DNA from: Massilia rubra
GTDB lineage: Bacteria > Pseudomonadota > Gammaproteobacteria > Burkholderiales > Burkholderiaceae_D
Direction: 5' to 3'
DNA length: 64,000 nucleotides
Assembly (NCBI RefSeq): GCF_011682065.1
Contig: NZ_VUYU01000005.1
Coordinates: 202,484-266,483 of the forward strand
A program made the translations under genes and the position numbers. Positions 1 to 64,000 of this stretch are shown one piece after another (the stretch's first letter is position 1; every line of letters begins with the position of its first letter). The notes under the pieces were generated by a model that was not told the origin of the DNA, made no database searches, and saw nothing but the letters and a program-made list of their open reading frames with translations.

Positions 1-1
1 G

Positions 2-355
2 ATGCCGCGCGCCGCGCCGCTCACGGCAGCCGACAGCATGGCCGATGCACGCCTGCATGGCGACGCGCGTACGCCGCCGCTGGCGCCACCAGCGGCCGCC
101 GAGGCGGGGCCGAGCAGCGCCGAATTGGCCGACCGCCACGCGTACCGGGACTACGAAGCGCGCCAGGAGGCGCGCGTCATGGCCGCCTTCGCCAGCGCCG
201 CGCAGCGCGAAGTGCCGCGCTTGCAGGCTGACGTCGAGCGCGCCCGCGCCAGCGGGATTCCGGCGGCGCAAATCGCCAGGGTGGAAGACAAGATCCGGCG
301 CCTGGAACAGTTGCGCCGCGAGATCGCCAACCCCGGAGCGGCGCTACGCGACTGA
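2..355 (+). CDS. Hypothetical protein, 5' end outside window
   Basis: Open reading frame that is open at the left edge of the window, so the true start probably lies upstream; 117 residues are visible. The first ~45 residues are Ala/Pro-rich and the last ~70 are highly charged and probably helical, with alternating Arg/Glu/Ala (for example the stretches YEARQEARVMAAF and KIRRLEQLRREI), suggesting a coiled coil. I do not recognise the family. It ends at a TGA 92 bases before the Rpn-type gene on the same strand. Confidence 0.45.
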   Translation: MPRAAPLTAADSMADARLHGDARTPPLAPPAAAEAGPSSAELADRHAYRDYEARQEARVMAAFASAAQREVPRLQADVERARASGIPAAQIARVEDKIRRLEQLRREIANPGAALRD

Positions 356-447
356 GCATGCAAAGGCGTGGCAACTGCCGCTGGCACGCCGCTGCGCACG
401 TTTGAGCCAGCGCAAAGGCGGGCCAGGGGCGCTGGCTAAGATGCGCC

Positions 448-1497
448 ATGACCGCCAATCACGACCTTGGATACCGCGCCTTGTTTGCCCACCCGGAAAT
501 GGTGCGCGAACTGATCACGGGCTTTACTGCCTTCAAGTTGCTTGACGGAGTCGCCCTGTCGGCCTTCGAACGCGTCAATGCGGACTACGTGAGCGAGCGA
601 CCGTCGGCGCGCCAGGGCGATGTCGTCTGGCGCGTTCGGCTCGGCGAGCAATTCCCGGACGTGGTCATCCTGCTCGAATTCCAGTCCGGCGTGGACCGCT
701 GCATGGCGCTGCGCATGCAGACTTACGTCGGCTTGCTGTGCCAGGACCTGGTCAAACGCCACCAATTGTCGCCAGGCTTGCTGTTGCCGCCGGTGCTGCC
801 GCTGGTCTTCTACAACGGCGAGCCGCCGTGGAGCGCGACCCCGGATCTGGCCGACTTGCTCATGACGCCGCCCGCCGAGCTGGCGGCCTTGCAACCATCG
901 CAGCGCTATGCGCTGATCGACCAGCGCCGCCTGGACCGGGCGGCGCTGGACGCGAATGACGATTTGCTGGCGCTGCTGTTCCGGATTGAACTTTCACTGT
1001 TCCCCGATGTCTTAACGACGCATGTAACGGCGCTGAAGACCTGGTTCAGGAACACGCCCCAGACCAGCCTGCGGACGTCGGTCTGGGCCTGGTGGAAAGC
1101 GCTGCTCGCGCGTAAAACTGACAATACGCAATTGTTTGACCTCGATAGTGCAGAGGAGGATGACATGAAACAGCTAAAACCTTGGGACAGAGAGATGGAG
1201 GAGCTCGTCAATCAAAGAGCACTCGCGCTGATTGAGAAAACCATGGAGAAAATTAGGGAAGAAAGCAAGAAAGAAGGCCAGAAAGAAGGCAAGGAAGAAG
1301 GCCAGATAGAAGGCCAGCTCATCACCCTGCGCAACATGCTCGGCGCCCTGTTGCGCAAGCGCTTCGGCGACTTGCCGACGCCGGCGGCGCAGCGTATCGC
1401 CGAGGCCACGAAGGACGAGCTCGAACAATGGTTCGAGCGCGGCCTGAATGGGCCCAACCTGGCGCTAGTGTTTGGTGACGCCAAGACGCCCGGATAG
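448..1497 (+). CDS. Rpn family PD-(D/E)XK nuclease (YhgA-like putative transposase)
   Basis: Predicted recombination-promoting nuclease of the Rpn family (PDDEXK_2 / YhgA-like), 349 residues. In this family the N-terminal ~250 residues form a PD-(D/E)XK endonuclease fold that cuts DNA and raises RecA-independent recombination. Visible family marks are the opening YRALFAHPEMVRELITGF, the active-site strand FPDVVILLEFQS with the E-x-Q pair, and a following Arg/Met-rich YVGLLCQDL helix. Around residues 268-292 lies a charged repeat (KKEGQKEGKEEGQIEGQ), the variable tail hinge typical of Rpn proteins, then a ~60-residue C-terminal helical domain resembling DUF4351 (LRKRFGDLP...). No transposon ends are seen nearby. 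Start is the ATG at 448; the ribosome binding site is weak. Family call is firm; biological role is inferred. Confidence 0.85.
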   Translation: MTANHDLGYRALFAHPEMVRELITGFTAFKLLDGVALSAFERVNADYVSERPSARQGDVVWRVRLGEQFPDVVILLEFQSGVDRCMALRMQTYVGLLCQDLVKRHQLSPGLLLPPVLPLVFYNGEPPWSATPDLADLLMTPPAELAALQPSQRYALIDQRRLDRAALDANDDLLALLFRIELSLFPDVLTTHVTALKTWFRNTPQTSLRTSVWAWWKALLARKTDNTQLFDLDSAEEDDMKQLKPWDREMEELVNQRALALIEKTMEKIREESKKEGQKEGKEEGQIEGQLITLRNMLGALLRKRFGDLPTPAAQRIAEATKDELEQWFERGLNGPNLALVFGDAKTPG

Positions 1498-1628
1498 ACG
1501 CGCTTGCCCGAACATGGGCGCCGGCAAGGTGGCGGGCATTGCCGGCGCGGTGGACCTGGACCTGTTCAACGGCAGCGCCCGGGCGCTGGCACAGCCGGGC
1601 CGGGCCGCCACCTGAGCGTCGGGCAAGC

Positions 1629-2777
1629 TTACAGCGGCGCGCGCACGATCGCGCCTTTTTTCCAGATCGCCATCACTGCGCTGCTCAGGTTGATGCCTTC
1701 GTGATCATCTTCCGAGAACGGTTTGTTGTAGGTGGCAATCGCACCCGGCACCGTGCTGTTCAGCTTTTCCAGCGCGGCCTTGATCTTGGCGCCGTCGGTG
1801 CTGTTGGCCTGGCGGATGGCGGCGGCCAGCAGCAGGATCGAGTCGTGCCCACCGGCCACGGCGGTCGGATTGGTCATGCGCGCACGCTTGTATTCGCTGC
1901 GGTAGGCCGTCTCGAATTCGCGCCCGGCCGCCGAGGTGGCGCCTTCCACAAACGTCTGCGGCGAGATCGCTCCTTCGGCATGGGTGGCCGCCACGTTGAT
2001 GAAGGAATCGGTGGCGTTGGCCCACGAGCCGATCAGCGCCAGGTTCAAGCCCAGCTTGGCGCTGGTGGCGGCGATATGACCCTGCTCGGTGCCGATGCCG
2101 TACACCAGCATCACCGTCGCACCGGCTTCCTTGGCCTTGGCCAGCTGGGCCGACATATCGGCGTCGCCCACCTTGAAGCTGCCCACCGAGACGGCCTTGA
2201 TGTCATGCGTGATCAACTGCTTGACCATGTCGTCATGCCCGCCCGTGCCGTACGGCGTGGTGTCGTGCAGCAGCGCGATTTTCTTGTGGCCCTTCTTGAC
2301 CGCGTAGTCGACCATCATCTGCGCCTGCAAGGTGTCCGACGCTTGCACGCGGAAGGTGTAATTGCCTTCCGGCGCGTTCTGGAACGCCTTGGTCAGCTTG
2401 GTGCCGGCCGACGCCGGTACGATATTGGGCAGCTTGGCCTTTTGCATCACCGGCTGGTACGCCAGCACCACGCCGGTGTTCACGCCACAGGAACACGCCA
2501 CCACGCCCTTGGCCAGCAACGCTTCCATGTTCTTGCTCGCGTTTTCAGGCTTGCTTTCATCGTTCAGCTCGACCAGTTCCAGGTTGCGCCCCATGACGCC
2601 GCCACGGGCATTGATGTGCGCCACCGCGAGGCGCTGGCCGTCGCGTACCGCCAGGCCCAGCGGGGCCGATCCGCCCGTCAGCGGCAACAGCGCGCCGATC
2701 TTGATGGTGTCGGCCGCAAACGTGGCGCTGCCGAGGCACAGCGTGGCCGCTGCGAATCCGATATGGCTAAGTTTCAT
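1629..2777 (-). CDS. ABC transporter substrate-binding protein, LivK/type 1 periplasmic binding fold
   Basis: Periplasmic solute-binding protein of the branched-chain amino acid (HAAT/LivK) type, 382 residues. Residues 1-22 form a signal peptide ending SATFAA, followed by the family opening IKIGALLPLTGGSAPLG and the lobe-crossing segments typical of peripla_BP_6 proteins (NIVPASAGT, KIALLHDTTPYG). No permease or ATPase gene of the same system is adjacent, so it is an orphan binding protein here. It is transcribed divergently from a nucleobase permease, which makes amino acids, amides or purine-related compounds all possible ligands; the ligand cannot be read from sequence. Start is the ATG complementary to 2775-2777, preceded by a purine-rich site (GGAAAAGGA on the minus strand). 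Confidence 0.85.
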   Translation of the reverse strand: MKLSHIGFAAATLCLGSATFAADTIKIGALLPLTGGSAPLGLAVRDGQRLAVAHINARGGVMGRNLELVELNDESKPENASKNMEALLAKGVVACSCGVNTGVVLAYQPVMQKAKLPNIVPASAGTKLTKAFQNAPEGNYTFRVQASDTLQAQMMVDYAVKKGHKKIALLHDTTPYGTGGHDDMVKQLITHDIKAVSVGSFKVGDADMSAQLAKAKEAGATVMLVYGIGTEQGHIAATSAKLGLNLALIGSWANATDSFINVAATHAEGAISPQTFVEGATSAAGREFETAYRSEYKRARMTNPTAVAGGHDSILLLAAAIRQANSTDGAKIKAALEKLNSTVPGAIATYNKPFSEDDHEGINLSSAVMAIWKKGAIVRAPL

Positions 2778-3082
2778 GCGTAATCCTTTTCCTTCTGTTC
2801 TGTAAGAGGCAAACTGCTGATGGGACTCCGGATACCGCCGAGCATCATGGTCGCGGGCCCGATGTTGAGCAAATTGATAGCGTTCTTGGCAAGGGCGCTT
2901 TAGTTTAAGGCAAATTTGCGCTGATGCAACAATTGAACTGTTGTATTTGCGTCAGCCCATGGCGTATGGCGGCGCTCGCCATGCACTTTGCATGCAAATG
3001 GCGACGAGCGGGTACGATATGCCCCCCGCCGGCATGCCGGCTGTTATATTTCCCATGCTTACCCCCAACAGGAGAGACCATC
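2778..3082. other. Divergent intergenic region between binding protein and nucleobase permease
   Basis: About 305 bases hold the promoters of two divergent genes. Visible elements are a perfect 10-bp palindrome GCAAATTTGC at 2920-2929, an inverted repeat CAACA...TGTTG at 2936-2952, and a GCATGCAAATG stretch near 2990. These are candidate operators shared by the two genes, but no regulator is identifiable. I found no convincing -35/-10 pair and no riboswitch-like fold. Confidence 0.3.
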
Positions 3083-4384
3083 TTGTCGTTACTTGAAAAC
3101 CATTTCAAACTCAAGGAGCACGGAACCGACGTCCGCACCGAGCTGCTGGCCGGGCTGACCACGTTCCTGACGATGGCCTACATCATCTTCGTCAACCCGT
3201 CGATCCTCGGCAGCGCCGGCATGCCCACCGATGCCGTGTTCGTGGCCACCTGCCTGGCCGCCGCGCTCGGCAGCCTGATCATGGGCCTGTACGCCAACTA
3301 TCCGATCGCGCTGGCGCCGGGAATGGGCTTGAATGCCTATTTCGCTTTCATCGTGGTCAAGCAGATGGGCTTGTCGTGGGAGGTGGCGCTGGGCGCGGTG
3401 TTCATTTCCGGCTGCCTGTTTTTGCTGGTGAGTCTGTTTCGCCTGCGCGAAATGATCATCAACGGCATTCCCGCCTCGATCCGGGTCGCCATTGCGGTCG
3501 GGATCGGCCTGTTCCTCGGCCTGATCGCGCTGCACAATGCCGGCATCGTGGTGCCCAACAAGGACACCATGGTCACCATGGGGGACTTGCATTCCGCCCC
3601 GGCCTTGCTGGCGATCATCGGCTTTTTCGTGATCGTCGCGCTCGACAAGCTGAAGGTCAAAGGCGCGATCCTGATCGGCATCCTGCTGGTCACCGTGCTC
3701 AGTTTTTTCTTCGCGGGTAACAAGTTCATGGGCCTGGTGTCGGCCCCGCCATCGCTCGCGCCCACCCTGTTCAAGCTCGACATCATGGGCGCGCTCTCGG
3801 TCGGGATCTTGAACGTGGTGCTGGTGTTCTTCCTGGTCGAGCTGTTCGACGCCACCGGCACCATGATGGGCGTGGCCAGCCGCGCCGGCTTCCTGGTCAA
3901 CGGCAAGATGGCGCGCATGAACAAGGCCCTGATGGCCGACAGTTGCGCCATCGTGGCCGGGGCCGCCCTCGGCACCTCGAGCACCACGGCCTACATTGAA
4001 AGCGCGGCCGGGGTCCAGGCCGGCGGGCGCACCGGACTGACCGCGGTGGCGGTGGCGATCCTGTTCCTGTGCTGCCTGTTCCTCTCGCCGCTGGCCTCGG
4101 TGGTGCCGGCGTACGCTACCGCGCCGGCGCTGCTGTACGTGGCTTGCCTGATGCTGCGCGAACTGGGCGAGATCGACTGGAACGACACCACCGAAAGCAT
4201 ACCGGCCGCGATCACCGCCCTGGCCATGCCGTTCACGTATTCGATCGCCACCGGCGTGGCCTTCGGCTTCATTTCCTACGCCGTGCTCAAGCTGCTGACC
4301 GGGCGCGCGCGCGAGGTCAAGGCGGCGGTATGGGTGATCGCAGCCTTGTTCTTGTTTAAGTTTATCTATCTCGGCGGAGGTTAA
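3083..4384 (+). CDS. NCS2 family (AzgA/GhxP-like) nucleobase permease
   Basis: Inner-membrane purine (adenine/guanine/hypoxanthine) or xanthine/uracil permease of the AzgA-like branch of the NCS2 family, 433 residues with about 12-14 hydrophobic segments. Family marks are [17 protein letters not shown] near the N terminus, [12 protein letters not shown] (~residues 75-86) and the conserved [15 protein letters not shown] and [15 protein letters not shown] motifs that form the substrate site in AzgA proteins. The start is taken as TTG at 3083 because GGAGAG lies eight bases upstream (3071-3076) and because residues from there match the usual family N terminus ([14 protein letters not shown]); a longer in-frame extension has no such signal. 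It precedes the chemoreceptor and Tsx-like genes on the same strand. Confidence 0.9.
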
Positions 4385-4533
4385 ACCATTGCGTGTTTGT
4401 CCAGCTTGCGACCGGCACGCAACACTTCCTGAGGGCGTTAGCACGCACCAGTGCATTTGGTCTTGACCTGGCGCAAGCCAGAAAGGAATATGGTCCTTGT
4501 GTTGTGACTCCCTGTCACCGAAAGGACACCGCC

Positions 4534-6573
4534 TTGACCCTGTTGCGCCATCTCTCGATCCAAAAGAAACTCATGCTCAGCATGGCCGCCTGCCTGCTGT
4601 TGTTCGTTGTCATTTCCTCCACCCTGAGCATCACCATGACCAGCCGCGCCATCCGCGAGCGGGTCGTCGAGCAGGAGTTGCCGTCGGTGGTGGGCGAGAT
4701 CCGCAATGACGTGCTGCGCCAGATTTCGGTGCCGCTGGGCGCATCGCTGGCGCTGGCCAACAACACCTACATCCACGCCTGGGAAGGCGAGGGCTTGCCC
4801 GACGCCGGCATCGAGGCCTGGAAGGCCTACGCCGAGAGCGTCAAGGCCAAGAACAAGGCCGTCACCGTGTTCTGGGTCTCGAAAGCGACCGGCAAGTACA
4901 TGAGCGAGCAGGGCCTGACCCGCACCATCGACAAGGAAGGCGGCAACGACCAATGGTTCCATGGTTTCCTGGCCGAGGGCAAGCCCTACACCCTGGTGCT
5001 GAACAAGGAAGGCGCCTCCGACATCATGTTGTTCATCAACGTGCGCGCCGACGCCGGGCCGGGCAAGCTGGGCGTGGCCGGGGTCGGCCTGTCGGTGGCG
5101 GCGCTGGCCGACACCATCCGCGCCTACAAGGTCGGCCAGACCGGCTTCGTGTCGCTGGTCAGCGCCAACGGCGCCGTGCTGGTGCACCGCGACGCCGCCC
5201 TGGCCGACGGCAAGCACCTGCTCAAGGACTTGCCGGGCTACAGCGAAGAACTGAGCAAGGCCTTGCTGGGCGGCGCCAAATTCACCCACGCCGCCGGCAC
5301 CGGCGCCAACGGCGCGCGCATCCTGGCCTCGTCCTATGTGCCGGAACTGAACATGTATGTGGTGGCCGAAGTGCCGGAAACCGAAGTGCTGGGCAACGTC
5401 GCGCGCGACGCCACCATCTCGGCCCTGGTGGCGGCCCTGATCGGCGGCGGCATCGGCCTGTTCGGCATCTATTTGATCAGCCGCGCGATCGCCGGCCCGG
5501 TGGCGCGCGCTAGCGCCATGCTGAGCGATATCGCCGGCGGCAATGGCGACCTGAGCCGCCGGATGCCGGTCGAGAGCGGCGACGAGGTGGGCGAACTGGC
5601 CGATGCCTTCAATCGCTTCGTGTCGTCGCTGAACCTGACCATCAGCCAGGTGCGCGGCAGCACCGAAACCATCGCCGCGGCCTCGAGCGAAATTGCAGCC
5701 GGCAATATGGACTTGTCGGGCCGCACCGAAGCGCAAGCGTCGAGCCTGGAAGAAACGGCCGCCGCCATGGAGCAGATGACCTCGACCGTGAAGCAGAATG
5801 CCGAGAACGCCAGCCAGGCCAACCAGTTGGTCGTGTCGGCCTCCTCGCACGCGGTCAAGGGCGGCCAAGTGGTGGGGCAGGTGGTCAGCACGATGGGATC
5901 GATTACCGACAGTTCGCGCAAGATCGTCGACATTATCGGCGTCATCGACGGCATCGCTTTCCAGACCAATATCCTGGCGCTGAACGCCGCCGTGGAAGCG
6001 GCGCGCGCCGGCGAGCAGGGGCGCGGCTTTGCCGTGGTGGCGTCGGAAGTCCGCAACCTGGCCCAACGCTCGGCCGCCGCCGCCAAGGAAATCAAGACCC
6101 TGATCGACGACTCGGTGGCCAAGGTCGACGCCGGCAGCAAGCTGGTGGACGAAGCCGGGGTCACCATGCACCAGATCGTCACCTCGGTGCAACAGGTGGC
6201 CGACCTGATGAGCGAGATCGCCGCCGCCAGTTTCGAGCAGAGCCAGGGCATCGGCCAGATCAACCATTCGATCAGCGCCATGGACGACGCCACCCAGCAG
6301 AACGCCGCGCTGGTGGAAGAAGCGGCCGCAGCCGCCAAGTCGCTGCAGGACCAGGCGGCCAACCTGGCCAGCGTGGTCAGCGTGTTCAAGCTCGACGAGA
6401 ACGTGGCGCCGCCCGCGCGCGGCGCCCTCGCACGGCCGGCGCCGGCGGCCCGCAACGCGCCACGCCCGGCCGCCAAACCGCTCGCCAGGCCCGCCGCTAA
6501 AGCGCCCGCCAGGCCGCCCGCCAAGGCGCCAGCCAAGTCCGCGCCCGCCGGCGACGACTGGGAAGAATTTTGA
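4534..6573 (+). CDS. Methyl-accepting chemotaxis protein, dCache sensor
   Basis: Transmembrane chemoreceptor, 679 residues. Layout: TM1 about residues 12-34, a ~255-residue periplasmic double-Cache-like sensor, TM2 about 293-315, HAMP 316-370, then the methyl-accepting signalling domain with the hairpin tip near 480-520 (the region [18 protein letters not shown]). An Ala/Pro/Lys-rich linker of ~50 residues ends in DWEEF, the type of C-terminal pentapeptide (as in NWETF) that tethers CheR/CheB in enterobacterial receptors. The start is set at TTG 4534 because AAAGGA lies 8-13 bases upstream and the next residues give a normal short cytoplasmic N terminus. It is located between a nucleobase permease and a nucleoside-type outer-membrane channel, so purine-like ligands are a reasonable guess, not a demonstration. 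Confidence 0.93.
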
Positions 6574-6611
6574 GCGCCCCCCTTTGCATGACTTTTAACC
6601 AGGGAACCACC

Positions 6612-7484
6612 ATGACCGCCATCCACCTGCGCCGCCTGCCCGCGGCCTGCCTCCTCGCCGCCACCAGCCTGGCCGGCAGCGCCGCCCAGGCGGCCGACTG
6701 GAGCGACACCGCGATCAGCTGGCGCACCGGCGAGCGTTTCCGCGAGCCGTTCAACAGCGAGAACGTCGGCAAGCACGTCTTTGCGCTGACCCACGCCAGC
6801 GGCTACCAGTACGGCGGCAATTTCTTCAATCTCGACATGCTCGTTTCCGACAGCAAGGACCCGGCCTCGCTCAACCAGACCGACGGCGCCCAGGAAGCCT
6901 ACGTGGTGTACCGCCACACGCTCGACATCGGCAAGCTGCGCGGCGCCCCCATCAAATTCGGCCCGGTGAGCGGGCTGGGCGCGACCGTCGGTTTCGACTG
7001 GAACACCAAGAACGACGTCGGCTACAACTCGCGCAAGCAGATGCTGGTGGCCGGCCCGACCGTGATGTGGCAGGTGCCCGGTTTTCTGTCGACCAGCCTG
7101 TTGCTGCTACGCGAGAGCAATGCGCCGAGCGGCGCCTTCCCGCCGGTTTCCAACGTGCGCGGGCGCTACGTCTACGACCTGCATCCGATGCTGACGGCCA
7201 GCTGGGGTATTCCGGTCGCCCAGTTGTGGGCCTTCGAAGGCTACGCCAACTTCATCGCCTCCAAAGGCAAGAGCGAAACCGGGGCTGACACCGGCGCCGA
7301 AACCAATATCGACATGCAACTCATGTTCGACGCCGGCGCGGCCATGGGCTATAAAAAGCGCACCTTCCGCGTCGGGCTCGAATACCAATACTGGAACAAC
7401 AAATTCGGCAACACCGCGGCCACCACCAGGGGACGGGGCTACCGCGCCAAGACGCCGATGGTACGCGTGGCCTACCACTTCTGA
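6612..7484 (+). CDS. Tsx-like nucleoside-type outer-membrane channel protein
   Basis: Predicted outer-membrane beta-barrel, 290 residues. A signal peptide (residues 1-24, ending AAQA) precedes the mature start ADWSDTAISWRTGERFREPF, which is the usual opening of Tsx/OmpK-type channels; SGYQYGGNFFNLDMLVSDSKDP and the closing aromatic strand ending in YHF also fit this family. Tsx proteins let nucleosides cross the outer membrane, but several betaproteobacterial relatives have unknown substrates. The chosen start has AGGGAA about ten bases upstream (6601-6606). It begins 38 bases after the chemoreceptor stop and may be cotranscribed with it and the nucleobase permease. Confidence 0.8.
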   Translation: MTAIHLRRLPAACLLAATSLAGSAAQAADWSDTAISWRTGERFREPFNSENVGKHVFALTHASGYQYGGNFFNLDMLVSDSKDPASLNQTDGAQEAYVVYRHTLDIGKLRGAPIKFGPVSGLGATVGFDWNTKNDVGYNSRKQMLVAGPTVMWQVPGFLSTSLLLLRESNAPSGAFPPVSNVRGRYVYDLHPMLTASWGIPVAQLWAFEGYANFIASKGKSETGADTGAETNIDMQLMFDAGAAMGYKKRTFRVGLEYQYWNNKFGNTAATTRGRGYRAKTPMVRVAYHF

Positions 7485-7560
7485 GGGGGTGGCAGCAATG
7501 TTGCAAGTTTTGCTATAAGATGAAAGGCTGACTTTCAACCACCACTGCCCGGAGCCCACC

Positions 7561-8196
7561 ATGCAAGAACTGACCCTGTACGTCGACAGCCGTTTCACCA
7601 GCCCATGGGCGCTGTCGGCGTTCCAGGCCCTGACCGAGAAAAAGCTGCCGTTCACGCTGCACACGGTCAACCTGGACCAGGGCGAGCAGAAGCAGGCTGC
7701 GTTTCGCGATCTCAGTCCCATCGGGCGCGTGCCGCTGCTGGTGCAAGGCGACCTGGCGCTGGCCGAGTCGAGCGCCATTGTCGAATACCTTGAAGAAGCT
7801 TTTCCGCCGCCGGCCTACGCGGCCGTGCTGCCGGACGGCGTGCAACAGCGCGCCATGGCGCGCCAGGTCATGGCCTGGCTGCGCAGCGACCTGATGGCCC
7901 TGCGCGCCGAGCGTTCGACGGAAGTGGTGTTTTATGCGCCGGTGAGCACGCCGCTCACGCAGGCCGGGCAGGCCGCGGCCGCGCGCCTGATCGCGATTGC
8001 CGACCAGTTGCTCACGGGCGAGCATCTGTTCGGGCAGTGGTGCATCGCCGACACCGAGCTGGCGCTGGCGCTCAACCGCCTGATCTTGAACGGCGATCCG
8101 GTGCCGGAACGGCTCACCGCCTGGTGCGCGGCGCAGTGGCAGCGCGACAGCGTGCGCCAGTGGATCGCGAAGTCGCGCGGCGGCGTACCCGGGTAA
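7561..8196 (+). CDS. yfcF: Glutathione S-transferase, YfcF type
   Basis: Cytosolic glutathione transferase, 211 residues. The N-terminal thioredoxin-like domain (residues 1-82) contains SRFTSPWALSAFQAL with the Ser-rich catalytic loop, the cis-Pro segment GRVPLLV and the glutathione-binding ESSAIVEYLEE. The C-terminal all-helical domain is about residues 90-205. The pattern best resembles Escherichia coli YfcF, a glutathione transferase linked to peroxide defence. Start ATG at 7561 follows GGAG at 7552-7555. Single gene, not clearly in an operon. Confidence 0.85.
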   Translation: MQELTLYVDSRFTSPWALSAFQALTEKKLPFTLHTVNLDQGEQKQAAFRDLSPIGRVPLLVQGDLALAESSAIVEYLEEAFPPPAYAAVLPDGVQQRAMARQVMAWLRSDLMALRAERSTEVVFYAPVSTPLTQAGQAAAARLIAIADQLLTGEHLFGQWCIADTELALALNRLILNGDPVPERLTAWCAAQWQRDSVRQWIAKSRGGVPG

Positions 8197-8301
8197 GATG
8201 GTGGCGGGCGGGTAGGCCCGGGCGGGAAGCCCCGGGAACTCGGCGGCAAGGATTGCGCTGAATTCCATCGGGCTGTATATTGTTGCCGAAAGGGAGCAGC
8301 A

Positions 8302-8865
8302 ATGGAAGAGCGACGCAAGAATCATGCAATGGCCGCGACGGTTGAGAAGGCAATCCTTCTCAAAGACACCGTATCGGTACACCAAGCCGCAATTTACCTG
8401 GCCTCGGGCGGCGTGCCGCTCGATGTGACCGGGCGCGTCCTCACGACCCCGTACCGGCGCGGCATGGTGCGCTCCGGGGTCAGTGACGAGGCCTACACCA
8501 TGCTGCCCGCCACACCGCCGGCCGCATTGGCGCAGCCGGCACGCGCGCCTGCCGCGCCAGTGGCGCGCGCAGCGGCACCCGCACCCGCACCCGCACCCGC
8601 ACCCGCACCCGCACCCGCACCCGCTCGGGCGCCGGTCCCTGCAAGCGCGCCCGCGCCTGTCGCCGTGCCTGCTCCCGCAGCCGCCGTCGTCCCTGCGCCG
8701 GTCGTGCAATCGGCCGCTCCCGCGCTGCCGCTGCCCTTGCGCGCTGCCGATGCCGAAGCCGATTCGGACATGGTCACCGTGCCCCTCATGGTGCCTGGCG
8801 CGCCGCCCTCGGCGCCATCATCCTGGCGCGACATCATCCATTCAGCCGGTCCGACCTTCCGCTGA
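8302..8865 (+). CDS. Hypothetical protein with Ala-Pro dipeptide repeat
   Basis: Unrecognised protein of 187 residues, start ATG at 8302 with GGGAGC just upstream. The N-terminal ~70 residues look like a small folded part (VSVHQAAIYLASGGVPLDVTGRVL), while residues ~75-150 are a low-complexity Ala/Pro/Val stretch that includes (AP)8 encoded by eight exact GCACCC repeats. The last ~35 residues are mixed. No signal peptide or membrane segment is evident. Such stretches usually act as extended linkers; the function is unknown. Confidence 0.7.
   Translation: MEERRKNHAMAATVEKAILLKDTVSVHQAAIYLASGGVPLDVTGRVLTTPYRRGMVRSGVSDEAYTMLPATPPAALAQPARAPAAPVARAAAPAPAPAPAPAPAPAPARAPVPASAPAPVAVPAPAAAVVPAPVVQSAAPALPLPLRAADAEADSDMVTVPLMVPGAPPSAPSSWRDIIHSAGPTFR
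8575..8622 (+). repeat. (GCACCC)8 hexanucleotide microsatellite inside CDS
   Basis: Eight exact head-to-tail copies of GCACCC, in frame with the surrounding gene and encoding alternating Ala-Pro. Because the unit is six bases, changes in copy number would keep the reading frame. Confidence 0.97.
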
Positions 8866-8874
8866 ACGCCTCGC

Positions 8875-8898
8875 CTTGGCGCCATGCGAGGCGCCAAG
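8875..8898 (+). terminator. Perfect 9-bp hairpin after the Ala-Pro protein gene
   Basis: Arms CTTGGCGCC (8875-8883) and GGCGCCAAG (8890-8898) with a six-base loop, starting ten bases after the stop codon. There is no following T-run, so intrinsic termination is only likely, not certain; it could also protect the mRNA end. Confidence 0.45.
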
Positions 8899-8961
8899 CG
8901 CCGCCCGGCTGTTGCGAAACGTTAACAAAATGCCGGCGCAGCGGATGGTCTTTCATCCCTA

Positions 8962-8981
8962 CGTGCCGGTTTTCCGGCACG
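8962..8981. repeat. Inverted repeat upstream of sugar ABC promoter
   Basis: Perfect 8-bp inverted repeat CGTGCCGG / CCGGCACG separated by TTTT, ending 11 bases before the -35 hexamer of the sugar transporter promoter. It is a possible activator site or hairpin; no known consensus is claimed. Confidence 0.4.
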
Positions 8982-8992
8982 ATGTTATTTCG

Positions 8993-9022
8993 TTGACACT
9001 GAAAATCGATGGGTGTTATATT
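8993..9022 (+). promoter_or_regulatory. Sigma-70-type promoter of the sugar ABC operon
   Basis: A consensus -35 TTGACA (8993-8998) is followed after 17 bases by TTATAT (9016-9021), or after 18 by TATATT. Transcription would begin near 9028, just before the LacI-type operator at 9036-9049 and about 73 bases before the start codon at 9101. Confidence 0.7.
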
Positions 9023-9035
9023 CGTGTGCCCGGGA

Positions 9036-9049
9036 TGGTAACGTTTCCA
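9036..9049. promoter_or_regulatory. LacI-family operator in front of sugar ABC operon
   Basis: TGGTAACGTTTCCA is a 14-bp near-palindrome (one mismatched pair) with the central CG and flanking TTTCC typical of LacI/GalR-family sites. It lies about +8 to +21 from the predicted start site, where a bound repressor would block transcription. Thirteen of 17 aligned bases match the site at 14417-14434 before the beta-glucosidase gene. The likely ligand is the LacI-type protein encoded at 13288. Confidence 0.7.
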
Positions 9050-9100
9050 ATCTAGCGTTATCCCGGCCAGCGGACACAGATCCGCACACAAGGAGACAGG

Positions 9101-10366
9101 ATGCACACAGCACACAAGCTGGCGCTGGCGGCAGCGCTTGCGCTGGGCGCCTGCGCCACGGCGCACGCGGCGGGACCCACGGCTGGCGCGCCCCGGGCCG
9201 GCGCGCCCCGGGCCGAGGTGATTCACTGGTGGACCTCGGGCGGCGAATCGGCCGCCGTCAAGACCATCGCCGACGCCTACCGCGCCGCCGGCGGGGTGTG
9301 GGTCGATACCGCCGTCGCCGGCAACGAACAGGCGCGCGCGGTGGCGGTCAACCGCATCGTGGGCGGCAATCCGCCCGCCGCCGCCCAGTTCAACGCCTCC
9401 ATGCAGTTCCTCGACATCGTCGAACAGGGCATGCTCAATAACGTCGACGAGATCGCCGCCAAAGAGCGCTGGGATACCACCCTGCCGGCGCCGATCCGCG
9501 ACGTCATCAAGGTCAAGGGCCACTACTACGCAGTGCCGCTGAACGTCCACATGCCGACCTGGATCTGGTATTCCAGGGCGGCGTTCGCAAAAGCGGGCAT
9601 CGCCAAAGAGCCAGCCACGATGGACGAACTGTTCGCCGCGCTCGACAAGCTCAAGGCCGCCGGCCTGATACCGCTGGCGCACGGCGGCCAGTCGTGGCAG
9701 GAGAACATCGTCTTCATGGCGGTGCTGGCCAACGTGGGCGGCAAGGACCTGTACCTGAGCGTGTTCCGCGACCGCGACCAGCGCGCCATCGCCTCCGAAC
9801 CGTTCCGCCAGGTGCTGGTCGCGTTCAAGCGCCTCAAGTCCTACGTCGACCCCGGCTCGCCCGGGCGCAACTGGAACGACGCCACCGCCCTGCTGGTCAA
9901 CAACAAGGCCGGCGTGCAGATCATGGGCGACTGGGTCAAGGGCGAGTTCAACGCCGCCAGGCTCACCGCCGGCAAGGAATACGGCTGCATTACCGGCTTC
10001 GGCCCCAAGGCGCCGTTCCTGATCCAGGGCGACGCCTTCATCTTCCCCAAGAGCGCCAACGCCGACACGCTCAAGGCGCAACAGCTGCTGGCCGGCGTGA
10101 TGACAGCGCCGGCCACCCTGGCCGCCTTCAACCGGGCCAAGGGCTCGCTGCCGGTGCGCACCGACGTCGATGCCTCCACCCTCGACGCCTGCACCCAGGC
10201 CGCCATGACGGTGATGAAAGAGCGCACGCGCCATGTCGGCAACGGCGAGGTGTATCTCACGCCCGACCAGAACGGCGCGCTGGTCGATGTGCTGACCGCC
10301 TTCTGGAACACCGCCATGCCGGTCGAAAAGGCGCAGAAGAACATCGCCGCCGCCTTGAAGCGCTGA
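9101..10366 (+). CDS. Carbohydrate ABC transporter substrate-binding protein
   Basis: Periplasmic sugar-binding protein of the CUT1 type, 421 residues, closest in pattern to GtsA-like glucose/mannose binders because the mature chain opens with VIHWWTSGGESAAVKTIADAY. A signal peptide occupies residues 1-24 (ending AHAA). Other family marks are PPAAAQFN near 95-100 and GDWVKGEFNAA around 280. It is the first gene of an importer operon (binding protein, two permeases, ATPase). A 15-bp tandem duplication adds GAPRA at the start of the mature protein. Start ATG follows AAGGAG at 9090-9095. The sugar cannot be fixed from sequence; the linked GH3 enzyme suggests glucose or short beta-glucosides. Confidence 0.9.
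   Translation: MHTAHKLALAAALALGACATAHAAGPTAGAPRAGAPRAEVIHWWTSGGESAAVKTIADAYRAAGGVWVDTAVAGNEQARAVAVNRIVGGNPPAAAQFNASMQFLDIVEQGMLNNVDEIAAKERWDTTLPAPIRDVIKVKGHYYAVPLNVHMPTWIWYSRAAFAKAGIAKEPATMDELFAALDKLKAAGLIPLAHGGQSWQENIVFMAVLANVGGKDLYLSVFRDRDQRAIASEPFRQVLVAFKRLKSYVDPGSPGRNWNDATALLVNNKAGVQIMGDWVKGEFNAARLTAGKEYGCITGFGPKAPFLIQGDAFIFPKSANADTLKAQQLLAGVMTAPATLAAFNRAKGSLPVRTDVDASTLDACTQAAMTVMKERTRHVGNGEVYLTPDQNGALVDVLTAFWNTAMPVEKAQKNIAAALKR
9185..9214 (+). repeat. 15-bp tandem duplication in binding-protein gene
   Basis: Two exact adjacent copies of GGCGCGCCCCGGGCC (9185-9199 and 9200-9214), in frame, giving GAPRAGAPRA right after the signal peptide. It lies in the flexible N terminus and should not disturb the fold. 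Confidence 0.95.
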
Positions 10367-10370
10367 CGCC

Positions 10371-11264
10371 ATGCGCCACCGCCATCCCCGCGCCCGCACT
10401 TTCGCCAAACAAGCCACGCCGTTCGCCGCGCTGCTGCCGATGGCGCTTACCGTCATCGTCGGCTACCTCGGCACGGTGCTCTGGTCGCTGCGCATTTCGC
10501 TGACCAACTCGCGCAGCTTCCCGTCCGATACCTTTGTCGGCATGGCGCAGTACACGCGCCTGTTCGAGAACGAACGCTGGCTGCTCTCGCTCAATAACCT
10601 GGCCCTGTACGGCGTGCTGTTCATCGGTGCCTGCCTGGTGATCGGCTTCCTGCTGGCCGTGTTCATCGACCAGAACGTGACCGGCGAAGGCGTGCTGCGC
10701 ACGATCTTCCTGTATCCGTACGCGATGTCGTTTGTCGCCACGGGCCTGGTGTGGCAATGGATGCTCACGCCCGGCAACGGCATCGAACAAGCCGCCCACC
10801 AGTTCGGGTTTGCGGGCTTTTCGTTCGACTGGATCGTCGACCAGGACATGGTCATGTACACGGTCGTCATCGCCACCGTGTGGCAGGCTTCCGGCCTGGT
10901 GATGGCGATGATGCTGGCCGGCCTGCGCGGCATCGACGGCGAAATCTGGAAGGCCGCGCGCCTGGACGGCATTCCCGCCTGGCGCGTGTACCTGTCGATC
11001 GTGCTGCCGATGATGTGGCCAACCATTGCCACCGTGCTGCTGCTGCTCACGACCGCCGTGGTCAAGCTGTTCGACGCGGTCGTCGCCATGACCCAGGGCG
11101 GCCCCGGCACGGCCAGCGAAGTGCCGGCCAAGTTCATCATGGATCACCTGTTCGGGCGCGCCAACATCGCCCTGGCTTCGGCCGGCGCGGTGGTGCTGCT
11201 GGTGCCGGTGCTGGCCATGCTGGCGCCGTATGCGTATGCGCGCAGCCGCAAGGGTCGCGCATGA
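10371..11264 (+). CDS. Sugar ABC transporter permease, MalF-like
   Basis: Inner-membrane permease subunit of the CUT1 sugar importer, 297 residues with about six membrane segments. The cytoplasmic coupling (EAA) loop is visible as EIWKAARLDGIPAWRVYLSI followed by VLPMMWP, which docks on the ATPase encoded two genes downstream. Start ATG at 10371 is five bases after the stop of the binding-protein gene, and its stop overlaps the next start by four bases (ATGA), indicating translational coupling. Confidence 0.92.
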   Translation: MRHRHPRARTFAKQATPFAALLPMALTVIVGYLGTVLWSLRISLTNSRSFPSDTFVGMAQYTRLFENERWLLSLNNLALYGVLFIGACLVIGFLLAVFIDQNVTGEGVLRTIFLYPYAMSFVATGLVWQWMLTPGNGIEQAAHQFGFAGFSFDWIVDQDMVMYTVVIATVWQASGLVMAMMLAGLRGIDGEIWKAARLDGIPAWRVYLSIVLPMMWPTIATVLLLLTTAVVKLFDAVVAMTQGGPGTASEVPAKFIMDHLFGRANIALASAGAVVLLVPVLAMLAPYAYARSRKGRA

Positions 11265-12124
11265 AGCGCCGCTCCTACTTCAACCCGGCGCGTATCGGTA
11301 TCTACGCTTTTTTGATCACCGCCGCGCTGTTCTTCCTGCTGCCGCTGTACGTGATGCTGGTCACCTCGGTCAAGCCGATGGAAGAAATCCGGCTCGGGAA
11401 TATTTTCGCGCTGCCGCTGCAGATCACCTTCGAGCCATGGCGCAGCGCCTGGAGCGGGGCATGCACCGGCGCCTTGTGCGAAGGCATTCGCGGCGGCTTC
11501 TGGAATTCGGTGGCGATCACCGTGCCGAGCACCATCCTGCCGATCCTGATCGGCGCCATCAACGGCTACGCGCTCTCGTTCTGGAAGCCGCGCGGCGCTT
11601 CGGTGCTGTTCGCCATACTGATGATCGGCGCCTTCATTCCGCTGCAAGTGATGATCTATCCGCTGGTGCGGGTGCTGGCCGCGTTCGGGGTGTTCGGGTC
11701 GCTGCCGGGCATCGTGCTGGTGCACATGATCTTCGCCATGCCGGTGATGACCTTGCTGTTCCGGAATTACTACGCGGCCGTTCCGCATGAACTGTTCCAG
11801 GCCGCGCGCATCGACGGCGGCGGCTTCTTTCGCATCTTCGCCCACGTGATGCTGCCGATGTCGCTGCCGATCATCGTGGTCGCGGCGATCATGCAGGTCA
11901 CCGGCGTGTGGAACGATTACATCCTGGGACTGGTGTTCGCGGGACGCGACAACGCACCGATGACGGTGCAGCTCAATAACGTGATCAACACCACCACCGG
12001 CACGCGCCTGTACAACGTCAACATGGCCGCCACCATCCTCACATCGCTGGTGCCGCTGGCGATCTATTTCATCTCAGGGCGCTGGTTCGTGCGCGGAATC
12101 GCCGCCGGCGCGGTCAAAGGGTAA
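11261..12124 (+). CDS. Sugar ABC transporter permease, MalG-like
   Basis: Second permease subunit of the importer, 287 residues, about six membrane segments. The EAA loop is ELFQAARIDGGGFFRIFAHV followed by MLPMSLP. The start is the ATG at 11261, which overlaps the stop of the preceding permease in an ATGA arrangement; an open frame extends further upstream but only in the shadow of the other gene. The opening RIGIYAFLITAALFFLLPLYVML-type first helix and TSVKP segment are standard for MalG relatives. Confidence 0.92.
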   Translation: MKRRSYFNPARIGIYAFLITAALFFLLPLYVMLVTSVKPMEEIRLGNIFALPLQITFEPWRSAWSGACTGALCEGIRGGFWNSVAITVPSTILPILIGAINGYALSFWKPRGASVLFAILMIGAFIPLQVMIYPLVRVLAAFGVFGSLPGIVLVHMIFAMPVMTLLFRNYYAAVPHELFQAARIDGGGFFRIFAHVMLPMSLPIIVVAAIMQVTGVWNDYILGLVFAGRDNAPMTVQLNNVINTTTGTRLYNVNMAATILTSLVPLAIYFISGRWFVRGIAAGAVKG

Positions 12125-12127
12125 TCC

Positions 12128-13180
12128 ATGTCGAATGTCTGTGTCCGCAAGCTGTGCATCACCCTCGGTGGCAACGAAATTATCAAGGACCTCGACCTGG
12201 CGGTGGAAGAGGGCGAATTCCTGGTGCTGCTGGGGCCTTCCGGCTGCGGTAAATCGACCCTGCTGCACAGCATCGCGGGGCTGATCGATGTCAGCGCCGG
12301 CACGGTGGAAATCGGCGGCGAAGACATGACCTGGGCCGACCCGAGCGAGCGCCATATCGGCATGGTGTTCCAGTCGTACGCGCTGTATCCGACCATGACG
12401 GTGGAAAAGAACATGTCGTTCGGGCTGCGCATCAACGGCACGCCCAAGGCGGAGATTGCGCGCCGCGTTGCGCGCGCCGCCGACATGCTCCATCTGGGAC
12501 CGCTGCTGGCGCGCAAACCGGCGCAGCTCTCGGGCGGACAGCGCCAGCGCGTGGCGATCGGGCGCGCGCTGGTGCGCGAAGCGGGCGTGTTTTTGTTCGA
12601 CGAACCGCTCTCGAACCTGGACGCCAAGCTGCGCGCGGAACTGCGGCGCGAACTGAAACTGCTGCACCATAGCCTGCGCTCGACCATGATCTACGTCACC
12701 CACGACCAGGTCGAGGCGATGACCCTGGCCACCCGCATCGTGGTCATGCGGGCCGGTAAAATCTTGCAGATCGGTGCGCCGGCCGAGGTGTACGAGCGGC
12801 CGGCCAACCTGTTCGTGGCCGGCTTTCTGGGTTCGCCATCGATGAACTTCATCGATGGCGCGCTCGATCTTGAGGGCTGCTTTGCCGGCAACGGCTTTCG
12901 CCTGGAAGGGGGCGCCGCGGGTGCGGCGGCCGGCCAGGCGCTGGTGCTGGGCATCCGTCCCGAGCACATTCGCATCGCCGACGACGGCGCGCTGGAAGGA
13001 AAGGTGGCGCTGGTCGAACCGATGGGCAACCACCAGATCGTGTGGATCGCCACCGCCGGCCAGCAGCTCTCGGCCATCGTCAACGACACGCGCGTGTTCG
13101 CGCTGGGCGAGACGGTGCGCTTCGCGGTCGATGCGGCGCGCGTGTCGCTGTTCGACAAGGCCAGCGAGCAACGCCTGTAA
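12128..13180 (+). CDS. Sugar ABC transporter ATP-binding protein, MalK/UgpC type
   Basis: ATPase subunit of the sugar importer, 350 residues. Walker A GPSGCGKST is at about residues 37-45, the signature LSGGQRQRVAIGRAL near 135, Walker B VFLFDEPLSNLDAKLR near 158, and the switch His in VTHDQVEAM near 193. The C-terminal ~110 residues form the regulatory OB/TOBE domain of MalK-type proteins (VLGIRPEHIRI). Start ATG three bases after the preceding stop, with AAAGGG upstream. Last gene of the transporter operon; the LacI gene follows after 107 bases. Confidence 0.93.
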   Translation: MSNVCVRKLCITLGGNEIIKDLDLAVEEGEFLVLLGPSGCGKSTLLHSIAGLIDVSAGTVEIGGEDMTWADPSERHIGMVFQSYALYPTMTVEKNMSFGLRINGTPKAEIARRVARAADMLHLGPLLARKPAQLSGGQRQRVAIGRALVREAGVFLFDEPLSNLDAKLRAELRRELKLLHHSLRSTMIYVTHDQVEAMTLATRIVVMRAGKILQIGAPAEVYERPANLFVAGFLGSPSMNFIDGALDLEGCFAGNGFRLEGGAAGAAAGQALVLGIRPEHIRIADDGALEGKVALVEPMGNHQIVWIATAGQQLSAIVNDTRVFALGETVRFAVDAARVSLFDKASEQRL

Positions 13181-13287
13181 TCGGGACTGGAAAGGCAGGC
13201 GCCGGGCATGCATAATCCGACGTTTGCGGTATGCTTTCGCTGTATTTACTAAACTAATGGTCTTGAATTGAACAAGCAAAGGACGCC

Positions 13288-14310
13288 GTGGCCAATATCA
13301 AAGACGTAGCACGCCTTGCCGGCGTAGGCCTGGGGACCGCGTCGCGCGTGGTCAGCGGCAAGGGCTCGGTCTCGCCCGCGACGCTGGAACGGGTCAAGAA
13401 AGCCATCGCGGAACTCGATTTCCGCCCGTCGCACGCGGCGCGCTCGCTGCTCTCTGGCACCTCGCAGATGATCGGCGTGTACATCCCGGTCCTCAAGGGC
13501 ACCTTCTACACCCCCATCCTGCAGTCGATCGATACGGCGCTGCGCGCCGCCGGCCTGCACATGGTGGTCGCGTTCGGGGTCGGCTCGGGCGACGCGCGGC
13601 GCCAGGCCATCGAAGGCATCGACTTCTTGATGGAGCGCGGCTGCGACGGCCTGATTTTGCTGACCAATCTGCTGACCGACGACGACATCGCCGCGCTCGG
13701 GCCGAAGCAGTCGCGCGTGGTGGTGCTGGGCCACAGCGTCGAGAGCATTCCCGAACAGTGCTTTTCGGCCGACCATACGCAGGGCGGCATCGCGGCGGCG
13801 CGCGCGCTGCTGGAGCACCGTCATCGCAAGATCGCCGTGATCGCCGGGCCATCGACCTCGCCCGACAACGTCGAGCGCATCGCCGGCTTCATGGGCGAGT
13901 TGGAACGCAGCGGCATCGCTACCAACAAGATGTGGGTGGCCGAGAGCGACTTTTCGCCGCAGGGCGGATGGGACGCGGCGGCCGAACTGGTGGCGTCAGG
14001 GCACAAGTTCACGGCGCTGTTTTGCGCCAATGACGAAATGGCGGTCGGCGCGCTGTCGTACTTCCAGGACGTGGGGCTGGCGGTGCCGGGCGATGTGTCG
14101 GTGCTCGGTTACGACGATACCCCGAGCGCGCAGTTTTCGGCGCCGCGCCTGACGTCGGTGCACATTCCATGGCGCGACGTGACCCTGAGCGGGCTCAATG
14201 CGCTGCTCAATCGCTGTTACGGCAGCGCGCACCCGGTCGAGCGCGAGTTTCCGATCAGCGTGACGGTGCGCGCATCGCTGGGCAAGCCGGCCAGGCGCCG
14301 CGCGGAGTAG
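13288..14310 (+). CDS. LacI family transcriptional regulator
   Basis: DNA-binding repressor, 340 residues. The N-terminal helix-turn-helix is IKDVARLAGVGLGTASRVV (residues 3-21), followed by a hinge helix (SHAARSLLSG) and a periplasmic-binding-protein-like effector domain with MIGVYIPVL, DGLILLTNLL and GYDDTPSAQF. Start is GTG at 13288 with AAAGGA upstream. Located between a sugar importer and a GH3 glucosidase, and with matching operators at 9036 and 14417, it most likely represses both units until a sugar inducer is present. I see no strong site in front of its own start. Confidence 0.9.
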   Translation: MANIKDVARLAGVGLGTASRVVSGKGSVSPATLERVKKAIAELDFRPSHAARSLLSGTSQMIGVYIPVLKGTFYTPILQSIDTALRAAGLHMVVAFGVGSGDARRQAIEGIDFLMERGCDGLILLTNLLTDDDIAALGPKQSRVVVLGHSVESIPEQCFSADHTQGGIAAARALLEHRHRKIAVIAGPSTSPDNVERIAGFMGELERSGIATNKMWVAESDFSPQGGWDAAAELVASGHKFTALFCANDEMAVGALSYFQDVGLAVPGDVSVLGYDDTPSAQFSAPRLTSVHIPWRDVTLSGLNALLNRCYGSAHPVEREFPISVTVRASLGKPARRRAE

Positions 14311-14313
14311 GGC

Positions 14314-14339
14314 GCGAGGCGGCTGCTGCGCCGCCTCGC
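14314..14339 (+). terminator. Hairpin after the LacI-type gene
   Basis: Perfect 9-bp arms GCGAGGCGG (14314-14322) and CCGCCTCGC (14331-14339) with an eight-base loop, three bases after the stop codon. No T-run follows, so termination strength is uncertain. Confidence 0.5.
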
Positions 14340-14378
14340 CGTTCCCGCCCCTGCCAAGCCATTTACGCAATCTTATGA

Positions 14379-14407
14379 TTGACAAAATTTCTTCATCGTC
14401 GCACTAT
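14379..14407 (+). promoter_or_regulatory. Promoter of the GH3 beta-glucosidase gene
   Basis: Consensus -35 TTGACA (14379-14384), a 17-base spacer, and a weak -10 CACTAT (14402-14407). The predicted start near 14414 is immediately before the LacI-type operator, the same geometry as in front of the sugar importer. Confidence 0.55.
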
Positions 14408-14416
14408 TGATCGTCG

Positions 14417-14434
14417 GTTGGGAGCGTTTCCAAC
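14417..14434. promoter_or_regulatory. LacI-family operator in front of GH3 gene
   Basis: GTTGGGAGCGTTTCCAAC is an 18-bp palindrome with seven of nine base pairs matched. It shares the right half GTTTCCAA with the operator at 9036 and sits just downstream of the predicted promoter, as expected for a repressor site. Confidence 0.7.
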
Positions 14435-14507
14435 TTTTGGCAGCAGCAGAACGGACCCTGGTACCGGTTTTCACCGGCAGGCATTTCCACTTTTTCGCAC
14501 TGACACC

Positions 14508-16994
<2,487 letters not shown>

Positions 16995-17414
16995 GTGCTG
17001 GCGCCTTCCAGGATGCGCGCCGGCTGGCCGATGCGGGCGGTGTAAGCGCCCGCTTCGCGGCTGCGCGGTCGTGGCCCGGGAGGAGGCGGAATATGCACAT
17101 CGGGTCGGGCGCGGCGCCGCTCGGGCGGGCGCCGGAATCGGGCGCTCGCGCGAGCGAATCCGGCCGGTCGGGTATCATTCCGGCTGCGCTGGGCTTGCCA
17201 GCGCGCCGCGCGTATGTACGCGCTTCGGCCGCGCCGGTCTTGTCCGGCCGCGGCCCGCAGCCGGTTCGCGGCGTACTGGCCGGCCCTTCCCCGCGCGTTT
17301 CCATGGTGCGGATACGCACGTATCCGCTCACGGAAAAGCATTCCGCGTTCCTCGGTGTATCGGCGTTTTTGTCGGAACAGATGAAAGGGGGCTCGATTAA
17401 CATGAAGGAGTAGC
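16995..17414. other. Intergenic region upstream of sugar symporter
   Basis: About 420 bases with no convincing gene; the long open frame here is Arg-rich and lacks codon structure. It holds a perfect 8-bp inverted repeat GCGGATAC / GTATCCGC around GCAC (17308-17327) and a GTTTCCA half-site (17297-17303) that matches the right half of the two LacI operators. GGAG at 17406-17409 serves as the ribosome binding site of the symporter. Confidence 0.45.
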
Positions 17415-18707
17415 ATGCAACACGTATCGACGGCCAAGGCCGTGCCGCAGGCGCCGGGTGCGCACCAGGGCCATACCGGCCCGCTGATCGTCATCACCAT
17501 CCTGTTTTTCATGTGGGGCTTCCTCACCTCCCTGAACGACGTCCTGATTCCCCATCTGAAGTCGGTGTATGAGCTGAGCTACGTGAAGGCCATGCTGGTG
17601 CAGCTGTGCTTCTTCGGCGCTTACCTGGTGGTGTCGCTGCCGGCCGGCTTCCTGATCAAGAAAATCGGCTACCAGAAGGGCGTCGTGGCCGGCCTGGCCA
17701 TCGCCGCCACCGGCTGCGCCATGTTCTATCCGGCCGCGAACGCCGGTTATGCGCTGTTCCTGCTGTCGCTGTTCGTGCTCGCCGCCGGCATCACGGTGCT
17801 GCAGGTGGCGGCCAATCCCTACGTCACGGTGCTGGGCGACCCGGCCACCGCATCGAGCCGGCTGACCCTGACCCAGGCTTTCAATTCGCTGGGCGCCACG
17901 GTGGCGCCGTATCTGGGCGCGCTGCTGATTTTGTCGAGCACCGTGCTCTCGTTGGACGACCTGAAAAAACTGCCGGCGGCCGAACAGGTCGCGTACCGCG
18001 CGCACGAAGCGGCCACGGTGCAGCTGCCCTACCTGATGATGGCGGCGCTGCTGGTGGCGCTGGCGCTGTTCTTCGCCATGGCGCGCCTGCCGGCCATTGC
18101 CGACAGCGACGACGCTGCCGCCGCCGATCATAGCGACGACAAGGCCTCGGTCACCGGCTACCGCCATCTGGTGCTGGGCGCGCTCGGGATCTTTTTATAT
18201 GTGGGCGCGGAGGTCAGCATCGGCAGCTTCCTGATCAACTTCATGGGCGAAAAAAACATCGCCGCGTTCAGCGCCGACACCGCCGCCAAATACGTCACCA
18301 TCTACGGCGGCGGCGCCATGATTGGCCGCTTCATCGGCTTTGCGGCGATGCGTTACATCAGCCCGGGCAAGGCGCTGGCCTTCAATGCGGCCTGCTCGAT
18401 CGCGCTGATCATGGTGGCGGTGTTCGGCAGCGGCATGACGGCGATGTGGGCGATCCTGCTGGTCGGCCTGTGCAACTCGATCATGTTCCCGACCATTTTC
18501 AGCATGGCGCTGCACAAGCTGGGCAAATTCACCGGGCAGGGCTCGAGCATCCTGTGCATGGCCATCGTCGGCGGCGCAGTGGTGCCGCTGGCGCAAAGCG
18601 TGCTGGCCGATGCGTTCGGCGTGCAGTTGTCGTTCCTGGTGCCGGCCGCCTGCTACCTGTTTGTCATCTATTACGGGCTCAAGTACGCCAAAATGTACCA
18701 GGACTGA
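17415..18707 (+). CDS. Sugar MFS transporter, FucP/GluP family
   Basis: Inner-membrane sugar:proton symporter of the fucose/glucose-galactose permease branch of the major facilitator superfamily, 430 residues with 12 predicted membrane segments. Diagnostic segments are ILFFMWGFLTSLNDVLIPHL, the loop QVAANPYVTVLGD and LTLTQAFNSLGATVAPYLG. It follows the secreted GH3 glucosidase on the same strand and probably imports the released hexose as an alternative to the ABC system. ATG at 17415 is preceded by AAGGAG. A terminator follows at 18729. Confidence 0.92.
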   Translation: MQHVSTAKAVPQAPGAHQGHTGPLIVITILFFMWGFLTSLNDVLIPHLKSVYELSYVKAMLVQLCFFGAYLVVSLPAGFLIKKIGYQKGVVAGLAIAATGCAMFYPAANAGYALFLLSLFVLAAGITVLQVAANPYVTVLGDPATASSRLTLTQAFNSLGATVAPYLGALLILSSTVLSLDDLKKLPAAEQVAYRAHEAATVQLPYLMMAALLVALALFFAMARLPAIADSDDAAAADHSDDKASVTGYRHLVLGALGIFLYVGAEVSIGSFLINFMGEKNIAAFSADTAAKYVTIYGGGAMIGRFIGFAAMRYISPGKALAFNAACSIALIMVAVFGSGMTAMWAILLVGLCNSIMFPTIFSMALHKLGKFTGQGSSILCMAIVGGAVVPLAQSVLADAFGVQLSFLVPAACYLFVIYYGLKYAKMYQD

Positions 18708-18728
18708 TTCGCGCTTCGCCGCAGACAG

Positions 18729-18755
18729 ACACCGCCGCTTGCCGGCGGTGTTTTC
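18729..18755 (+). terminator. Rho-independent terminator after the sugar symporter
   Basis: Arms ACACCGCCG (18729-18737) and CGGCGGTGT (18743-18751) with a five-base loop, running directly into TTTT. This is the best intrinsic terminator in the window and closes the carbohydrate locus. Confidence 0.8.
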
Positions 18756-18859
18756 ATTTGCGCGCGCCGATTTGGTTGAACTTGCGGGCGCGGAGCGCGG
18801 TCCAAACGAGACAGGCGCCCTCGCGCGGGCGCCAACCCCAACCTCATCAGGAGATCGAC

Positions 18860-19603
18860 ATGTTCAACAAGAAATCAGTAAAAGGATTGATCGGCATGTG
18901 CGCTGCGGCTGCGCTGTGCGCCAGCCTGGCTGTTCAGGCACAGACCGGCAGCGGACAGGCTGGCGCCGGGCAAGGCGCAAGCGGCCAGAGCGGCACCGGC
19001 CAAGGCGGCAGCGGACAAGGCGGGACCGGACAAGGTGGCAGCGGGATGGCCGGTGGGCAGGGCGCGAGCGGCCAGGGCGGGACCCAAGGCAGCACCGCCA
19101 GCGGCACCGGTACCGGCACGATCGCCAGCGCCGACCGCAAGATCGTCACCGACCTGGCCATGGCCAATATGGCCGAAATCGAGGCGGCGCGCACCGCCCA
19201 GGGCAAGAGCCAGGATGAGCAGGTCAAGAAATATGCGCAGCAAATGATCGACGACCATACCAAGGCGCTGGGCGAGGTGCAGCAACTGGCGCAAACCAAG
19301 GGCGTCACCCTGCCATCCACCCTGGACCGCGCGCACAAGGCCAAGGTCGACAAGCTGGCCGCGCTGTCGGGCGACGCCTTCGACCGCGCCTACATGGCGC
19401 AGGCCGGCGTGGCCGAGCACAAGAAAACCCACAGCATGCTGAGCAAAGCGCAGGGCCGCACCAAGGATCCCGATATCAAGGCGCTGATCACGCGCATGAC
19501 GCCGACCGTGGACCAGCATCTGAATGCGGCGAAAGAACTACACGGCAACAAGAGCAAGGCCATGGGCAGTTCGGGCACGGGGACGGAAAAAACCGGCCAG
19601 TAG
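18860..19603 (+). CDS. DUF4142 domain-containing exported protein
   Basis: Exported protein of 247 residues with a signal peptide (1-28, ending VQAQ). Residues ~30-85 are a Gly/Ser/Gln-rich repeat built on GxGQGxSGQ units. Residues ~95-225 form the helical DUF4142 (ferritin-like) domain: DRKIVTDLAMANMAEIEAAR, YAQQMIDDHTKALGEVQQLA and the conserved HKKTHSML. The domain is common in proteobacterial envelope stress proteins but has no proven reaction. ATG at 18860 follows AGGAG at 18849-18853. Monocistronic, behind a terminator. Confidence 0.85.
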   Translation: MFNKKSVKGLIGMCAAAALCASLAVQAQTGSGQAGAGQGASGQSGTGQGGSGQGGTGQGGSGMAGGQGASGQGGTQGSTASGTGTGTIASADRKIVTDLAMANMAEIEAARTAQGKSQDEQVKKYAQQMIDDHTKALGEVQQLAQTKGVTLPSTLDRAHKAKVDKLAALSGDAFDRAYMAQAGVAEHKKTHSMLSKAQGRTKDPDIKALITRMTPTVDQHLNAAKELHGNKSKAMGSSGTGTEKTGQ

Positions 19604-19680
19604 CATCGCCCATAAGCAAGGCCGGCATCGCCGCGCGGCGGATCGTCGATATCGGCGGCGGAGGGGACGCGGGCACGAGC

Positions 19681-19708
19681 TGAGCGGTCACGCTACAATG
19701 ACCGCTCA
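19681..19708. promoter_or_regulatory. Perfect 10-bp inverted repeat covering the start of the AEC gene
   Basis: Arms TGAGCGGTCA (19681-19690) and TGACCGCTCA (19699-19708) enclose CGCTACAA. The last base of the right arm is the A of the ATG start codon, and TACAAT (19694-19699) resembles a -10 element. It could be an operator over the promoter, or a hairpin that hides the start codon if transcription starts upstream. No Shine-Dalgarno is visible. Confidence 0.55.
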
Positions 19709-20658
19709 TGCTCGCCATCCTCGCCATTACCTTCCCGTTTTTCGCCCTGGTCCTGTGCGGCTACCTTGCCGTGCGGCGTCATTTGCTGCCGCAATTGGCC
19801 ATTCCGGGCCTGAACAGCTTCGTCCTGTATTTTGCCTTGCCGTGCCTGCTGTACCGCTTCGGCTCGACCACGCCGCTGACTCAGTTGCTCGACGCCGGCC
19901 TGTTCGGCGTCTACCTGCTGTGCGCGCTGACGACGGTGGGCCTGGCCATGCTGCTGACCTTGCGCCGCGCCGGCTGGAACGATGGCGCTTTCGGGGCGCT
20001 GGTGGCGGCTTTTCCCAACACCGGCTTCATGGGTGTGCCGCTGCTGCTGGCCCTGCTGGGGCCGCGCTCGTCCGGGCCGGTAATCGTGGCGCTGGTGGTC
20101 GACCTGGTGATCACGACGTCGCTGTGCATCGCCCTGTCGCGGCTCGGCCCGTCAGGCGGGCAGAGCAGTGCTACGGCCCTGCGCAATGCGCTCAAAGGCA
20201 TGCTGCGCAACCCGATGCCATGGTCGATCCTGCTGGGCGCGCTGGCGTCCGGGGTCGGCCTTGTGCTGCCCCAGCCGCTGATGAGCACGATCAGCCTGCT
20301 GGCCGACGCCGCTTCGCCGGTGGCGCTGTTTACCATCGGCGCGGTGCTGGCGCGCTCGCAGATGAACGCCAGCGGCGCCACCGCGCTGGCCGATTTTGTC
20401 CCGATTGCCCTGATCAAGCTGCTGATCCACCCCTTGCTGTTGCTCGCCATCGGTCATGCCGCCATCGGGCTCGGCGTTCCCATCGACCCGGCCGCCCTGA
20501 CGGTGCTGGTGCTGGTCGCCTGCCTGCCCAGCGCCAGCAACGTGGCGCTGCTGACCGAACGCTTCGGCGCCGACACCGGCAGGGTGGCGCGTATCATCCT
20601 GGTCTCGACCGCACTGTCCTTCCTGAGCTTTTCGGCGGCTGTATCGTTGCTGATATGA
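19708..20658 (+). CDS. AEC family transporter (auxin efflux carrier-like)
   Basis: Inner-membrane carrier of the AEC family, 316 residues with about ten hydrophobic segments. Family marks are the opening ITFPFFALVLCGYLAVRRHLLP, AFPNTGFMGVPLLLALLG (the conserved Asn-Thr-Gly-Phe-Met-Gly motif) and CLPSASNVALLTERFGAD near the C terminus. Bacterial members export or import carboxylates such as malonate or malate; the substrate here is unknown. The ATG at 19708 is the end of a perfect inverted repeat and lacks a ribosome binding site, suggesting leaderless or structured translation. Confidence 0.85.
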   Translation: MLAILAITFPFFALVLCGYLAVRRHLLPQLAIPGLNSFVLYFALPCLLYRFGSTTPLTQLLDAGLFGVYLLCALTTVGLAMLLTLRRAGWNDGAFGALVAAFPNTGFMGVPLLLALLGPRSSGPVIVALVVDLVITTSLCIALSRLGPSGGQSSATALRNALKGMLRNPMPWSILLGALASGVGLVLPQPLMSTISLLADAASPVALFTIGAVLARSQMNASGATALADFVPIALIKLLIHPLLLLAIGHAAIGLGVPIDPAALTVLVLVACLPSASNVALLTERFGADTGRVARIILVSTALSFLSFSAAVSLLI

Positions 20659-20716
20659 AACATTTCTGACTTCTGGCAGCCTGTTTGTGAAATAATAACG
20701 GGCGAGTCCATCGACG

Positions 20717-23599
20717 ATGCGGCGGCAAATTCAGGGGTGTCGATTGCTAGAAATGTTTGCAGTGGAGCAGGAGCTGGCGCAACTGGAAGAGGAGCTTTCT
20801 TCCCAGTACGGTCTCGCGCGCCTGAAGCCGATGCTGGCGCTGGCCTGGCACCTGCGCCAGCGCGACCCTGCGCGCGCGTGCACCCTGTCGCTTGACGCCG
20901 CGCCTTTGCTGGCGCTGCTGCCCGAAGCGGAACGGCGCCTGGAACAGGCGCGCTGCCAGCTGATCGACGGTGAAGCCGCCTGGCTGGACGGCCAGCTCGA
21001 CGCCGCGCGCGCCCTGGCCGACGCGGCCTGGGAAGAATTCCACCGCCAGGACGACTCGATCGGCAGCGCCGACGCGCGCTGGCTGCGCGCCTGGATCGAA
21101 GTCGATCGCGGCAACGCCGCCGCCAGCGACGCCGAACTGGCGGGCGCCGCGCATGACGTCTGGCGCGCCGGCGACCGTTTGCGCGCCGACGTGATCGACG
21201 CCGCCGCCGCCTTGTTCGCGGTTTTCCGCAACCTGCACTCGGCCAATGAACGCTGGGGCAAGCGCTTCGATCCCGCCGAAAAAGGCCTGCACCCGGCCGC
21301 CGCCGGCTGGATCAACGACTACCTCGGCACCGCCGCCTTCCAGGCCAGCGACTTCGGGCGCGCCATCGGCCTCTTGATGAACACCTTCGAAGCGGCGCTG
21401 GCCACCGGCCAGGTGCGGCGCGCGATCAACGTCGCCACCAATATCGGCAACGCCTTCACCAGCCTCAATGCGCACCACGCCGCGCTCGAATGGATGCAGC
21501 GCGGGCTGGACCTGGCGCGTCCAACCGGCTGGCCGATGAGCATTGGCCTGGCGCTGATGCAGACCGCCGAAACCCTGCGCCAGCTGGGCCAGCGCGAAGC
21601 GGCGCTGGAACTGCTGCACGAAGCGCTGGCCACGCTCGCGCCCATGTCCGGGTCGCGCGCCTACGCCATCGCGCTCGAATACGAAGGCGACCTGGCGCTC
21701 GACGGCGGCGACTATCCGGCGGCGCTGGCAAGCTTTGCGCGCCTGGAAGCGCGCGGCGAAGCGCTGCGCCAGGCCGACTTTCAAAGCGGCGCGCGGCGCG
21801 GCCAGGCGCATGCGCTGTCGCACATGAACCGCCCGCACGATGCGCTCGACAAAGCCGCCGCCGCGCTGGCGCTGGCGCGAGAACACGGCGACTCGTACAA
21901 CCAGATCGCCGCGCTCAAGGTGCTGGCCGAGATCCACGCGCGCCACAGCCTGCCCGGTCCCGCGCCGCTGGATGCGCCCAGTCCCGCGCTGCATTACCTG
22001 CGGCAGGCCATGGCGGTGGCGGCCACCATCGACGGCTACACGGTGCCTGGCGACCTGTATGACGCGGTGGCGCGCGAATACGCCAGCGTGGGCGATTACC
22101 CGCAAGCCTACGACATCGCGCTGCGCGCCGGCGCCGCGCGCGACAAGACCCACAGCCAGGAAGCGACCAACCGCGCCGTCGCGATGCAGGTGCAGTACCA
22201 GACCGAACGCGCCAAGACCGAAGGCGAGCATCATCGCCAGCTGGCCGCCGCCGAAGCCAAGCGCGCCGAGGTGCTGCAGCAGACCAGCGCCACGCTCGAA
22301 CACTTGTCGGCCATCGGCCAGGAGATCACCACCCACCTCGACGCCGCCGCCGTGTTCCGCGCGCTCGACCGCCATGTGCATGGCTTGCTCGACGCCACCC
22401 ATTTTTCCATCTTCCTGATCGATGCGGACGGCAGTTCCCTGAGCTGCGCCTTCGGTGTGGAAGCGGGCAAGGCGCTGCCGGCCACGCGTTATTCGCTCAC
22501 CGACGAACATGCCAACTCGGCGCGCTGCGTGCGCGAGCGCTGCGAGATCCTGCTCGACCTCAATGCCGGAGACGACATGCCGAACCTGATCCCCGGTACG
22601 CTGCCGACACTGAGCCTGCTGTTTGCGCCGCTGTTGATCGGCGAGCGGGTGCTGGGCGTGATGACGGTGCAGTCGCTGCAGGCGAACGCCTACCGCGAAC
22701 GTGAGCGGCTGATTTTCCGCACCCTGTGCGCGTACGGCGCCATCGCCCTCGATAACGCCGGCGCCTACCTGCAGGTGGCGGCCACGCTCAAGGCCCTGAG
22801 CGCGACCCAGGCGCAGCTTCTGGAAAAGAACCTCGAACTCGAGCAAGCCTACAAGGCGCTGGAAGAGGTGAGCCTGACCGACCAGTTGACCGGCCTGCGC
22901 AACCGCCGCTTCTTCTTGCAGCATGTCGACGCCGACGTGGTCATGAGCCTGCGCGGCTACGACGACCCGCTGCGCAACGGCGCCGTCGAACGCGAGAACG
23001 CGCCGGGCAAGGACCTGGTGTTCTTCATGGTCGACCTGGATCACTTCAAGGAAGTCAACGATTTGCACGGCCACGCGGCCGGCGACGCGGTGCTGGTGCA
23101 GATGCAGGAGCGCCTGCGTGAAGTGTTCCGCGAGTCCGATTACCTGATCCGCTGGGGCGGCGAAGAGTTCCTGGTGCTGGCGCGCGCCACGCACCGCGAC
23201 GACGCCAAGGTGGTGGCGGAACGGATTCGCCAGGCCGTCGCCAATCGCGACTTCGTGCTTCCCGACGGGACGGCCGTGCGCAAGACCTGCTCGATCGGGT
23301 TTGCGTGCTTTCCGTTCGTGCCGGAAGAACCGCGCCTGTTATCGTGGTCCGAAGTGGTGGAGCTGGCCGACCAGGGCCTGTACCTGGTCAAGCGCTCCGG
23401 GCGCAATGCCTGGGCCGGCATCTACAGCACGCCCGAAGCCCGGCACGAGGGCGTTTTCTCGCGCCTGATCCACCATCTGGAACAGGCGCTAACCGATGGC
23501 GAGGCCAGGCTGGTGACCAATGTCGACGAGGTGCAGGTAGCGGCCGGCGCCAAGCCGCGGCGTTTGGTGCTCGCCACCGACAAAGTGACGCCGCGTTAG
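20717..23599 (+). CDS. TPR-GAF-GGDEF diguanylate cyclase
   Basis: Soluble diguanylate cyclase, 960 residues, making cyclic di-GMP from two GTP. The N-terminal ~490 residues are helical repeats of TPR type (units such as ALEWMQRGLDLARPTG and AALELLHEALATLAP). A coiled segment (~490-525) leads to a GAF domain (~530-690), a second short coil, and the GGDEF domain (~720-890) with the active motif GGEEF at 814-818. An inhibitory I-site RESD (805-808) lies five residues before it. A ~65-residue tail follows. There is no membrane segment. ATG at 20717 is used; the ATG at 20753 is an alternative because neither has a strong ribosome binding site. Confidence 0.9.
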   Translation: MRRQIQGCRLLEMFAVEQELAQLEEELSSQYGLARLKPMLALAWHLRQRDPARACTLSLDAAPLLALLPEAERRLEQARCQLIDGEAAWLDGQLDAARALADAAWEEFHRQDDSIGSADARWLRAWIEVDRGNAAASDAELAGAAHDVWRAGDRLRADVIDAAAALFAVFRNLHSANERWGKRFDPAEKGLHPAAAGWINDYLGTAAFQASDFGRAIGLLMNTFEAALATGQVRRAINVATNIGNAFTSLNAHHAALEWMQRGLDLARPTGWPMSIGLALMQTAETLRQLGQREAALELLHEALATLAPMSGSRAYAIALEYEGDLALDGGDYPAALASFARLEARGEALRQADFQSGARRGQAHALSHMNRPHDALDKAAAALALAREHGDSYNQIAALKVLAEIHARHSLPGPAPLDAPSPALHYLRQAMAVAATIDGYTVPGDLYDAVAREYASVGDYPQAYDIALRAGAARDKTHSQEATNRAVAMQVQYQTERAKTEGEHHRQLAAAEAKRAEVLQQTSATLEHLSAIGQEITTHLDAAAVFRALDRHVHGLLDATHFSIFLIDADGSSLSCAFGVEAGKALPATRYSLTDEHANSARCVRERCEILLDLNAGDDMPNLIPGTLPTLSLLFAPLLIGERVLGVMTVQSLQANAYRERERLIFRTLCAYGAIALDNAGAYLQVAATLKALSATQAQLLEKNLELEQAYKALEEVSLTDQLTGLRNRRFFLQHVDADVVMSLRGYDDPLRNGAVERENAPGKDLVFFMVDLDHFKEVNDLHGHAAGDAVLVQMQERLREVFRESDYLIRWGGEEFLVLARATHRDDAKVVAERIRQAVANRDFVLPDGTAVRKTCSIGFACFPFVPEEPRLLSWSEVVELADQGLYLVKRSGRNAWAGIYSTPEARHEGVFSRLIHHLEQALTDGEARLVTNVDEVQVAAGAKPRRLVLATDKVTPR

Positions 23600-24234
23600 A
23601 TTTGCGCGCGGCGCCGCATCGCCTGCGCCATCGGCGCATCCATGGCCGCCATGACCGTCCGATGGTCGTTCTGCGAGCGGTTCTGGCTCACCTTCCATTT
23701 GCCGTGCATGCGCGTGACCGGAATTTCGATCCCCACGATCATCTCCACCAGGCGCTCGATGAAGCCGGGCGGGGCGTCGTCCATGGTCCATGGCGTTCCC
23801 TGCGTGCCTTCATGGCGCGCGGTCAGGCGGGCCAGCAGCGCGAGTATCCACGCCGGGTCTTCGATGGCGCGCAGCGGGCCGTGCGCGTGCACCACTGCGT
23901 AGTTATAGGTCGGGACCACTTTGCCGCTGATCTTCTTGTCCTCGTACAGCGCCGGCGTGATGTAGGCCGACGGACCCTGGAACACCACCAGCGTCTCTCC
24001 TTCGTGGCGCCAGAGCGGATTGGCGCGCGCAACGTGGGCACGCAGGATGCCGAAGGGCGCGTCGGCTACCGCGCCGGCTACCGCGTCGGCGTCGGCGGCG
24101 TCGATCAAGAACGGAATGTGGTTGGCGTCCAGGCCGGCGTCGCCGTGCGTGATGACGGCGCCCAGCGGGTGCTCGTCGATCAGGCCGTGCAGCAGGGCGG
24201 GGCGGATCTCGTCGAAACAGGAAGGTCCGTACAT
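23596..24234 (-). CDS. FMN-binding negative transcriptional regulator, PaiB family
   Basis: PaiB-like protein of 212 residues with the split-barrel flavin-binding fold. Family marks are MYGPSCFDE at the start, HPLGAVITHGDAGLDANHIPFLID, GPSAYITPALYEDKK and the C-terminal KWKVSQNRSQNDHRTVM motif. In Bacillus, PaiB acts with the acetyltransferase PaiA to repress sporulation and protease genes; in proteobacteria the role is unclear. The start at 24234 begins the conserved MYGP motif. Its last three bases overlap the convergent cyclase gene, and it follows an OsmC gene by one base, so the two are one operon. Confidence 0.88.
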   Translation of the reverse strand: MYGPSCFDEIRPALLHGLIDEHPLGAVITHGDAGLDANHIPFLIDAADADAVAGAVADAPFGILRAHVARANPLWRHEGETLVVFQGPSAYITPALYEDKKISGKVVPTYNYAVVHAHGPLRAIEDPAWILALLARLTARHEGTQGTPWTMDDAPPGFIERLVEMIVGIEIPVTRMHGKWKVSQNRSQNDHRTVMAAMDAPMAQAMRRRAQI

Positions 24235-24235
24235 C

Positions 24236-24700
24236 TTATGCACTCCCTTCGATGACCACGTCGGCCTTGATCGAATTGGCGATGTAGCACTGCGCGTGGG
24301 CGGCGTGGTGCAGGGCGTCGAGTTGGGCGGCGTCCGGACCGGTGCCGTCGGCAAAGCTGATCGCCGGACGCAGCACGATGCGGGTCATGGCCATCTTGCC
24401 GTCGGCGTTTTTGCTCATGGTGCCGATGGCGTGGTCAAGGTAGGCGTCCACCACGTGGCCGGCGCGCGCGGCCAGCGACAGGAAAAACAGCATGTGGCAG
24501 CTCGACACCGCCGCGACCAGCGCCTCTTCGGGATCGACGGCGGCGGGGTCGGACATCGGCGGCGCGACCGACAGGGGCGACGAGGAGGCGGGCACCCGCA
24601 GGCCGCCGTCGAAGGTCCAGGCGTGGGCGCGGCTGTAGCGGTTGTCCAGGAACGGCTGCGCACCGCGCTGCCAGGCCAGTTGTGCTTCGAATTGCTGCAT
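24236..24700 (-). CDS. OsmC family peroxide-handling protein
   Basis: OsmC/Ohr-type thiol peroxidase, 154 residues. The two redox Cys are present in the expected settings: VSSCHMLFFLSLAARAG and the C-terminal HAQCYIANSIKADV. These proteins reduce organic hydroperoxides in the cytoplasm. The start is supported by GGAGAAAAA immediately upstream on the minus strand. The stop lies one base before the start of the PaiB-like gene, so both are probably translated from one mRNA. Confidence 0.9.
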   Translation of the reverse strand: MQQFEAQLAWQRGAQPFLDNRYSRAHAWTFDGGLRVPASSSPLSVAPPMSDPAAVDPEEALVAAVSSCHMLFFLSLAARAGHVVDAYLDHAIGTMSKNADGKMAMTRIVLRPAISFADGTGPDAAQLDALHHAAHAQCYIANSIKADVVIEGSA

Positions 24701-24755
24701 TTTTTCTCCAAAGGTCTGTGTGTAGCGCTACCGGACGTTAGTGCCACCGCACCAA

Positions 24756-24843
24756 CCCCCGTCATTCCCGCGCAGGCGGGAATCCAATTTTCTATGCGGA
24801 TCGCAGATGCCTTGGATTCCCGCCTGCGCGGGAACGACGGGGT
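24756..24843. repeat. Palindromic intergenic repeat, copy 1
   Basis: Two long inverted arms: a left arm with GTCATTCCCGCGCAGGCGGG and a right arm CCCGCCTGCGCGGGAACGAC, separated by ~25 bases. Each arm is itself a near-palindrome (TCCCGC / GCGGGA). The same element recurs at 31545 and 42858. It lies between the divergent osmC-like and mocR-type genes. Confidence 0.9.
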
Positions 24844-24960
24844 ACTGTTGGCGGTACTAATGCAGTGGGTGCGGCGGCCAAGCGATCATCTTATGCGCCG
24901 CTTTGGCTTGCTCAAATATCCAATTCACGCGATTATGTGAAGACCAATTTAAAGATCGCC

Positions 24961-26445
24961 ATGCTCGTCACCGACATCCTCGCCGCCTTGCCCCTCGCGC
25001 GCGGCACACAAGATCCCCTGTTCCGCCAGCTCTACGCGCAGATCAAGGACGCCATCCTGCGCGGCACGCTCGGCGCCGGCATGCAGCTGCCGCCCACGCG
25101 CGAACTGGCGCGCCTGCTGTCGGTCTCGCGCCAGACGGTGCTCAACGCCTACGACCAGCTTGGCGCCGAAGGCTACCTCAGTGGCGCCGTCGGCAAAGGC
25201 ACCTTCATCAGCGAGCACCTGGCCCAGGCCGCGCCCGCCCCGCAGGCTACCCAGGCCACGCTGGCGCCGATGCGCCCCCTGTCCGCGCGCGGCGAGGCAT
25301 ACGCCACGGCCATGGAAAGCGTCGGCTTCCATCAAGGGAAACTGCGTCCTTTCCGCGTCAGCATGCCGTCGCTCGACCTGTTTCCGTTCGATGTCTGGAG
25401 CCGCCTGGAGGGGCGGCGCTGGCGCCATCCCGACTACCACATGGGCTACAGCGACCCGGCCGGCTACGCGCCATTGCGCGAGCTGCTGTGCGTCTACCTG
25501 CGCGCCTCGCGCGGCGTGACCTGCACGCCCGAACAGGTGGTGATCACCTCCGGTTCGCAACAGGGCCTGTTCCTGCTCTCGCAACTGCTGCTCGCGCCTG
25601 GCGACGAGGTCTGGGTCGAGTCGCCCGGCTACCAGGGGGCCAGCGCACCGCTGTTCGCCGCCGGCGCCAACGTGCGCACGGTCCCGGTGACGGCCGACGG
25701 CATGGACGTCGCCTACGGCATCGCGCATTACCCTGACGCGCGCATGGTGCTGGCCACGCCTTCGCACCAGCTGCCGCTCGGCGTGACCATGAGCCTGCAG
25801 CGCCGCCTGGAGCTGCTGCGCTGGGCCGCCGCCAAGCGCGCCTGGATCATCGAGGATGACTACGACAGCGAGTACCGCTACACCGGCCCGCCGCTGGCGT
25901 CGCTGCAAAGCCTGGACCGCGCCGGCTGCGTGCTGTACGTCGGCACCTTGTCGAAGGTGCTGTTCCCCGGCCTGCGCCTCGGGTACATCGTGGCGCCGCC
26001 GGCGCTGGTTGAACCGGTGGTGCGCGCCAAGGCGGTGATGGACCGCCACACCGCCATCGTGCCGCAGATGGTGCTGGCCGACTTCATCGCGGACGGCCAT
26101 TTTGGCCGCCACATCCGGCGCACGCGCGACGCCTACGGCGAACGGCGCGCGGCGCTGCTGGACGCCATCGCCGGGCGGCTGGGCGAGAAGGTGCTGGTCG
26201 GCCCGTCCGACGCCGGCCTCGATCTGGCCGTGCATTTCCTGGGCGGCCACGATGAAGCGACGGTCGTGGCGCGCGCCCTGGAGCAGGGCATCGAAACGCG
26301 CGCGCTGGCGTATTATGCGAACCGCTCGGCCACGCCCGCGTGCGCATTCGCTCCCGGCCTGCTGCTGGGGTTTTCGTCGCTCACGCCGGCGCAGATCGTG
26401 CACGGAATCGATGTGCTGGCGAAGGTGCTAAGCCCGCCGCCTTGA
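24961..26445 (+). CDS. MocR family PLP-dependent transcriptional regulator
   Basis: GntR-type regulator fused to a class I aminotransferase-like domain, 494 residues. The winged helix is residues ~10-80 (LPPTRELARLLSVSRQTVLNAYDQL). The PLP domain follows from ~110, with TSGSQQGLFLLSQLLL, DDYDSEYRY and the PLP-binding Lys in GTLSKVLFPGLR (Lys 332). Most characterised members (PdxR, GabR) sense PLP or amino compounds. The ATG at 24961 begins the conserved region. It may control the divergent osmC/paiB-like operon or the tag gene downstream; that is inferred only from position. Confidence 0.9.
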   Translation: MLVTDILAALPLARGTQDPLFRQLYAQIKDAILRGTLGAGMQLPPTRELARLLSVSRQTVLNAYDQLGAEGYLSGAVGKGTFISEHLAQAAPAPQATQATLAPMRPLSARGEAYATAMESVGFHQGKLRPFRVSMPSLDLFPFDVWSRLEGRRWRHPDYHMGYSDPAGYAPLRELLCVYLRASRGVTCTPEQVVITSGSQQGLFLLSQLLLAPGDEVWVESPGYQGASAPLFAAGANVRTVPVTADGMDVAYGIAHYPDARMVLATPSHQLPLGVTMSLQRRLELLRWAAAKRAWIIEDDYDSEYRYTGPPLASLQSLDRAGCVLYVGTLSKVLFPGLRLGYIVAPPALVEPVVRAKAVMDRHTAIVPQMVLADFIADGHFGRHIRRTRDAYGERRAALLDAIAGRLGEKVLVGPSDAGLDLAVHFLGGHDEATVVARALEQGIETRALAYYANRSATPACAFAPGLLLGFSSLTPAQIVHGIDVLAKVLSPPP

Positions 26446-26459
26446 ACTATACTGACGTC

Positions 26460-27032
26460 ATGACTATTGAACGCTGCTCCTGGGCCAACCCGGCCAATCA
26501 ACGCTATCTCGATTACCACGACCACGAGTGGGGCGTGCCTTGCCACGACGAGAACACGCTGTTCGAAATGCTCAACCTGGAAGGCGCGCAGGCGGGCCTG
26601 AGCTGGGAAACGATCTTGAACAAGCGCGCAAGCTACCGTCTCGCTTTCGATCATTGGGATGCCGAAAAAATCGCCCGCTACGACGCCGCCAAGGTGGCCG
26701 AACTGCTGGCCAATCCCGGCATCGTGCGCAACAAGCTCAAAGTGGCCGCCGCCATCACCAACGCCCAGGCCTACCTGCGCCTGCGCGCCGAAGGCAGTTC
26801 GCTCGACGACTACCTGTGGGGTTTTGTCGACGGCCAGCCGATCGTCAACCACTACAGCGGCGACGAGCGCTCGCCGGCCAAAACCGAGTTGTCGGACCGG
26901 CTCTCGAAAGACCTGCTTCAGCGCGGCTTCAAGTTCGTCGGATCGACCATCGTGTACGCCTACATGCAGGGCATCGGCATGATCGACGACCACGCCGCCA
27001 ACTGCTTCCGTCACGGGAAGCGGCGCGCATGA
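26460..27032 (+). CDS. tag: DNA-3-methyladenine glycosylase I
   Basis: Base-excision repair enzyme that removes 3-methyladenine from alkylated DNA, 190 residues, the usual Tag length. Visible marks are RCSWANPANQRYLDYHDHEW with the first zinc Cys (residue 6) and His, LEGAQAGLSWETIL with the conserved Glu and Trp, and the C-terminal DDHAANCFRH supplying the other zinc ligands. The ATG at 26460 has no Shine-Dalgarno but has TATACT seven bases upstream (26448-26453), so the mRNA may be leaderless. The stop overlaps the mnmC start by four bases. Confidence 0.93.
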   Translation: MTIERCSWANPANQRYLDYHDHEWGVPCHDENTLFEMLNLEGAQAGLSWETILNKRASYRLAFDHWDAEKIARYDAAKVAELLANPGIVRNKLKVAAAITNAQAYLRLRAEGSSLDDYLWGFVDGQPIVNHYSGDERSPAKTELSDRLSKDLLQRGFKFVGSTIVYAYMQGIGMIDDHAANCFRHGKRRA

Positions 27033-28669
27033 ACTGGCAAAGCATCTGGGGCGAACGCGCCCACTTCGTCATTTTCGATGCCGCCTACGGCGATGGCGCG
27101 ACCTTTCAAAAGACGCTGCACGCCTGGCGCAACGACCCGCGCCGGCCCGCGCGCCTGCATTACATTGCGCTGGCCAATGAAGCGCTGCCCGGCTACCGGC
27201 GCATTCCGCAAATTGAAGACGCGGTCACGCTCGACCTGCTCAGCGCGCCGCTCGACAGCGCGCTCGAACAACTGACGGCGCGGCTGGACGTGATCTGGCT
27301 GCACGACGTCCATGACGCCGGCACCCGCTTCGCCCACGCGCTGGGCAAGCTCGCCGCGCCGGGTGCGCTGCTCGACGCCGAGGGCTTGACGCACGCGCAA
27401 GTGGCGACCCTGGCGCGCGCCGGCTTTGCCTGGGAACCCGGCGGGCAGCGCGCCGTCTATGCCAGCCGCCGTCCGCAGGCCGAAGCGGCGCCGCCGCGCG
27501 CGCGCCACGCCATCGTGATCGGCGCTGGCCTGGCTGGCGCCGCCGCCTGCGAGCGCCTGTGCGTGCGCGGCTGGAAGGTGACCTTGATCGAACGCCATGC
27601 GCAGCCGGCGCGCGAAGCGTCCGGCAACCGGGCCGGCATTACCATGCCGCTGCTGTCGAAAGACGACAACCTGATGACGCGCCTGTCGCGCGCCGCCTTC
27701 CTGTATGCGCAAGCCTACTGGAACCGCATCGACGAGAACAGCATTGATCAAGCCCGCTGCGGCGTGCTGCAACTGGCGCGCGACGCCGCCCACGCCGAGG
27801 TCCAGCGCGCCATCGCCGCAAGCCACCCTTACCCGCTTGATTTTGCCGAGTGGCTGGAAGCCCCGGAAGCGACCGAACTGCTTGGCGCGCCCGCACCGGA
27901 TGGGGCCTGGCTGTTCCGCCAGGGTGGCTGGATCAAGCCCGCCAGCGCCTGCGGCGCCATGCTCACCGCCTGCGGCGAAGCGTTGACACGCCGCTTCGGC
28001 GCCGGCACCGTGACGCTCGAAAAACGCGGCGCCGACTGGTGCGCCATCGACGCCGCCGGCGAGGTGCTGGCGCAAGCGCCGGTGCTGGTGCTGGCCAACG
28101 GCACCGGCGCGGCCGACGTGGCGCAAGCCGCCGGCCTGCCATTGGCCGCCGTCCGCGGGCAGGTTACCCACCTGGCCGAAGGCGCCGCGCCGGCGCTGCC
28201 CTTCGTGCTCTGTCGCGAAGCCTACCTGACACCCGCCGTCGGCGGCTTGCACAGCCTGGGCGCCAGCTACGACGATGACGACGATCCGGCCCTGCGCCAG
28301 GCCAGCCAGGACCAGAACCTGGACAAGATCCGCACCATGCTGGGCGACCCCGCACTCGGGCGCGACGCGCCGCTGCTGGGGCGCGTCGGCTTTCGCTGCG
28401 TGGCGCCGGACCGCATGCCGCTGGTGGGCGCCTTGCCCGACCCGGAGGCGGCCGGCCGCATCGAGCGCCTGCGCGACGTGCCGCGCCACCAGGGCGTGTA
28501 CGGCTTGCTGGGCTACGCCTCGCGCGGGCTGACCTGGGCGCCGCTGGCGGCCGAACTGCTGGCCGCGCAACTCAATGGCGAGCCGTTGCCGCTCGAAGCG
28601 GACCTGGTCGCGGCGCTCGATCCGGCCCGTTTCCTGTTGCGCGAAAGGCGCCGTGGCGAGGTAGGATAG
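27029..28669 (+). CDS. mnmC: MnmC-type FAD oxidoreductase with shortened methyltransferase-like domain
   Basis: tRNA U34 modification protein of the MnmC type, 546 residues. The FAD oxidoreductase part starts at ~159 with HAIVIGAGLAGAAACERL (GAGLAG 165-170) and removes the carboxymethyl group from cmnm5(s2)U34. The N-terminal ~150 residues align with the methyltransferase domain (LHYIALANEALPGYRRIP, LDVIWLHDVHDA, AGFAWEPGGQRAVYASR) but are ~90 residues shorter than in E. coli MnmC (668 residues) and lack the glycine-rich SAM loop (FGTGLN) and the LDGFAP motif, so methyl transfer is doubtful. Start ATG overlaps the tag stop (ATGA). Confidence 0.85.
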   Translation: MNWQSIWGERAHFVIFDAAYGDGATFQKTLHAWRNDPRRPARLHYIALANEALPGYRRIPQIEDAVTLDLLSAPLDSALEQLTARLDVIWLHDVHDAGTRFAHALGKLAAPGALLDAEGLTHAQVATLARAGFAWEPGGQRAVYASRRPQAEAAPPRARHAIVIGAGLAGAAACERLCVRGWKVTLIERHAQPAREASGNRAGITMPLLSKDDNLMTRLSRAAFLYAQAYWNRIDENSIDQARCGVLQLARDAAHAEVQRAIAASHPYPLDFAEWLEAPEATELLGAPAPDGAWLFRQGGWIKPASACGAMLTACGEALTRRFGAGTVTLEKRGADWCAIDAAGEVLAQAPVLVLANGTGAADVAQAAGLPLAAVRGQVTHLAEGAAPALPFVLCREAYLTPAVGGLHSLGASYDDDDDPALRQASQDQNLDKIRTMLGDPALGRDAPLLGRVGFRCVAPDRMPLVGALPDPEAAGRIERLRDVPRHQGVYGLLGYASRGLTWAPLAAELLAAQLNGEPLPLEADLVAALDPARFLLRERRRGEVG

Positions 28670-28761
28670 CGAACCGGGCCCCTTGTCATCCGGTTATAAT
28701 TGGCATGTAGCAACTTTCCTGCAATCGATCGCCGCGCCCAGCGTGGCTGGAGCCGATCACG

Positions 28762-29469
28762 ATGGACGATGCGCCCGAGTCGAACGAGCTGTTTTTGTTT
28801 CTTGCGTCTACCGCGCACGATATGAAAAACTCTGTCAGCGTGCTGAGCGGCACCCTGGAAACCTTGCTTGCGCAAGCCGTCCCTGGCGCCGAGGCCGCCT
28901 ATCCCCAGATGGCGCACATGCTGTACCAGACCAAGCGCCTCAACGACAACCTGATCCAGTTGCTGGCCCTCTACAAGCAGGTCGGTAAACCTGCCTATCC
29001 GTTCGACATGCAGCCGCTGGCGATGGGCGACCTGGTGGCCCAGGTGGCCGGCGCGGGGCGCGTCCTGCTCGACTCGCGCCATATCAAGCTGGAAACGAGC
29101 GCCGACCCCGACCTGGTCTGGCATGTGGACGAAGACTTGATCGTCGGCGTGCTCGGGCATGCAATCAACAATGCCATTCATTACACCAAGGACACCATCC
29201 GCCTGGCCATCGAGGTGGTCGACGGCGACCTGGAAATCCGCATCGAAGACAATGGCGGCGGCTATTCAAACGCCATGCTGGGCGCCGGTGTGTCGGCCAT
29301 GCACGGCGCCAGCGCGGGCGTGAATTTTTTGACCAACAGCACCGGCCTGGGTCTGTATTTCTCCAGCGAAGTGGCCAAGATGCACAAGCACCGCCAGCGC
29401 AGCGGCCGCCTGCGCCTGGAAAACGGCGGCGCGTACGGCGGCGCCTGCTTTGTACTGAGCCTGCCATGA
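28762..29469 (+). CDS. Soluble sensor histidine kinase
   Basis: Short histidine kinase of 235 residues without membrane or sensor domain. The dimerisation box STAHDMKNSVSVLSGTLE gives phospho-acceptor His 19. The ATPase domain has the N box (HAINNAIHYTKDT), the G1 box (IEDNGGG) and G2 box (STGLGLYF). Its stop overlaps the response-regulator start by four bases (ATGA), so the two are a coupled pair. The signal may be delivered by a partner protein because no input domain is present. TATAAT at 28692-28697 may be its promoter -10 element. Confidence 0.9.
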   Translation: MDDAPESNELFLFLASTAHDMKNSVSVLSGTLETLLAQAVPGAEAAYPQMAHMLYQTKRLNDNLIQLLALYKQVGKPAYPFDMQPLAMGDLVAQVAGAGRVLLDSRHIKLETSADPDLVWHVDEDLIVGVLGHAINNAIHYTKDTIRLAIEVVDGDLEIRIEDNGGGYSNAMLGAGVSAMHGASAGVNFLTNSTGLGLYFSSEVAKMHKHRQRSGRLRLENGGAYGGACFVLSLP

Positions 29470-31151
29470 TCGTCGATCCCAAGCCGACCGCCAACCTTGC
29501 CACCAGCATCGACCTGGTCGACTGGGCCGGCAAGAATTACCTGGTGGTGGATGACTTCATCGGCATCCGCCAGTTGCTGCGCGAAAGCTTGCGCAACCTG
29601 GGCGCCAAGAACATCGACCAGGCCTCGAGCGGCGGCGAAGCGATCGCCATGCTGGCGCGCATCCGCTACGACGTGGTGCTGTGCGACTACAACCTGGGCG
29701 AGGGCAAGAACGGCCAGCAAGTGCTGGAAGAAGCGCGCGTGCGCAATTTGCTGCTGCCGAGCAGTGTCTGGCTGATGGTGTCGGCCGAGAAAAGTATCGA
29801 ATCCGTGATGGGCGCGGCCGAACACCAGCCCGACGCCTACCTGATCAAGCCGATTACCGAGGGCGTGCTGCTGACCCGGCTGAACCGCGTGTGGCAAAAG
29901 AAACAGGTGTTCAAGCAGATCGACCAGGCGTTTGCCGAAAAGGATTACCTGCGCGCCGCCAAAATGTGCGACTCCCAGATCGCGGCCAACAAGCTGCACG
30001 AAATGGAATTGCTGCGGATGAAGGCGCGCCTGATGCTCAAGAGTGGCGAGCCCGAAAAAGCGCGCGAAACCTATGAAAGGGTGCTGCAGGAGCGCGATTA
30101 CCAGTGGGCCAAGTCGGGCCTAGCCAGGATCCGCATGGCCAACGGTGAATACGAGCAGGCGCGCCAGATGTTCCAGGGCGTCATTTCCGAGAATCGCTAC
30201 TACATTGACGCGTACGATCAGTTGGCGCTCACTTACCAGAGCATGGGGCAGATGGAGGAGGCCTGCGCCGTGCTCGAACGCGCCGCCAAGCTCTCGCCCA
30301 ATTCGGTGATGCGCCAGCGCGCGCTCGGTCATGTGTCGCTCAAGCTGGGCAATGTGGCTATGGCTGAAAAAGCGTTCCGCAAATGCATTTCGATTGGTGA
30401 ATATTCGGTGATGAAAACCGTCGACGCCTATCTTGGCCTGGCGCGCGTCTGCGGGCTCAAGCTCGACACCAAGGAAGCGATGCAATTGCTGGTGCTGGCC
30501 CAGCGCGAATTTTCAGGCGAGCAAGTCCAGCTGCGCTGCAAGATTACCGAAGGCATGGTCCACCACGAGAGCGGCGACTTCCAGCGCGCGCGCAAGGCGG
30601 GTGACGAACTCGACGAACTGCTGGTCACCAATCCTGAACGCCCGGATACGCCCACCTGCCTGGAACTGGCGACGTTGCTGTTTTCCGTCGGACACCGTGA
30701 TTCGCCGGTCGAGCTGCTGTGTTACGTGATCAGGAACAATCACGACAACCTGCAACTGCTCGACGACGTGCAAAAAATCTTCGACCGCGCCCACATGAGC
30801 GACGAGGGGCTGGCGCTGATCCGTTCCTCGAAGAAGGAAGCGAGCGACCTGATGAACCAGGGCGTGTCGCTATGGAAAACCGGCAAGCTGCCCGAAGCGG
30901 TGGCCTGGATGCGCAGCGCGCGCATGAGCTTGCCGAACAACCTGCGCATCCTGTTCAACTCGGCGCAGATCCTGATTTCCCATATGCAACAGCTTGGTTT
31001 TGACGCCGAGCTGGCGGCCGAGGCAACCGAGGTGTTGCTTCACGTGGACAAAGTCTTGCCGGGGCAACAGCGCTTCGCCCAGCTCATGGAACAGCTTGCC
31101 GCACTGGCGCCGGGAGCGGCCGATGGGGCCGGCGGTGTTGATCCATCCTGA
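29466..31151 (+). CDS. Response regulator with C-terminal TPR repeats
   Basis: Receiver-TPR protein of 561 residues. The receiver domain is residues ~22-145: acidic pair Asp29-Asp30 in LVVDDF, phospho-acceptor Asp74 in LCDYNLG, Ser106, and Lys128 in YLIKP. From ~160 onward the chain consists of tetratricopeptide-like helical repeats (for example EKARETYERVLQERDYQWAK and EYEQARQMFQGVISENRYYI), with no DNA-binding or enzymatic domain, so output is probably by protein interaction. Translationally coupled to the kinase gene. Confidence 0.9.
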   Translation: MIVDPKPTANLATSIDLVDWAGKNYLVVDDFIGIRQLLRESLRNLGAKNIDQASSGGEAIAMLARIRYDVVLCDYNLGEGKNGQQVLEEARVRNLLLPSSVWLMVSAEKSIESVMGAAEHQPDAYLIKPITEGVLLTRLNRVWQKKQVFKQIDQAFAEKDYLRAAKMCDSQIAANKLHEMELLRMKARLMLKSGEPEKARETYERVLQERDYQWAKSGLARIRMANGEYEQARQMFQGVISENRYYIDAYDQLALTYQSMGQMEEACAVLERAAKLSPNSVMRQRALGHVSLKLGNVAMAEKAFRKCISIGEYSVMKTVDAYLGLARVCGLKLDTKEAMQLLVLAQREFSGEQVQLRCKITEGMVHHESGDFQRARKAGDELDELLVTNPERPDTPTCLELATLLFSVGHRDSPVELLCYVIRNNHDNLQLLDDVQKIFDRAHMSDEGLALIRSSKKEASDLMNQGVSLWKTGKLPEAVAWMRSARMSLPNNLRILFNSAQILISHMQQLGFDAELAAEATEVLLHVDKVLPGQQRFAQLMEQLAALAPGAADGAGGVDPS

Positions 31152-31243
31152 GCCGTTTTCACGTTTGCCCTTGTCCCCACGCTTGCTGGTGATAAACTGC
31201 TCACTGCGCGGAAGTTTCCGCATTCAAGAAGAAAGGGACGTAC

Positions 31244-31459
31244 ATGCGCGACATCGCAAATGAAGTCTATGAAAAAATGCGTGTAGGCAGCAGTGCATGG
31301 ATTCGGCCAGTGGCCGCCAAGGGCGACACCGTGCCCTCGTTCCAGGCTGTGCATGAGCAAGTCAAACAGATGGCGGAAGATGGTTTGATTACCATTTCGA
31401 CCATCAAACGCCAGGAAGATGGCTTGATCGACGCGATCAGGATTCAGCGACTGGCGTAA
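31244..31459 (+). CDS. Small hypothetical protein
   Basis: Small protein of 71 residues, basic-acidic mix, with no signal peptide or membrane segment. It resembles a compact winged-helix-like fold (SFQAVHEQVKQMAEDGLITI) and contains an early Trp in AWIRPVAAKGD. I do not recognise a family. The start at 31244 has AAAGGGAC about eleven bases upstream. The last codons and stop are copied twice downstream as imperfect 33-bp repeats. Confidence 0.65.
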   Translation: MRDIANEVYEKMRVGSSAWIRPVAAKGDTVPSFQAVHEQVKQMAEDGLITISTIKRQEDGLIDAIRIQRLA

Positions 31460-31530
31460 GTGCTGGGTTTTAGGAGTCAGCGGCTCGTGTAAGTGCTGGC
31501 TTTCAGAATCCAGCGACTGGCGTGAGCGCG
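31441..31530 (+). repeat. Imperfect 33-bp tandem repeat of the small gene's 3' end
   Basis: Three units beginning at 31441, 31474 and 31507 share the pattern tCAGCGactggcGTaAGtGCtg. The first contains the last codons and TAA stop of the small gene at 31244; the second and third are diverged copies downstream, the third incomplete. Confidence 0.75.
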
Positions 31531-31544
31531 CAGCCAATACCCTC

Positions 31545-31709
31545 AAAACCGTCATTCCCGCCACTGGCAGAAATGACTTCCCGCGCAGGCGGGAATCCAA
31601 GGCCTCTACGCTAAGCGACGGTGCCTTGGATTCCCGCCTGCGCGGGAATGACGGTTTTAAGGTTAACGGGAATGACGGTTTTTACGTTAGCGGGAATGAC
31701 GCTTTTTAA
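31545..31709. repeat. Palindromic intergenic repeat, copy 2, with extra half-elements
   Basis: Left arm CCGTCATTCCCG... and right arm CCCGCCTGCGCGGGAATGAC enclose ~30 bases (31545-31658); the left arm carries an insertion containing a second TGACTTCCCGCG. Two further partial copies (GTTAACGGGAATGACGG near 31662 and GTTAGCGGGAATGACGC near 31686) follow. The element fills the space between the small gene and the convergent PhaM gene. Confidence 0.88.
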
Positions 31710-31724
31710 GAAAGTGCCTTTGCG

Positions 31725-32384
31725 CTAAGCGTCGCTTTTCGGCTTGGCGCGGCGCGATGCGGCCTTGGCCGCACTTTCCGGCTCGGCCTGGTTGGCGTTT
31801 GTCGCGCCCCCTGATGCTCCCTGCTGCGCTGCTTTCCCTCCAGCATCTCCCGCCTGGCCGGCCTTGTCCGCGCCCGCTTCCGGCGTCATCGCCGTCGTTA
31901 CCGCCTGGTTAAACTGTTCCTGAAGCATGTTCCACCACGCCACGGGATTGTTCATCGCGTTCACTGGCGGCGCTTCCTGTTGCTTGACTGGCTCCGGCGC
32001 CTTGGCCGGTGCAGGTGCCGGCTGGCTGAAAAATGCCGACGCGAACGGCGCCGCCGCCAGCACCGATTTTTCATCCGCACCCGGCTGCTTGACGGCCGCC
32101 GCCAGGGTCGCGCCCATCGATTTCAAGGTGGCGATCGTGCCGCGCTGCACTTCCATGGTCTGGATGGTGCCGCGCAGCATAGATACGTTGATGTTGAGCC
32201 AGGCCTCGACGGCTTTCAGGTCCGCGATTTTCTTGTCCAGCTCGTCGAGCGAGACGGGCGGCATGGCCATGTTGGGGAAGGACATCCCCGGCACGGCCAT
32301 GCTTCCCCACAAATTCTTGACGAAGTCCAGCGTGTCGGTCACGGCGCCGACACCGGGGATGTTGGGCATGGGTGGTTTCAGCAT
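31725..32384 (-). CDS. phaM: PhaM family polyhydroxyalkanoate granule regulatory protein
   Basis: PhaM-type protein of 219 residues. In Ralstonia eutropha (Cupriavidus) PhaM binds PHB granules, activates the PHB synthase PhaC and binds DNA, helping granule partition. Visible marks are the opening PNIPGVGAVTDTLDFVKNLW, the central LDELDKKIADLKAVEAWLNI followed by TIQTMEVQRGTIATLKSM, and a Lys/Ala/Arg-rich C terminus (KAASRRAKPKS) like the DNA-binding tail. The start is preceded on the minus strand by GGAG (GGAGACTTCC). It implies the organism stores polyhydroxyalkanoate. Confidence 0.85.
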   Translation of the reverse strand: MLKPPMPNIPGVGAVTDTLDFVKNLWGSMAVPGMSFPNMAMPPVSLDELDKKIADLKAVEAWLNINVSMLRGTIQTMEVQRGTIATLKSMGATLAAAVKQPGADEKSVLAAAPFASAFFSQPAPAPAKAPEPVKQQEAPPVNAMNNPVAWWNMLQEQFNQAVTTAMTPEAGADKAGQAGDAGGKAAQQGASGGATNANQAEPESAAKAASRRAKPKSDA

Positions 32385-32517
32385 GGAAGTCTCCGTTATG
32401 TAGAAGCTTGAGCGTAGCAGATAATTATCATCCTATCAAAGCTAGTTGTGCGAGGAGCAAAGCGCGCGCGCTGAGCGGTGTCAGCGGCAAAAGCGCGAGA
32501 CACGTTAAACTGTGGCC

Positions 32518-33663
32518 ATGACGATCGCATCCTTCCTATCCCGACGGCGCCGCGCCCTGGTGATCGGCACGGCGACAGTCCTGTTGCATGTCCTGGCGAT
32601 CGACTTTGTCGGTGCGCGCATCGGACTGGCGCCATTCGACGCGCCCGCGCCTGAACCGGTGACCATCGTCGCCGTGCTGCACGCGCCGCTTGCACCACCG
32701 CCGCCAGCGCCGCCGCAACCGAAGCCGCCGCCAGCGCGACCGCGTCCGCCTGCGAAAGCCGTGCCGCCGCCCGCCGCCCCGCCGCCCGATGCCACGGCCG
32801 ACGCCGAAGCCAGCCCGGCCGACGGCGCGGGCGAGGCCGTCGATGCCGCGCCGGCGCCCATGCAGGCGGGCGCCGAAGTGGCGCCCGCCGTGGACCAGGT
32901 CCCCGTTACTGCCTCCGCTACGGCCCCCGCCACGGCGCCCGAGCCGCCGGCGGCCGAGGCCGTGCCGCCCGAACCGGTCAAGCCGGCGCTCAAGGTCAGC
33001 CTGCCGCCATCGGCCGACCTGAACTTCGACGTGGCCCGCACCGACCGCGACGGCGGCACCTGGTCCGGGCTGTCGACCATCTCGTGGAAGCACGCCGCCG
33101 GGGCCTACAAGCTGTCGATGGAAGCGAGCGTGAGCGTGCTGGTGGCGCGCGTCAACCTGGTGCTGTTGAGCAGCGAAGGCACGGTCGGGCCAGGTGGCAT
33201 CGTGCCGCGCAGCGCCACCGAAAAGCGGCGCGGCAAGACCCAGACCGCCACCCATTTCGGCGGGCCGGACGGCAAGATCACCTTTTCCGCCTCCGAGCGC
33301 AGCTATCCGATGGTGCCCGGAGCCCAGGACAAGGGGAGCTTCCTGATGCAGCTGGCCGCCATCGGACGGGCCGACAGCGCCCAGCTGGCCAGCGGCGTCG
33401 AACTGTTCGTCGGCGAAGAAAAGGACGCCAACCCGTTCGCTTTCGTGCTGGTCGGGCAAGAAGACATCAACACCCCGATGGGGCACATGGCGACCTGGCA
33501 CGTCGCCCGTCCGCCGCGTCCGGGGGCTTACAACTCGCGCCTGGATATCTGGCTGGCGCCAGCGCACAACTGGTATCCGGTGCAGATCCGCAATACGGAA
33601 TCGAACGGTTCGGTCACGACCCAGACGATCCACAAGATTCTCATCACTGATTTAGGAAACTGA
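32518..33663 (+). CDS. DUF3108 domain protein with proline-rich N-terminal stalk
   Basis: Envelope protein of 381 residues. A basic N terminus and one membrane anchor (~residues 12-32, ALVIGTATVLLHVLAIDFVG) are followed by a ~120-residue Pro/Ala/Lys-rich stalk, TonB-like in composition, then a beta-rich DUF3108 domain (~165-380) with LPPSADLNFDVARTD and RLDIWLAPAHNWYPVQIRN. The domain occurs in betaproteobacterial envelope proteins of unknown role. The start is placed at ATG 32518; GTG 32512 is also possible. TAAACT at 32506 is -10-like and there is no Shine-Dalgarno. The next gene is a shorter paralogue two bases downstream. Confidence 0.8.
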   Translation: MTIASFLSRRRRALVIGTATVLLHVLAIDFVGARIGLAPFDAPAPEPVTIVAVLHAPLAPPPPAPPQPKPPPARPRPPAKAVPPPAAPPPDATADAEASPADGAGEAVDAAPAPMQAGAEVAPAVDQVPVTASATAPATAPEPPAAEAVPPEPVKPALKVSLPPSADLNFDVARTDRDGGTWSGLSTISWKHAAGAYKLSMEASVSVLVARVNLVLLSSEGTVGPGGIVPRSATEKRRGKTQTATHFGGPDGKITFSASERSYPMVPGAQDKGSFLMQLAAIGRADSAQLASGVELFVGEEKDANPFAFVLVGQEDINTPMGHMATWHVARPPRPGAYNSRLDIWLAPAHNWYPVQIRNTESNGSVTTQTIHKILITDLGN

Positions 33664-33664
33664 T

Positions 33665-34411
33665 ATGCGACCATTATTTACACACCTGTTGGGCGGCGCC
33701 GTGCTGGCCAGCGCCTGCGCCGGTATTTTCGCGGCCGAACATGAAGCTGTGCTGCGCCCCTTCAACCTGGCGCCGTCGGCCGACCTGCATTACACGCTCA
33801 AGGCGCGCCAGAAAGGGCTGGCCCTGGCCGGCGAGGCCCAGGTGGCCTGGCGCGCGGGCGACGGCAAGTACAGCCTGGTCAACGAAACCCGCGCGCAAAT
33901 GCTGGGCAAGATCCTCGAGAGCCGCAGCGAAGGCACGGTCGATACCTACGGCATCGCGCCGGCGCAGTTTGTCGAAAAGCGTTTCCGCAAGGAAGCGACC
34001 ACGGCCACCTTCGACCGGGGCGCCAAGACCTTGAGTTTCAGCGCCGGCAAAGATACCTTCCCCCTGCTCGGCGGCGAGCAGGACCGCAGCAGCGCGCAGT
34101 GGCAACTGGCCGCGCTGGCGCGCGCCCAGCCGGAGAAGTTTACGCCGGGGTCGGAATGGCGCCTGTTCGTGGCGGGACGCAAGGATGCGCAGCCGTGGTC
34201 GTTCAAGGTAATCAAGCGCGAGAAGATTGCGACCGGGCTCGGTGAAGTCGAGGCCGTTCATCTGTCCAAGGCCCCGCCGCCGGGCGACAAGGACCAGACC
34301 GTCGACCTGTGGCTGGCGCCGGGGCACGACTGGTATCCGGTGCAATTGCGCTACAGCGATGAAGAGGGCGAGTTCATCGAACAGACTGTCGACAAGATCA
34401 ACAAAAAATAG
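33665..34411 (+). CDS. DUF3108 domain exported protein
   Basis: Exported paralogue of the preceding gene, 248 residues, with a signal peptide (about 1-21, ending GIFAA) and no proline-rich stalk. The DUF3108 domain spans most of the mature chain: FNLAPSADLHYTLKARQKGLAL, FPLLGGEQDRSSAQWQLAAL and VDLWLAPGHDWYPVQLRYSD, each matching a segment of the upstream protein. The ATG begins one base after the upstream stop, so the pair is cotranscribed and probably works together in the envelope. Confidence 0.85.
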   Translation: MRPLFTHLLGGAVLASACAGIFAAEHEAVLRPFNLAPSADLHYTLKARQKGLALAGEAQVAWRAGDGKYSLVNETRAQMLGKILESRSEGTVDTYGIAPAQFVEKRFRKEATTATFDRGAKTLSFSAGKDTFPLLGGEQDRSSAQWQLAALARAQPEKFTPGSEWRLFVAGRKDAQPWSFKVIKREKIATGLGEVEAVHLSKAPPPGDKDQTVDLWLAPGHDWYPVQLRYSDEEGEFIEQTVDKINKK

Positions 34412-34535
34412 CCGTTGCCAGGCCCGGCAGGCACGCCCGCAGGCCCGGACTAGGCCGTGCGCAGGTGCTGGCGGGTTGGCTCGGCCAGCTCGCGCACCGC
34501 CTTTTACCGGTGCCAGGTCTGACAGCCCTTAGCGC

Positions 34536-34931
34536 TTAGCGCATGTCCGCGTAGGGATCGAACGGCATATCCTCGAACATATCCGCGCGGATAGTCGCCT
34601 GGTCGAGCGATGACAATTCCTGAGACGCTTCTTCGAAGCCCAGCATGTCTAGTACGCTCCACAATCTATCCGTCGCTTCCTCAGTACCGCGATGCCAGCG
34701 CCTGAACGCAAACGCAGCAAGCTGGCTGCGTCGTTCATAAGGCAGGGGCTGCCACGTGTGGTACTGCCTCATCAGTAGTTCAAACAGGGCATCCAGGATG
34801 CGTTCGGATGCTGCTTCATCTAGCGGAGCACGTCCTTCCGACGCCATCGATCGCATTAATTCTTCCTCGACCGCAGAGGCGGGCAGGTAATCAGGAAGTG
34901 AGCAAATACGCTCATGTTCGTCCTCGTTCAT
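34536..34931 (-). CDS. Hypothetical protein, paralogue of 37283-37714
   Basis: Cytosolic protein of 131 residues, acidic and helical, unknown function. It aligns along its length with the protein encoded at 37283-37714 (shared LPDYLPxxxVExEL near the N terminus, then RQ-T-LP-R-L-AFA-W-R and SLDxxT). The start at 34931 is chosen by that alignment and by AGGAG nine bases upstream on the minus strand; an 11-residue upstream extension lacks these supports. The LysR gene ends four bases upstream of the start, so they may be cotranscribed. Confidence 0.7.
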   Translation of the reverse strand: MNEDEHERICSLPDYLPASAVEEELMRSMASEGRAPLDEAASERILDALFELLMRQYHTWQPLPYERRSQLAAFAFRRWHRGTEEATDRLWSVLDMLGFEEASQELSSLDQATIRADMFEDMPFDPYADMR

Positions 34932-34935
34932 CAGC

Positions 34936-35841
34936 TTATTCTCCTGGAATTGAACTGCCGGCATCGGCCAGTTGATGGATGGCGTTGCGTAAAAGGTCGG
35001 CCAGCAGCGTGCTTAAAGCATTCTCGTCCACCGCCAGACGGTGCATCGTCAAGCTGATGCCTGGCAATGCCGGCAGCTTCGCCGCCACCGGATCGACCGG
35101 CGCCAGGTTCGACGGCAACCCAATGCGCGTGCGGATGGTCATCCCCAGCCCCGCAGCCGACCCCGCCCACAGCGCGGACAGGCTGGCGCTGGACAAGGCA
35201 CAGCGCCAGCGGATGCCGGCCCGGTCCATGGCATCGGTGGCGATGTCGCGCAGCGCGCACGGCGCCTCCAGCAGCACCAGCGGCAGCGGTCCCTCTCCCC
35301 CGGCAAGCAGCGGATCGAACCCGGCCGGCCCGATCCAGTGCAGGGGCAGGGTGGCGAGGCGTTCGCCGGCCAGCCCGTCCGCGCCGGCCTCCCAGGTAAT
35401 CGCCAGGTCGAGCTGGCCGGCCGCCACGCGCCGCTGCAACTCGGCGCTGCGCGCCACGCACACCTCGATGCGCGCGTTGGGATGGCTGCGGATAAATTGT
35501 CCCAGTACACGCGCAAGCAAGGCTTCGCCCACATCTTCCTGCAAGCCGAGCCGCACTTCGCCTGCCAGGCTGGCGCTGCGCAGGGCCAGCGCGGCTTCAT
35601 CGTTGACCTCCAGCATGCGGCGCGCATAGGCCAGCAGGGTCGCGCCAGCGTCGGTCAGCGCCAGGCCGCGTCCCGCCTTGCGAAACAGCACGGCGCCCGC
35701 CTGGTCTTCCAGTTTCTTCAATTGGGCGCTGACGGCCGAGGTGGAGCGCCCCAGCTGCGCGGCCGCCTTCGCGTAACTGCCGAGGTCGATTCCGGTGGCG
35801 AAGGTGCGCAGAATATCCAGATCAAAATTCACCAGTCGCAT
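34936..35841 (-). CDS. LysR family transcriptional regulator
   Basis: LysR-type regulator, 301 residues. The N-terminal winged helix is residues ~4-62 (LDILRTFATGIDLGSYAKAA and GRSTSAVSAQLKKLEDQAG), followed by the two-lobed effector domain (VRLGLQEDVGEALLARVLGQ near 95). It is divergent from an MFS transporter gene with 101 bases between the starts, the usual arrangement for a LysR protein that controls its neighbour. The inducer is unknown. Confidence 0.9.
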   Translation of the reverse strand: MRLVNFDLDILRTFATGIDLGSYAKAAAQLGRSTSAVSAQLKKLEDQAGAVLFRKAGRGLALTDAGATLLAYARRMLEVNDEAALALRSASLAGEVRLGLQEDVGEALLARVLGQFIRSHPNARIEVCVARSAELQRRVAAGQLDLAITWEAGADGLAGERLATLPLHWIGPAGFDPLLAGGEGPLPLVLLEAPCALRDIATDAMDRAGIRWRCALSSASLSALWAGSAAGLGMTIRTRIGLPSNLAPVDPVAAKLPALPGISLTMHRLAVDENALSTLLADLLRNAIHQLADAGSSIPGE

Positions 35842-35942
35842 TGATTGTCCTGTTTTATGGCACGATTGCCGTCATATTATCTGATATTCAAAACAGTCGT
35901 GCCGGCCGACAATCGAGCCTCCCACTTCATCAGGAGCCCAGA

Positions 35943-37226
35943 TTGTCCGCCATCGCCACCACCGCCGCACCCGATCGTCACCGTTGGAAAGTATTGAGCG
36001 TGGGCGTTGCCGCCAACGCCAGTTTTGCCGCCGCGTTTGCCGGCATTCCCGCCGCCGCGGTCATGATGCGCTCGGCGTACGGCTTCAGCGACGCCGCGCT
36101 CGGCCTGGCGCTGGGCGCGATGGGCCTGGGCATCGCCTGCAGCGAATTTCCGTGGGGCGTGCTGACCGACCGCTGGGGCGACCGCAAGGTCTTGCTCACC
36201 GGACTGGGCGCGACCGCGCTGGCGCTGCTGTCGATGGCGTTGTGGGGCGTCCCGGGCGGGCAGTCCGTGCCAGGGCTGGGGCTGGTCGGCGCGGGACTGC
36301 TGGTCGTCGGCATGCTGGGCGGCAGCGTCAACGGATCGAGCGGGCGCGCGGTGATGGTCTGGTTCAGCAGTGCCGAGCGCGGCATGGCGATGAGCATCCG
36401 CCAGACGGCGGTGCCGCTGGGCGGGGCGGTCGGCGCGCTGATCCTGCCGACCCTGGCGCGCGAGGCCGGCTTTGCGGCGGTCTACGGCTTGTTGTCGGCG
36501 TGCTGCGCCATCAGCCTGTTGCTCACCTGGACCTGGCTGCGCGATCCGCAAGCCGGCGCCAGCGGCGCGGCCGCCGTTGCCGCCGCCGAGGCTGCGCCGC
36601 CGTCGGACCGGGGCCGGCTGTGGGCAATGGTGGCCGCCATCGGCATCCTGTGCGCGCCGCAATTCGGCATCCTCACCTTCGGCACGGTGTTTTTGCATGA
36701 CGTGCTGCATGCCGGGCTGAAAGCCACCACCAGCGCGCTGGTCGGCCTGCAATGCGGCGCGATGGCCATGCGCGTCTGGAGCGGGCGCTGGACCGACCGC
36801 CACGGCAACCGCGCGCGGTTCCTGCGCGCCGCCGCCTGGATCAGCGTGCTCTGCTTTGTGATCCTGGGAGTGGCATCCTGCTTGCTCGCGCGCACCCTGG
36901 CGGACGGGCCGCTGGTGCTGGCCGCCATGCTGGTGGCGCTGGCCGTCAGCGGCGTGTGCGTGTCGGCATGGCATGGCGTCGCCTATGCCGAGCTGGTCAC
37001 CCTGGCGGGCGCGCACAGGGCGGGTATGGCCTTGGGGATGGCCAATACCAGCGTGTTCGTGGTGTGTTTTGCGACCGCGTCGGCGATTCCGCACATCAAT
37101 GCGCTGGCCGGATGGGCTGGCGTGTGGCTGGTCGGGGCGGTGTGCGCGGCGCTGGCCTTGCCGCTGTTTGCCCGCTCGGCTCGTGTCCGAATGTCAGACC
37201 TGACACCGGGGGCGCCGGGGATTTAG
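35943..37226 (+). CDS. MFS transporter
   Basis: Major facilitator superfamily permease, 427 residues with 12 predicted membrane segments. Marks include the loop 2-3 motif GVLTDRWGDRKVLL and its weaker second-half copy RWTDRHGNRARFL. The start is TTG at 35943 because AGGAG lies at 35931-35935 and the preceding in-frame codons run through the LysR promoter region. The last ~18 residues (from SARVRMSDL) are encoded inside a 31-bp direct repeat that recurs after the stop, so the native C terminus may once have been different. Substrate unknown; probably regulated by the divergent LysR protein. Confidence 0.88.
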   Translation: MSAIATTAAPDRHRWKVLSVGVAANASFAAAFAGIPAAAVMMRSAYGFSDAALGLALGAMGLGIACSEFPWGVLTDRWGDRKVLLTGLGATALALLSMALWGVPGGQSVPGLGLVGAGLLVVGMLGGSVNGSSGRAVMVWFSSAERGMAMSIRQTAVPLGGAVGALILPTLAREAGFAAVYGLLSACCAISLLLTWTWLRDPQAGASGAAAVAAAEAAPPSDRGRLWAMVAAIGILCAPQFGILTFGTVFLHDVLHAGLKATTSALVGLQCGAMAMRVWSGRWTDRHGNRARFLRAAAWISVLCFVILGVASCLLARTLADGPLVLAAMLVALAVSGVCVSAWHGVAYAELVTLAGAHRAGMALGMANTSVFVVCFATASAIPHINALAGWAGVWLVGAVCAALALPLFARSARVRMSDLTPGAPGI

Positions 37227-37274
37227 TTGCCTGCTACAGCCGTGCTCGTGTCCGAATGTCAGACCTGACACCGG
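37179..37274. repeat. 31-bp direct repeat with TGTCAGnnCTGACA core
   Basis: Two exact 31-base copies (37179-37209 and 37244-37274) run from GCTCGTGTCCGAATGTCAG through ACCTGACACCGG. The core TGTCAG-AC-CTGACA is palindromic. A related core (GCCAGGTCTGACAG) lies at 34512-34525. The first copy covers the end of the MFS gene. Confidence 0.92.
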
Positions 37275-37282
37275 AGGTGGGG

Positions 37283-37714
37283 TTAGCGTTGTTTGATCTG
37301 TGTGTACGGATTGCCTACTGTGTCGCCGAATTCGGCGAGCGCCTCGCGCAGTTCGGCGGCGATGATGGTGTCGAGCGTCTGGGGATCGAGCGAGGTGGCG
37401 AACGCCAACGCATCGGCCAGCCCCAGGGTGCGGATAATGCTGATCAGTAGCGCGGTCGACGCCAGCGAGCGCCGCTCCCAGACCCCGATCGCAAACGCGC
37501 TCAGGCGCTTCCTGGCCGCATGCGGCAGGATTTCAAAGGTTTGCCATTGCCTGTCTGCAAGTTGCGCCAATGCTTCCATCATCAACAGCTTTTCCTGCGC
37601 GTCCGGCATCCCATGCCGGAACGAGCGCAGCAGGGAGGCGAGTTCCTTTTCCACCTGCGGAGACGGCAAATAATCGGGCAAGGCTGTAATCCTTTGCAAC
37701 TCTTCGTGATTCAC
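37283..37714 (-). CDS. Hypothetical protein, paralogue of 34536-34931
   Basis: Helical cytosolic protein of 143 residues with no recognised family. It shares with the 34536-34931 protein the opening LPDYLPSPQVEKEL and the later blocks RQWQTFEILPHAARKRLSAFA and TSLDPQTLD. The start at 37714 is preceded on the minus strand by GGAG (AGGAGAGATGCG). It is a single gene on its strand, ending convergent to the MFS gene and 11 bases from a TGTCAG palindrome. Confidence 0.7.
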   Translation of the reverse strand: MNHEELQRITALPDYLPSPQVEKELASLLRSFRHGMPDAQEKLLMMEALAQLADRQWQTFEILPHAARKRLSAFAIGVWERRSLASTALLISIIRTLGLADALAFATSLDPQTLDTIIAAELREALAEFGDTVGNPYTQIKQR

Positions 37715-37760
37715 GCATCTCTCCTCTTAATGATGTGATATTACTTTAGTTTCAATACAT

Positions 37761-37787
37761 CTTGCAATTATGAAACAAGATTGCAAG
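37761..37787. promoter_or_regulatory. Inverted repeat in promoter region of SMC operon
   Basis: Perfect 8-bp arms CTTGCAAT (37761-37768) and ATTGCAAG (37780-37787) in an AT-rich stretch between the divergent hypothetical gene and the condensin-like operon. A -10-like TATACT lies downstream at 37829-37834. It is a candidate operator; no regulator is assigned. Confidence 0.4.
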
Positions 37788-37888
37788 CAGGGTTGGCACA
37801 TTTGGACAGATTGCCTTGGCTTAACTGATATACTGACGCCCCCAACGGCAGACCTTAGCCGCAAGCAAGAAACTGGTACCGGAACACG

Positions 37889-39256
37889 ATGATGGAAACA
37901 ACGGCAGGCGTGGCTGCAGAACCACTGACTTTAGGGCAAGACGACCACGACTCTCTGCAGGCGCACTTTCACGCCGGCATCTCGGCTGACGAGATCGAGC
38001 AAGTCTTTCATTTGAAGCGGGCGCAACCGACCCTGCAAGCGTTCACCGCACTGTTCCACGGCGGCGCCGACGGCGTGTTGATCCGCCTGCTGGTACTGCG
38101 CGAACTGGCGGCCGATACCAGCACCACCGCTTTTTCGCGAGCCGACATCAACCAGAAGCTGGCCTACCTGATTCCCGAAAGCCTGGAAACGGTGCTCACC
38201 CGTCTGCGTTCGCACAGCCTGCTGGCCTGGGACGCCCAGGCCGCCGTGTACCGCGTCACGCCGATGGCGCGCAATGTGCTCTCCTCGCTCGATACCCTGC
38301 TGTCGATGGGCCAGGCCGACGACGACGCCGAGATGGGCTTTTTGCTCTCGCAAGTGGCCGGCGCCCAGGCCGTGGGCGGCGTCACCGTGGAACAGCTCAA
38401 GCACCTGCTGGGGCGCCTGGTCGAACTGACCGAGGAGTTTCGCGATGCGATCGCCTCCGGTTCTGAATTTCGCCTGCGCACCTCGCAAGCGAAGTGGCAC
38501 ATGGCCTGCGACTGGGTCGAGAAGGGCTCCGAGATCCTGCGCGCGATCACCAGCGACGAACGCGCCGATTCGGCCACCCACAAGGCCGCGCAAGCGATCG
38601 GCCGCGCCCAGAGCGCGCTGCTGAACATGCAGGGCATGTTCTCGCGCGCGCTCAATCAGATCGAGCGCCAGCGCGTGCATTTGGGCCAGTCCGGCCTGTC
38701 GACCACGGACGTCAAGCGCTGGCTGCTGGCGCACGACGACTTATCGAGCCTGGCGCATGGCGCGATCGACCGCCCGCTGATGCCGCTGTTCGTCACCCCG
38801 GCCGAAATGATCGACGTGGCCGAAACCGAACTGCTGGCCGAACGCGGCCCCGCTACAGGCCCGGCCGGCCTGCCGCAAGGCGAGGATGCGCCGCTGACGA
38901 TTAACGACGGCCCGGCGATCCAGGCCGAACTCGATGACTGGCTGGCGCGCCTGGCCGACTTTGCCAACCTCGGTAACTTCCCCAGCTTCTCGGAGCACGG
39001 CCCGAAAACGGTGCCGATCCAGGATTCGCTGCTGCCGGCCAGCTTTGCGGTGGCTTCGTACCGCGCCTCCATGCTGCCGCTCCTGGGCGACGCCGCCGAA
39101 GCGAGCCTGCAGGGCGCCACGGCGCAACTGGCGCGCCTGCCGATCACCTTCACGCCCACCGACGAGATGGTGCAGCTGAACGACCCGCACGTATTCGCGA
39201 TGTCGATCGCCACCCTCTCACTTGATCTGGAAAGCGGCCCGGCCGATGATAAATGA
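37889..39256 (+). CDS. Kleisin-like subunit of SMC complex (MksF/JetA-like)
   Basis: First gene of a three-gene condensin-like operon; 455 residues. The N-terminal third (~50-140) looks like a winged-helix domain (TAFSRADINQKLAYLIPESL then ETVLTRLRSHSLLAWD), the middle is long and helical, and the C-terminal part (~300-440) is mixed. By position and layout it corresponds to MksF/JetA-type kleisins that bridge the SMC heads, but sequence identity to any named subunit cannot be judged here. The start is ATG 37889 or the next codon; the upstream GGTACCGG is a poor ribosome binding site. The stop overlaps the next gene by 11 bases. Confidence 0.65.
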   Translation: MMETTAGVAAEPLTLGQDDHDSLQAHFHAGISADEIEQVFHLKRAQPTLQAFTALFHGGADGVLIRLLVLRELAADTSTTAFSRADINQKLAYLIPESLETVLTRLRSHSLLAWDAQAAVYRVTPMARNVLSSLDTLLSMGQADDDAEMGFLLSQVAGAQAVGGVTVEQLKHLLGRLVELTEEFRDAIASGSEFRLRTSQAKWHMACDWVEKGSEILRAITSDERADSATHKAAQAIGRAQSALLNMQGMFSRALNQIERQRVHLGQSGLSTTDVKRWLLAHDDLSSLAHGAIDRPLMPLFVTPAEMIDVAETELLAERGPATGPAGLPQGEDAPLTINDGPAIQAELDDWLARLADFANLGNFPSFSEHGPKTVPIQDSLLPASFAVASYRASMLPLLGDAAEASLQGATAQLARLPITFTPTDEMVQLNDPHVFAMSIATLSLDLESGPADDK

Positions 39257-40025
39257 CGACTCCCAAATCCTGATTGCGCGCCTGCTGACGCATCAGACCC
39301 TGCGCCGCGACGACCGCCTGGTCAAGCGCGTGCTGTCCGATGAACTGTTCCGCGCCGAAGTCGACAAACGCCTGCTCGAATCGGGCCTGAAGTTGCTCGA
39401 CAACGTGTATGCCGACCATGTAACCCTGGCGCTGCACCGGGCGGTGGAACCGAAGATATTCGGCGCCAAGGACATCTGGCAAAACAATAACTTCGGCCTC
39501 ACGCGCGATGGCGTGGCGCTGCTGGTGGTGCTGTGGGCGCAGATCATCCTGCCCAAGCGCGAACGCCAGGAGACCCACCAGAACGCCGCCGACGACCAGA
39601 ACGACCTGTTCGACAAGGACAAGCCGCTGCCGCGCGCGGAAGACACCTCGATCGGCATTTCGTACACCGCGCTGCTGTCGGACTTCGGCGACAAGCTCGG
39701 TAAAAAGACGCGCATGGACATGAACCTGGGCGCGCTCTCGCGCATGGGCTTCATCGAACGGCGCGGCGACGTGATCCTCGAAGGCGCGCTGCTCGACCTG
39801 CTGATGGATACCGACGTGCTCAAGGAACGCATCATCAACGGCGCCCTGGCCGACGTCTTCAAGCGCGCGCCGGTGGTGGCCGTGCCCAAGCCGGTCATGA
39901 GCGAGGCGGCCAACGACGCCGACGCGGTAGCCGACGCCGTAGCCGACAAGGTCACCGACGCCGTCTCGGCCATCCCTATCGAGCCGGCGGCCGATAGTGA
40001 TCCCGCCGCCGATACCCCAACCTGA
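39246..40025 (+). CDS. KITE-like subunit of SMC complex (MksE/JetB-like)
   Basis: Second gene of the operon; 259 residues. It appears to contain two winged-helix units, as in MksE/JetB/MukE proteins: residues ~85-110 (GLTRDGVALLVVLWAQIILP) and ~145-185 (YTALLSDFGDKLGKK then LGALSRMGFIERRGD). The last ~45 residues are an acidic Ala/Asp-rich tail. The start is placed at ATG 39246, overlapping the previous stop by 11 bases; a TTG at 39222 is possible. In known systems this subunit binds the kleisin and DNA. Confidence 0.65.
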   Translation: MINDDSQILIARLLTHQTLRRDDRLVKRVLSDELFRAEVDKRLLESGLKLLDNVYADHVTLALHRAVEPKIFGAKDIWQNNNFGLTRDGVALLVVLWAQIILPKRERQETHQNAADDQNDLFDKDKPLPRAEDTSIGISYTALLSDFGDKLGKKTRMDMNLGALSRMGFIERRGDVILEGALLDLLMDTDVLKERIINGALADVFKRAPVVAVPKPVMSEAANDADAVADAVADKVTDAVSAIPIEPAADSDPAADTPT

Positions 40026-40034
40026 GGCTAGCCC

Positions 40035-42857
40035 ATGTTCCACATTAAATCGCTCGAACTGGTCCACTGGGATTACTGGCAACGGATCAAGAACATCCCG
40101 CTCGACGCCAAGATCATCACCATCGCCGGCCAGAACGGCTCCGGCAAGACCACCTTGCTCGACGCGCTGCGCACCCTGTTCGGCCTCGATTGCTCGATGG
40201 GCCGCACCTACAAGCACTACGCGCGCCACTCCGGCCAGCAGACCGCGTGGATTCGCTCCGTGGTCGACAACAAGGCGGTGGGGCGCCAGTTGTCGAACCG
40301 GCCGTTCCGCAGCTCCGGTTTTTTCAGCGACGATGAAGTCACCCTGTTCTGCAAGATCGAAAAGAACGGCGGCGACTGGAAGCGCCAGTACCTTATGCGT
40401 CCGGGGAATATCCAGATCGAGGAAGTGAGCGACGCCACCGACTGGCTGGGCGTGGAGAACTACCGCAAGCGCCTGCACAACGCCGGCCTGTCGCCGGCCA
40501 TGGCCAAGGTGCTGGCGCTGGAGCAGGGCGAAACCGACAAGCTGTGCGAATACGCGCCGCGCCAGTTGCTCGACCTGGTGTTCCAGGTCTTCGGCGACAA
40601 GGAAGTGCTGGACGCCTACGACGAAGCCAAGCGCCATCAGCGCGACACCGAAACGGAACTGAAACGCTTCGAAACCGAGTTGGAAGCCTCGCGCACCAAC
40701 CTGGAAGGCCTGCGCCTGCGCGTGGCCAATTACCACCAGTGGGAAGACCTGCACAAGGAACGCCGCAACTTGCTGGAAGAAGTGCTGCCGAGCCTCGAAT
40801 ACCACGAAGCGCGCGAAAAGGCGGGCAACGCCAGCCGCGCGCTGCGCGAAGCCCGCAAACCGATGGCGCAAGCCGACACGCAGCTGATCGAAAAGCGCAA
40901 CGCGGTCGCCGCGCAGGCAAAAGCGCTGTCGGACGCGCAGCAGCAGGAGACCTTGCTGGAGCAGGAAGCGACCGCCCTGGGCAGCCGCCTCACGCAAGTG
41001 AACGCCAAACTCAAACCGCTCGACAGCCTGCTCGAACAGAAGGAGCGCCTGCAAAAGCTGGCTGCCGATTCCGGGGCCGACATCGCCGAAGTAGCGGCCC
41101 AGCTGGACCAGAAAGAAGCCGAACTGACGCGCCAGCGCCTGGCGCGCGATGCGCTGGCCAGCCGCATCCTGACCGAAAAGTCGACCATCTCGGCCTTGCA
41201 GGGCAAGACCGCCATGCCCGAGCCGGACGCCGTGCGCGCCATGCGCCGCGCCTTGCGCGACGACGGCATCCCGCACGCGATGCTGTCCGATATCGTCGAA
41301 GTGACCGACCCCAAATGGCAGGGCGCGGTCGAAGGTGTGCTGGGCGGGTATGCCTCAGTGGTGCTGCTCGAACGTCCCAAGGATGCGGCGGCCGCCTACC
41401 GGCTGGCCGAGAAGGAGCGCTATCGCCACTTCATCGTCCCCGAGTGCATCAAGGCGCCCGTGACGAAAGACGACAGCCTGCTGTCGGTGGTGCGTTTTTC
41501 GGCCGCCGCTCCGCAATGGCTGATCGACCAGCTGGCGCGCATCGAGCGTGTCGATTCGGTGGAAAAGGGCTTCAAGCTGCACCGCGACGCCGAGTGGATC
41601 ACGCCGGACGCGTATCACCGCGAACGGCGCGGCGGACGTTCGCTGTTCGTGGAAGTATCGCGCTACCGCTTCGGCACAGCCGGCCGCGGCCAGCGTATGG
41701 AAGCGCTGCAAAAGTCGCTGCCGGCACTGGAAGCGCAGGAAGACGCGCTCACCATCACCGTCAGTAAACTCGCCTCGGAAGTGGGCGCGCTCAAGGCCCG
41801 CATCGCCGGTGTCGACGCAGCCAAGGAACTGGCCGCGCGCCAGGCGGAATTCGACGAAGCGCTGCGCAGCACCGTGCCGCTCAAGGCCGAACGCATGGAC
41901 GTGGGCACGCGCCTGGGCGAATTGCAGGCGCTGACCAAAGCGGCCACGGTGGCGCGCACGCGCGCCGACACGGTATGGCAGAACGCGCGCATGACCCTGT
42001 CGGAGGCCGAAGCCGGCCTGCGGCTCGGTCACAAGCGCCAGATCGAACAGCGCGCCGACCATGCGCGCGCGCTGCTGGACTTGCGGCGCGCCTGGCGCCA
42101 TCTACCGCAAGGCTGGCGCCGACTGGCGCGGCGCGCGGCGCTGGTGGCCGAACACCAGAATGCGCACCAGGTCGACCTGCGCGTGTCCTCGCTCGAACAC
42201 AGCCTGGCGCGCGACGACTGGGAGTTGGACGCCACGGTCATCGACCAGCATCACCGCCTGAACGAGCAGTTGCAGGGCCGCCAGACCGAGACCGACGAAC
42301 GGCGCTACCAGAACAACCGCGCGATCGACGCGACCGCGAATGCGCGTGGCGCGTACATCGAGCGGCTGCGCTACACCATCAAGACCTACAGCAAGAACAT
42401 CAAGGAGCTGGGGGAACTGGCGGGGATCGAAGTGCATGCCGACCCGGTCAAGCTGGAGAACGAAGACGTGCAGTTGTCGCAGGCTGGCCTGCACGTACGC
42501 TTCAAGTTCGACGGCAAGGACCAGATCGGGATGAACGACGGCGAAGCGTCGGGCGGACAGCAGGTGATGAAGTCGCTGGTGTTGCTGATTGGTTTGCTCA
42601 AATCCGAAGATGGGTCGGGCGGGTTTGTGTTTATCGACGAACCGTTTGCGCACCTCGATATCCGGAATATCCAGCTGGTGGGCGAGTTCCTCAAGAACAC
42701 CGAGGCGCAGTATCTGATGACGACGCCGCTGACGCACAACACGGACGTGTACGACCCGTCGGAGCTGACGCTCATTACCAGCAAGAAGAAGAAGGATATG
42801 CCATGGGCGCAGCCGATTTTCGTGCTGCAGCGGCGTGTGACGCCGGCGGTGGCCTAA
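40035..42857 (+). CDS. SMC-like ATPase of a condensin-type complex (MksB/JetC-like)
   Basis: SMC-family ATPase, 940 residues. Walker A GQNGSGKT is at 32-39; long coiled coils run about 190-390 and 550-790; a hinge-like globular part lies between (~400-530, with PKWQGAVEGVLGGYASVVLL); the C-terminal head has an ABC signature of the form ASGGQQ (838-843) and Walker B FVFIDEP (864-870) followed by AHLD. All ATPase motifs are intact. The gene begins nine bases after the previous stop. Such ATPases load on DNA and extrude loops, either for chromosome organisation (MksB) or plasmid defence (JetC). No JetD/MksG nuclease gene follows. Confidence 0.85.
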   Translation: MFHIKSLELVHWDYWQRIKNIPLDAKIITIAGQNGSGKTTLLDALRTLFGLDCSMGRTYKHYARHSGQQTAWIRSVVDNKAVGRQLSNRPFRSSGFFSDDEVTLFCKIEKNGGDWKRQYLMRPGNIQIEEVSDATDWLGVENYRKRLHNAGLSPAMAKVLALEQGETDKLCEYAPRQLLDLVFQVFGDKEVLDAYDEAKRHQRDTETELKRFETELEASRTNLEGLRLRVANYHQWEDLHKERRNLLEEVLPSLEYHEAREKAGNASRALREARKPMAQADTQLIEKRNAVAAQAKALSDAQQQETLLEQEATALGSRLTQVNAKLKPLDSLLEQKERLQKLAADSGADIAEVAAQLDQKEAELTRQRLARDALASRILTEKSTISALQGKTAMPEPDAVRAMRRALRDDGIPHAMLSDIVEVTDPKWQGAVEGVLGGYASVVLLERPKDAAAAYRLAEKERYRHFIVPECIKAPVTKDDSLLSVVRFSAAAPQWLIDQLARIERVDSVEKGFKLHRDAEWITPDAYHRERRGGRSLFVEVSRYRFGTAGRGQRMEALQKSLPALEAQEDALTITVSKLASEVGALKARIAGVDAAKELAARQAEFDEALRSTVPLKAERMDVGTRLGELQALTKAATVARTRADTVWQNARMTLSEAEAGLRLGHKRQIEQRADHARALLDLRRAWRHLPQGWRRLARRAALVAEHQNAHQVDLRVSSLEHSLARDDWELDATVIDQHHRLNEQLQGRQTETDERRYQNNRAIDATANARGAYIERLRYTIKTYSKNIKELGELAGIEVHADPVKLENEDVQLSQAGLHVRFKFDGKDQIGMNDGEASGGQQVMKSLVLLIGLLKSEDGSGGFVFIDEPFAHLDIRNIQLVGEFLKNTEAQYLMTTPLTHNTDVYDPSELTLITSKKKKDMPWAQPIFVLQRRVTPAVA

Positions 42858-42942
42858 CGTCGTTCCCGCGCAGGCGGGAACCCAAGTTTTCAGATCTGCC
42901 GCTGAATGAAGAACTTGGGTTCCCGCCTGCGCGGGAACGACG
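42858..42942. repeat. Palindromic intergenic repeat, copy 3
   Basis: Left arm CGTCGTTCCCGCGCAGGCGG and right arm CCGCCTGCGCGGGAACGACG flank ~30 bases. It begins directly after the SMC stop codon and is followed by a 21-bp tandem array made from its own right end. Confidence 0.92.
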
Positions 42943-43026
42943 GAGCTAGCGGCGGGAACGACGGAGCTAGCGGCGGGAACGACGGAGCTAGCGGCGGGAA
43001 CGACGGAGCTAGCGGCGGGAACGACG
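42943..43026. repeat. Four exact copies of a 21-bp unit
   Basis: Unit GAGCTAGCGGCGGGAACGACG repeated four times without a mismatch (42943-43026). The second half of the unit, GCGGGAACGACG, is the end of the adjacent palindromic element. The array stops one base before the stop codon of the membrane-protein gene on the other strand. Confidence 0.97.
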
Positions 43027-43027
43027 G

Positions 43028-43534
43028 TTACGCCGCGTTGATTTCCTTCTTCAACGCCCGGCGCCAGCGGATCAAGCCCGCAGAATAGGTTCCGAAATAC
43101 CCCGCCGTCAGCCCCAGCGCGAGAAGCGTGATGAAGCTGTCGGTGAATCCCGGCGTCGGCACGTTGCTGCCCTGGTTCGCATAAATCTCCACCCCGATAT
43201 ACATCACCCTTGCGAAAAACAGCATCGCAATGACTATCCCCAGACGCGCATTCGGCGTGAAGTAGCAGGTGTCGTTTTCGAACCTGGTCAGCTTGAGCCC
43301 CCAGATTCCGTACGCGATGCCGGCCGCCGTGCCCACGGCCAGCCAGCCCAGGAGCGGCAAACGTGTCATCACCTCCGACCCGGCCACCAGGATCATCGCC
43401 GCGAACACGCCCAGCCCCGTGTAATGGCGCGAGACGATCGAGCGCTGGCGCATCATCATGGCCTTGAGGCGCTGGTAAAAGCGCCACACCAGAAAGGGGG
43501 CGAGCACCAGCAGTGCGATAGTGGTAATTGACAT
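43028..43534 (-). CDS. Integral membrane protein, hypothetical
   Basis: Small inner-membrane protein of 168 residues with about five hydrophobic segments (TTIALLVLAPFLVWRFY, GVFAAMILVAG, LLGWLAVGTAAGIAYG, LGIVIAMLFFARVMY, FITLLALGLTAGYFG). The layout and Arg-rich first loop recall CcdC/DUF1453-type proteins, but I am not certain. It is convergent with the SMC operon and divergent from the peptidase gene. Nothing links it to either. Confidence 0.65.
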   Translation of the reverse strand: MSITTIALLVLAPFLVWRFYQRLKAMMMRQRSIVSRHYTGLGVFAAMILVAGSEVMTRLPLLGWLAVGTAAGIAYGIWGLKLTRFENDTCYFTPNARLGIVIAMLFFARVMYIGVEIYANQGSNVPTPGFTDSFITLLALGLTAGYFGTYSAGLIRWRRALKKEINAA

Positions 43535-43701
43535 GGGGTTTGCGAATCCGGTCCGGAAACACGCATTATAAACGCCCGCCGCGGAGCCTTGATTTCACCC
43601 ACCCCGCATGTCCTAAGCCCCGTAAATACCGGAAAAGAGCGGATTGACAAGCCCGCCAGGAGTGCGCAAGATGGAGGATCGCCTACACCCGAGACCCCTC
43701 C

Positions 43702-46149
43702 ATGCGCCACCGCCTCCCGATCGTCCCGCTGACCATGTCCCTGCTCGCCGCCACGCCGAATGCGCACTCCCAGTACCAGCTGCCGCCGGCGCAATTGCAG
43801 GCCATTGTCGACGCGCCGCGCGCACCGGCGCTGGGCCTGTCCCCGCAGCGCAACCTGGCGGTGATGGTCGATACGCCGGCCCTGCCCAGCATCGCCGAAG
43901 TGGCGCAGCCCGAACTCAAGCTGGCCGGCCTGCGCATCAATCCGCGCACCTATTCGCCGAGCCGCTTCAGTTTCGGCACGGGCCTCAAGCTGCTCGATAT
44001 CGCGACCCAGAAGGAAATCAAGATCATGGGCCTGCCCAAGCAGCTGCGCCTGGCCGATACGGCATGGTCGCCCGATCAGCGCTACCTGGCGTTTACCCAC
44101 GTCACCTACGCCGACCGTGATGGCGCATCCGGCGTCGAACTGTGGCTGGTCGATATCAACACCCGCATCGCGCGCCGCCTGACCGCGCAGCCGCTGTCCT
44201 ACCTGGGCGGCTCGGGATTTTCCTGGATGCCGGACGCCAAAGGCTTGCTGGTGCATTTCAAGCCGATCGGGCGCGGCAAGGCGCCGCAAGCGACCGGCGT
44301 GCCAGGCGGCCCGATTTTGCAGGACAGCCAGGTCAGCGTCGGCGCGCGCCAGTTGCGCACCTACCAGGACCTGCTCAAAAATGAAGAAGACGCGCGCCTG
44401 TTCGAGCATTACGCCAGCTCGCAACTGGCGCTGGTCGACCTGTCGGGCAAGCTGCGCCTGATCGGCAATCCGGAACTGTACACCGACGTGTCGGTCGCGC
44501 CGAACGGCAAGCTGCTGCTGTCGTCCGTGCTGCAGCGCCCCTTCTCGTACGTGGTGCCGGCATCGGCCTTTCCGCGCAAGGTCGATGTGCGCGACCTGGC
44601 CGGCAAGCAGGTGCACCTGGTGGTCAACAAGCCGCTGGAAGAAGGCCTGCCGCCCGGGAACGACGCCGTGTCGGCCGGCGTGCGCAAGGTCAGCTGGCGC
44701 GTCGACGCCCCGGCCACCCTGGTCTGGGCCGAAGCGCAGGATGGGGGCGACCCGGCCAGGGCGGCCGAGGTGCGCGACATCGTCTACGCCCACGCCGCCC
44801 CGTTCGCGGGCGAACCGGCCGTGCTGGCCAAACTCGGTTCGCGCTACGAGCGCGTGGTCTGGGGTAATGATGACGTGGCCTTGCTCGGCGAAAGCTGGTA
44901 CAAGACGCGCGCCGTCAAGATCTGGCGCCTGCGCCCGGAACAGCAGACGGTGGCGCCCGAGCTGCTGTTTTCGTACTCCGCCGAAGACCGTTACAACAAT
45001 CCCGGCTCACCGGTCACCATGCCGGACGCCGCCGGCCGTCCGCGCCTGGTGATCGGCGCCGATTCGACCATCCTGCTAGGCGGCAGCGGCGCCTCGAACG
45101 AAGGCGACCGCCCCTTCCTCGACCGCTTCAACCTGGCCAGCAAGGCCAAGGAACGCCTGTTCCAGAGCGAGGCGCCGTATTACGAAAGCATCGTGACGGT
45201 GCTCAGCGACGACGGCTCGCGCCTGTTGACCACGCGCGAGTCGCCCACCGAGCGGCCGAATTTTTATGTGCGCGACCTGAAACGCAGCGGCGCGGCGCAA
45301 CTGACGGCGCTGACCAACTTCCCGCATCCGACCCCGCAGTTAAAGGATGTGCAGAAGGAGCAGATCCGCTACAAGCGCGCAGATGGCGTCGACCTGACCG
45401 CCACCCTGATGCTGCCGCCGAACTACGAAGCCAAGCGCGATGGCCCGCTGCCGCTGCTGATGTGGGCCTATCCGCAGGACTTCAAGAGCGCCAGCGCGGC
45501 CAGCCAGACCACCGGTTCGCCATTCCGCTTCAACGCCATCAGTTACTGGGGACCGGCGCCGATGCTGGCGATGGGCTACGCGGTGCTCGATAACCCGTCG
45601 ATGCCGATCGTCGGCGCCGGCGACGCCGAACCGAACGACAGCTACCTGCCGCAGCTGGTGGCCAACGCCGAAGCGGCGGTCAATGAAGTGGTGCGGCGCG
45701 GCGTGGCCGAGCGCCACCGCATCGCCATCGGCGGGCACTCGTACGGCGCTTTCATGACCGGCAACCTGCTGGCGCATACGCGCCTGTTCAAGGCCGGCGT
45801 GGCGCGCAGCGGGGCGTACAACCGCACGCTCACGCCGTTCGGTTTTCAATCGGAGGAGCGCGAGTTCTGGAAGGCCAGGGAGGTGTACCAGGCCATGTCG
45901 CCGTTTAATAACGCCGACAAGATCAAGGATGCGCTGCTGCTGATCCACGGCGAGCAGGATAACAATTCGGGCACGTTTCCGATGCAGAGCGAGCGCATGT
46001 TCCAGGCCATGAAGGGCCTGGGCGGCACCGCGCGCCTGGTGATGCTGCCCAACGAAAGCCACGCTTACCGCGCGCGCGAGTCGATCATGCACATGCTCCA
46101 CGAGACCAATTCCTGGCTCGACAAATACGTCAAGAACGCCAAGCCGTAA
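43702..46149 (+). CDS. S9 family prolyl oligopeptidase-like serine peptidase
   Basis: Exported serine peptidase of 815 residues with a signal peptide (about 1-24, ending AHSQ). The N-terminal ~550 residues form a beta-propeller-like region; the C-terminal alpha/beta hydrolase domain holds the triad Ser680 in GGHSYGAF, Asp753 in HGEQDNNSG and His787 in NESHAYR. The pattern resembles the glutamyl-endopeptidase/dipeptidyl-peptidase branch of S9 enzymes in Burkholderiales and Xanthomonadales. Probable role is periplasmic peptide degradation. A hairpin follows the stop. Confidence 0.9.
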   Translation: MRHRLPIVPLTMSLLAATPNAHSQYQLPPAQLQAIVDAPRAPALGLSPQRNLAVMVDTPALPSIAEVAQPELKLAGLRINPRTYSPSRFSFGTGLKLLDIATQKEIKIMGLPKQLRLADTAWSPDQRYLAFTHVTYADRDGASGVELWLVDINTRIARRLTAQPLSYLGGSGFSWMPDAKGLLVHFKPIGRGKAPQATGVPGGPILQDSQVSVGARQLRTYQDLLKNEEDARLFEHYASSQLALVDLSGKLRLIGNPELYTDVSVAPNGKLLLSSVLQRPFSYVVPASAFPRKVDVRDLAGKQVHLVVNKPLEEGLPPGNDAVSAGVRKVSWRVDAPATLVWAEAQDGGDPARAAEVRDIVYAHAAPFAGEPAVLAKLGSRYERVVWGNDDVALLGESWYKTRAVKIWRLRPEQQTVAPELLFSYSAEDRYNNPGSPVTMPDAAGRPRLVIGADSTILLGGSGASNEGDRPFLDRFNLASKAKERLFQSEAPYYESIVTVLSDDGSRLLTTRESPTERPNFYVRDLKRSGAAQLTALTNFPHPTPQLKDVQKEQIRYKRADGVDLTATLMLPPNYEAKRDGPLPLLMWAYPQDFKSASAASQTTGSPFRFNAISYWGPAPMLAMGYAVLDNPSMPIVGAGDAEPNDSYLPQLVANAEAAVNEVVRRGVAERHRIAIGGHSYGAFMTGNLLAHTRLFKAGVARSGAYNRTLTPFGFQSEEREFWKAREVYQAMSPFNNADKIKDALLLIHGEQDNNSGTFPMQSERMFQAMKGLGGTARLVMLPNESHAYRARESIMHMLHETNSWLDKYVKNAKP

Positions 46150-46157
46150 ACAACACA

Positions 46158-46178
46158 GGGGCCGCTGGTGGCGGCCCC
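46158..46178 (+). terminator. Hairpin after the S9 peptidase gene
   Basis: Perfect 8-bp arms GGGGCCGC (46158-46165) and GCGGCCCC (46171-46178) with a five-base loop, eight bases past the stop. No T-run follows. Confidence 0.5.
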
Positions 46179-46255
46179 CGGCAACTGTCCAAGCGTACGG
46201 CCCCGCCGCGACGCTTATGATAGTGTCTGCGCTCCACCAACGAGGAGCGAGCCCC

Positions 46256-46423
46256 ATGAACCCAGCAACCATCGACGCCCACCGCGCACCAGACCCTGTG
46301 CCGGTCGATGAACCATCTCCCGAGCCGTTCGACAATCCCCACCCGCATCACCAGCCGGTCAAGCACCCGCAGGACGACGATCCGGTGCCCGACCCGAAGC
46401 CGAGCACCTTTTTCCTGCACTAA
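46256..46423 (+). CDS. Small Pro/Asp/His-rich protein
   Basis: A 55-residue protein with AGGAG (46242-46246) nine bases before its ATG. It is extremely rich in Pro, Asp and His (PHPHHQPVKHPQDDDPVPDP) with no hydrophobic core, so it is probably disordered and could bind metal ions. Neither family nor function is recognised. The good ribosome binding site is the main reason to consider it real. It ends 15 bases before the convergent tamB gene. Confidence 0.5.
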   Translation: MNPATIDAHRAPDPVPVDEPSPEPFDNPHPHHQPVKHPQDDDPVPDPKPSTFFLH

Positions 46424-46437
46424 GTTCTGGCACCAGC

Positions 46438-49400
46438 CTAGTCGAAGGCCCACGAATAGAGCACGTCGAGCGCGGTGTTGGTCCCGGTCTGGAACTGCAG
46501 GGTGATGCGCGGATTGAGCTTGTAGCGAATCTTCACCAGGCTCGATGCGGTCGTCGCGCCCTGCTCGAAACTGAGGTAGGCGCGCGACGAAATGCGCTTG
46601 CCGACCGTGACCACGGTGCTTTCCAGCCCCTTGGCCTGCGACAGTCCCAGTTCATCGACGCCGAGCGAGTTGGCCAGGCGCGACTGGAACCCGCCGCCGC
46701 TGCCCGAGCCGCCCAGCAGGGCGCCGGCGGCGGCGCTGAGCAGGCCCGCCTCGTTGCCCGACGTCGCTTCCATCCCGTGCCCCAGCACCAGCCATGACAG
46801 TTTTTCGCTGTCCGGCACCGACGGCGTCGACACCAGCTTGGCCACCGGCGAGAGGGCCGAGCCGCGCACTTCGACGCCCGCTTCCACATTGGTCTCGGAG
46901 AGCTGCTCGCCTTCGGGACGGCGGCGCACCGCGCGGATGTTCAGGGCAGGATTGTCGGCCGGGCCGCTGAAGGTCAGCACGCCGCGCTCGATGTCGAGGT
47001 TCTGTCCATACGCCCGGTACGTGCCGCTGGTCACGCGGATCGAGCCGTTGGCGCGCGGCGGACGCCCGCCGGTGGTGCGCACCCGCAGCGAGCCGGCCAG
47101 TTCGGCGTCGATGCCCATGCCGCGCAGGCGGAAGGCGTCGCCCAGGTCCGCTTCCACATCCATCGTCAGCGGCATGCTTGGCTCGGCCTTGACCGCCGGC
47201 GTACCCACGCCGGCCCGCCCCAACACGATCACGTCGTCCGACAGGGTAGGGCGGCCCTGCGGCGCCAGTTCGATCAGCGCGCGGTCGGCCTTGAATTTGC
47301 CTTCCAGCGAGAAGCGCTTGGCGTCGCGGATCAGGGTGCTCTGGCCGCTGACGATCACGGTGCGGTCGGGGCGCGACAAGATTTCGAGCTTGTCGGCCAC
47401 CAGTTTTAACTGCATGGTCGCTTCGCCGCCGGCAAAGCGCACCGCGCCGTCGGCCACCGCCGTGCCTTGCACGCCGTCGAAACTGAGGCGCTGCAGCAGC
47501 AGCTGGTCGCCGGTGAGCTGGGCGCGCAACTGGCCGTTACCGAGCTTGACGCCCTGTTCGGCCCAGCGCAGCGCCAGTTTGTCGCCGTTGACGTTGCCGT
47601 TCAGGGTCGGCGTGCCGACCGTGCCGCCGCCGGTGAGCGCCAGTTTCAGCGCGCCGTCCAGTTCCAGCCCCGGTTGCCCGGTAAAGGGCGCCAGCCACGC
47701 GATCGACACCATGTCGGCGTTGGCCGTCATTTTCAGGGGGCTGGCGTTGCCCAGGCGGCCTTCAATCATTTGCGCGGTGGCGTCGATATCGGCCTGGCCG
47801 ATGCGGGTGCCGTCGACCTTGGCCTGCATGCGCAGCGCGCCGCCCGTGATGTCGGCGCGCAGGTCGAGCGTGCGCAGTCCCAGCACCACCGGTACATCGG
47901 CGCCGGCGATCACGTCGCCGCTTTCGCGGAACACGTGCAGCATGCCGTTCAGGGCCGGCGTGGCGCCATTGGGCGCCTGCATGTCGAGCGCCCAGTCGGC
48001 GCCGAGCAGCAGGTTGCCGCTGATGGCGTCGCGCATGCCGGGCGAGAATTGCGCCAGGTAGGTCAGCGGCACGCCGGCCGCCGCGCCCTTGCTGGTCCAG
48101 TGCGGGCCGTTCTTGTCGAGCGACTGTACGCTCACGCTGCCGTTGGGGAGCTTGATCACCGCGTTGCTCATGCTGATCTGCTGCGGCCTGGCCAGGCCGG
48201 CCATGCCGTCGCCGGGAGCGACCGCGATGCGCAGCGGCACCGGCGCCTGCAGCGCGAACGCGTAGCGTCCCTTGTTCTGCAGCGCCGCCACGGTGCCGGT
48301 CCAGGCGCTGTTGGCCCAGCCGCCGCGGATTTCGCCGGCGGCGTCAAACGCTTCGCTGCGCGCGTCCAGGCGCAGCACGTGGGCGCCGCGCGTGCCGCTC
48401 GTTTGCAGGTGCGCGCTGTCGATGCGGGTGTCGCCGCTGACGTACTCGGTAATCGCAATGTCGCTCACCAGCGGGTCGTCCGGCCCGCGCCCGCTGCCAA
48501 GATTGGCGCTCGCGCGCAGGGTCTTGACCTGGTGCTTGCCGAGCACCTTGAGGTTCTGGCCTTCCAGCGCGGCGGTCACCGCCGGCGCGGCCATCGTGCC
48601 CGAGACAGTGCCCGAACCTTTGAGCACGCCGCCGTAGTCGGGGCCGAGCGCGGCCAGTTGCGGCGCGTCGATGCGCCAGTCAAGCTTGTCGGAGGCGGCG
48701 CCGAAGCTGCCCTTGGCGGCCACGATGTTCGGCCCCACGTGCAGGTCGACGTCGGCGTTGGAAACGTGTTTTGCGTCGGCCGCCACCTTGGCGTGCCCCC
48801 AGAAGGGCGAGTTGGCCAGGGTCGATGGCTGCAAGGCCAGATCCAGGTTGCCGCGCCAGTCGGGGCCGGAGCGGCCGGTGACATCAAAACTGCCGTTGAT
48901 GCTGCCCGCCAGCGGCGAGCCGAAAGCGGCCGGATTGAAGCGCTGCGCCGTGCCGGCCGCCTTGACGTCGACCGCTCCTTTGTCCAACCATGCTTCGCCG
49001 GTCGCGTGCAGCAGGCTGTTATTGGCCTTGCGCGCCGCCGCCACCCAGCCAAGGCCGGTCGCGTCGACTTCAAAAGTGGTGCGCGGCGCGGCCATGGTGC
49101 CGGTGACGACGCCGTTGGCCGCCAGCGCACCGTACAAATCGCTGCGCGCGGCCGCCAGGTCGGTGGCGTTGACCTTCCAGGTGAGTTTTTCGCCCGCTGC
49201 GCCGAACGAGCCGGCCAGTTCCGCCGTGTTCTTGCCCAGTGCGAGCGTGGCGGCCACGCCGCTGATGTGGGTGGCGTCGGCATTGAGCTTGCCTTTGCCC
49301 GACAGCGGCTGGTCGAACAGGCGGCTTGGCCGCAGCGCAAAATCGGCCGCCACTTTCCACGCCGGCGACAAAGCACCGGCGGCGTTGATGTCGGCGTTGA

Positions 49401-50838
49401 TGTCGGCCTTCGGCAGGTCGCCGAAGGCGGACGGATCGAACTTGACGGCGCTGGCGGCGAGCTTGAATTCGCGCTTGCCGGCCAGGTTGGCGCTGCCGTT
49501 CACATTCACGCTGCTGGCGCCGGCGGCCAGGCGCGCCTGCTGCACGGTCAGCACGTTGTCGGCCAGGGTGGCTTTCGCTTCCAGGCGCATGCCCGCTTCC
49601 ACCAGCCTGGTGGTGAAGGTCTGGGTGCTGCCCTCGTTGGCGACGGTGATGTCGCCGGCGATCTTGGTCGACTTCATGCGGCTGTGCAGGCGCTTGATGT
49701 CGATGCCGTCGGTGTGCAGCGCAAAGCCGGCCGTGCCGATTCCCTTGTCGGCCGCGGTGCGCGCCACCGTGCCGCTGCCGGTGAATTTGCCGGCTTCGCC
49801 CAGGTCGATCAGCACCGCGCCGATCTCCAGCGCCGACAGGTTGCCTTTGAGTTCACCGCGCATGGCGCGCAGCGGCAGCCGTTGCAGGTCGATCGGGCCG
49901 GTCGCGCCGGCGTTGTCGATCGCCACGCTGCCGGCGATGTTGCGGTTCGCTTCGATGCGCGCCGTGATCGCCAGCGACAGGTCGGCCTTCGGCAGTTCGG
50001 GATTGAAAAAGCCCGGGTCGATATTCTTGCCGTGGATGGTCAGGGCGCGCAGCGGGATTGCATCGAACGGCGCCAGCGTGAATTTTGCGTCGCCGCTGGC
50101 CTTGCCCGATACCGCCGTGGCGTCGAGTTGCGTCGTCACCAGGTCGCCGCCCACGCCCAGCTTGATCTGCGCCGGCTGCTGGCCGGCGGGGACCACGAGC
50201 TGGGTCAGGCTGGCGGTGCCGGCCAGCTTGAACGGATGGTTGGCGCCGATGCTGGCGTCGGCCATGGCCTTGCCCCACGGGGTGATGGCGCTGGCTTTGC
50301 GCAAGGCCCATTGCGTCGGGTCGCCCAGGAGGTCGAAGCGCACGTCGGTGATCACCGTTTCGGCCCCCGGCGCGGCGGCGTTGGTCATGATGACTTTGGC
50401 CAGGCGCGCATCGTCCACTTCGAGCTTGAACGGGGGGGCCAGCTTGGTCGGCATCTTGGCCGGTTCGCCTTCGCGCAGGGTATCCATGCGCAGGGTGGCC
50501 ACGTGCAGCTTGTTGATCGCCACGCCGCGACTGAGGTACTGGAAGGGCGACCAGTCGATGTCGATGTTTTCGGCGGTGATGACTTGTTCGGGCGTGCGGT
50601 AGACGACTTTACCGACGTGCATGGCGCCATACAGCGAGCCGTTCACGCCGGTGACGACGATGCTGCCGCCGCTGGCGTTGGCCACGCGCTGGACCAGCAT
50701 TTGCAGGGTGGTTTCGCGTCCCAGGTACCAGTAGGCGCCGCCCAGCAGGGCGCCGGTGACGACCACGCCGACGGCGACGCGGCGCGGCCAGCGGCGCTGG
50801 CGGACCGGCGGGGTAGTAGGGGTTTCGGCGGTAGTCAT
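46438..50838 (-). CDS. tamB: Translocation and assembly module subunit TamB
   Basis: Very long inner-membrane-anchored periplasmic protein of 1466 residues. One N-terminal membrane anchor (~residues 19-40, RRVAVGVVVTGALLGGAYWY) is followed by a long beta-taco region of repeated amphipathic strands and a C-terminal DUF490/TamB domain (~1050-1466, with SGTYRAYGQNLDIERGVLTF and LSWLVLGHGMEATSG). The protein ends in an aromatic residue pattern (YSWAFD). TamB bridges the envelope and works with TamA in outer-membrane protein or phospholipid transport. Its start overlaps the tamA stop by one base (TGATG). Confidence 0.95.
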   Translation of the reverse strand: MTTAETPTTPPVRQRRWPRRVAVGVVVTGALLGGAYWYLGRETTLQMLVQRVANASGGSIVVTGVNGSLYGAMHVGKVVYRTPEQVITAENIDIDWSPFQYLSRGVAINKLHVATLRMDTLREGEPAKMPTKLAPPFKLEVDDARLAKVIMTNAAAPGAETVITDVRFDLLGDPTQWALRKASAITPWGKAMADASIGANHPFKLAGTASLTQLVVPAGQQPAQIKLGVGGDLVTTQLDATAVSGKASGDAKFTLAPFDAIPLRALTIHGKNIDPGFFNPELPKADLSLAITARIEANRNIAGSVAIDNAGATGPIDLQRLPLRAMRGELKGNLSALEIGAVLIDLGEAGKFTGSGTVARTAADKGIGTAGFALHTDGIDIKRLHSRMKSTKIAGDITVANEGSTQTFTTRLVEAGMRLEAKATLADNVLTVQQARLAAGASSVNVNGSANLAGKREFKLAASAVKFDPSAFGDLPKADINADINAAGALSPAWKVAADFALRPSRLFDQPLSGKGKLNADATHISGVAATLALGKNTAELAGSFGAAGEKLTWKVNATDLAAARSDLYGALAANGVVTGTMAAPRTTFEVDATGLGWVAAARKANNSLLHATGEAWLDKGAVDVKAAGTAQRFNPAAFGSPLAGSINGSFDVTGRSGPDWRGNLDLALQPSTLANSPFWGHAKVAADAKHVSNADVDLHVGPNIVAAKGSFGAASDKLDWRIDAPQLAALGPDYGGVLKGSGTVSGTMAAPAVTAALEGQNLKVLGKHQVKTLRASANLGSGRGPDDPLVSDIAITEYVSGDTRIDSAHLQTSGTRGAHVLRLDARSEAFDAAGEIRGGWANSAWTGTVAALQNKGRYAFALQAPVPLRIAVAPGDGMAGLARPQQISMSNAVIKLPNGSVSVQSLDKNGPHWTSKGAAAGVPLTYLAQFSPGMRDAISGNLLLGADWALDMQAPNGATPALNGMLHVFRESGDVIAGADVPVVLGLRTLDLRADITGGALRMQAKVDGTRIGQADIDATAQMIEGRLGNASPLKMTANADMVSIAWLAPFTGQPGLELDGALKLALTGGGTVGTPTLNGNVNGDKLALRWAEQGVKLGNGQLRAQLTGDQLLLQRLSFDGVQGTAVADGAVRFAGGEATMQLKLVADKLEILSRPDRTVIVSGQSTLIRDAKRFSLEGKFKADRALIELAPQGRPTLSDDVIVLGRAGVGTPAVKAEPSMPLTMDVEADLGDAFRLRGMGIDAELAGSLRVRTTGGRPPRANGSIRVTSGTYRAYGQNLDIERGVLTFSGPADNPALNIRAVRRRPEGEQLSETNVEAGVEVRGSALSPVAKLVSTPSVPDSEKLSWLVLGHGMEATSGNEAGLLSAAAGALLGGSGSGGGFQSRLANSLGVDELGLSQAKGLESTVVTVGKRISSRAYLSFEQGATTASSLVKIRYKLNPRITLQFQTGTNTALDVLYSWAFD

Positions 50839-52736
50839 CAGAATGTAAAGCCCAGTGAGAAGTGCAGGCGCGCTTTTTTGAGCGCTTGTCCGTATGCGAG
50901 ATCGACGTTGATCGGGCCGACCGGGCTGCGCCAGCGCGCGCCCAGCCCATAGCCCGATTCCGGTTTCAGGTCCTTGAATTTGTCGGCGGCGTTGCCGGCG
51001 TCGTAGAAGAAGGCCACGCCCCAGGGCGGCTTGAACCAGTATTGGTATTCCACGCTGCCGGTGAGCAGATAGCGCCCGCCGACGATGGCGTCGCCTTCGC
51101 GCACGCCCAGTTCCTGGTAGCCGTAGCCGCGCACCGACTGGTCGCCGCCGGCGCGGAACAGGAAGGTCGACGGCACGCCGGCCTTGTCGCGCGAGGCCAG
51201 TACGCCGGCTTCGCCGCGCACGATCAGGTTGCTCGACGGTCCGAGCGGACGGTATTGGACGAAGCGGGTGCTGGCGCGCAGAAAGCGTTCATCGGTCAGC
51301 ACCGGCAGCACCGCGCCGCCGAACTGCGCGTTGAGCACATAGCCGCGCGTCGGCAGCACCAGGTTGTCGAGCGCGCGCTTGGTCCAGCTGAAGGTGAGCG
51401 GCACGCTCTGGCTGCGGCGCGTTTCCACGCCTTCGACCATGCGCCGCTCGCTCAGGTACTCGAGCGTCAGGCTGCGTTCGAGCAGCGGCGTGCCCCAGGC
51501 GCGGCGCCCGGCCACGGTGGCCACGTTGGTCACTTCGCCGCGCAGGTCGGTGCGCTCGAAACCGGCGCCGAAGCTGTCGTTGTAGCCTTTTTCGGTGGTC
51601 GGAAAGTAAAAATCGGAGCGCGCGGTCTGGCGCTTTTGCTCCATGATCAGGTTGCTTTTCATGCGCAGGCCGAACACGTCCAGGTCGGCGTAATTGAGCT
51701 GGGCGCGCGCGCCGGTGTTGGTCGAATAACCGAGACCGACGTCGACATTTTTTTGCTTGTTTTCGGTCACGCGCACCAGCACCGGCAGGATCGCCGGGTT
51801 GGCCACCGGCGGGCGCGGGATGTCCTTCTGGTCGTCGGTCATGGCGTCGATGTCTTCCGACAGCGCGGCCGACATGTCGGCGCTCACTTCCACGGTGCTG
51901 AAGTAGCCGGTGTCCTGCAGGCGCGCCTGGTAGGCTTGCAGGGCCGCTTCGTTGTATTCCTGGCCGGGGCGGATGCGATTGAGGTTGCTCACGATGGTGC
52001 GCGAATAGCGCTTCAGGCCTTCGACCCGCAGTTCGCCGAAGCGCGCTTCGGGGCCGCTGTCGAGCACCACCTTGAGCAGGGCGCGGCGCACGTCGGGGTC
52101 GACGATGGCGCTCGATTCGACCAGCTGGGCGCGCGGATAGCGCGCCATCATCACCTGGCGCAGCAGGTTGCGCTTGGCGCCTTCCCAGTCGGCCTGGCGA
52201 AAGCGCTGCCCGACCGGCAAGCCCCAGCGGCTGCGCAGGTCGTCCGCGTTGTACGGTTTGGCGTCGCCGACCGGCTCGAAACCCTTGAGCACCAGTTCGA
52301 CGTCGCCCACCAGTACCGGCTGGCCCGGATCGACCGTGATGCGCGCGACCGGTTTGGCGCCGCTGGTGTCCAGGCCCGCGCTGACTTTGGGCGAATAGTA
52401 GCCTTCGGTGGCGATCAGGGTCTTGGCTTGCTCGGGCACGGCCTTGACCAGGCGCTGCAACTGGTCGAGGTCGAGGCGCGGGTTGCCCTGCCAGCGCACC
52501 AGGTCCAGGTTTTCTTCGAGCAGGTCGTCGAGCGGGCCGGGGGCGTCCACCTTGACCGAGTAATCGATGCCGCGCGCCGGCGCTGGCTGCACGGCTGGCT
52601 GTGACGGCGCTTCGGTCTCCTGCGCCAGCGCCAATGCCGGCGGCGCCCCCAAGCACACGGTCACGGCGATCTGTGCCAAAATTCGTCGCTGACGCGGCGT
52701 CCGGGCTGTTGTTTTGTCTGGTGTTGCGGGAAACAT
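50838..52736 (-). CDS. tamA: Outer-membrane assembly protein TamA (BamA family)
   Basis: Omp85/BamA-family outer-membrane protein, 632 residues. A signal peptide (about 1-38, ending ALALAQ) precedes POTRA domains (~60-290, for example GYYSPKVSAGLDTSGAKPVA and FGELRVEGLKRYSRTIVSNL), then a 16-strand barrel ending FSLGFTF. The conserved barrel motif VRGYGYQELG is present. The ATG at 52736 is preferred because TTGGAG lies upstream on the minus strand and a signal peptide follows directly. It is the first gene of the tamA-tamB operon. Confidence 0.93.
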   Translation of the reverse strand: MFPATPDKTTARTPRQRRILAQIAVTVCLGAPPALALAQETEAPSQPAVQPAPARGIDYSVKVDAPGPLDDLLEENLDLVRWQGNPRLDLDQLQRLVKAVPEQAKTLIATEGYYSPKVSAGLDTSGAKPVARITVDPGQPVLVGDVELVLKGFEPVGDAKPYNADDLRSRWGLPVGQRFRQADWEGAKRNLLRQVMMARYPRAQLVESSAIVDPDVRRALLKVVLDSGPEARFGELRVEGLKRYSRTIVSNLNRIRPGQEYNEAALQAYQARLQDTGYFSTVEVSADMSAALSEDIDAMTDDQKDIPRPPVANPAILPVLVRVTENKQKNVDVGLGYSTNTGARAQLNYADLDVFGLRMKSNLIMEQKRQTARSDFYFPTTEKGYNDSFGAGFERTDLRGEVTNVATVAGRRAWGTPLLERSLTLEYLSERRMVEGVETRRSQSVPLTFSWTKRALDNLVLPTRGYVLNAQFGGAVLPVLTDERFLRASTRFVQYRPLGPSSNLIVRGEAGVLASRDKAGVPSTFLFRAGGDQSVRGYGYQELGVREGDAIVGGRYLLTGSVEYQYWFKPPWGVAFFYDAGNAADKFKDLKPESGYGLGARWRSPVGPINVDLAYGQALKKARLHFSLGFTF

Positions 52737-52820
52737 GTCGCTCCAATGGGAAAATGCTCCGGGCATCTTACCGGATCGGCTGCAATGATGGCGAACGTCT
52801 AATGATCTGGAAAATACAAT

Positions 52821-53525
52821 ATGCAACAAGCTGATACCGCACTGGTGTTGTTTAGCGGTGGACAAGACTCCGCCACCTGCCTGGCCTGGGCTTTGGAACG
52901 TTATGCGCGCGTGGAAACCATCGGTTTCGACTACGGCCAGCGCCACGCCATCGAGCTGACCGTGCGCCCGACAGTGCTGGGCAAGATGCGCGCGTTAAAG
53001 CCCGACTGGGATGCGCGCCTGGGCGAAGATCACATGGTCGACCTGTCCGTGATCAGCAAGATTTCGGATACCGCCATGACCAGCAACGTGGCTATCGAAA
53101 TGCAGGCCAACGGGCTGCCGAACACCTTTGTACCGGGGCGCAACCTGCTGTTCATGACCGTGGCGGCCACCGTGGCCTACCGCCGTGGCCTGAATGTGCT
53201 GGTCGGCGGCATGTGCGAGACCGACTTTTCGGGCTATCCGGACTGCCGCGACGACACCATGAAGGCGCTCCAGGTGGCCCTGAACCTGGGCATGGCCACG
53301 CGCCTCAAGCTCGAAACGCCGCTGATGTGGATCGACAAGAAGCAGACCTGGCAACTGGCGCACGACGCCGGCGGCGCGGCGCTGGTCGACCTGATCCGGG
53401 AAGACACCCATACCTGCTACCTGGGCGAGCGCGGCGCGCTGCATGCCTGGGGCTACGGCTGCGGCAGCTGCCCGGCCTGCGCCCTGCGCGCGCGCGGTTA
53501 CCTGCAGTACGCCGGCGCCGCGTGA
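52821..53525 (+). CDS. queC: 7-cyano-7-deazaguanine synthase QueC
   Basis: Enzyme converting 7-carboxy-7-deazaguanine to preQ0 with ATP and ammonia, in the queuosine pathway; 234 residues. The PP-loop is [14 protein letters not shown] (~10-23), followed by [12 protein letters not shown] and [14 protein letters not shown]. The zinc-binding Cys cluster near the C terminus is [17 protein letters not shown]. The start at 52821 is divergent from tamA with an 84-base gap; no preQ1 riboswitch-like fold is evident there. Other queuosine genes are not in this window. Confidence 0.96.
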
Positions 53526-53801
53526 ACGGCGCGGCGGCGGCGTGGTGCTGTACTGTCTCCTCACGATCCGCCTGCCACTGCACCCAAGCCGCACCCGGCT
53601 CGCGCCGCCGCCGCAGTGTTGGATTTTGGTATACGACAGCCTCCGGCGCTGTATTTATAGGCTTCGGGCCGGCCGCTGAAGCTTCTTCAGTGCAATAATA
53701 CTGATAGGAAATGAACATGCCTGGCGTGCTTGCGCCCCGGGTTTTTCGCTTCCATCACACCCATCCCGCACCGATCCTGCACTCAAGCGAGCCTCTATCC
53801 C

Positions 53802-54683
53802 ATGACCATGAAAAACCTGTTCCCTTTCACTCCCGCGATCCGCGGCCTGCTGGCCGGCGCCGCCATGCTTTCTTTGCTGACCGGCTGCCTGAACGCCCCG
53901 ATGGTCGATACGACCAAGTACAGCGCCCCGAAATCGGTGGTGATCGAAGATTTCCCGGATATGAAAGTGGCGGCCGTGATTGGCGTGGTCGTGCCCAAGT
54001 CGTACGCCTTCCCGGGATTTCATTTTTCGCGTCACGCCGATTTTTTCTACATGGACGATGAGCTCAACGAGTTGCCGGCCGACGCACCGCCGCTGTTCCA
54101 GTACCAGAGCGCCGGCATTCTGAATGCGGCGATCGGGAACATGGTGACCGGTTCCGAAGAGAAGACCCAAAAACGCGCCGAAGGTTTCCATGGCGCCGTG
54201 CTGGCGCGCCTGCCGGGCTTCGACATGCGCAAGGATTTCCTCGCCAGCCTGCGCAAGTCGCTCGAAGCGCAGGGCATCACCGTGACGCTGTCCGATGCCG
54301 GCCGGCGTAACTATCCGCGCCATCGCTGGGCGGCCGCGGATGCGGAAGGCAACAAGTATCCGCTCGGTCCGCTGGCATCGTCGGCGCCGGTGGATGCCGA
54401 CCTGCTGGTGCAAATCAGCCCGGTTGCGTTTTACATGGCGCCCGGTGGCTTGAATGCGTACTTCCGCAATGCCAGCGTCGGCGTGGCCTTGTACAACGGC
54501 CGCACCAAGCAGTTCCTCGGGCGCCAGACGCTGGTATTTAGCAACGGCGGCTTCGCCTACCAGTACATGAAGTACGATACCCTGGTCAGCGATATTCCGG
54601 TGGCCGCCCCGGCCCTGCGCGAGGCTGTGCTGTCGCTGGTGCCGCAACTGGTCGACCTGATCAACGCGCGTCCGGTCAAGTAA
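53802..54683 (+). CDS. Hypothetical lipoprotein
   Basis: Predicted lipoprotein of 293 residues. A short signal peptide ends in a lipobox LLTGC, so the mature chain would start at the Cys. The mature part contains FPDMKVAAVIGVVVPKSYAF, repeated aromatic segments and a C-terminal RQTLVFSNGGFAYQYMKYD. No family is recognised. The start is set at ATG 53802 (ATG 53808 is equally possible); a longer in-frame start at 53730 would add residues before the signal peptide. No clear partner among neighbours. Confidence 0.7.
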   Translation: MTMKNLFPFTPAIRGLLAGAAMLSLLTGCLNAPMVDTTKYSAPKSVVIEDFPDMKVAAVIGVVVPKSYAFPGFHFSRHADFFYMDDELNELPADAPPLFQYQSAGILNAAIGNMVTGSEEKTQKRAEGFHGAVLARLPGFDMRKDFLASLRKSLEAQGITVTLSDAGRRNYPRHRWAAADAEGNKYPLGPLASSAPVDADLLVQISPVAFYMAPGGLNAYFRNASVGVALYNGRTKQFLGRQTLVFSNGGFAYQYMKYDTLVSDIPVAAPALREAVLSLVPQLVDLINARPVK

Positions 54684-54734
54684 GCGCTCTTGCCGGGGCT
54701 GCCGGCATGTGCCGCGGCGGCCCCGGCGCTTGGG

Positions 54735-56357
54735 TCAGGGCTTGCGCACGAAGTTGTGGTATTCCGTGACCCAGCTCACGCCATTGTCGACGGAGCGGCG
54801 AATCGCGTAGAAGCCGCGCTCCTTGCCGTGGCTGAGCATGGCGCCCGAGGGCAGGATGTCTAGCGCGCCGCCCGGAAATTGACCGACCTGGGTCCATTTG
54901 CGGCCCAGGTCGCTGCTGGTATGCAGGACCGGGCCGGACGTCTGGTCGAGCGGCAGCGCCGTGCTGCGCACCCACAGGTCGTCGCCGCCCGCTTGCAGGG
55001 GTACCCAGGCGTTGCGCGGGGTGGGCACTTCCTGCCAGCTCAGGCCCTGGTCCCTGGTGATATAGGCGCCCCCGAACATTTTGCCACGCACGCCGATGGT
55101 GCCGTTGGGACTGGCCTGGGCCGCCTCGACTTTCATTTCTTTCGGCATCTTGCGCGTGACCCACTGGCCGCTCGCGTAATCGAGCAGATGCAAGCTGTCC
55201 TCGACCGCGAAGCCGAAGCCGCGCTCCGTGCGCCAAGGCCAGAAGCCCGACTGGCCCCACCAAAAATCTTTCTTGAGAGGCAAGCTGGTCACCTGCTTCC
55301 AATTGCCGCTGTCGATGTCCCTGGCGTGGAACACGCTCAACAGCTCATTGCTGTGCAGGGTGATATACCAGCCGGCGCGCTCGTTGCCGGCCACGTAGAT
55401 CAGGTTCCCGTTTGGCAGGTTGCCGGGGGCGACCGGCGTGAGCGTGGTGGCGCCCGGCGCCAGCCGCACGATGGTGTTCGCTTCGCCGACCCCGATCAGG
55501 GTGGCGTTGGGCAGCGCGACCGGCAGCACGCACGCCAGCGAATTGAGGTCCTTGCCTTGCACGCTGCTCCATTCACCCGTCGCCGAGCGCAGCAGCACCG
55601 CGCCCATTTTGGCGGCGGCGGCGATGCGTCCGTCCGGATACTCGCTGAAGCAGCCGGCGCCGACCGGACGGCGCAGCGCGATGGTTTCGGCCACGTCATC
55701 CTCCAGGCGCGCCGTGGTCCAGCCGGGTGCCGCGTCGCGGTCCAGTAAGCGGGCGTGCGGCGGCGATTTGCGCTCGAGAAGCTGGCGATTGTCGGTATGC
55801 AGCGCGCTGCGGCCCATGATCGTGGCTTTGTTGAGTGGGGTAATCACCGTGCGGCCAAGGTCCACCGTTTGGCCGGGCAAGACCGTGAAGGTGCCGAACA
55901 GGTCGCGCCGTTTTGAACCGATGGTGGGCGTGACGGTGGTCTGGGTGGTGATCCTCCAGCCCACCAGCTCGTCGACCGTTTGCAGGAAGTAGGGCTTCAT
56001 CCTCACTTCCACCATCTGGTAGTCGCCGGCCGGCAGCACGCCGACAAACACCGCGCTGTCGAAGGCCAGCGCGGGTGCGACCTGGCCGATCACGTAGATA
56101 TCGGCATTCTCGCCGGGCGCCGCCGTCTTGCCCTCGCCGGGTGCGCCGAGGCGGCGCACGTTGACGGACACCATGTCCAGCACGGTCACCAGGTTGGTGC
56201 TCACGCTCACGACCACCGTCCCTTCCTCCGCCTTGGGCACGCGAGCGAGCGGGTCGTCGGCGCGGGTCGAGCGGTCGAAGGCGGCGCTGGGGCCAGCGGC
56301 CAGCAGCAGGAACAAGCCGGGCAGCAGTGCGCGGGCGGGGTGGAATGCAAGAGACAT
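54735..56357 (-). CDS. Secreted protein with sialidase/BNR-like propeller segments
   Basis: Exported protein of 540 residues with a signal peptide (~1-26, ending PSAA). The N-terminal ~180 residues are beta-rich (DIYVIGQVAPALAFDSAVFV, FLQTVDELVGWRI). From ~220 on the chain has repeated beta-propeller-like blades with Asp-box type turns such as ITRDQGLSWQEV, TSSDLGRKWTQV and RSVDNGVSWVTEY, as in sialidase-fold proteins, but no sialidase active-site set is obvious. Function unknown. It is divergent from the lodA-like gene. Confidence 0.7.
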   Translation of the reverse strand: MSLAFHPARALLPGLFLLLAAGPSAAFDRSTRADDPLARVPKAEEGTVVVSVSTNLVTVLDMVSVNVRRLGAPGEGKTAAPGENADIYVIGQVAPALAFDSAVFVGVLPAGDYQMVEVRMKPYFLQTVDELVGWRITTQTTVTPTIGSKRRDLFGTFTVLPGQTVDLGRTVITPLNKATIMGRSALHTDNRQLLERKSPPHARLLDRDAAPGWTTARLEDDVAETIALRRPVGAGCFSEYPDGRIAAAAKMGAVLLRSATGEWSSVQGKDLNSLACVLPVALPNATLIGVGEANTIVRLAPGATTLTPVAPGNLPNGNLIYVAGNERAGWYITLHSNELLSVFHARDIDSGNWKQVTSLPLKKDFWWGQSGFWPWRTERGFGFAVEDSLHLLDYASGQWVTRKMPKEMKVEAAQASPNGTIGVRGKMFGGAYITRDQGLSWQEVPTPRNAWVPLQAGGDDLWVRSTALPLDQTSGPVLHTSSDLGRKWTQVGQFPGGALDILPSGAMLSHGKERGFYAIRRSVDNGVSWVTEYHNFVRKP

Positions 56358-56531
56358 GAGGTCCGATCGTCGGTGCGGGGGAAGGGCGTCATCCGGCTGC
56401 TGAGCGCATGGAGTTAACGCATGGAAATATTATCCCATGCTTGCCCTGGCCGGTGTGCCGCTGTATTCACAGTGTGGTTTGGCGGCACGCCACACTTATT
56501 CAATTTGCATGATTATCTATTAACATTCTTG

Positions 56532-56560
56532 TTGTTGAAACCTTTCCCGCGTAGTACATT
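56532..56560 (+). promoter_or_regulatory. Candidate promoter of lodA-like gene
   Basis: TTGTTG (56532-56537), 17-base spacer, TACATT (56555-56560). Four of six bases match the consensus in the -10. It would give a leader of about 155 bases. Confidence 0.4.
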
Positions 56561-56590
56561 CAAGCCAGTGACACCTCCCCGATAGCGCAT

Positions 56591-56622
56591 GCCACCGGGT
56601 CCGCCGCGCCGGATCCGGTGGC
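56591..56622 (+). promoter_or_regulatory. Strong leader hairpin before the lodA-like gene
   Basis: A 13-bp stem (GCCACCGG / CCGGTGGC, then one G-T pair, then TCCG / CGGA) with a six-base loop. A short T-run (GGTTTTG) follows about 15 bases later. It may be an attenuator or an mRNA-stability element. Confidence 0.5.
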
Positions 56623-56722
56623 CCGCCGCGCGCCCGGTTTTGTCACTGCCTGCGTAATGGTTTTAGTCTTTCCGCTGTTGACTTACATGGTTCGTCCATC
56701 CATCAATCAGGAGACTTGATAC

Positions 56723-58882
56723 ATGCCATCCCCCGTCAGTTACCGTATTCACCCGTCGATCGGCGTCGGCCGCGTCGGCAACAGCCTCGACGCGTATTAC
56801 CTTGCACCGGACAGCATCGGCGGCTTGCCGATCGAAGCGGACACCGATGGCGATCCTGTTCGCGACAATGGCGTCCCCAGGCGCGTGACCCAGTTCAAGG
56901 ACGCCAAGGGCTTGATCAAGCGCCAGGCCGCCACCTTCAGTATCTGGCAGTCCACCCCGGACGGGCTGGGCGAGGTCGAGCTGGACCTGACCGGCGACCT
57001 GGTCGAATCGGTGGTCTGGTCGGTGCATGTGGCAAACAAGAAGGCGGCGTGGTGGGATTTCACGCCCCTGCTGGGCGACCTGATGTTCGGCAAACACAAT
57101 AGTTACGAGACCTGGCGGGAGCCGCCCGCAGCCTGGGGCGTGGAGGGACCGGTGACTGGCCATCGCAACCCCGACGTGGCCGGCGACGCCCGCAAGGGGC
57201 TGATCATCGATCCGGGCCCGCGCAGCGTGAGCGGGCCGCGTGCGGCGCCGGTGGAATTTACGGCGGACACGGTGCCGCCCGAGTACAAGCACGCCTCCTT
57301 CCCCCCACCCAATCCGAGCCAGGGCTTGCCGGTCAAGTCGCTCGGCGAAATCCGCACCGATTCGCGCGCCAATCTGCTGGTGCTGGGCGGCTTCGGCCAC
57401 GCCGGCGGCAACGAGAGCATTACCGGTTTCGGCGGCGGCAACACCTGGAACGACGATATCGCCGACGGCCCGGTGACGGCCACCGTCACCTTCAAGGACC
57501 AGAGCGTGGTCACGCTGTCGGCCTGGGTGGTGATCGGCTCGCCCAAGTTCGCACCGCAGCTGGTCAATGTGTCGACCTGGGACGACGTGGCGCTCGACTG
57601 CGCGCTCAAGTACCAGGGCGCGCGGCCCGATGTCTACGACCTGGGCCGGTGGCCCGATAACGCCGGCTGGAATCCCGACTACCAGGTCAATTACTGGGAA
57701 GACATCAAGCCTTTTCTCAACCGGATGGCCGACTACCAGTGGGTGGCGACGGTGCCATCGATGACGGCCTTTATCAACCCGCCTTTTGACCCCAACGATA
57801 CCAGCGAACGGGCCGGCGAGCTGCGCGCGCAGTTCCTCAGTTACTTCCGCAACCCGCCGGCGCGGCGCGACGCCACCCTGGAGCAGCCGGCCGGCTTTGT
57901 CGGCACCCAGAACCAGCAATTGTTCAGCAGCGGCTTGCAGGAAACGAGCGGCATTCCGCTGGTGCCGATGAATTCGGGCTCGAATTCGGTGCGCAACAAT
58001 GTGATCGACAAGTTTTCGGTGCTGACCGATACCCAGTATTTCCTGCTCAAGCAATGGGCGGCGGGCCAGTTCTCGCCGAGCGCGCCGGCCTTGCGCATTC
58101 CGAACGTGCATCCGCTCGACCAGGCCGGGATCGGCAATTGCGTGGGCGAGCCGATGTGCCCGGGTATCGAAGTGACCTGGTCGGTGCGCAACCCGACCGT
58201 GTACGCGGCGCCGTACGAGATCCGGCACCGCCACGACGAGGCGTATTACAACGAGCACGGCCTGTCATGGTCGGAAGACGAAACCGCACCGGTCGACTGG
58301 AGCGCGCCGACCGTGGGCGCCGGTTGCGAGCCGGGCGACCTGACCAAGCGCATGGCCATTCCGTGGCAGGCCGACTTCTTCGATTGCTCGGTCCAGTTCA
58401 TCAATTTCGACAACCCTGCGCAGGTCAAGGATCCGGCCACGATGATTCCCACGCCGCCTACCTATTATTCCTACTGGTGGCCGCCGCAAAGCCCGTGGAA
58501 CGTGATCGCCGGCGGCTACACCGCCGAGGAGCAGAAGGTGACCGGGGTGCCGGCCGGGATGCAGGTGATGTACAGCCGCGGCGTGAACAGCTTCACGCAG
58601 ATGATCACCGCGTGGAAGTACCTGGGCTTCGTGGCCAACCAGAACCACGATCCGGCGTCCGGGCGCCAGTATCCGTATTTCGCGGAGCAGGAGCGCAACC
58701 ACCGCCAGTTCCACATGGCCAGCGTGGCGGTCGGCAATGTGAGCAGCTTCGTCACCAGCGACGATTCGACCTTCTATCCGGCCTGGTTCCTCAAGGATGA
58801 AGATCCCGCACCGCAGACCCGCGAGGGCGACAAGCCGCGCAAGATATTGACCCTGTCGCATGGCCGCACCAGCCGCCGCTGA
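56723..58882 (+). CDS. LodA/GoxA-like CTQ-dependent amino-acid oxidase
   Basis: Homologue of LodA (L-lysine epsilon-oxidase) and GoxA (glycine oxidase), 719 residues against 726 in Marinomonas LodA. These enzymes make ammonia, H2O2 and an aldehyde from an amino acid using a cysteine tryptophylquinone formed from a Cys and a Trp in the chain. Family marks are RIHPSIGVGRVGNS at the N terminus, VLGGFGHAGG, DDIADGPVTATVTF, NYWEDIKP, and GDLTKRMAIPWQADF. The quinone Trp is probably 585 or 586 (YWWPPQSP). Candidate partner Cys are 473, 479, 535 and 555; alignment is needed to choose. The ribosome binding site is AGGAG, and the lodB-like gene overlaps its end. The substrate amino acid is unknown. 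Confidence 0.9.
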   Translation: MPSPVSYRIHPSIGVGRVGNSLDAYYLAPDSIGGLPIEADTDGDPVRDNGVPRRVTQFKDAKGLIKRQAATFSIWQSTPDGLGEVELDLTGDLVESVVWSVHVANKKAAWWDFTPLLGDLMFGKHNSYETWREPPAAWGVEGPVTGHRNPDVAGDARKGLIIDPGPRSVSGPRAAPVEFTADTVPPEYKHASFPPPNPSQGLPVKSLGEIRTDSRANLLVLGGFGHAGGNESITGFGGGNTWNDDIADGPVTATVTFKDQSVVTLSAWVVIGSPKFAPQLVNVSTWDDVALDCALKYQGARPDVYDLGRWPDNAGWNPDYQVNYWEDIKPFLNRMADYQWVATVPSMTAFINPPFDPNDTSERAGELRAQFLSYFRNPPARRDATLEQPAGFVGTQNQQLFSSGLQETSGIPLVPMNSGSNSVRNNVIDKFSVLTDTQYFLLKQWAAGQFSPSAPALRIPNVHPLDQAGIGNCVGEPMCPGIEVTWSVRNPTVYAAPYEIRHRHDEAYYNEHGLSWSEDETAPVDWSAPTVGAGCEPGDLTKRMAIPWQADFFDCSVQFINFDNPAQVKDPATMIPTPPTYYSYWWPPQSPWNVIAGGYTAEEQKVTGVPAGMQVMYSRGVNSFTQMITAWKYLGFVANQNHDPASGRQYPYFAEQERNHRQFHMASVAVGNVSSFVTSDDSTFYPAWFLKDEDPAPQTREGDKPRKILTLSHGRTSRR

Positions 58883-60020
58883 CATTGGCGGCGCGCGCGC
58901 CGGGGACGATGAGGTCGACGTCATCATCCTCGGCGCCGGGCCGGCCGGCGCCGCCGCGGCGATCACCCTGTGTCGCCACACGCGGCTGCGGGTGGCGCTG
59001 GTCGAGCGGCGCCTGTTCGATCCCTTCCGTCCCGGCGAGACCGTCTCGCCGGCCTTGTTTCCTTTGATGGAATACCTGGGCATCGCGCGCGCCGGTTTCG
59101 AGGAGCGCCACTTGCAATCGTACGCGCACGCCGCCGCCTGGGGTGGCGACGAGCTGGTGGTGCGCGATTTCCTGTTCAACGGGCAGGGCAGCGGCCTGCA
59201 CCTGGACCGCCTGGCGTTCGACAGCATGCTGCTCGAACAGGCCGGCCAGCTCGGCGCGCAGATCGTGCAACCGGCCGAGCTGCTGGGGATCACCGGGGGC
59301 GCGCGCTGGGCCGTCGCGCTGCGCCAGGGCGAGCGCAAGCGCACCCTGGGCGCCGCCTACCTCATCGATTGCAGCGGGCGCAGCAGCGTGATGGTGCGCC
59401 AGCAACAGTGCCCGGTGCTGCAAACCGACCGCATGGTGGGGGTGTACGCCTACTACGATGCCGGGCAGGCCGACGCGCCCGAGCGGCTGCAGCGCACTCT
59501 GGTCGAGACCACCGCAAACGGCTGGTTCTACCTGGCCCCGCTGCCCGGCGGTCGCACGGCGCTCGCCTTCATGACCGACGCCGAGACCTTGCGCACGCTC
59601 GACTTGCTCGATCCGGACACCTGGCGCCGCCACGCGCTGGCGAGCACGCATATCGGTGCGCTGGTGCGCGAGCTGGGGGCGCCGCAAGCGTTCCGCCAGT
59701 ATCCGGTCCACAGCCGGGTGGCGCGCCTGCCGGCCAATGCCGCCTGGACTGCGGCCGGTGACGCGGCGGCCAGCTTCGACCCGGTCTCGTCGCTCGGCAT
59801 CGGGCACGCGCTCAGTTCGGGCATCCACGCCGCCCGGGTGGCGCAGGCGTACGTGGAGCAGGGTGGCGGACTGGGGGAGGGCTACCGCCAGTCGCTGCTC
59901 GCGCATTTCCAGTCGTATGCGACCACCCGGCGCGCTTTGTACGCCAACGAGCAGCGCTGGCCGGGGGCGGGCTTCTGGCAACGGCGCCTGGCGCAGGAGG
60001 GCGAGCGCGCAGTCGCGTGA
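58860..60020 (+). CDS. LodB/GoxB-like flavoprotein for CTQ maturation
   Basis: FAD-dependent flavoprotein of 386 residues, similar to tryptophan-halogenase-like monooxygenases. The dinucleotide-binding motif ILGAGPAGAAAAITLCRH is at ~22-40 and the second flavin motif is GDAAASFDPVSSLGIGHALS near 300. In Marinomonas the equivalent LodB is needed to build the tryptophylquinone of LodA. Its start overlaps the lodA-like gene by 23 bases, which fits coupled synthesis. A hairpin terminator follows. Confidence 0.88.
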   Translation: MAAPAAADIGGARAGDDEVDVIILGAGPAGAAAAITLCRHTRLRVALVERRLFDPFRPGETVSPALFPLMEYLGIARAGFEERHLQSYAHAAAWGGDELVVRDFLFNGQGSGLHLDRLAFDSMLLEQAGQLGAQIVQPAELLGITGGARWAVALRQGERKRTLGAAYLIDCSGRSSVMVRQQQCPVLQTDRMVGVYAYYDAGQADAPERLQRTLVETTANGWFYLAPLPGGRTALAFMTDAETLRTLDLLDPDTWRRHALASTHIGALVRELGAPQAFRQYPVHSRVARLPANAAWTAAGDAAASFDPVSSLGIGHALSSGIHAARVAQAYVEQGGGLGEGYRQSLLAHFQSYATTRRALYANEQRWPGAGFWQRRLAQEGERAVA

Positions 60021-60032
60021 AGCGCCGCCGTG

Positions 60033-60067
60033 GGCCGCGCGGGGGGGCGGCGGCGGCCCGCGCGGCC
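60033..60067 (+). terminator. GC-rich hairpin after lodB-like gene
   Basis: Perfect 11-bp arms GGCCGCGCGGG (60033-60043) and CCCGCGCGGCC (60057-60067) with a 13-base GC-rich loop, 12 bases after the stop codon. No T-run follows. Confidence 0.55.
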
Positions 60068-60119
60068 AATTCCCCCCGTTTCCGTCCACGAACACGCCGT
60101 CCGGCAACACTTCCCACGC

Positions 60120-60125
60120 TATAAT
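60120..60125 (+). promoter_or_regulatory. -10 element (TATAAT) before metallophosphoesterase gene
   Basis: A perfect TATAAT, 70 bases before the start codon at 60196. No good -35 is visible at 16-18 bases upstream, so confidence is limited. Confidence 0.4.
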
Positions 60126-60195
60126 CAAGTTGAACACTCGTCATTGATTCCAAAATAGCATTCTTTACTGCGCGCCAAGCGACGCCGTCCCCACC

Positions 60196-60939
60196 ATGCG
60201 CCTTGCCCTGCTGACCGACCTGCACGCCAACCGCGAGGCATTCGCCGCCTGCCTGGCGCATGCGCACGCCCACAAGGCCGACCAGTTTGCGTTTACCGGC
60301 GACTTCGTGGGCTACGGCGCCGATCCGGCCTGGGTGGTGCAGACCGTGATGGACTACGTGGCGCGCGGGGCGCTGGCGGTGCAGGGCAACCACGACTTTT
60401 CGGTGACCCACGAAACGCGTCCGCAAATGCACTTCGAAGCGCGCGAGGTGATCGAGTGGACCCGCGGCCAGCTCAGCACCGGGCAGATGGCCTTTCTTTC
60501 AGCCTTGCCGCTGAGCATGGAACTGGAGCGCATGCTGTTCGTCCACGCCAGCGCCCACGATCCGGTCAAATGGGAATACGTGACCGGGCTCGAGCCGGCC
60601 GAGCGCAGCCTGCGCGCGGCCAAGAAGCGCATGGTGTTTTCGGGCCATGTGCACACCCCGGCCCTGTACCGGCGCGCCGACGACGGCCGCATGGGCTCGC
60701 ACGTGCCGGTGCCGGGCACCCGCATCGCCATCGCCCCCCAGCACCAGTATTTGGTGATCCCGGGCGCGGTGGGACAGCCGCGCGACGGCAACAGCGCCGC
60801 CTGCTACGCCATGTACGACGACAGCGCGCGCGAGCTGGTGTATTACCGCATTCCCTACGACAACGGCGCCGCCGCGCGCCGCGTGATCGCCGCCGGGTTG
60901 CCGATCGTGTTCGCGATGCGGCTAATCGAGGGCATTTGA
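60196..60939 (+). CDS. Metallophosphoesterase family protein
   Basis: Calcineurin-like phosphoesterase of 247 residues. All metal-binding motifs are present: TDLHAN (~7-12), FTGDFVGYG (~34), QGNHDFS (~62), and GHVHTP (~153), which together bind two metal ions. The size and layout resemble the YfcE/MJ0936 group of phosphodiesterases. Substrate not predictable. ATG at 60196; the preceding CGTCCCCACC is a poor ribosome binding site. It is separate from the lodAB-like operon by a hairpin and possible promoter. Confidence 0.88.
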   Translation: MRLALLTDLHANREAFAACLAHAHAHKADQFAFTGDFVGYGADPAWVVQTVMDYVARGALAVQGNHDFSVTHETRPQMHFEAREVIEWTRGQLSTGQMAFLSALPLSMELERMLFVHASAHDPVKWEYVTGLEPAERSLRAAKKRMVFSGHVHTPALYRRADDGRMGSHVPVPGTRIAIAPQHQYLVIPGAVGQPRDGNSAACYAMYDDSARELVYYRIPYDNGAAARRVIAAGLPIVFAMRLIEGI

Positions 60940-61024
60940 CAACAGTCATGTTGCAACGCAAGGGTTGCTAACGTACTATCAGTTGGCAAGAGGCCCGCTG
61001 CGGGCCGCACCCAGGATCGCTTCC

Positions 61025-64000
61025 ATGGACTCTGCCGTTTCCTCCCCGGCCGTACCGGCTTCGCCCGCAAGAACGCGCAGCTGCGCGTGGCTCGGCGCCG
61101 CCGCGCTGGCCACGCTGGTGATGGCGCTGTGCCTGGTGCTGACCTGGCAGCTGTGGGATGCGGCGCGGCGCGACGCCGAGCGCGACCTGCGCACCGATTT
61201 CGAGTTCGCCGCGCGCGACGTGGTCAACCAGCTGGCGCTGCGCATGGCGGCCCATATCCAGTCGCTGCGCGGGGTGCAGGGGCTGTTCAACAGTTCCGAC
61301 GACGTCACGCGCCAGGAATTTGCCGATTTCGTGCGCGCCCAGCATGCCGACGCCGAGTATCCCGGCATGAAAGGGATCGGCTACATCGCCGCGCTGGCCG
61401 ACGCCGGGCGCACCGCGCACCTGGCGCGGGTGCGCGCCGGCGGTTTTCCCGATTACGCGATCACGCCGCCCGGCACGCGCAGCGCGTACGCGCCGCTGCT
61501 GTACCTGGAATCGTTCACCGGCGCCCGCCTGCGCGCGCTCGGGTACGACATGCTGTCCGAGGAGCCGCTGCGCCAGATGCTGGAACAGGCGCGCGACAGC
61601 GGCCAGCCCAGCATGTCGGGCAAGTCGACGGTGGCGCGCGAACGCGGACGGGCCGCCTCCGACGGCGTGCTCATTGCCCTGCCGGTGTACATCGGCCGCA
61701 AGGCGCCGGACCAGGTCGAACAGCGGCGCGACCTGCTGCGCGGCTGGATCTACGCCCCCTTCGTCATGGAAGACCTGATGGCGCGCGTGGGCGGCGAGCG
61801 CGGCGCCGACATGCTGGTGACGGTCTACGACGGCAACGAGGTCGCGCCAGCGGCGCTGATGGCGGCCGGCGCCGCCTCCGGGGTGGCGGGCGCGGCGGGG
61901 CTGCGCACCGAGCAACGCATCGGCATCGCCGGGCGGCGCTGGACGCTGGTGGTCCAGGCCCGTGCCGGCTTCGGCGACGAACAGCGCAACGATGCCGCGC
62001 AACTGGTGCTCACGCTGGGGCTGGCGGTGACGGTGATCCTGTCCGTGCTGACCTGGATGCTGGCGCGCAGCAGCGCCATGGCCCGCAGCGCATTGCGCCA
62101 GTCGCTGGCGCTGACGGGCGAGCTGAAAGCCGGCCAGCAGCGCCTGGTGGGGCTGGCCGACTCCGCGCAGCGGGCCCAGGCCATGATGCGCAGCATCCTC
62201 GACTCGACCTTCGACGCCATTTTGGTCGACAATGGCGACCGCCACATCCTGGCCTCGAACCAGCGCTTCCGCGCGCTGTGGAGCATTCCCGCTGAACTCG
62301 ACCTGGCGGGCGACGACAGCGCCGTGGTGGCGCACCTGCTGACCCAGCTGGTGCAGGCCGGGCCGTTGCTGTACAGCCGCTCGCTGCAACTGGCGGACCA
62401 TGAGGAGCACCGCGAGCTGCTGCGCCTGAAAGACGGGCGCTTTATCGAACAGCTGACGCGCCCGGTGCGGCTGGGGCAGGAAGGCGCGCGCCTGTGGTCG
62501 TTCCGCGACATCACCGAACGCAAGCAGATCGAACAGCGCGAGCGCGCGCACCGCCACGTGCTCGAACTGCTGGCGCACGGCGCGCCGCTGCAAGCGGTGC
62601 TGGGCGCGGTGGTGCTGGGGGTGGAATCGACCAATCCCGGCATGCTGTGCTCGATCCTGCTGCTCGACGCCGAGGGGCGCTTCCTGAACACCGGGGCCGC
62701 GCCCAGCCTGCCGGGCTTTTTCAACGCCGCCGTCGATGGCTTGCCGGCCGCTCCCGGCCACGGTTCGTGCGGCAGCGCCGCCGCCAGCGGCCGGCGCGTG
62801 ATCGTCGAGGATATCCAGACCCATCCCGACTGGGCCGACTACCGCGCCATTGCCGCGCGCGCCCAGCTTGCGTCGAGCTGGTCGGAGCCGATCCGCGGCG
62901 CCTCCGGGCGCGTGCTGGGCACCTTTGCGATCTACCACCGCACCCCGCATTACCCGAGCGCGGCGCACGTGGTGCTGATCGAGCAGGCCGCCCAGCTGGC
63001 CGGCATCGCCCTCGAACAGGCCCAGGCCGCGCAGGCCTTGCGGGTGGGCGAAGAGCGTTTTCGCAGCCTGTACGATCACGCGCCGGTGGCGCTGTGGGAG
63101 CAGGACTGGTCGGACGCGCGCGAGGCGGTGGCGCGCCTGAAGACGTGCGGCGTGGACCAACTGGGGCCGTGGCTGCGCGAGCGGCCCGAGGAAGCGGCGC
63201 GCCTGGCGGCGCTGGTGCGCATCACCGACGTCAATGGCGCCGCGCTGGTGCACGTGGGCGCCGCCGCCAAGGAGCCCGGCACGCTGGGACTGGCGCAGAA
63301 CTTCGGCAGCCTGGGCGCGGACGCCTTCATCGACGCGCTGGTGGCGCTGACCGGCGGGGCTCTGTTCTACGAGTGCGAGAGCAGCTTCCTGCGGGTCGAT
63401 GGGGTGGCGCGCCAGCACGAACTGACCTTGCTGGTCATGCCGGGCCACGCGCAGTCGCTCGACTTCGTGATCGCCTCGACGGTCGACATCACCGAGCGCA
63501 AACGGATCGACGACGAACTGCATGCGCTGGCCAGCACCGATTTCCTGACCGGGCTGCCGAACCGGCGCGTGTTCATGGCGCGCCTGGACGACCAGTTCGC
63601 GCGGCTGCAACGCAGCGTGGACGAATGCGCCTCGGTGCTGATGCTCGACATCGACCACTTCAAGCACGTCAACGACGTGCATGGCCACGCGGCGGGGGAT
63701 GCGGTGCTGCGCCACATGGCGGGCCTGATGCGTTCCGGCCAGCGCAAGATCGACACCCTGGGCCGGGTCGGCGGCGAAGAATTCGCGGTGCTGCTGCCGG
63801 GGGCCACCGGGCCGGCGGCGCAGCAGTACGCCGAGCGCCTGCGCCAGAGCGTGGCCGACAGCCCGCTCGACGGCGATGGCCGCAGCATCGCGATCACGGT
63901 CAGCATCGGCATTGCCACCATCGACGCCGGCGACGCCGGCCCGGATGCGGCCCTGATCCGCGCCGACAAGGCGCTGTACCGGGCCAAGGCGGACGGGCGC
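61025..64000 (+). CDS. CHASE-PAS-GAF-GGDEF diguanylate cyclase, 3' end outside window
   Basis: Membrane sensor cyclase; 992 residues are visible and the frame is open at the right edge. TM1 is about residues 20-44, a periplasmic CHASE domain spans ~60-310 (GLFNSSDDVTRQEFADFVRA, YPGMKGIGYI), TM2 is ~326-345. A PAS-like unit (~385-480), a GAF-like domain (~520-670) and a second PAS-like segment precede the GGDEF domain from ~838 (FLTGLPNRRVFMARL). The active motif GGEEF is at 916-920, with an inhibitory I-site RKID at 907-910. It should make cyclic di-GMP in response to an external ligand. ATG at 61025; only the last residues of the domain may be missing. Confidence 0.9.
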   Translation, partial: MDSAVSSPAVPASPARTRSCAWLGAAALATLVMALCLVLTWQLWDAARRDAERDLRTDFEFAARDVVNQLALRMAAHIQSLRGVQGLFNSSDDVTRQEFADFVRAQHADAEYPGMKGIGYIAALADAGRTAHLARVRAGGFPDYAITPPGTRSAYAPLLYLESFTGARLRALGYDMLSEEPLRQMLEQARDSGQPSMSGKSTVARERGRAASDGVLIALPVYIGRKAPDQVEQRRDLLRGWIYAPFVMEDLMARVGGERGADMLVTVYDGNEVAPAALMAAGAASGVAGAAGLRTEQRIGIAGRRWTLVVQARAGFGDEQRNDAAQLVLTLGLAVTVILSVLTWMLARSSAMARSALRQSLALTGELKAGQQRLVGLADSAQRAQAMMRSILDSTFDAILVDNGDRHILASNQRFRALWSIPAELDLAGDDSAVVAHLLTQLVQAGPLLYSRSLQLADHEEHRELLRLKDGRFIEQLTRPVRLGQEGARLWSFRDITERKQIEQRERAHRHVLELLAHGAPLQAVLGAVVLGVESTNPGMLCSILLLDAEGRFLNTGAAPSLPGFFNAAVDGLPAAPGHGSCGSAAASGRRVIVEDIQTHPDWADYRAIAARAQLASSWSEPIRGASGRVLGTFAIYHRTPHYPSAAHVVLIEQAAQLAGIALEQAQAAQALRVGEERFRSLYDHAPVALWEQDWSDAREAVARLKTCGVDQLGPWLRERPEEAARLAALVRITDVNGAALVHVGAAAKEPGTLGLAQNFGSLGADAFIDALVALTGGALFYECESSFLRVDGVARQHELTLLVMPGHAQSLDFVIASTVDITERKRIDDELHALASTDFLTGLPNRRVFMARLDDQFARLQRSVDECASVLMLDIDHFKHVNDVHGHAAGDAVLRHMAGLMRSGQRKIDTLGRVGGEEFAVLLPGATGPAAQQYAERLRQSVADSPLDGDGRSIAITVSIGIATIDAGDAGPDAALIRADKALYRAKADGR

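Follow-up and report, generated by a model that had tools for sequence, protein, structure and literature searches.

A predicted kleisin-KITE-SMC operon without a nuclease gene in Massilia rubra and its relatives with a JetD-type fourth gene

Gene layout of the locus

The window considered here, a stretch of 64,000 nucleotides from Massilia rubra that was analyzed as a whole, contains on its forward strand a three-gene operon (g1, g2 and g3) followed by two repeats and a convergent gene:

37889..39256, + strand: g1, 455 aa, predicted kleisin (from a structural model)
39246..40025, + strand: g2, 259 aa, predicted KITE subunit, two winged helices and a long joining helix (from a structural model)
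40035..42857, + strand: g3, 940 aa, predicted SMC ATPase, JetC/MksB type
40128..40154, + strand: Walker A, GQNGSGKTT, g3 residues 32-40
41217..41834, + strand: hinge region, approximately residues 395-600 of g3
42546..42563, + strand: ABC signature, ASGGQQ, g3 residues 838-843
42624..42644, + strand: Walker B, FVFIDEP, g3 residues 864-870
42859..42941, no strand: palindromic dispersed repeat, immediately 3' of the SMC stop codon
42931..43027, no strand: 21-bp tandem repeat, 4.6 copies
43028..43534, - strand: convergent neighbour, 168 aa, outside the complex

The genes are as tightly packed as a first-pass annotation of this DNA had stated, with g1 and g2 overlapping by 11 nt and a gap of 9 nt between g2 and g3. 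The start of g2 is taken as the ATG at 39246; the mechanically called open reading frame begins earlier, at a TTG (39222). The three genes are real. They are found together in 80/80 near loci and in 62/62 loci of a second, overlapping set (14 of these 62 are among the near loci), and the operon is under purifying selection (dN/dS 0.04-0.29 against seven relatives), so that the trio is not a product of chance. Rfam at the gathering threshold returned no match, and a scan for promoters and terminators gave no more matches than in shuffled sequences.

As the same annotation had described, no fourth gene follows g3 on the same strand, and the palindrome and then the convergent gene lie downstream. 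The palindrome was rejected as an operon-specific element because it is a dispersed repeat with further copies within the window, at 24761-24838 and 31628-31652; together with the 21-bp tandem array it spans 42859-43027. The convergent 168-aa product, which has no Pfam match, has a homolog in 70/80 near loci. Chromosomal neighbours of the operon are conserved and those that were read include no defence genes; obgE lies directly upstream in loci L108 and L118, and scpA is located less than 8 kb from the SMC gene in seven genomes of two genera.

Assignment of the three subunits

The identification of g3 as an SMC ATPase is supported by several sequence models, namely Pfam SMC_N (5e-13) and AAA_21 (4e-14), PADLOC JetC (2e-19) and a profile comparison with JetC (99.4%). 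Walker A, signature and Walker B are all intact, as had been reported, and G32 and N34-D43 are invariant among 27 aligned rows. The ASGGQQ signature, pointed out earlier as unusual, is indeed present but is no anomaly: it occurs in 27/27 aligned relatives and is therefore a family trait and not a peculiarity of the M. rubra copy. Pfam SMC_hinge matches residues 415-485 below its cut-off (E 0.0011), the Smc entry 4rsj can be aligned with the profile over positions 345-587, and the hinge segment scores 22.7 bits against the JetC hinge, compared with 2.9 for the best shuffle. Coiled-coil arms are predicted from the SMC matches. Two other assignments were rejected. The Pfam MukB N-terminal model gives 15.2 bits against a cut-off of 23, and Lamassu is represented just by weak LmuB matches to g3 (best 4e-13), whereas the LmuA effector it calls for does not lie alongside, since the two flanking genes scanned have no match in PADLOC. 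In phages no relative of the g3 SMC was found at 1e-10.

In contrast to g3, the products of g1 and g2 are assigned by predicted fold. The AlphaFold2 model of g2 (pLDDT 67, pTM 0.52) has three Foldseek matches at E <= 0.001, all of them JetABC entries (8dk1_E, 8as8_C and 8dk1_F, E 1.5e-4 to 4.6e-4), and the chains 8dk1_E and 8as8_C were confirmed as JetB. The next matches (E 0.007-0.036) are ScpB, Nse1-3-4, MAGE-G1 and ScpAB entries, and thus the eight best PDB fold matches of g2 are KITE-containing entries. The prediction of g2 as a KITE protein with tandem winged helices is thereby supported, from the fold of a moderate-confidence model. No family was found for g2 in Pfam, NCBIfam or PADLOC beyond chance, and its profile retrieved nothing meaningful from the PDB. 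In a class sample of 370 genomes, the sole further full-length member besides that of M. rubra itself was in genome G655.

The model of g1 (pLDDT 76, pTM 0.38) suggests a winged helix, a long helical region and a second winged-helix-like end, an architecture resembling that of MukF and JetA. Its three best Foldseek matches are a MukE-MukF entry (3rpu) and two MukBEF entries (9gm7 and 9gm9), at E 0.03-0.055 and with nothing at E <= 0.001; MukF (1t98) follows at rank 8 and JetA (8q72_E) at rank 14, with MarR-type regulators interspersed among these entries (the chain names of 1t98_A and 8q72_E were checked). Pfam, NCBIfam and PADLOC have no match to g1, and its profile finds in the PDB a transcriptional regulator over the first winged helix (E 0.0017). 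Comparison of g1 and g2 with JetA, JetB, MukF and MukE by hhalign gave a probability of at most 2%, that is, no sequence homology. The first-pass annotation's description of an SMC-kleisin-KITE operon stands for the SMC by sequence and for the KITE by predicted fold, while the kleisin is plausible but weak, with a best Foldseek E of 0.03.

A JetD-type nuclease gene in relatives of the operon

What is newly seen is that relatives of the same operon carry a gene for a JetD-type TOPRIM nuclease after the SMC gene, and the missing nuclease is for this reason a property of the clade. The gene was found in 12 distant loci, one of them cut by a contig end, and on a plasmid of Variovorax RA8. It adjoins the operon in seven of the 195 family genomes and four of the 150 order genomes sampled, all 11 of which have the operon's SMC, and also in G655; in both samples it occurs solely in genomes with this SMC. 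It is absent from the 80 near loci (0/80). Nine fourth-gene proteins were aligned, showing an invariant ENR and DxDPAG; the seven of them that were scanned all match JetD in PADLOC (best E 6e-18 to 1e-10), but only one of these seven exceeds the Pfam DUF2399 cut-off. A profile of the alignment retrieved no JetD chain and nothing meaningful from the PDB. When the g1- and g2-type genes of five nuclease-bearing relatives were compared with PADLOC, the best match was JetB at E 0.007 in one relative; the PADLOC profiles used thus miss the kleisin and KITE of four-gene Wadjet-like relatives. In locus L165, of a distant relative, the SMC gene is intact and is followed after some 30 bp by a nuclease remnant of 41 codons, which points to at least one loss.

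Distribution and other SMC systems of the genome

The operon's SMC is present, in one copy each, in 103 of the 195 family genomes, distributed over 18 of 40 genera. Seven genera are complete for the operon (76/76 genomes, by a hand count of genera selected after the fact), and none of these genomes has the nuclease adjacent to it. Presence is patchy in other genera, e.g., g108 (6/13), g111 (8/13) and g107 (2/13), and nil in 22/40, which is unlike a housekeeping gene and counts against a role as condensin.

The M. rubra genome also encodes Smc (contig C23, 1101 bits), ScpA and ScpB, and a complete type I Wadjet, JetABCD, on another contig (C57). The view of the first-pass annotation that the operon could be a third SMC system is borne out by this, and the genome-wide search it suggested located smc-scpAB as well as a jetD, the latter inside the separate JetABCD. 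A single genome can therefore carry three distinct SMC operons or gene sets of this broad kind. The C57 JetD was rejected as the partner of the operon because it belongs to its own complete operon, although it could in principle still act in trans; the nuclease profile A5 had no match in this genome at 1e-6.

Comparison with known systems

The gene order and SMC size of MksBEF appear to resemble those of the M. rubra operon. MksBEF of Pseudomonas aeruginosa likewise comprises SMC, kleisin and KITE without a nuclease beside Smc-ScpAB, the kleisin being provisional in M. rubra; it differs in that g1 and g2 are recognized by no library model. The MksBEF families were reportedly defined by Petrushenko in 2011, where an earlier mention of the present family is possible; no title or abstract describing it was found in the literature searched. 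Type I Wadjet (JetABCD/MksBEFG) shares the order kleisin-KITE-SMC, the JetD-type TOPRIM fourth gene of the operon's relatives, JetB as best fold match of g2 and a JetC-like hinge. In contrast to Wadjet, the operon in the window has no nuclease, g1 and g2 lack a JetA or JetB match in PADLOC, g3 is shorter than the JetC of the same genome (940 versus 1152 aa), and the neighbours read are non-defence genes. MukBEF of Escherichia coli has the same gene order (mukFEB), and MukF or MukBEF entries are the best fold matches of g1; however, g3 stays below the MukB cut-off and the operon coexists with Smc-ScpAB, which according to a review MukBEF has apparently replaced in its hosts (PMC10586767). Smc-ScpAB itself shares the SMC-kleisin-KITE composition but is a separate set in the same genome, and g3 falls far under the Smc model cut-off.

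Interpretation of the operon

The operon probably encodes a nuclease-less kleisin-KITE-SMC complex of the Wadjet/MksBEF superfamily, most likely an additional chromosome-organizing condensin. For MksBEF of P. aeruginosa a dual role is described, in the packing of the chromosome and in its segregation (PMC7485682). By analogy with relatives, two SMC subunits would join at the hinge, the kleisin would bridge the ATPase heads and a KITE dimer would sit on the kleisin, and cycles of ATP may drive DNA entrapment and loop extrusion. In the sister operons, the JetD-type TOPRIM nuclease that follows would cut circular DNA reeled in by the motor; having no nuclease gene, the M. rubra complex would act without cutting, alongside Smc-ScpAB. 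We infer a chromosomal function, as well as an ancestral nuclease and its loss in the lineage. Loss of the nuclease may have given rise to the operon, a route that has also been suggested for MksBEF of Pseudomonas; a review proposes plasmid-cutting Wadjet-type systems as the source of MksBEF, and perhaps of MukBEF, and calls these origins unresolved (PMC10586767). That a divergent Wadjet-like lineage, mainly of Burkholderiales and outside the reach of the model libraries, shed its nuclease and became a chromosomal condensin retained across several genera, independently of Pseudomonas MksBEF, is a tentative proposal and open to some doubt. Its stages would be represented among living relatives as four genes, a nuclease stub, three genes with patchy presence and three genes fixed. 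The family forms a natural series of these kinds in tractable environmental bacteria, which lets one ask whether absence of the nuclease alters where the motor acts and amounts to an experiment of nature on how chromosome organizers might arise from defence machines.

Nuclease loss has a competitor in the view that a three-gene condensin is ancestral and that some lineages gained a JetD-type nuclease, with no defence past needed. We regard this as rather unlikely, though it accommodates the absence of an adjacent nuclease from 96 of the 103 SMC members in the family sample and 20/24 in the order sample. Nuclease and SMC trees are incompletely congruent and, within one genus, the nucleases of L166/L167 differ from those of L187/L188 by 48% and the SMCs by 7%, which indicates that nucleases have been exchanged and that gain is possible. 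Nevertheless, across 11 loci the distances between nucleases are correlated with those between SMCs (r 0.851; 0/2000 permutations as high), rows with the nuclease occur on either side of the midpoint at which the SMC tree was rooted, and the truncated remnant suggests at least one loss. Several branches of this tree are long, and a 17-row nuclease-less clade in it has a support of 94, which is not strong.

An active defence system that silences or blocks incoming DNA without cutting, or that enlists some unrelated, trans-acting nuclease, is unlikely. In its favour, Wadjet is the closest functional kin, presence is patchy in several genera, the M. rubra genome has a JetD in its separate Wadjet, and JetD_C is commoner in genomes with the SMC (28/103) than in those without it (9/92), an enrichment uncorrected for shared ancestry. 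However, 68 of the 96 sampled SMC-bearing genomes without an adjacent nuclease have no JetD_C match, so recruitment of a nuclease from elsewhere, as the first-pass annotation had suggested, is not supported as the usual arrangement where JetD-type nucleases are concerned; a nuclease of another kind could still take part. The presence of the operon in all sampled members of seven genera, amid conserved chromosomal neighbours, also argues against defence and fits the chromosome-organizing condensin that we favour.

It is improbable that g1 and g2 are not a kleisin and a KITE and that the SMC acts alone as a RecN/Rad50-like repair ATPase. Sequence models do not recognize either protein and the fold matches of g1 are non-significant, yet the best matches of g2 are KITE entries, g1 is predicted as winged helix-helix-winged helix with MukF/MukBEF entries on top, the gene order is that of jetABC and mukFEB, and the trio stays together in every locus of both overlapping sets. 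Finally, a canonical Smc paralogue is hardly credible and was rejected, since the TIGR02168 match of g3 (E 5e-22) reaches 77.5 bits against a cut-off of 567.35, the true Smc is that on C23, and the hinge profile of g3 matches JetC and not the genome's own Smc.

Operon Layout and the SMC ATPase

The operon is of a kind already known, the MksBEF/Wadjet superfamily. What appears to be new is a family whose kleisin and KITE have no library models, the nuclease-bearing relatives of this operon, and the fixation of a nuclease-less form in several genera; the family may already have been listed among the MksBEF families. Several MksBEF families, distantly related to one another, have been described (PMC7485682). 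The operon comprises three ORFs:

g1, 37889-39256, predicted kleisin (455 aa), overlapping g2 by 11 nt
g2, 39246-40025, predicted KITE (259 aa), followed by a 9-nt gap
g3, 40035-42857, SMC ATPase (940 aa)

These coordinates bear out the tight packing described in the first-pass annotation, and the ATPase motifs of g3 are intact, as it had stated; the ASGGQQ signature that it had singled out is present and is common to all 27 aligned relatives. Pfam places SMC_N, AAA_21 and AAA_29 above cut-off in g3 and SMC_hinge just under it, and PADLOC JetC models also match. The g3 profile reached 99.4% against JetC and 79% against MukB in profile-profile comparison. Its hinge segment gave 13.2 bits with the genome's own JetC and 22.7 and 22.6 with two other JetC proteins (best shuffle 2.9); own Smc and MukB were not among the matches. 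For the N-terminal head the scores were 18.3-21.5 (JetC), 16.9 (own Smc) and 14.4 (MukB), and the C-terminal head did not discriminate. Judged by the profile comparison and these segment scores, g3 is JetC/MksB-like. Between the window and seven relatives, dN/dS is 0.04-0.29 for g1, g2 and g3. A dispersed GGGTTCCCGCCTGCGCGGGAACGAC-type palindromic repeat occurs in the window at 24761-24838, 31628-31652 and 42859-42941, the last together with a 21-bp tandem array (42931-43027).

Identity of g1 and g2

Searches of Pfam, NCBIfam and PADLOC gave no family match to g1 at E up to 1 and, for g2, solely a chance-level methionine adenosyltransferase model (E 0.2 and 0.08). The AlphaFold2 model of g2 (27-row alignment, pLDDT 67, pTM 0.52) has three PDB matches with E ≤ 0.001, all Wadjet JetABC entries (8dk1_E, 8as8_C and 8dk1_F; E from 1.5e-4 to 4.6e-4 and, normalised by target length, TM-scores of 0.58-0.61), of which 8dk1_E and 8as8_C are JetB. 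Ranks 4-8 (E 0.007-0.036) are ScpB, Nse1-Nse3-Nse4, MAGE-G1/NSE-1 and ScpAB, KITE-containing at entry level; from rank 9 on, the matches are to unrelated proteins. The g1 model (pLDDT 76, pTM 0.38) predicts a winged helix, long helices and a winged-helix-like C-terminal end. None of its PDB matches reaches E 0.001; the best three are MukE-MukF and MukBEF entries (E 0.03-0.055), followed by MarR-type regulators, with MukF 1t98 at rank 8 and JetA 8q72_E at rank 14. Compared by profile with JetA, JetB, MukF and MukE, neither g1 nor g2 gave a match; KITE (g2) and kleisin (g1) are therefore provisional assignments made from the predicted folds. In two nuclease-bearing relatives, PADLOC JukB weakly matches the helical part of g1 (L106, E 8e-5; L111, E 0.002).

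Distribution

Relatives are encoded on 219 contig stretches, the best 80 of which (the near loci) come mostly from Massilia, Duganella, Janthinobacterium and kin and are 81-99% identical; all 80 contain g1, g2 and g3. In the family sample the SMC gene occurs, always in single copy, in 103 of 195 genomes and 18 of 40 genera, with identity declining gradually from 100 to 68% and resuming, below a gap, at 46-44%. Among the coded genera (genus g1 is distinct from gene g1; counts by hand), seven are complete: g1 15/15, g3 14/14, g96 14/14, g124 13/13, g116 12/12, g95 4/4 and g126 4/4, a total of 76/76 in genera chosen post hoc for completeness. Others are patchy (g108 6/13, g114 4/5, g111 8/13, g107 2/13, g100 1/4, g101 1/5), and five more have one positive genome each. 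Beyond the family, the gene was found in 24/150 genomes of the order sample and 2/370 of the class sample (own genome and G655). The KITE profile recovered the same two genomes in the class sample and only these in the phylum sample (170 genomes); a third class-sample match, of 37 positions with E 0.008 and an interrupted frame, was disregarded. By these counts the operon family is, within these samples, mostly restricted to the window's order, which the named relatives identify as Burkholderiales.

Since ScpA is present in 193/195 family-sample genomes, the window-type complex is an addition to Smc-ScpAB, not a replacement. The own genome (7.57 Mb, 118 contigs) holds the window operon in one copy and, as the proposed check for smc-scpAB confirmed, canonical Smc (contig C23, 1101 bits), ScpA and ScpB. 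The parallel check for jetD found one, of type I, in a separate complete jetABCD on contig C57 (L136:9257-15880; strong PADLOC type I matches), and no match, at 1e-6, to the profile of the nuclease that accompanies the SMC gene in relatives.

The Nuclease Gene in Relatives

No nuclease was found in the 80 near loci (E 0.001, nine queries), at least 1.5 kb following the SMC gene in 75 of them. Nuclease homologs directly follow the SMC gene in 12 loci (L106, L110, L111, L112, L166-L170 and L187-L189), the gene of L112 being cut by the contig end. ENR and DxDPAG motifs, which we take to be those of TOPRIM, are invariant across the nine proteins aligned. PADLOC JetD models match all seven scanned proteins (best E 6e-18 to 1e-10); in Pfam, L111 alone passes the DUF2399 cut-off and three of the seven have no relevant match, and the nuclease profile found no JetD chain in the PDB. 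This profile matches 7/195 family-sample genomes (7/103 with the SMC gene, 0/92 without) and 4/150 order-sample genomes (4/24 and 0/126). Second matches on different contigs occur in G045 (weak, E 2e-14) and G125 (strong, possibly the rest of a cut gene). A plasmid search returned two Variovorax records (L161/L162) whose partial SMC genes stop close to IS1071 transposase genes. In one of them, the RA8 plasmid, a 393-aa gene homologous to the nuclease genes of the 12 loci overlaps the SMC end by 4 nt, its product weakly matching DUF2399 (E 0.006) and Topo VI TOPRIM (E 0.08); genes annotated xseA and xseB come after it.

The 63-row SMC tree was built by a quick method and has a midpoint drawing root and several long branches. 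Rows with the nuclease fall on either side of the midpoint. It is lacking in the 30-row clade that contains the window, in 17 distant rows that form a clade (support 94, not starred) and in L198. Over 11 loci, SMC distances correlate with those of the nuclease (r 0.851, 0/2000 permutations as high); over six spread-out loci r is 0.68, without permutation. The preferred reading of the sequence data is that the nuclease was present early and lost repeatedly. Gain in some lineages is a possible alternative: quick nuclease and SMC trees are incompletely congruent and, within one genus, L166/L167 differ from L187/L188 by 48% in the nuclease and 7% in SMC, which speaks against simple vertical inheritance and argues that nucleases are replaced by recombination. 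As to loss, 41 codons resembling the nuclease start remain ~30 bp downstream of an intact SMC gene (L165:10709-10831) and are best read as nuclease decay; two loci from its genus, L163 and L164, have no nuclease trace.

Possible Function

By analogy with MukBEF, MksBEF and Wadjet, the g1-g2-g3 complex would entrap DNA and reel it in ATP-driven steps. In Wadjet, the reeling motor measures circular DNA and JetD then cuts; the same motor without JetD could organise DNA. For MksBEF of Pseudomonas aeruginosa, a part in both packing and segregation of the chromosome is reported (PMC7485682). The first-pass suggestion of a nuclease recruited from elsewhere finds no general support where JetD-type nucleases are concerned: in the family sample, 68 of the 96 SMC-positive genomes without an adjacent nuclease also have no JetD_C match, and JetD in trans is therefore no general requirement. 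JetD_C is commoner in genomes with the SMC gene (28/103) than in those without (9/92), shared ancestry being uncorrected. A type III Wadjet from another member of the Burkholderiales, Cupriavidus necator, gives reason for caution. Its deletion left both electroporation and stability of the tested plasmid unchanged (PMC12645576).

Genomic Neighbourhood

As far as read, the operon neighbourhoods are chromosomal settings and not defence islands. A convergent 168-aa gene recurs in 70/80 near loci and an S9 peptidase in 41/80, some loci being cut short, while the window's three upstream genes recur in just two or three of the 80. A different upstream set is widespread: the largest upstream ORF cluster, in which overlapping frames are mixed, is present in 68 near loci. 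In L010, two of the upstream genes belong to DUF3108. Elsewhere, obgE lies immediately upstream of the operon in L118 (Pfam) and L108 (by eye), while in L109 and L120 a single gene separates it from the operon (by eye). In four loci GNAT acetyltransferase genes split the operon, at differing positions, as Pfam confirmed for L108 and L118 and inspection by eye indicated for L109 and L124. Adjoining g1 in L183-L186 is a divergent ParA/MinD-type ATPase gene (Pfam in L183 only); panC and scpA come a few kb beyond it. By coordinates, the distance from scpA to SMC is <8 kb in at least seven genomes, which belong to genera g108 and g114. An ORF of 218-227 aa stands between g1 and g2 in L117 (3884-4540) and L120 (4263-4946), with no Pfam match in L120, the one scanned.
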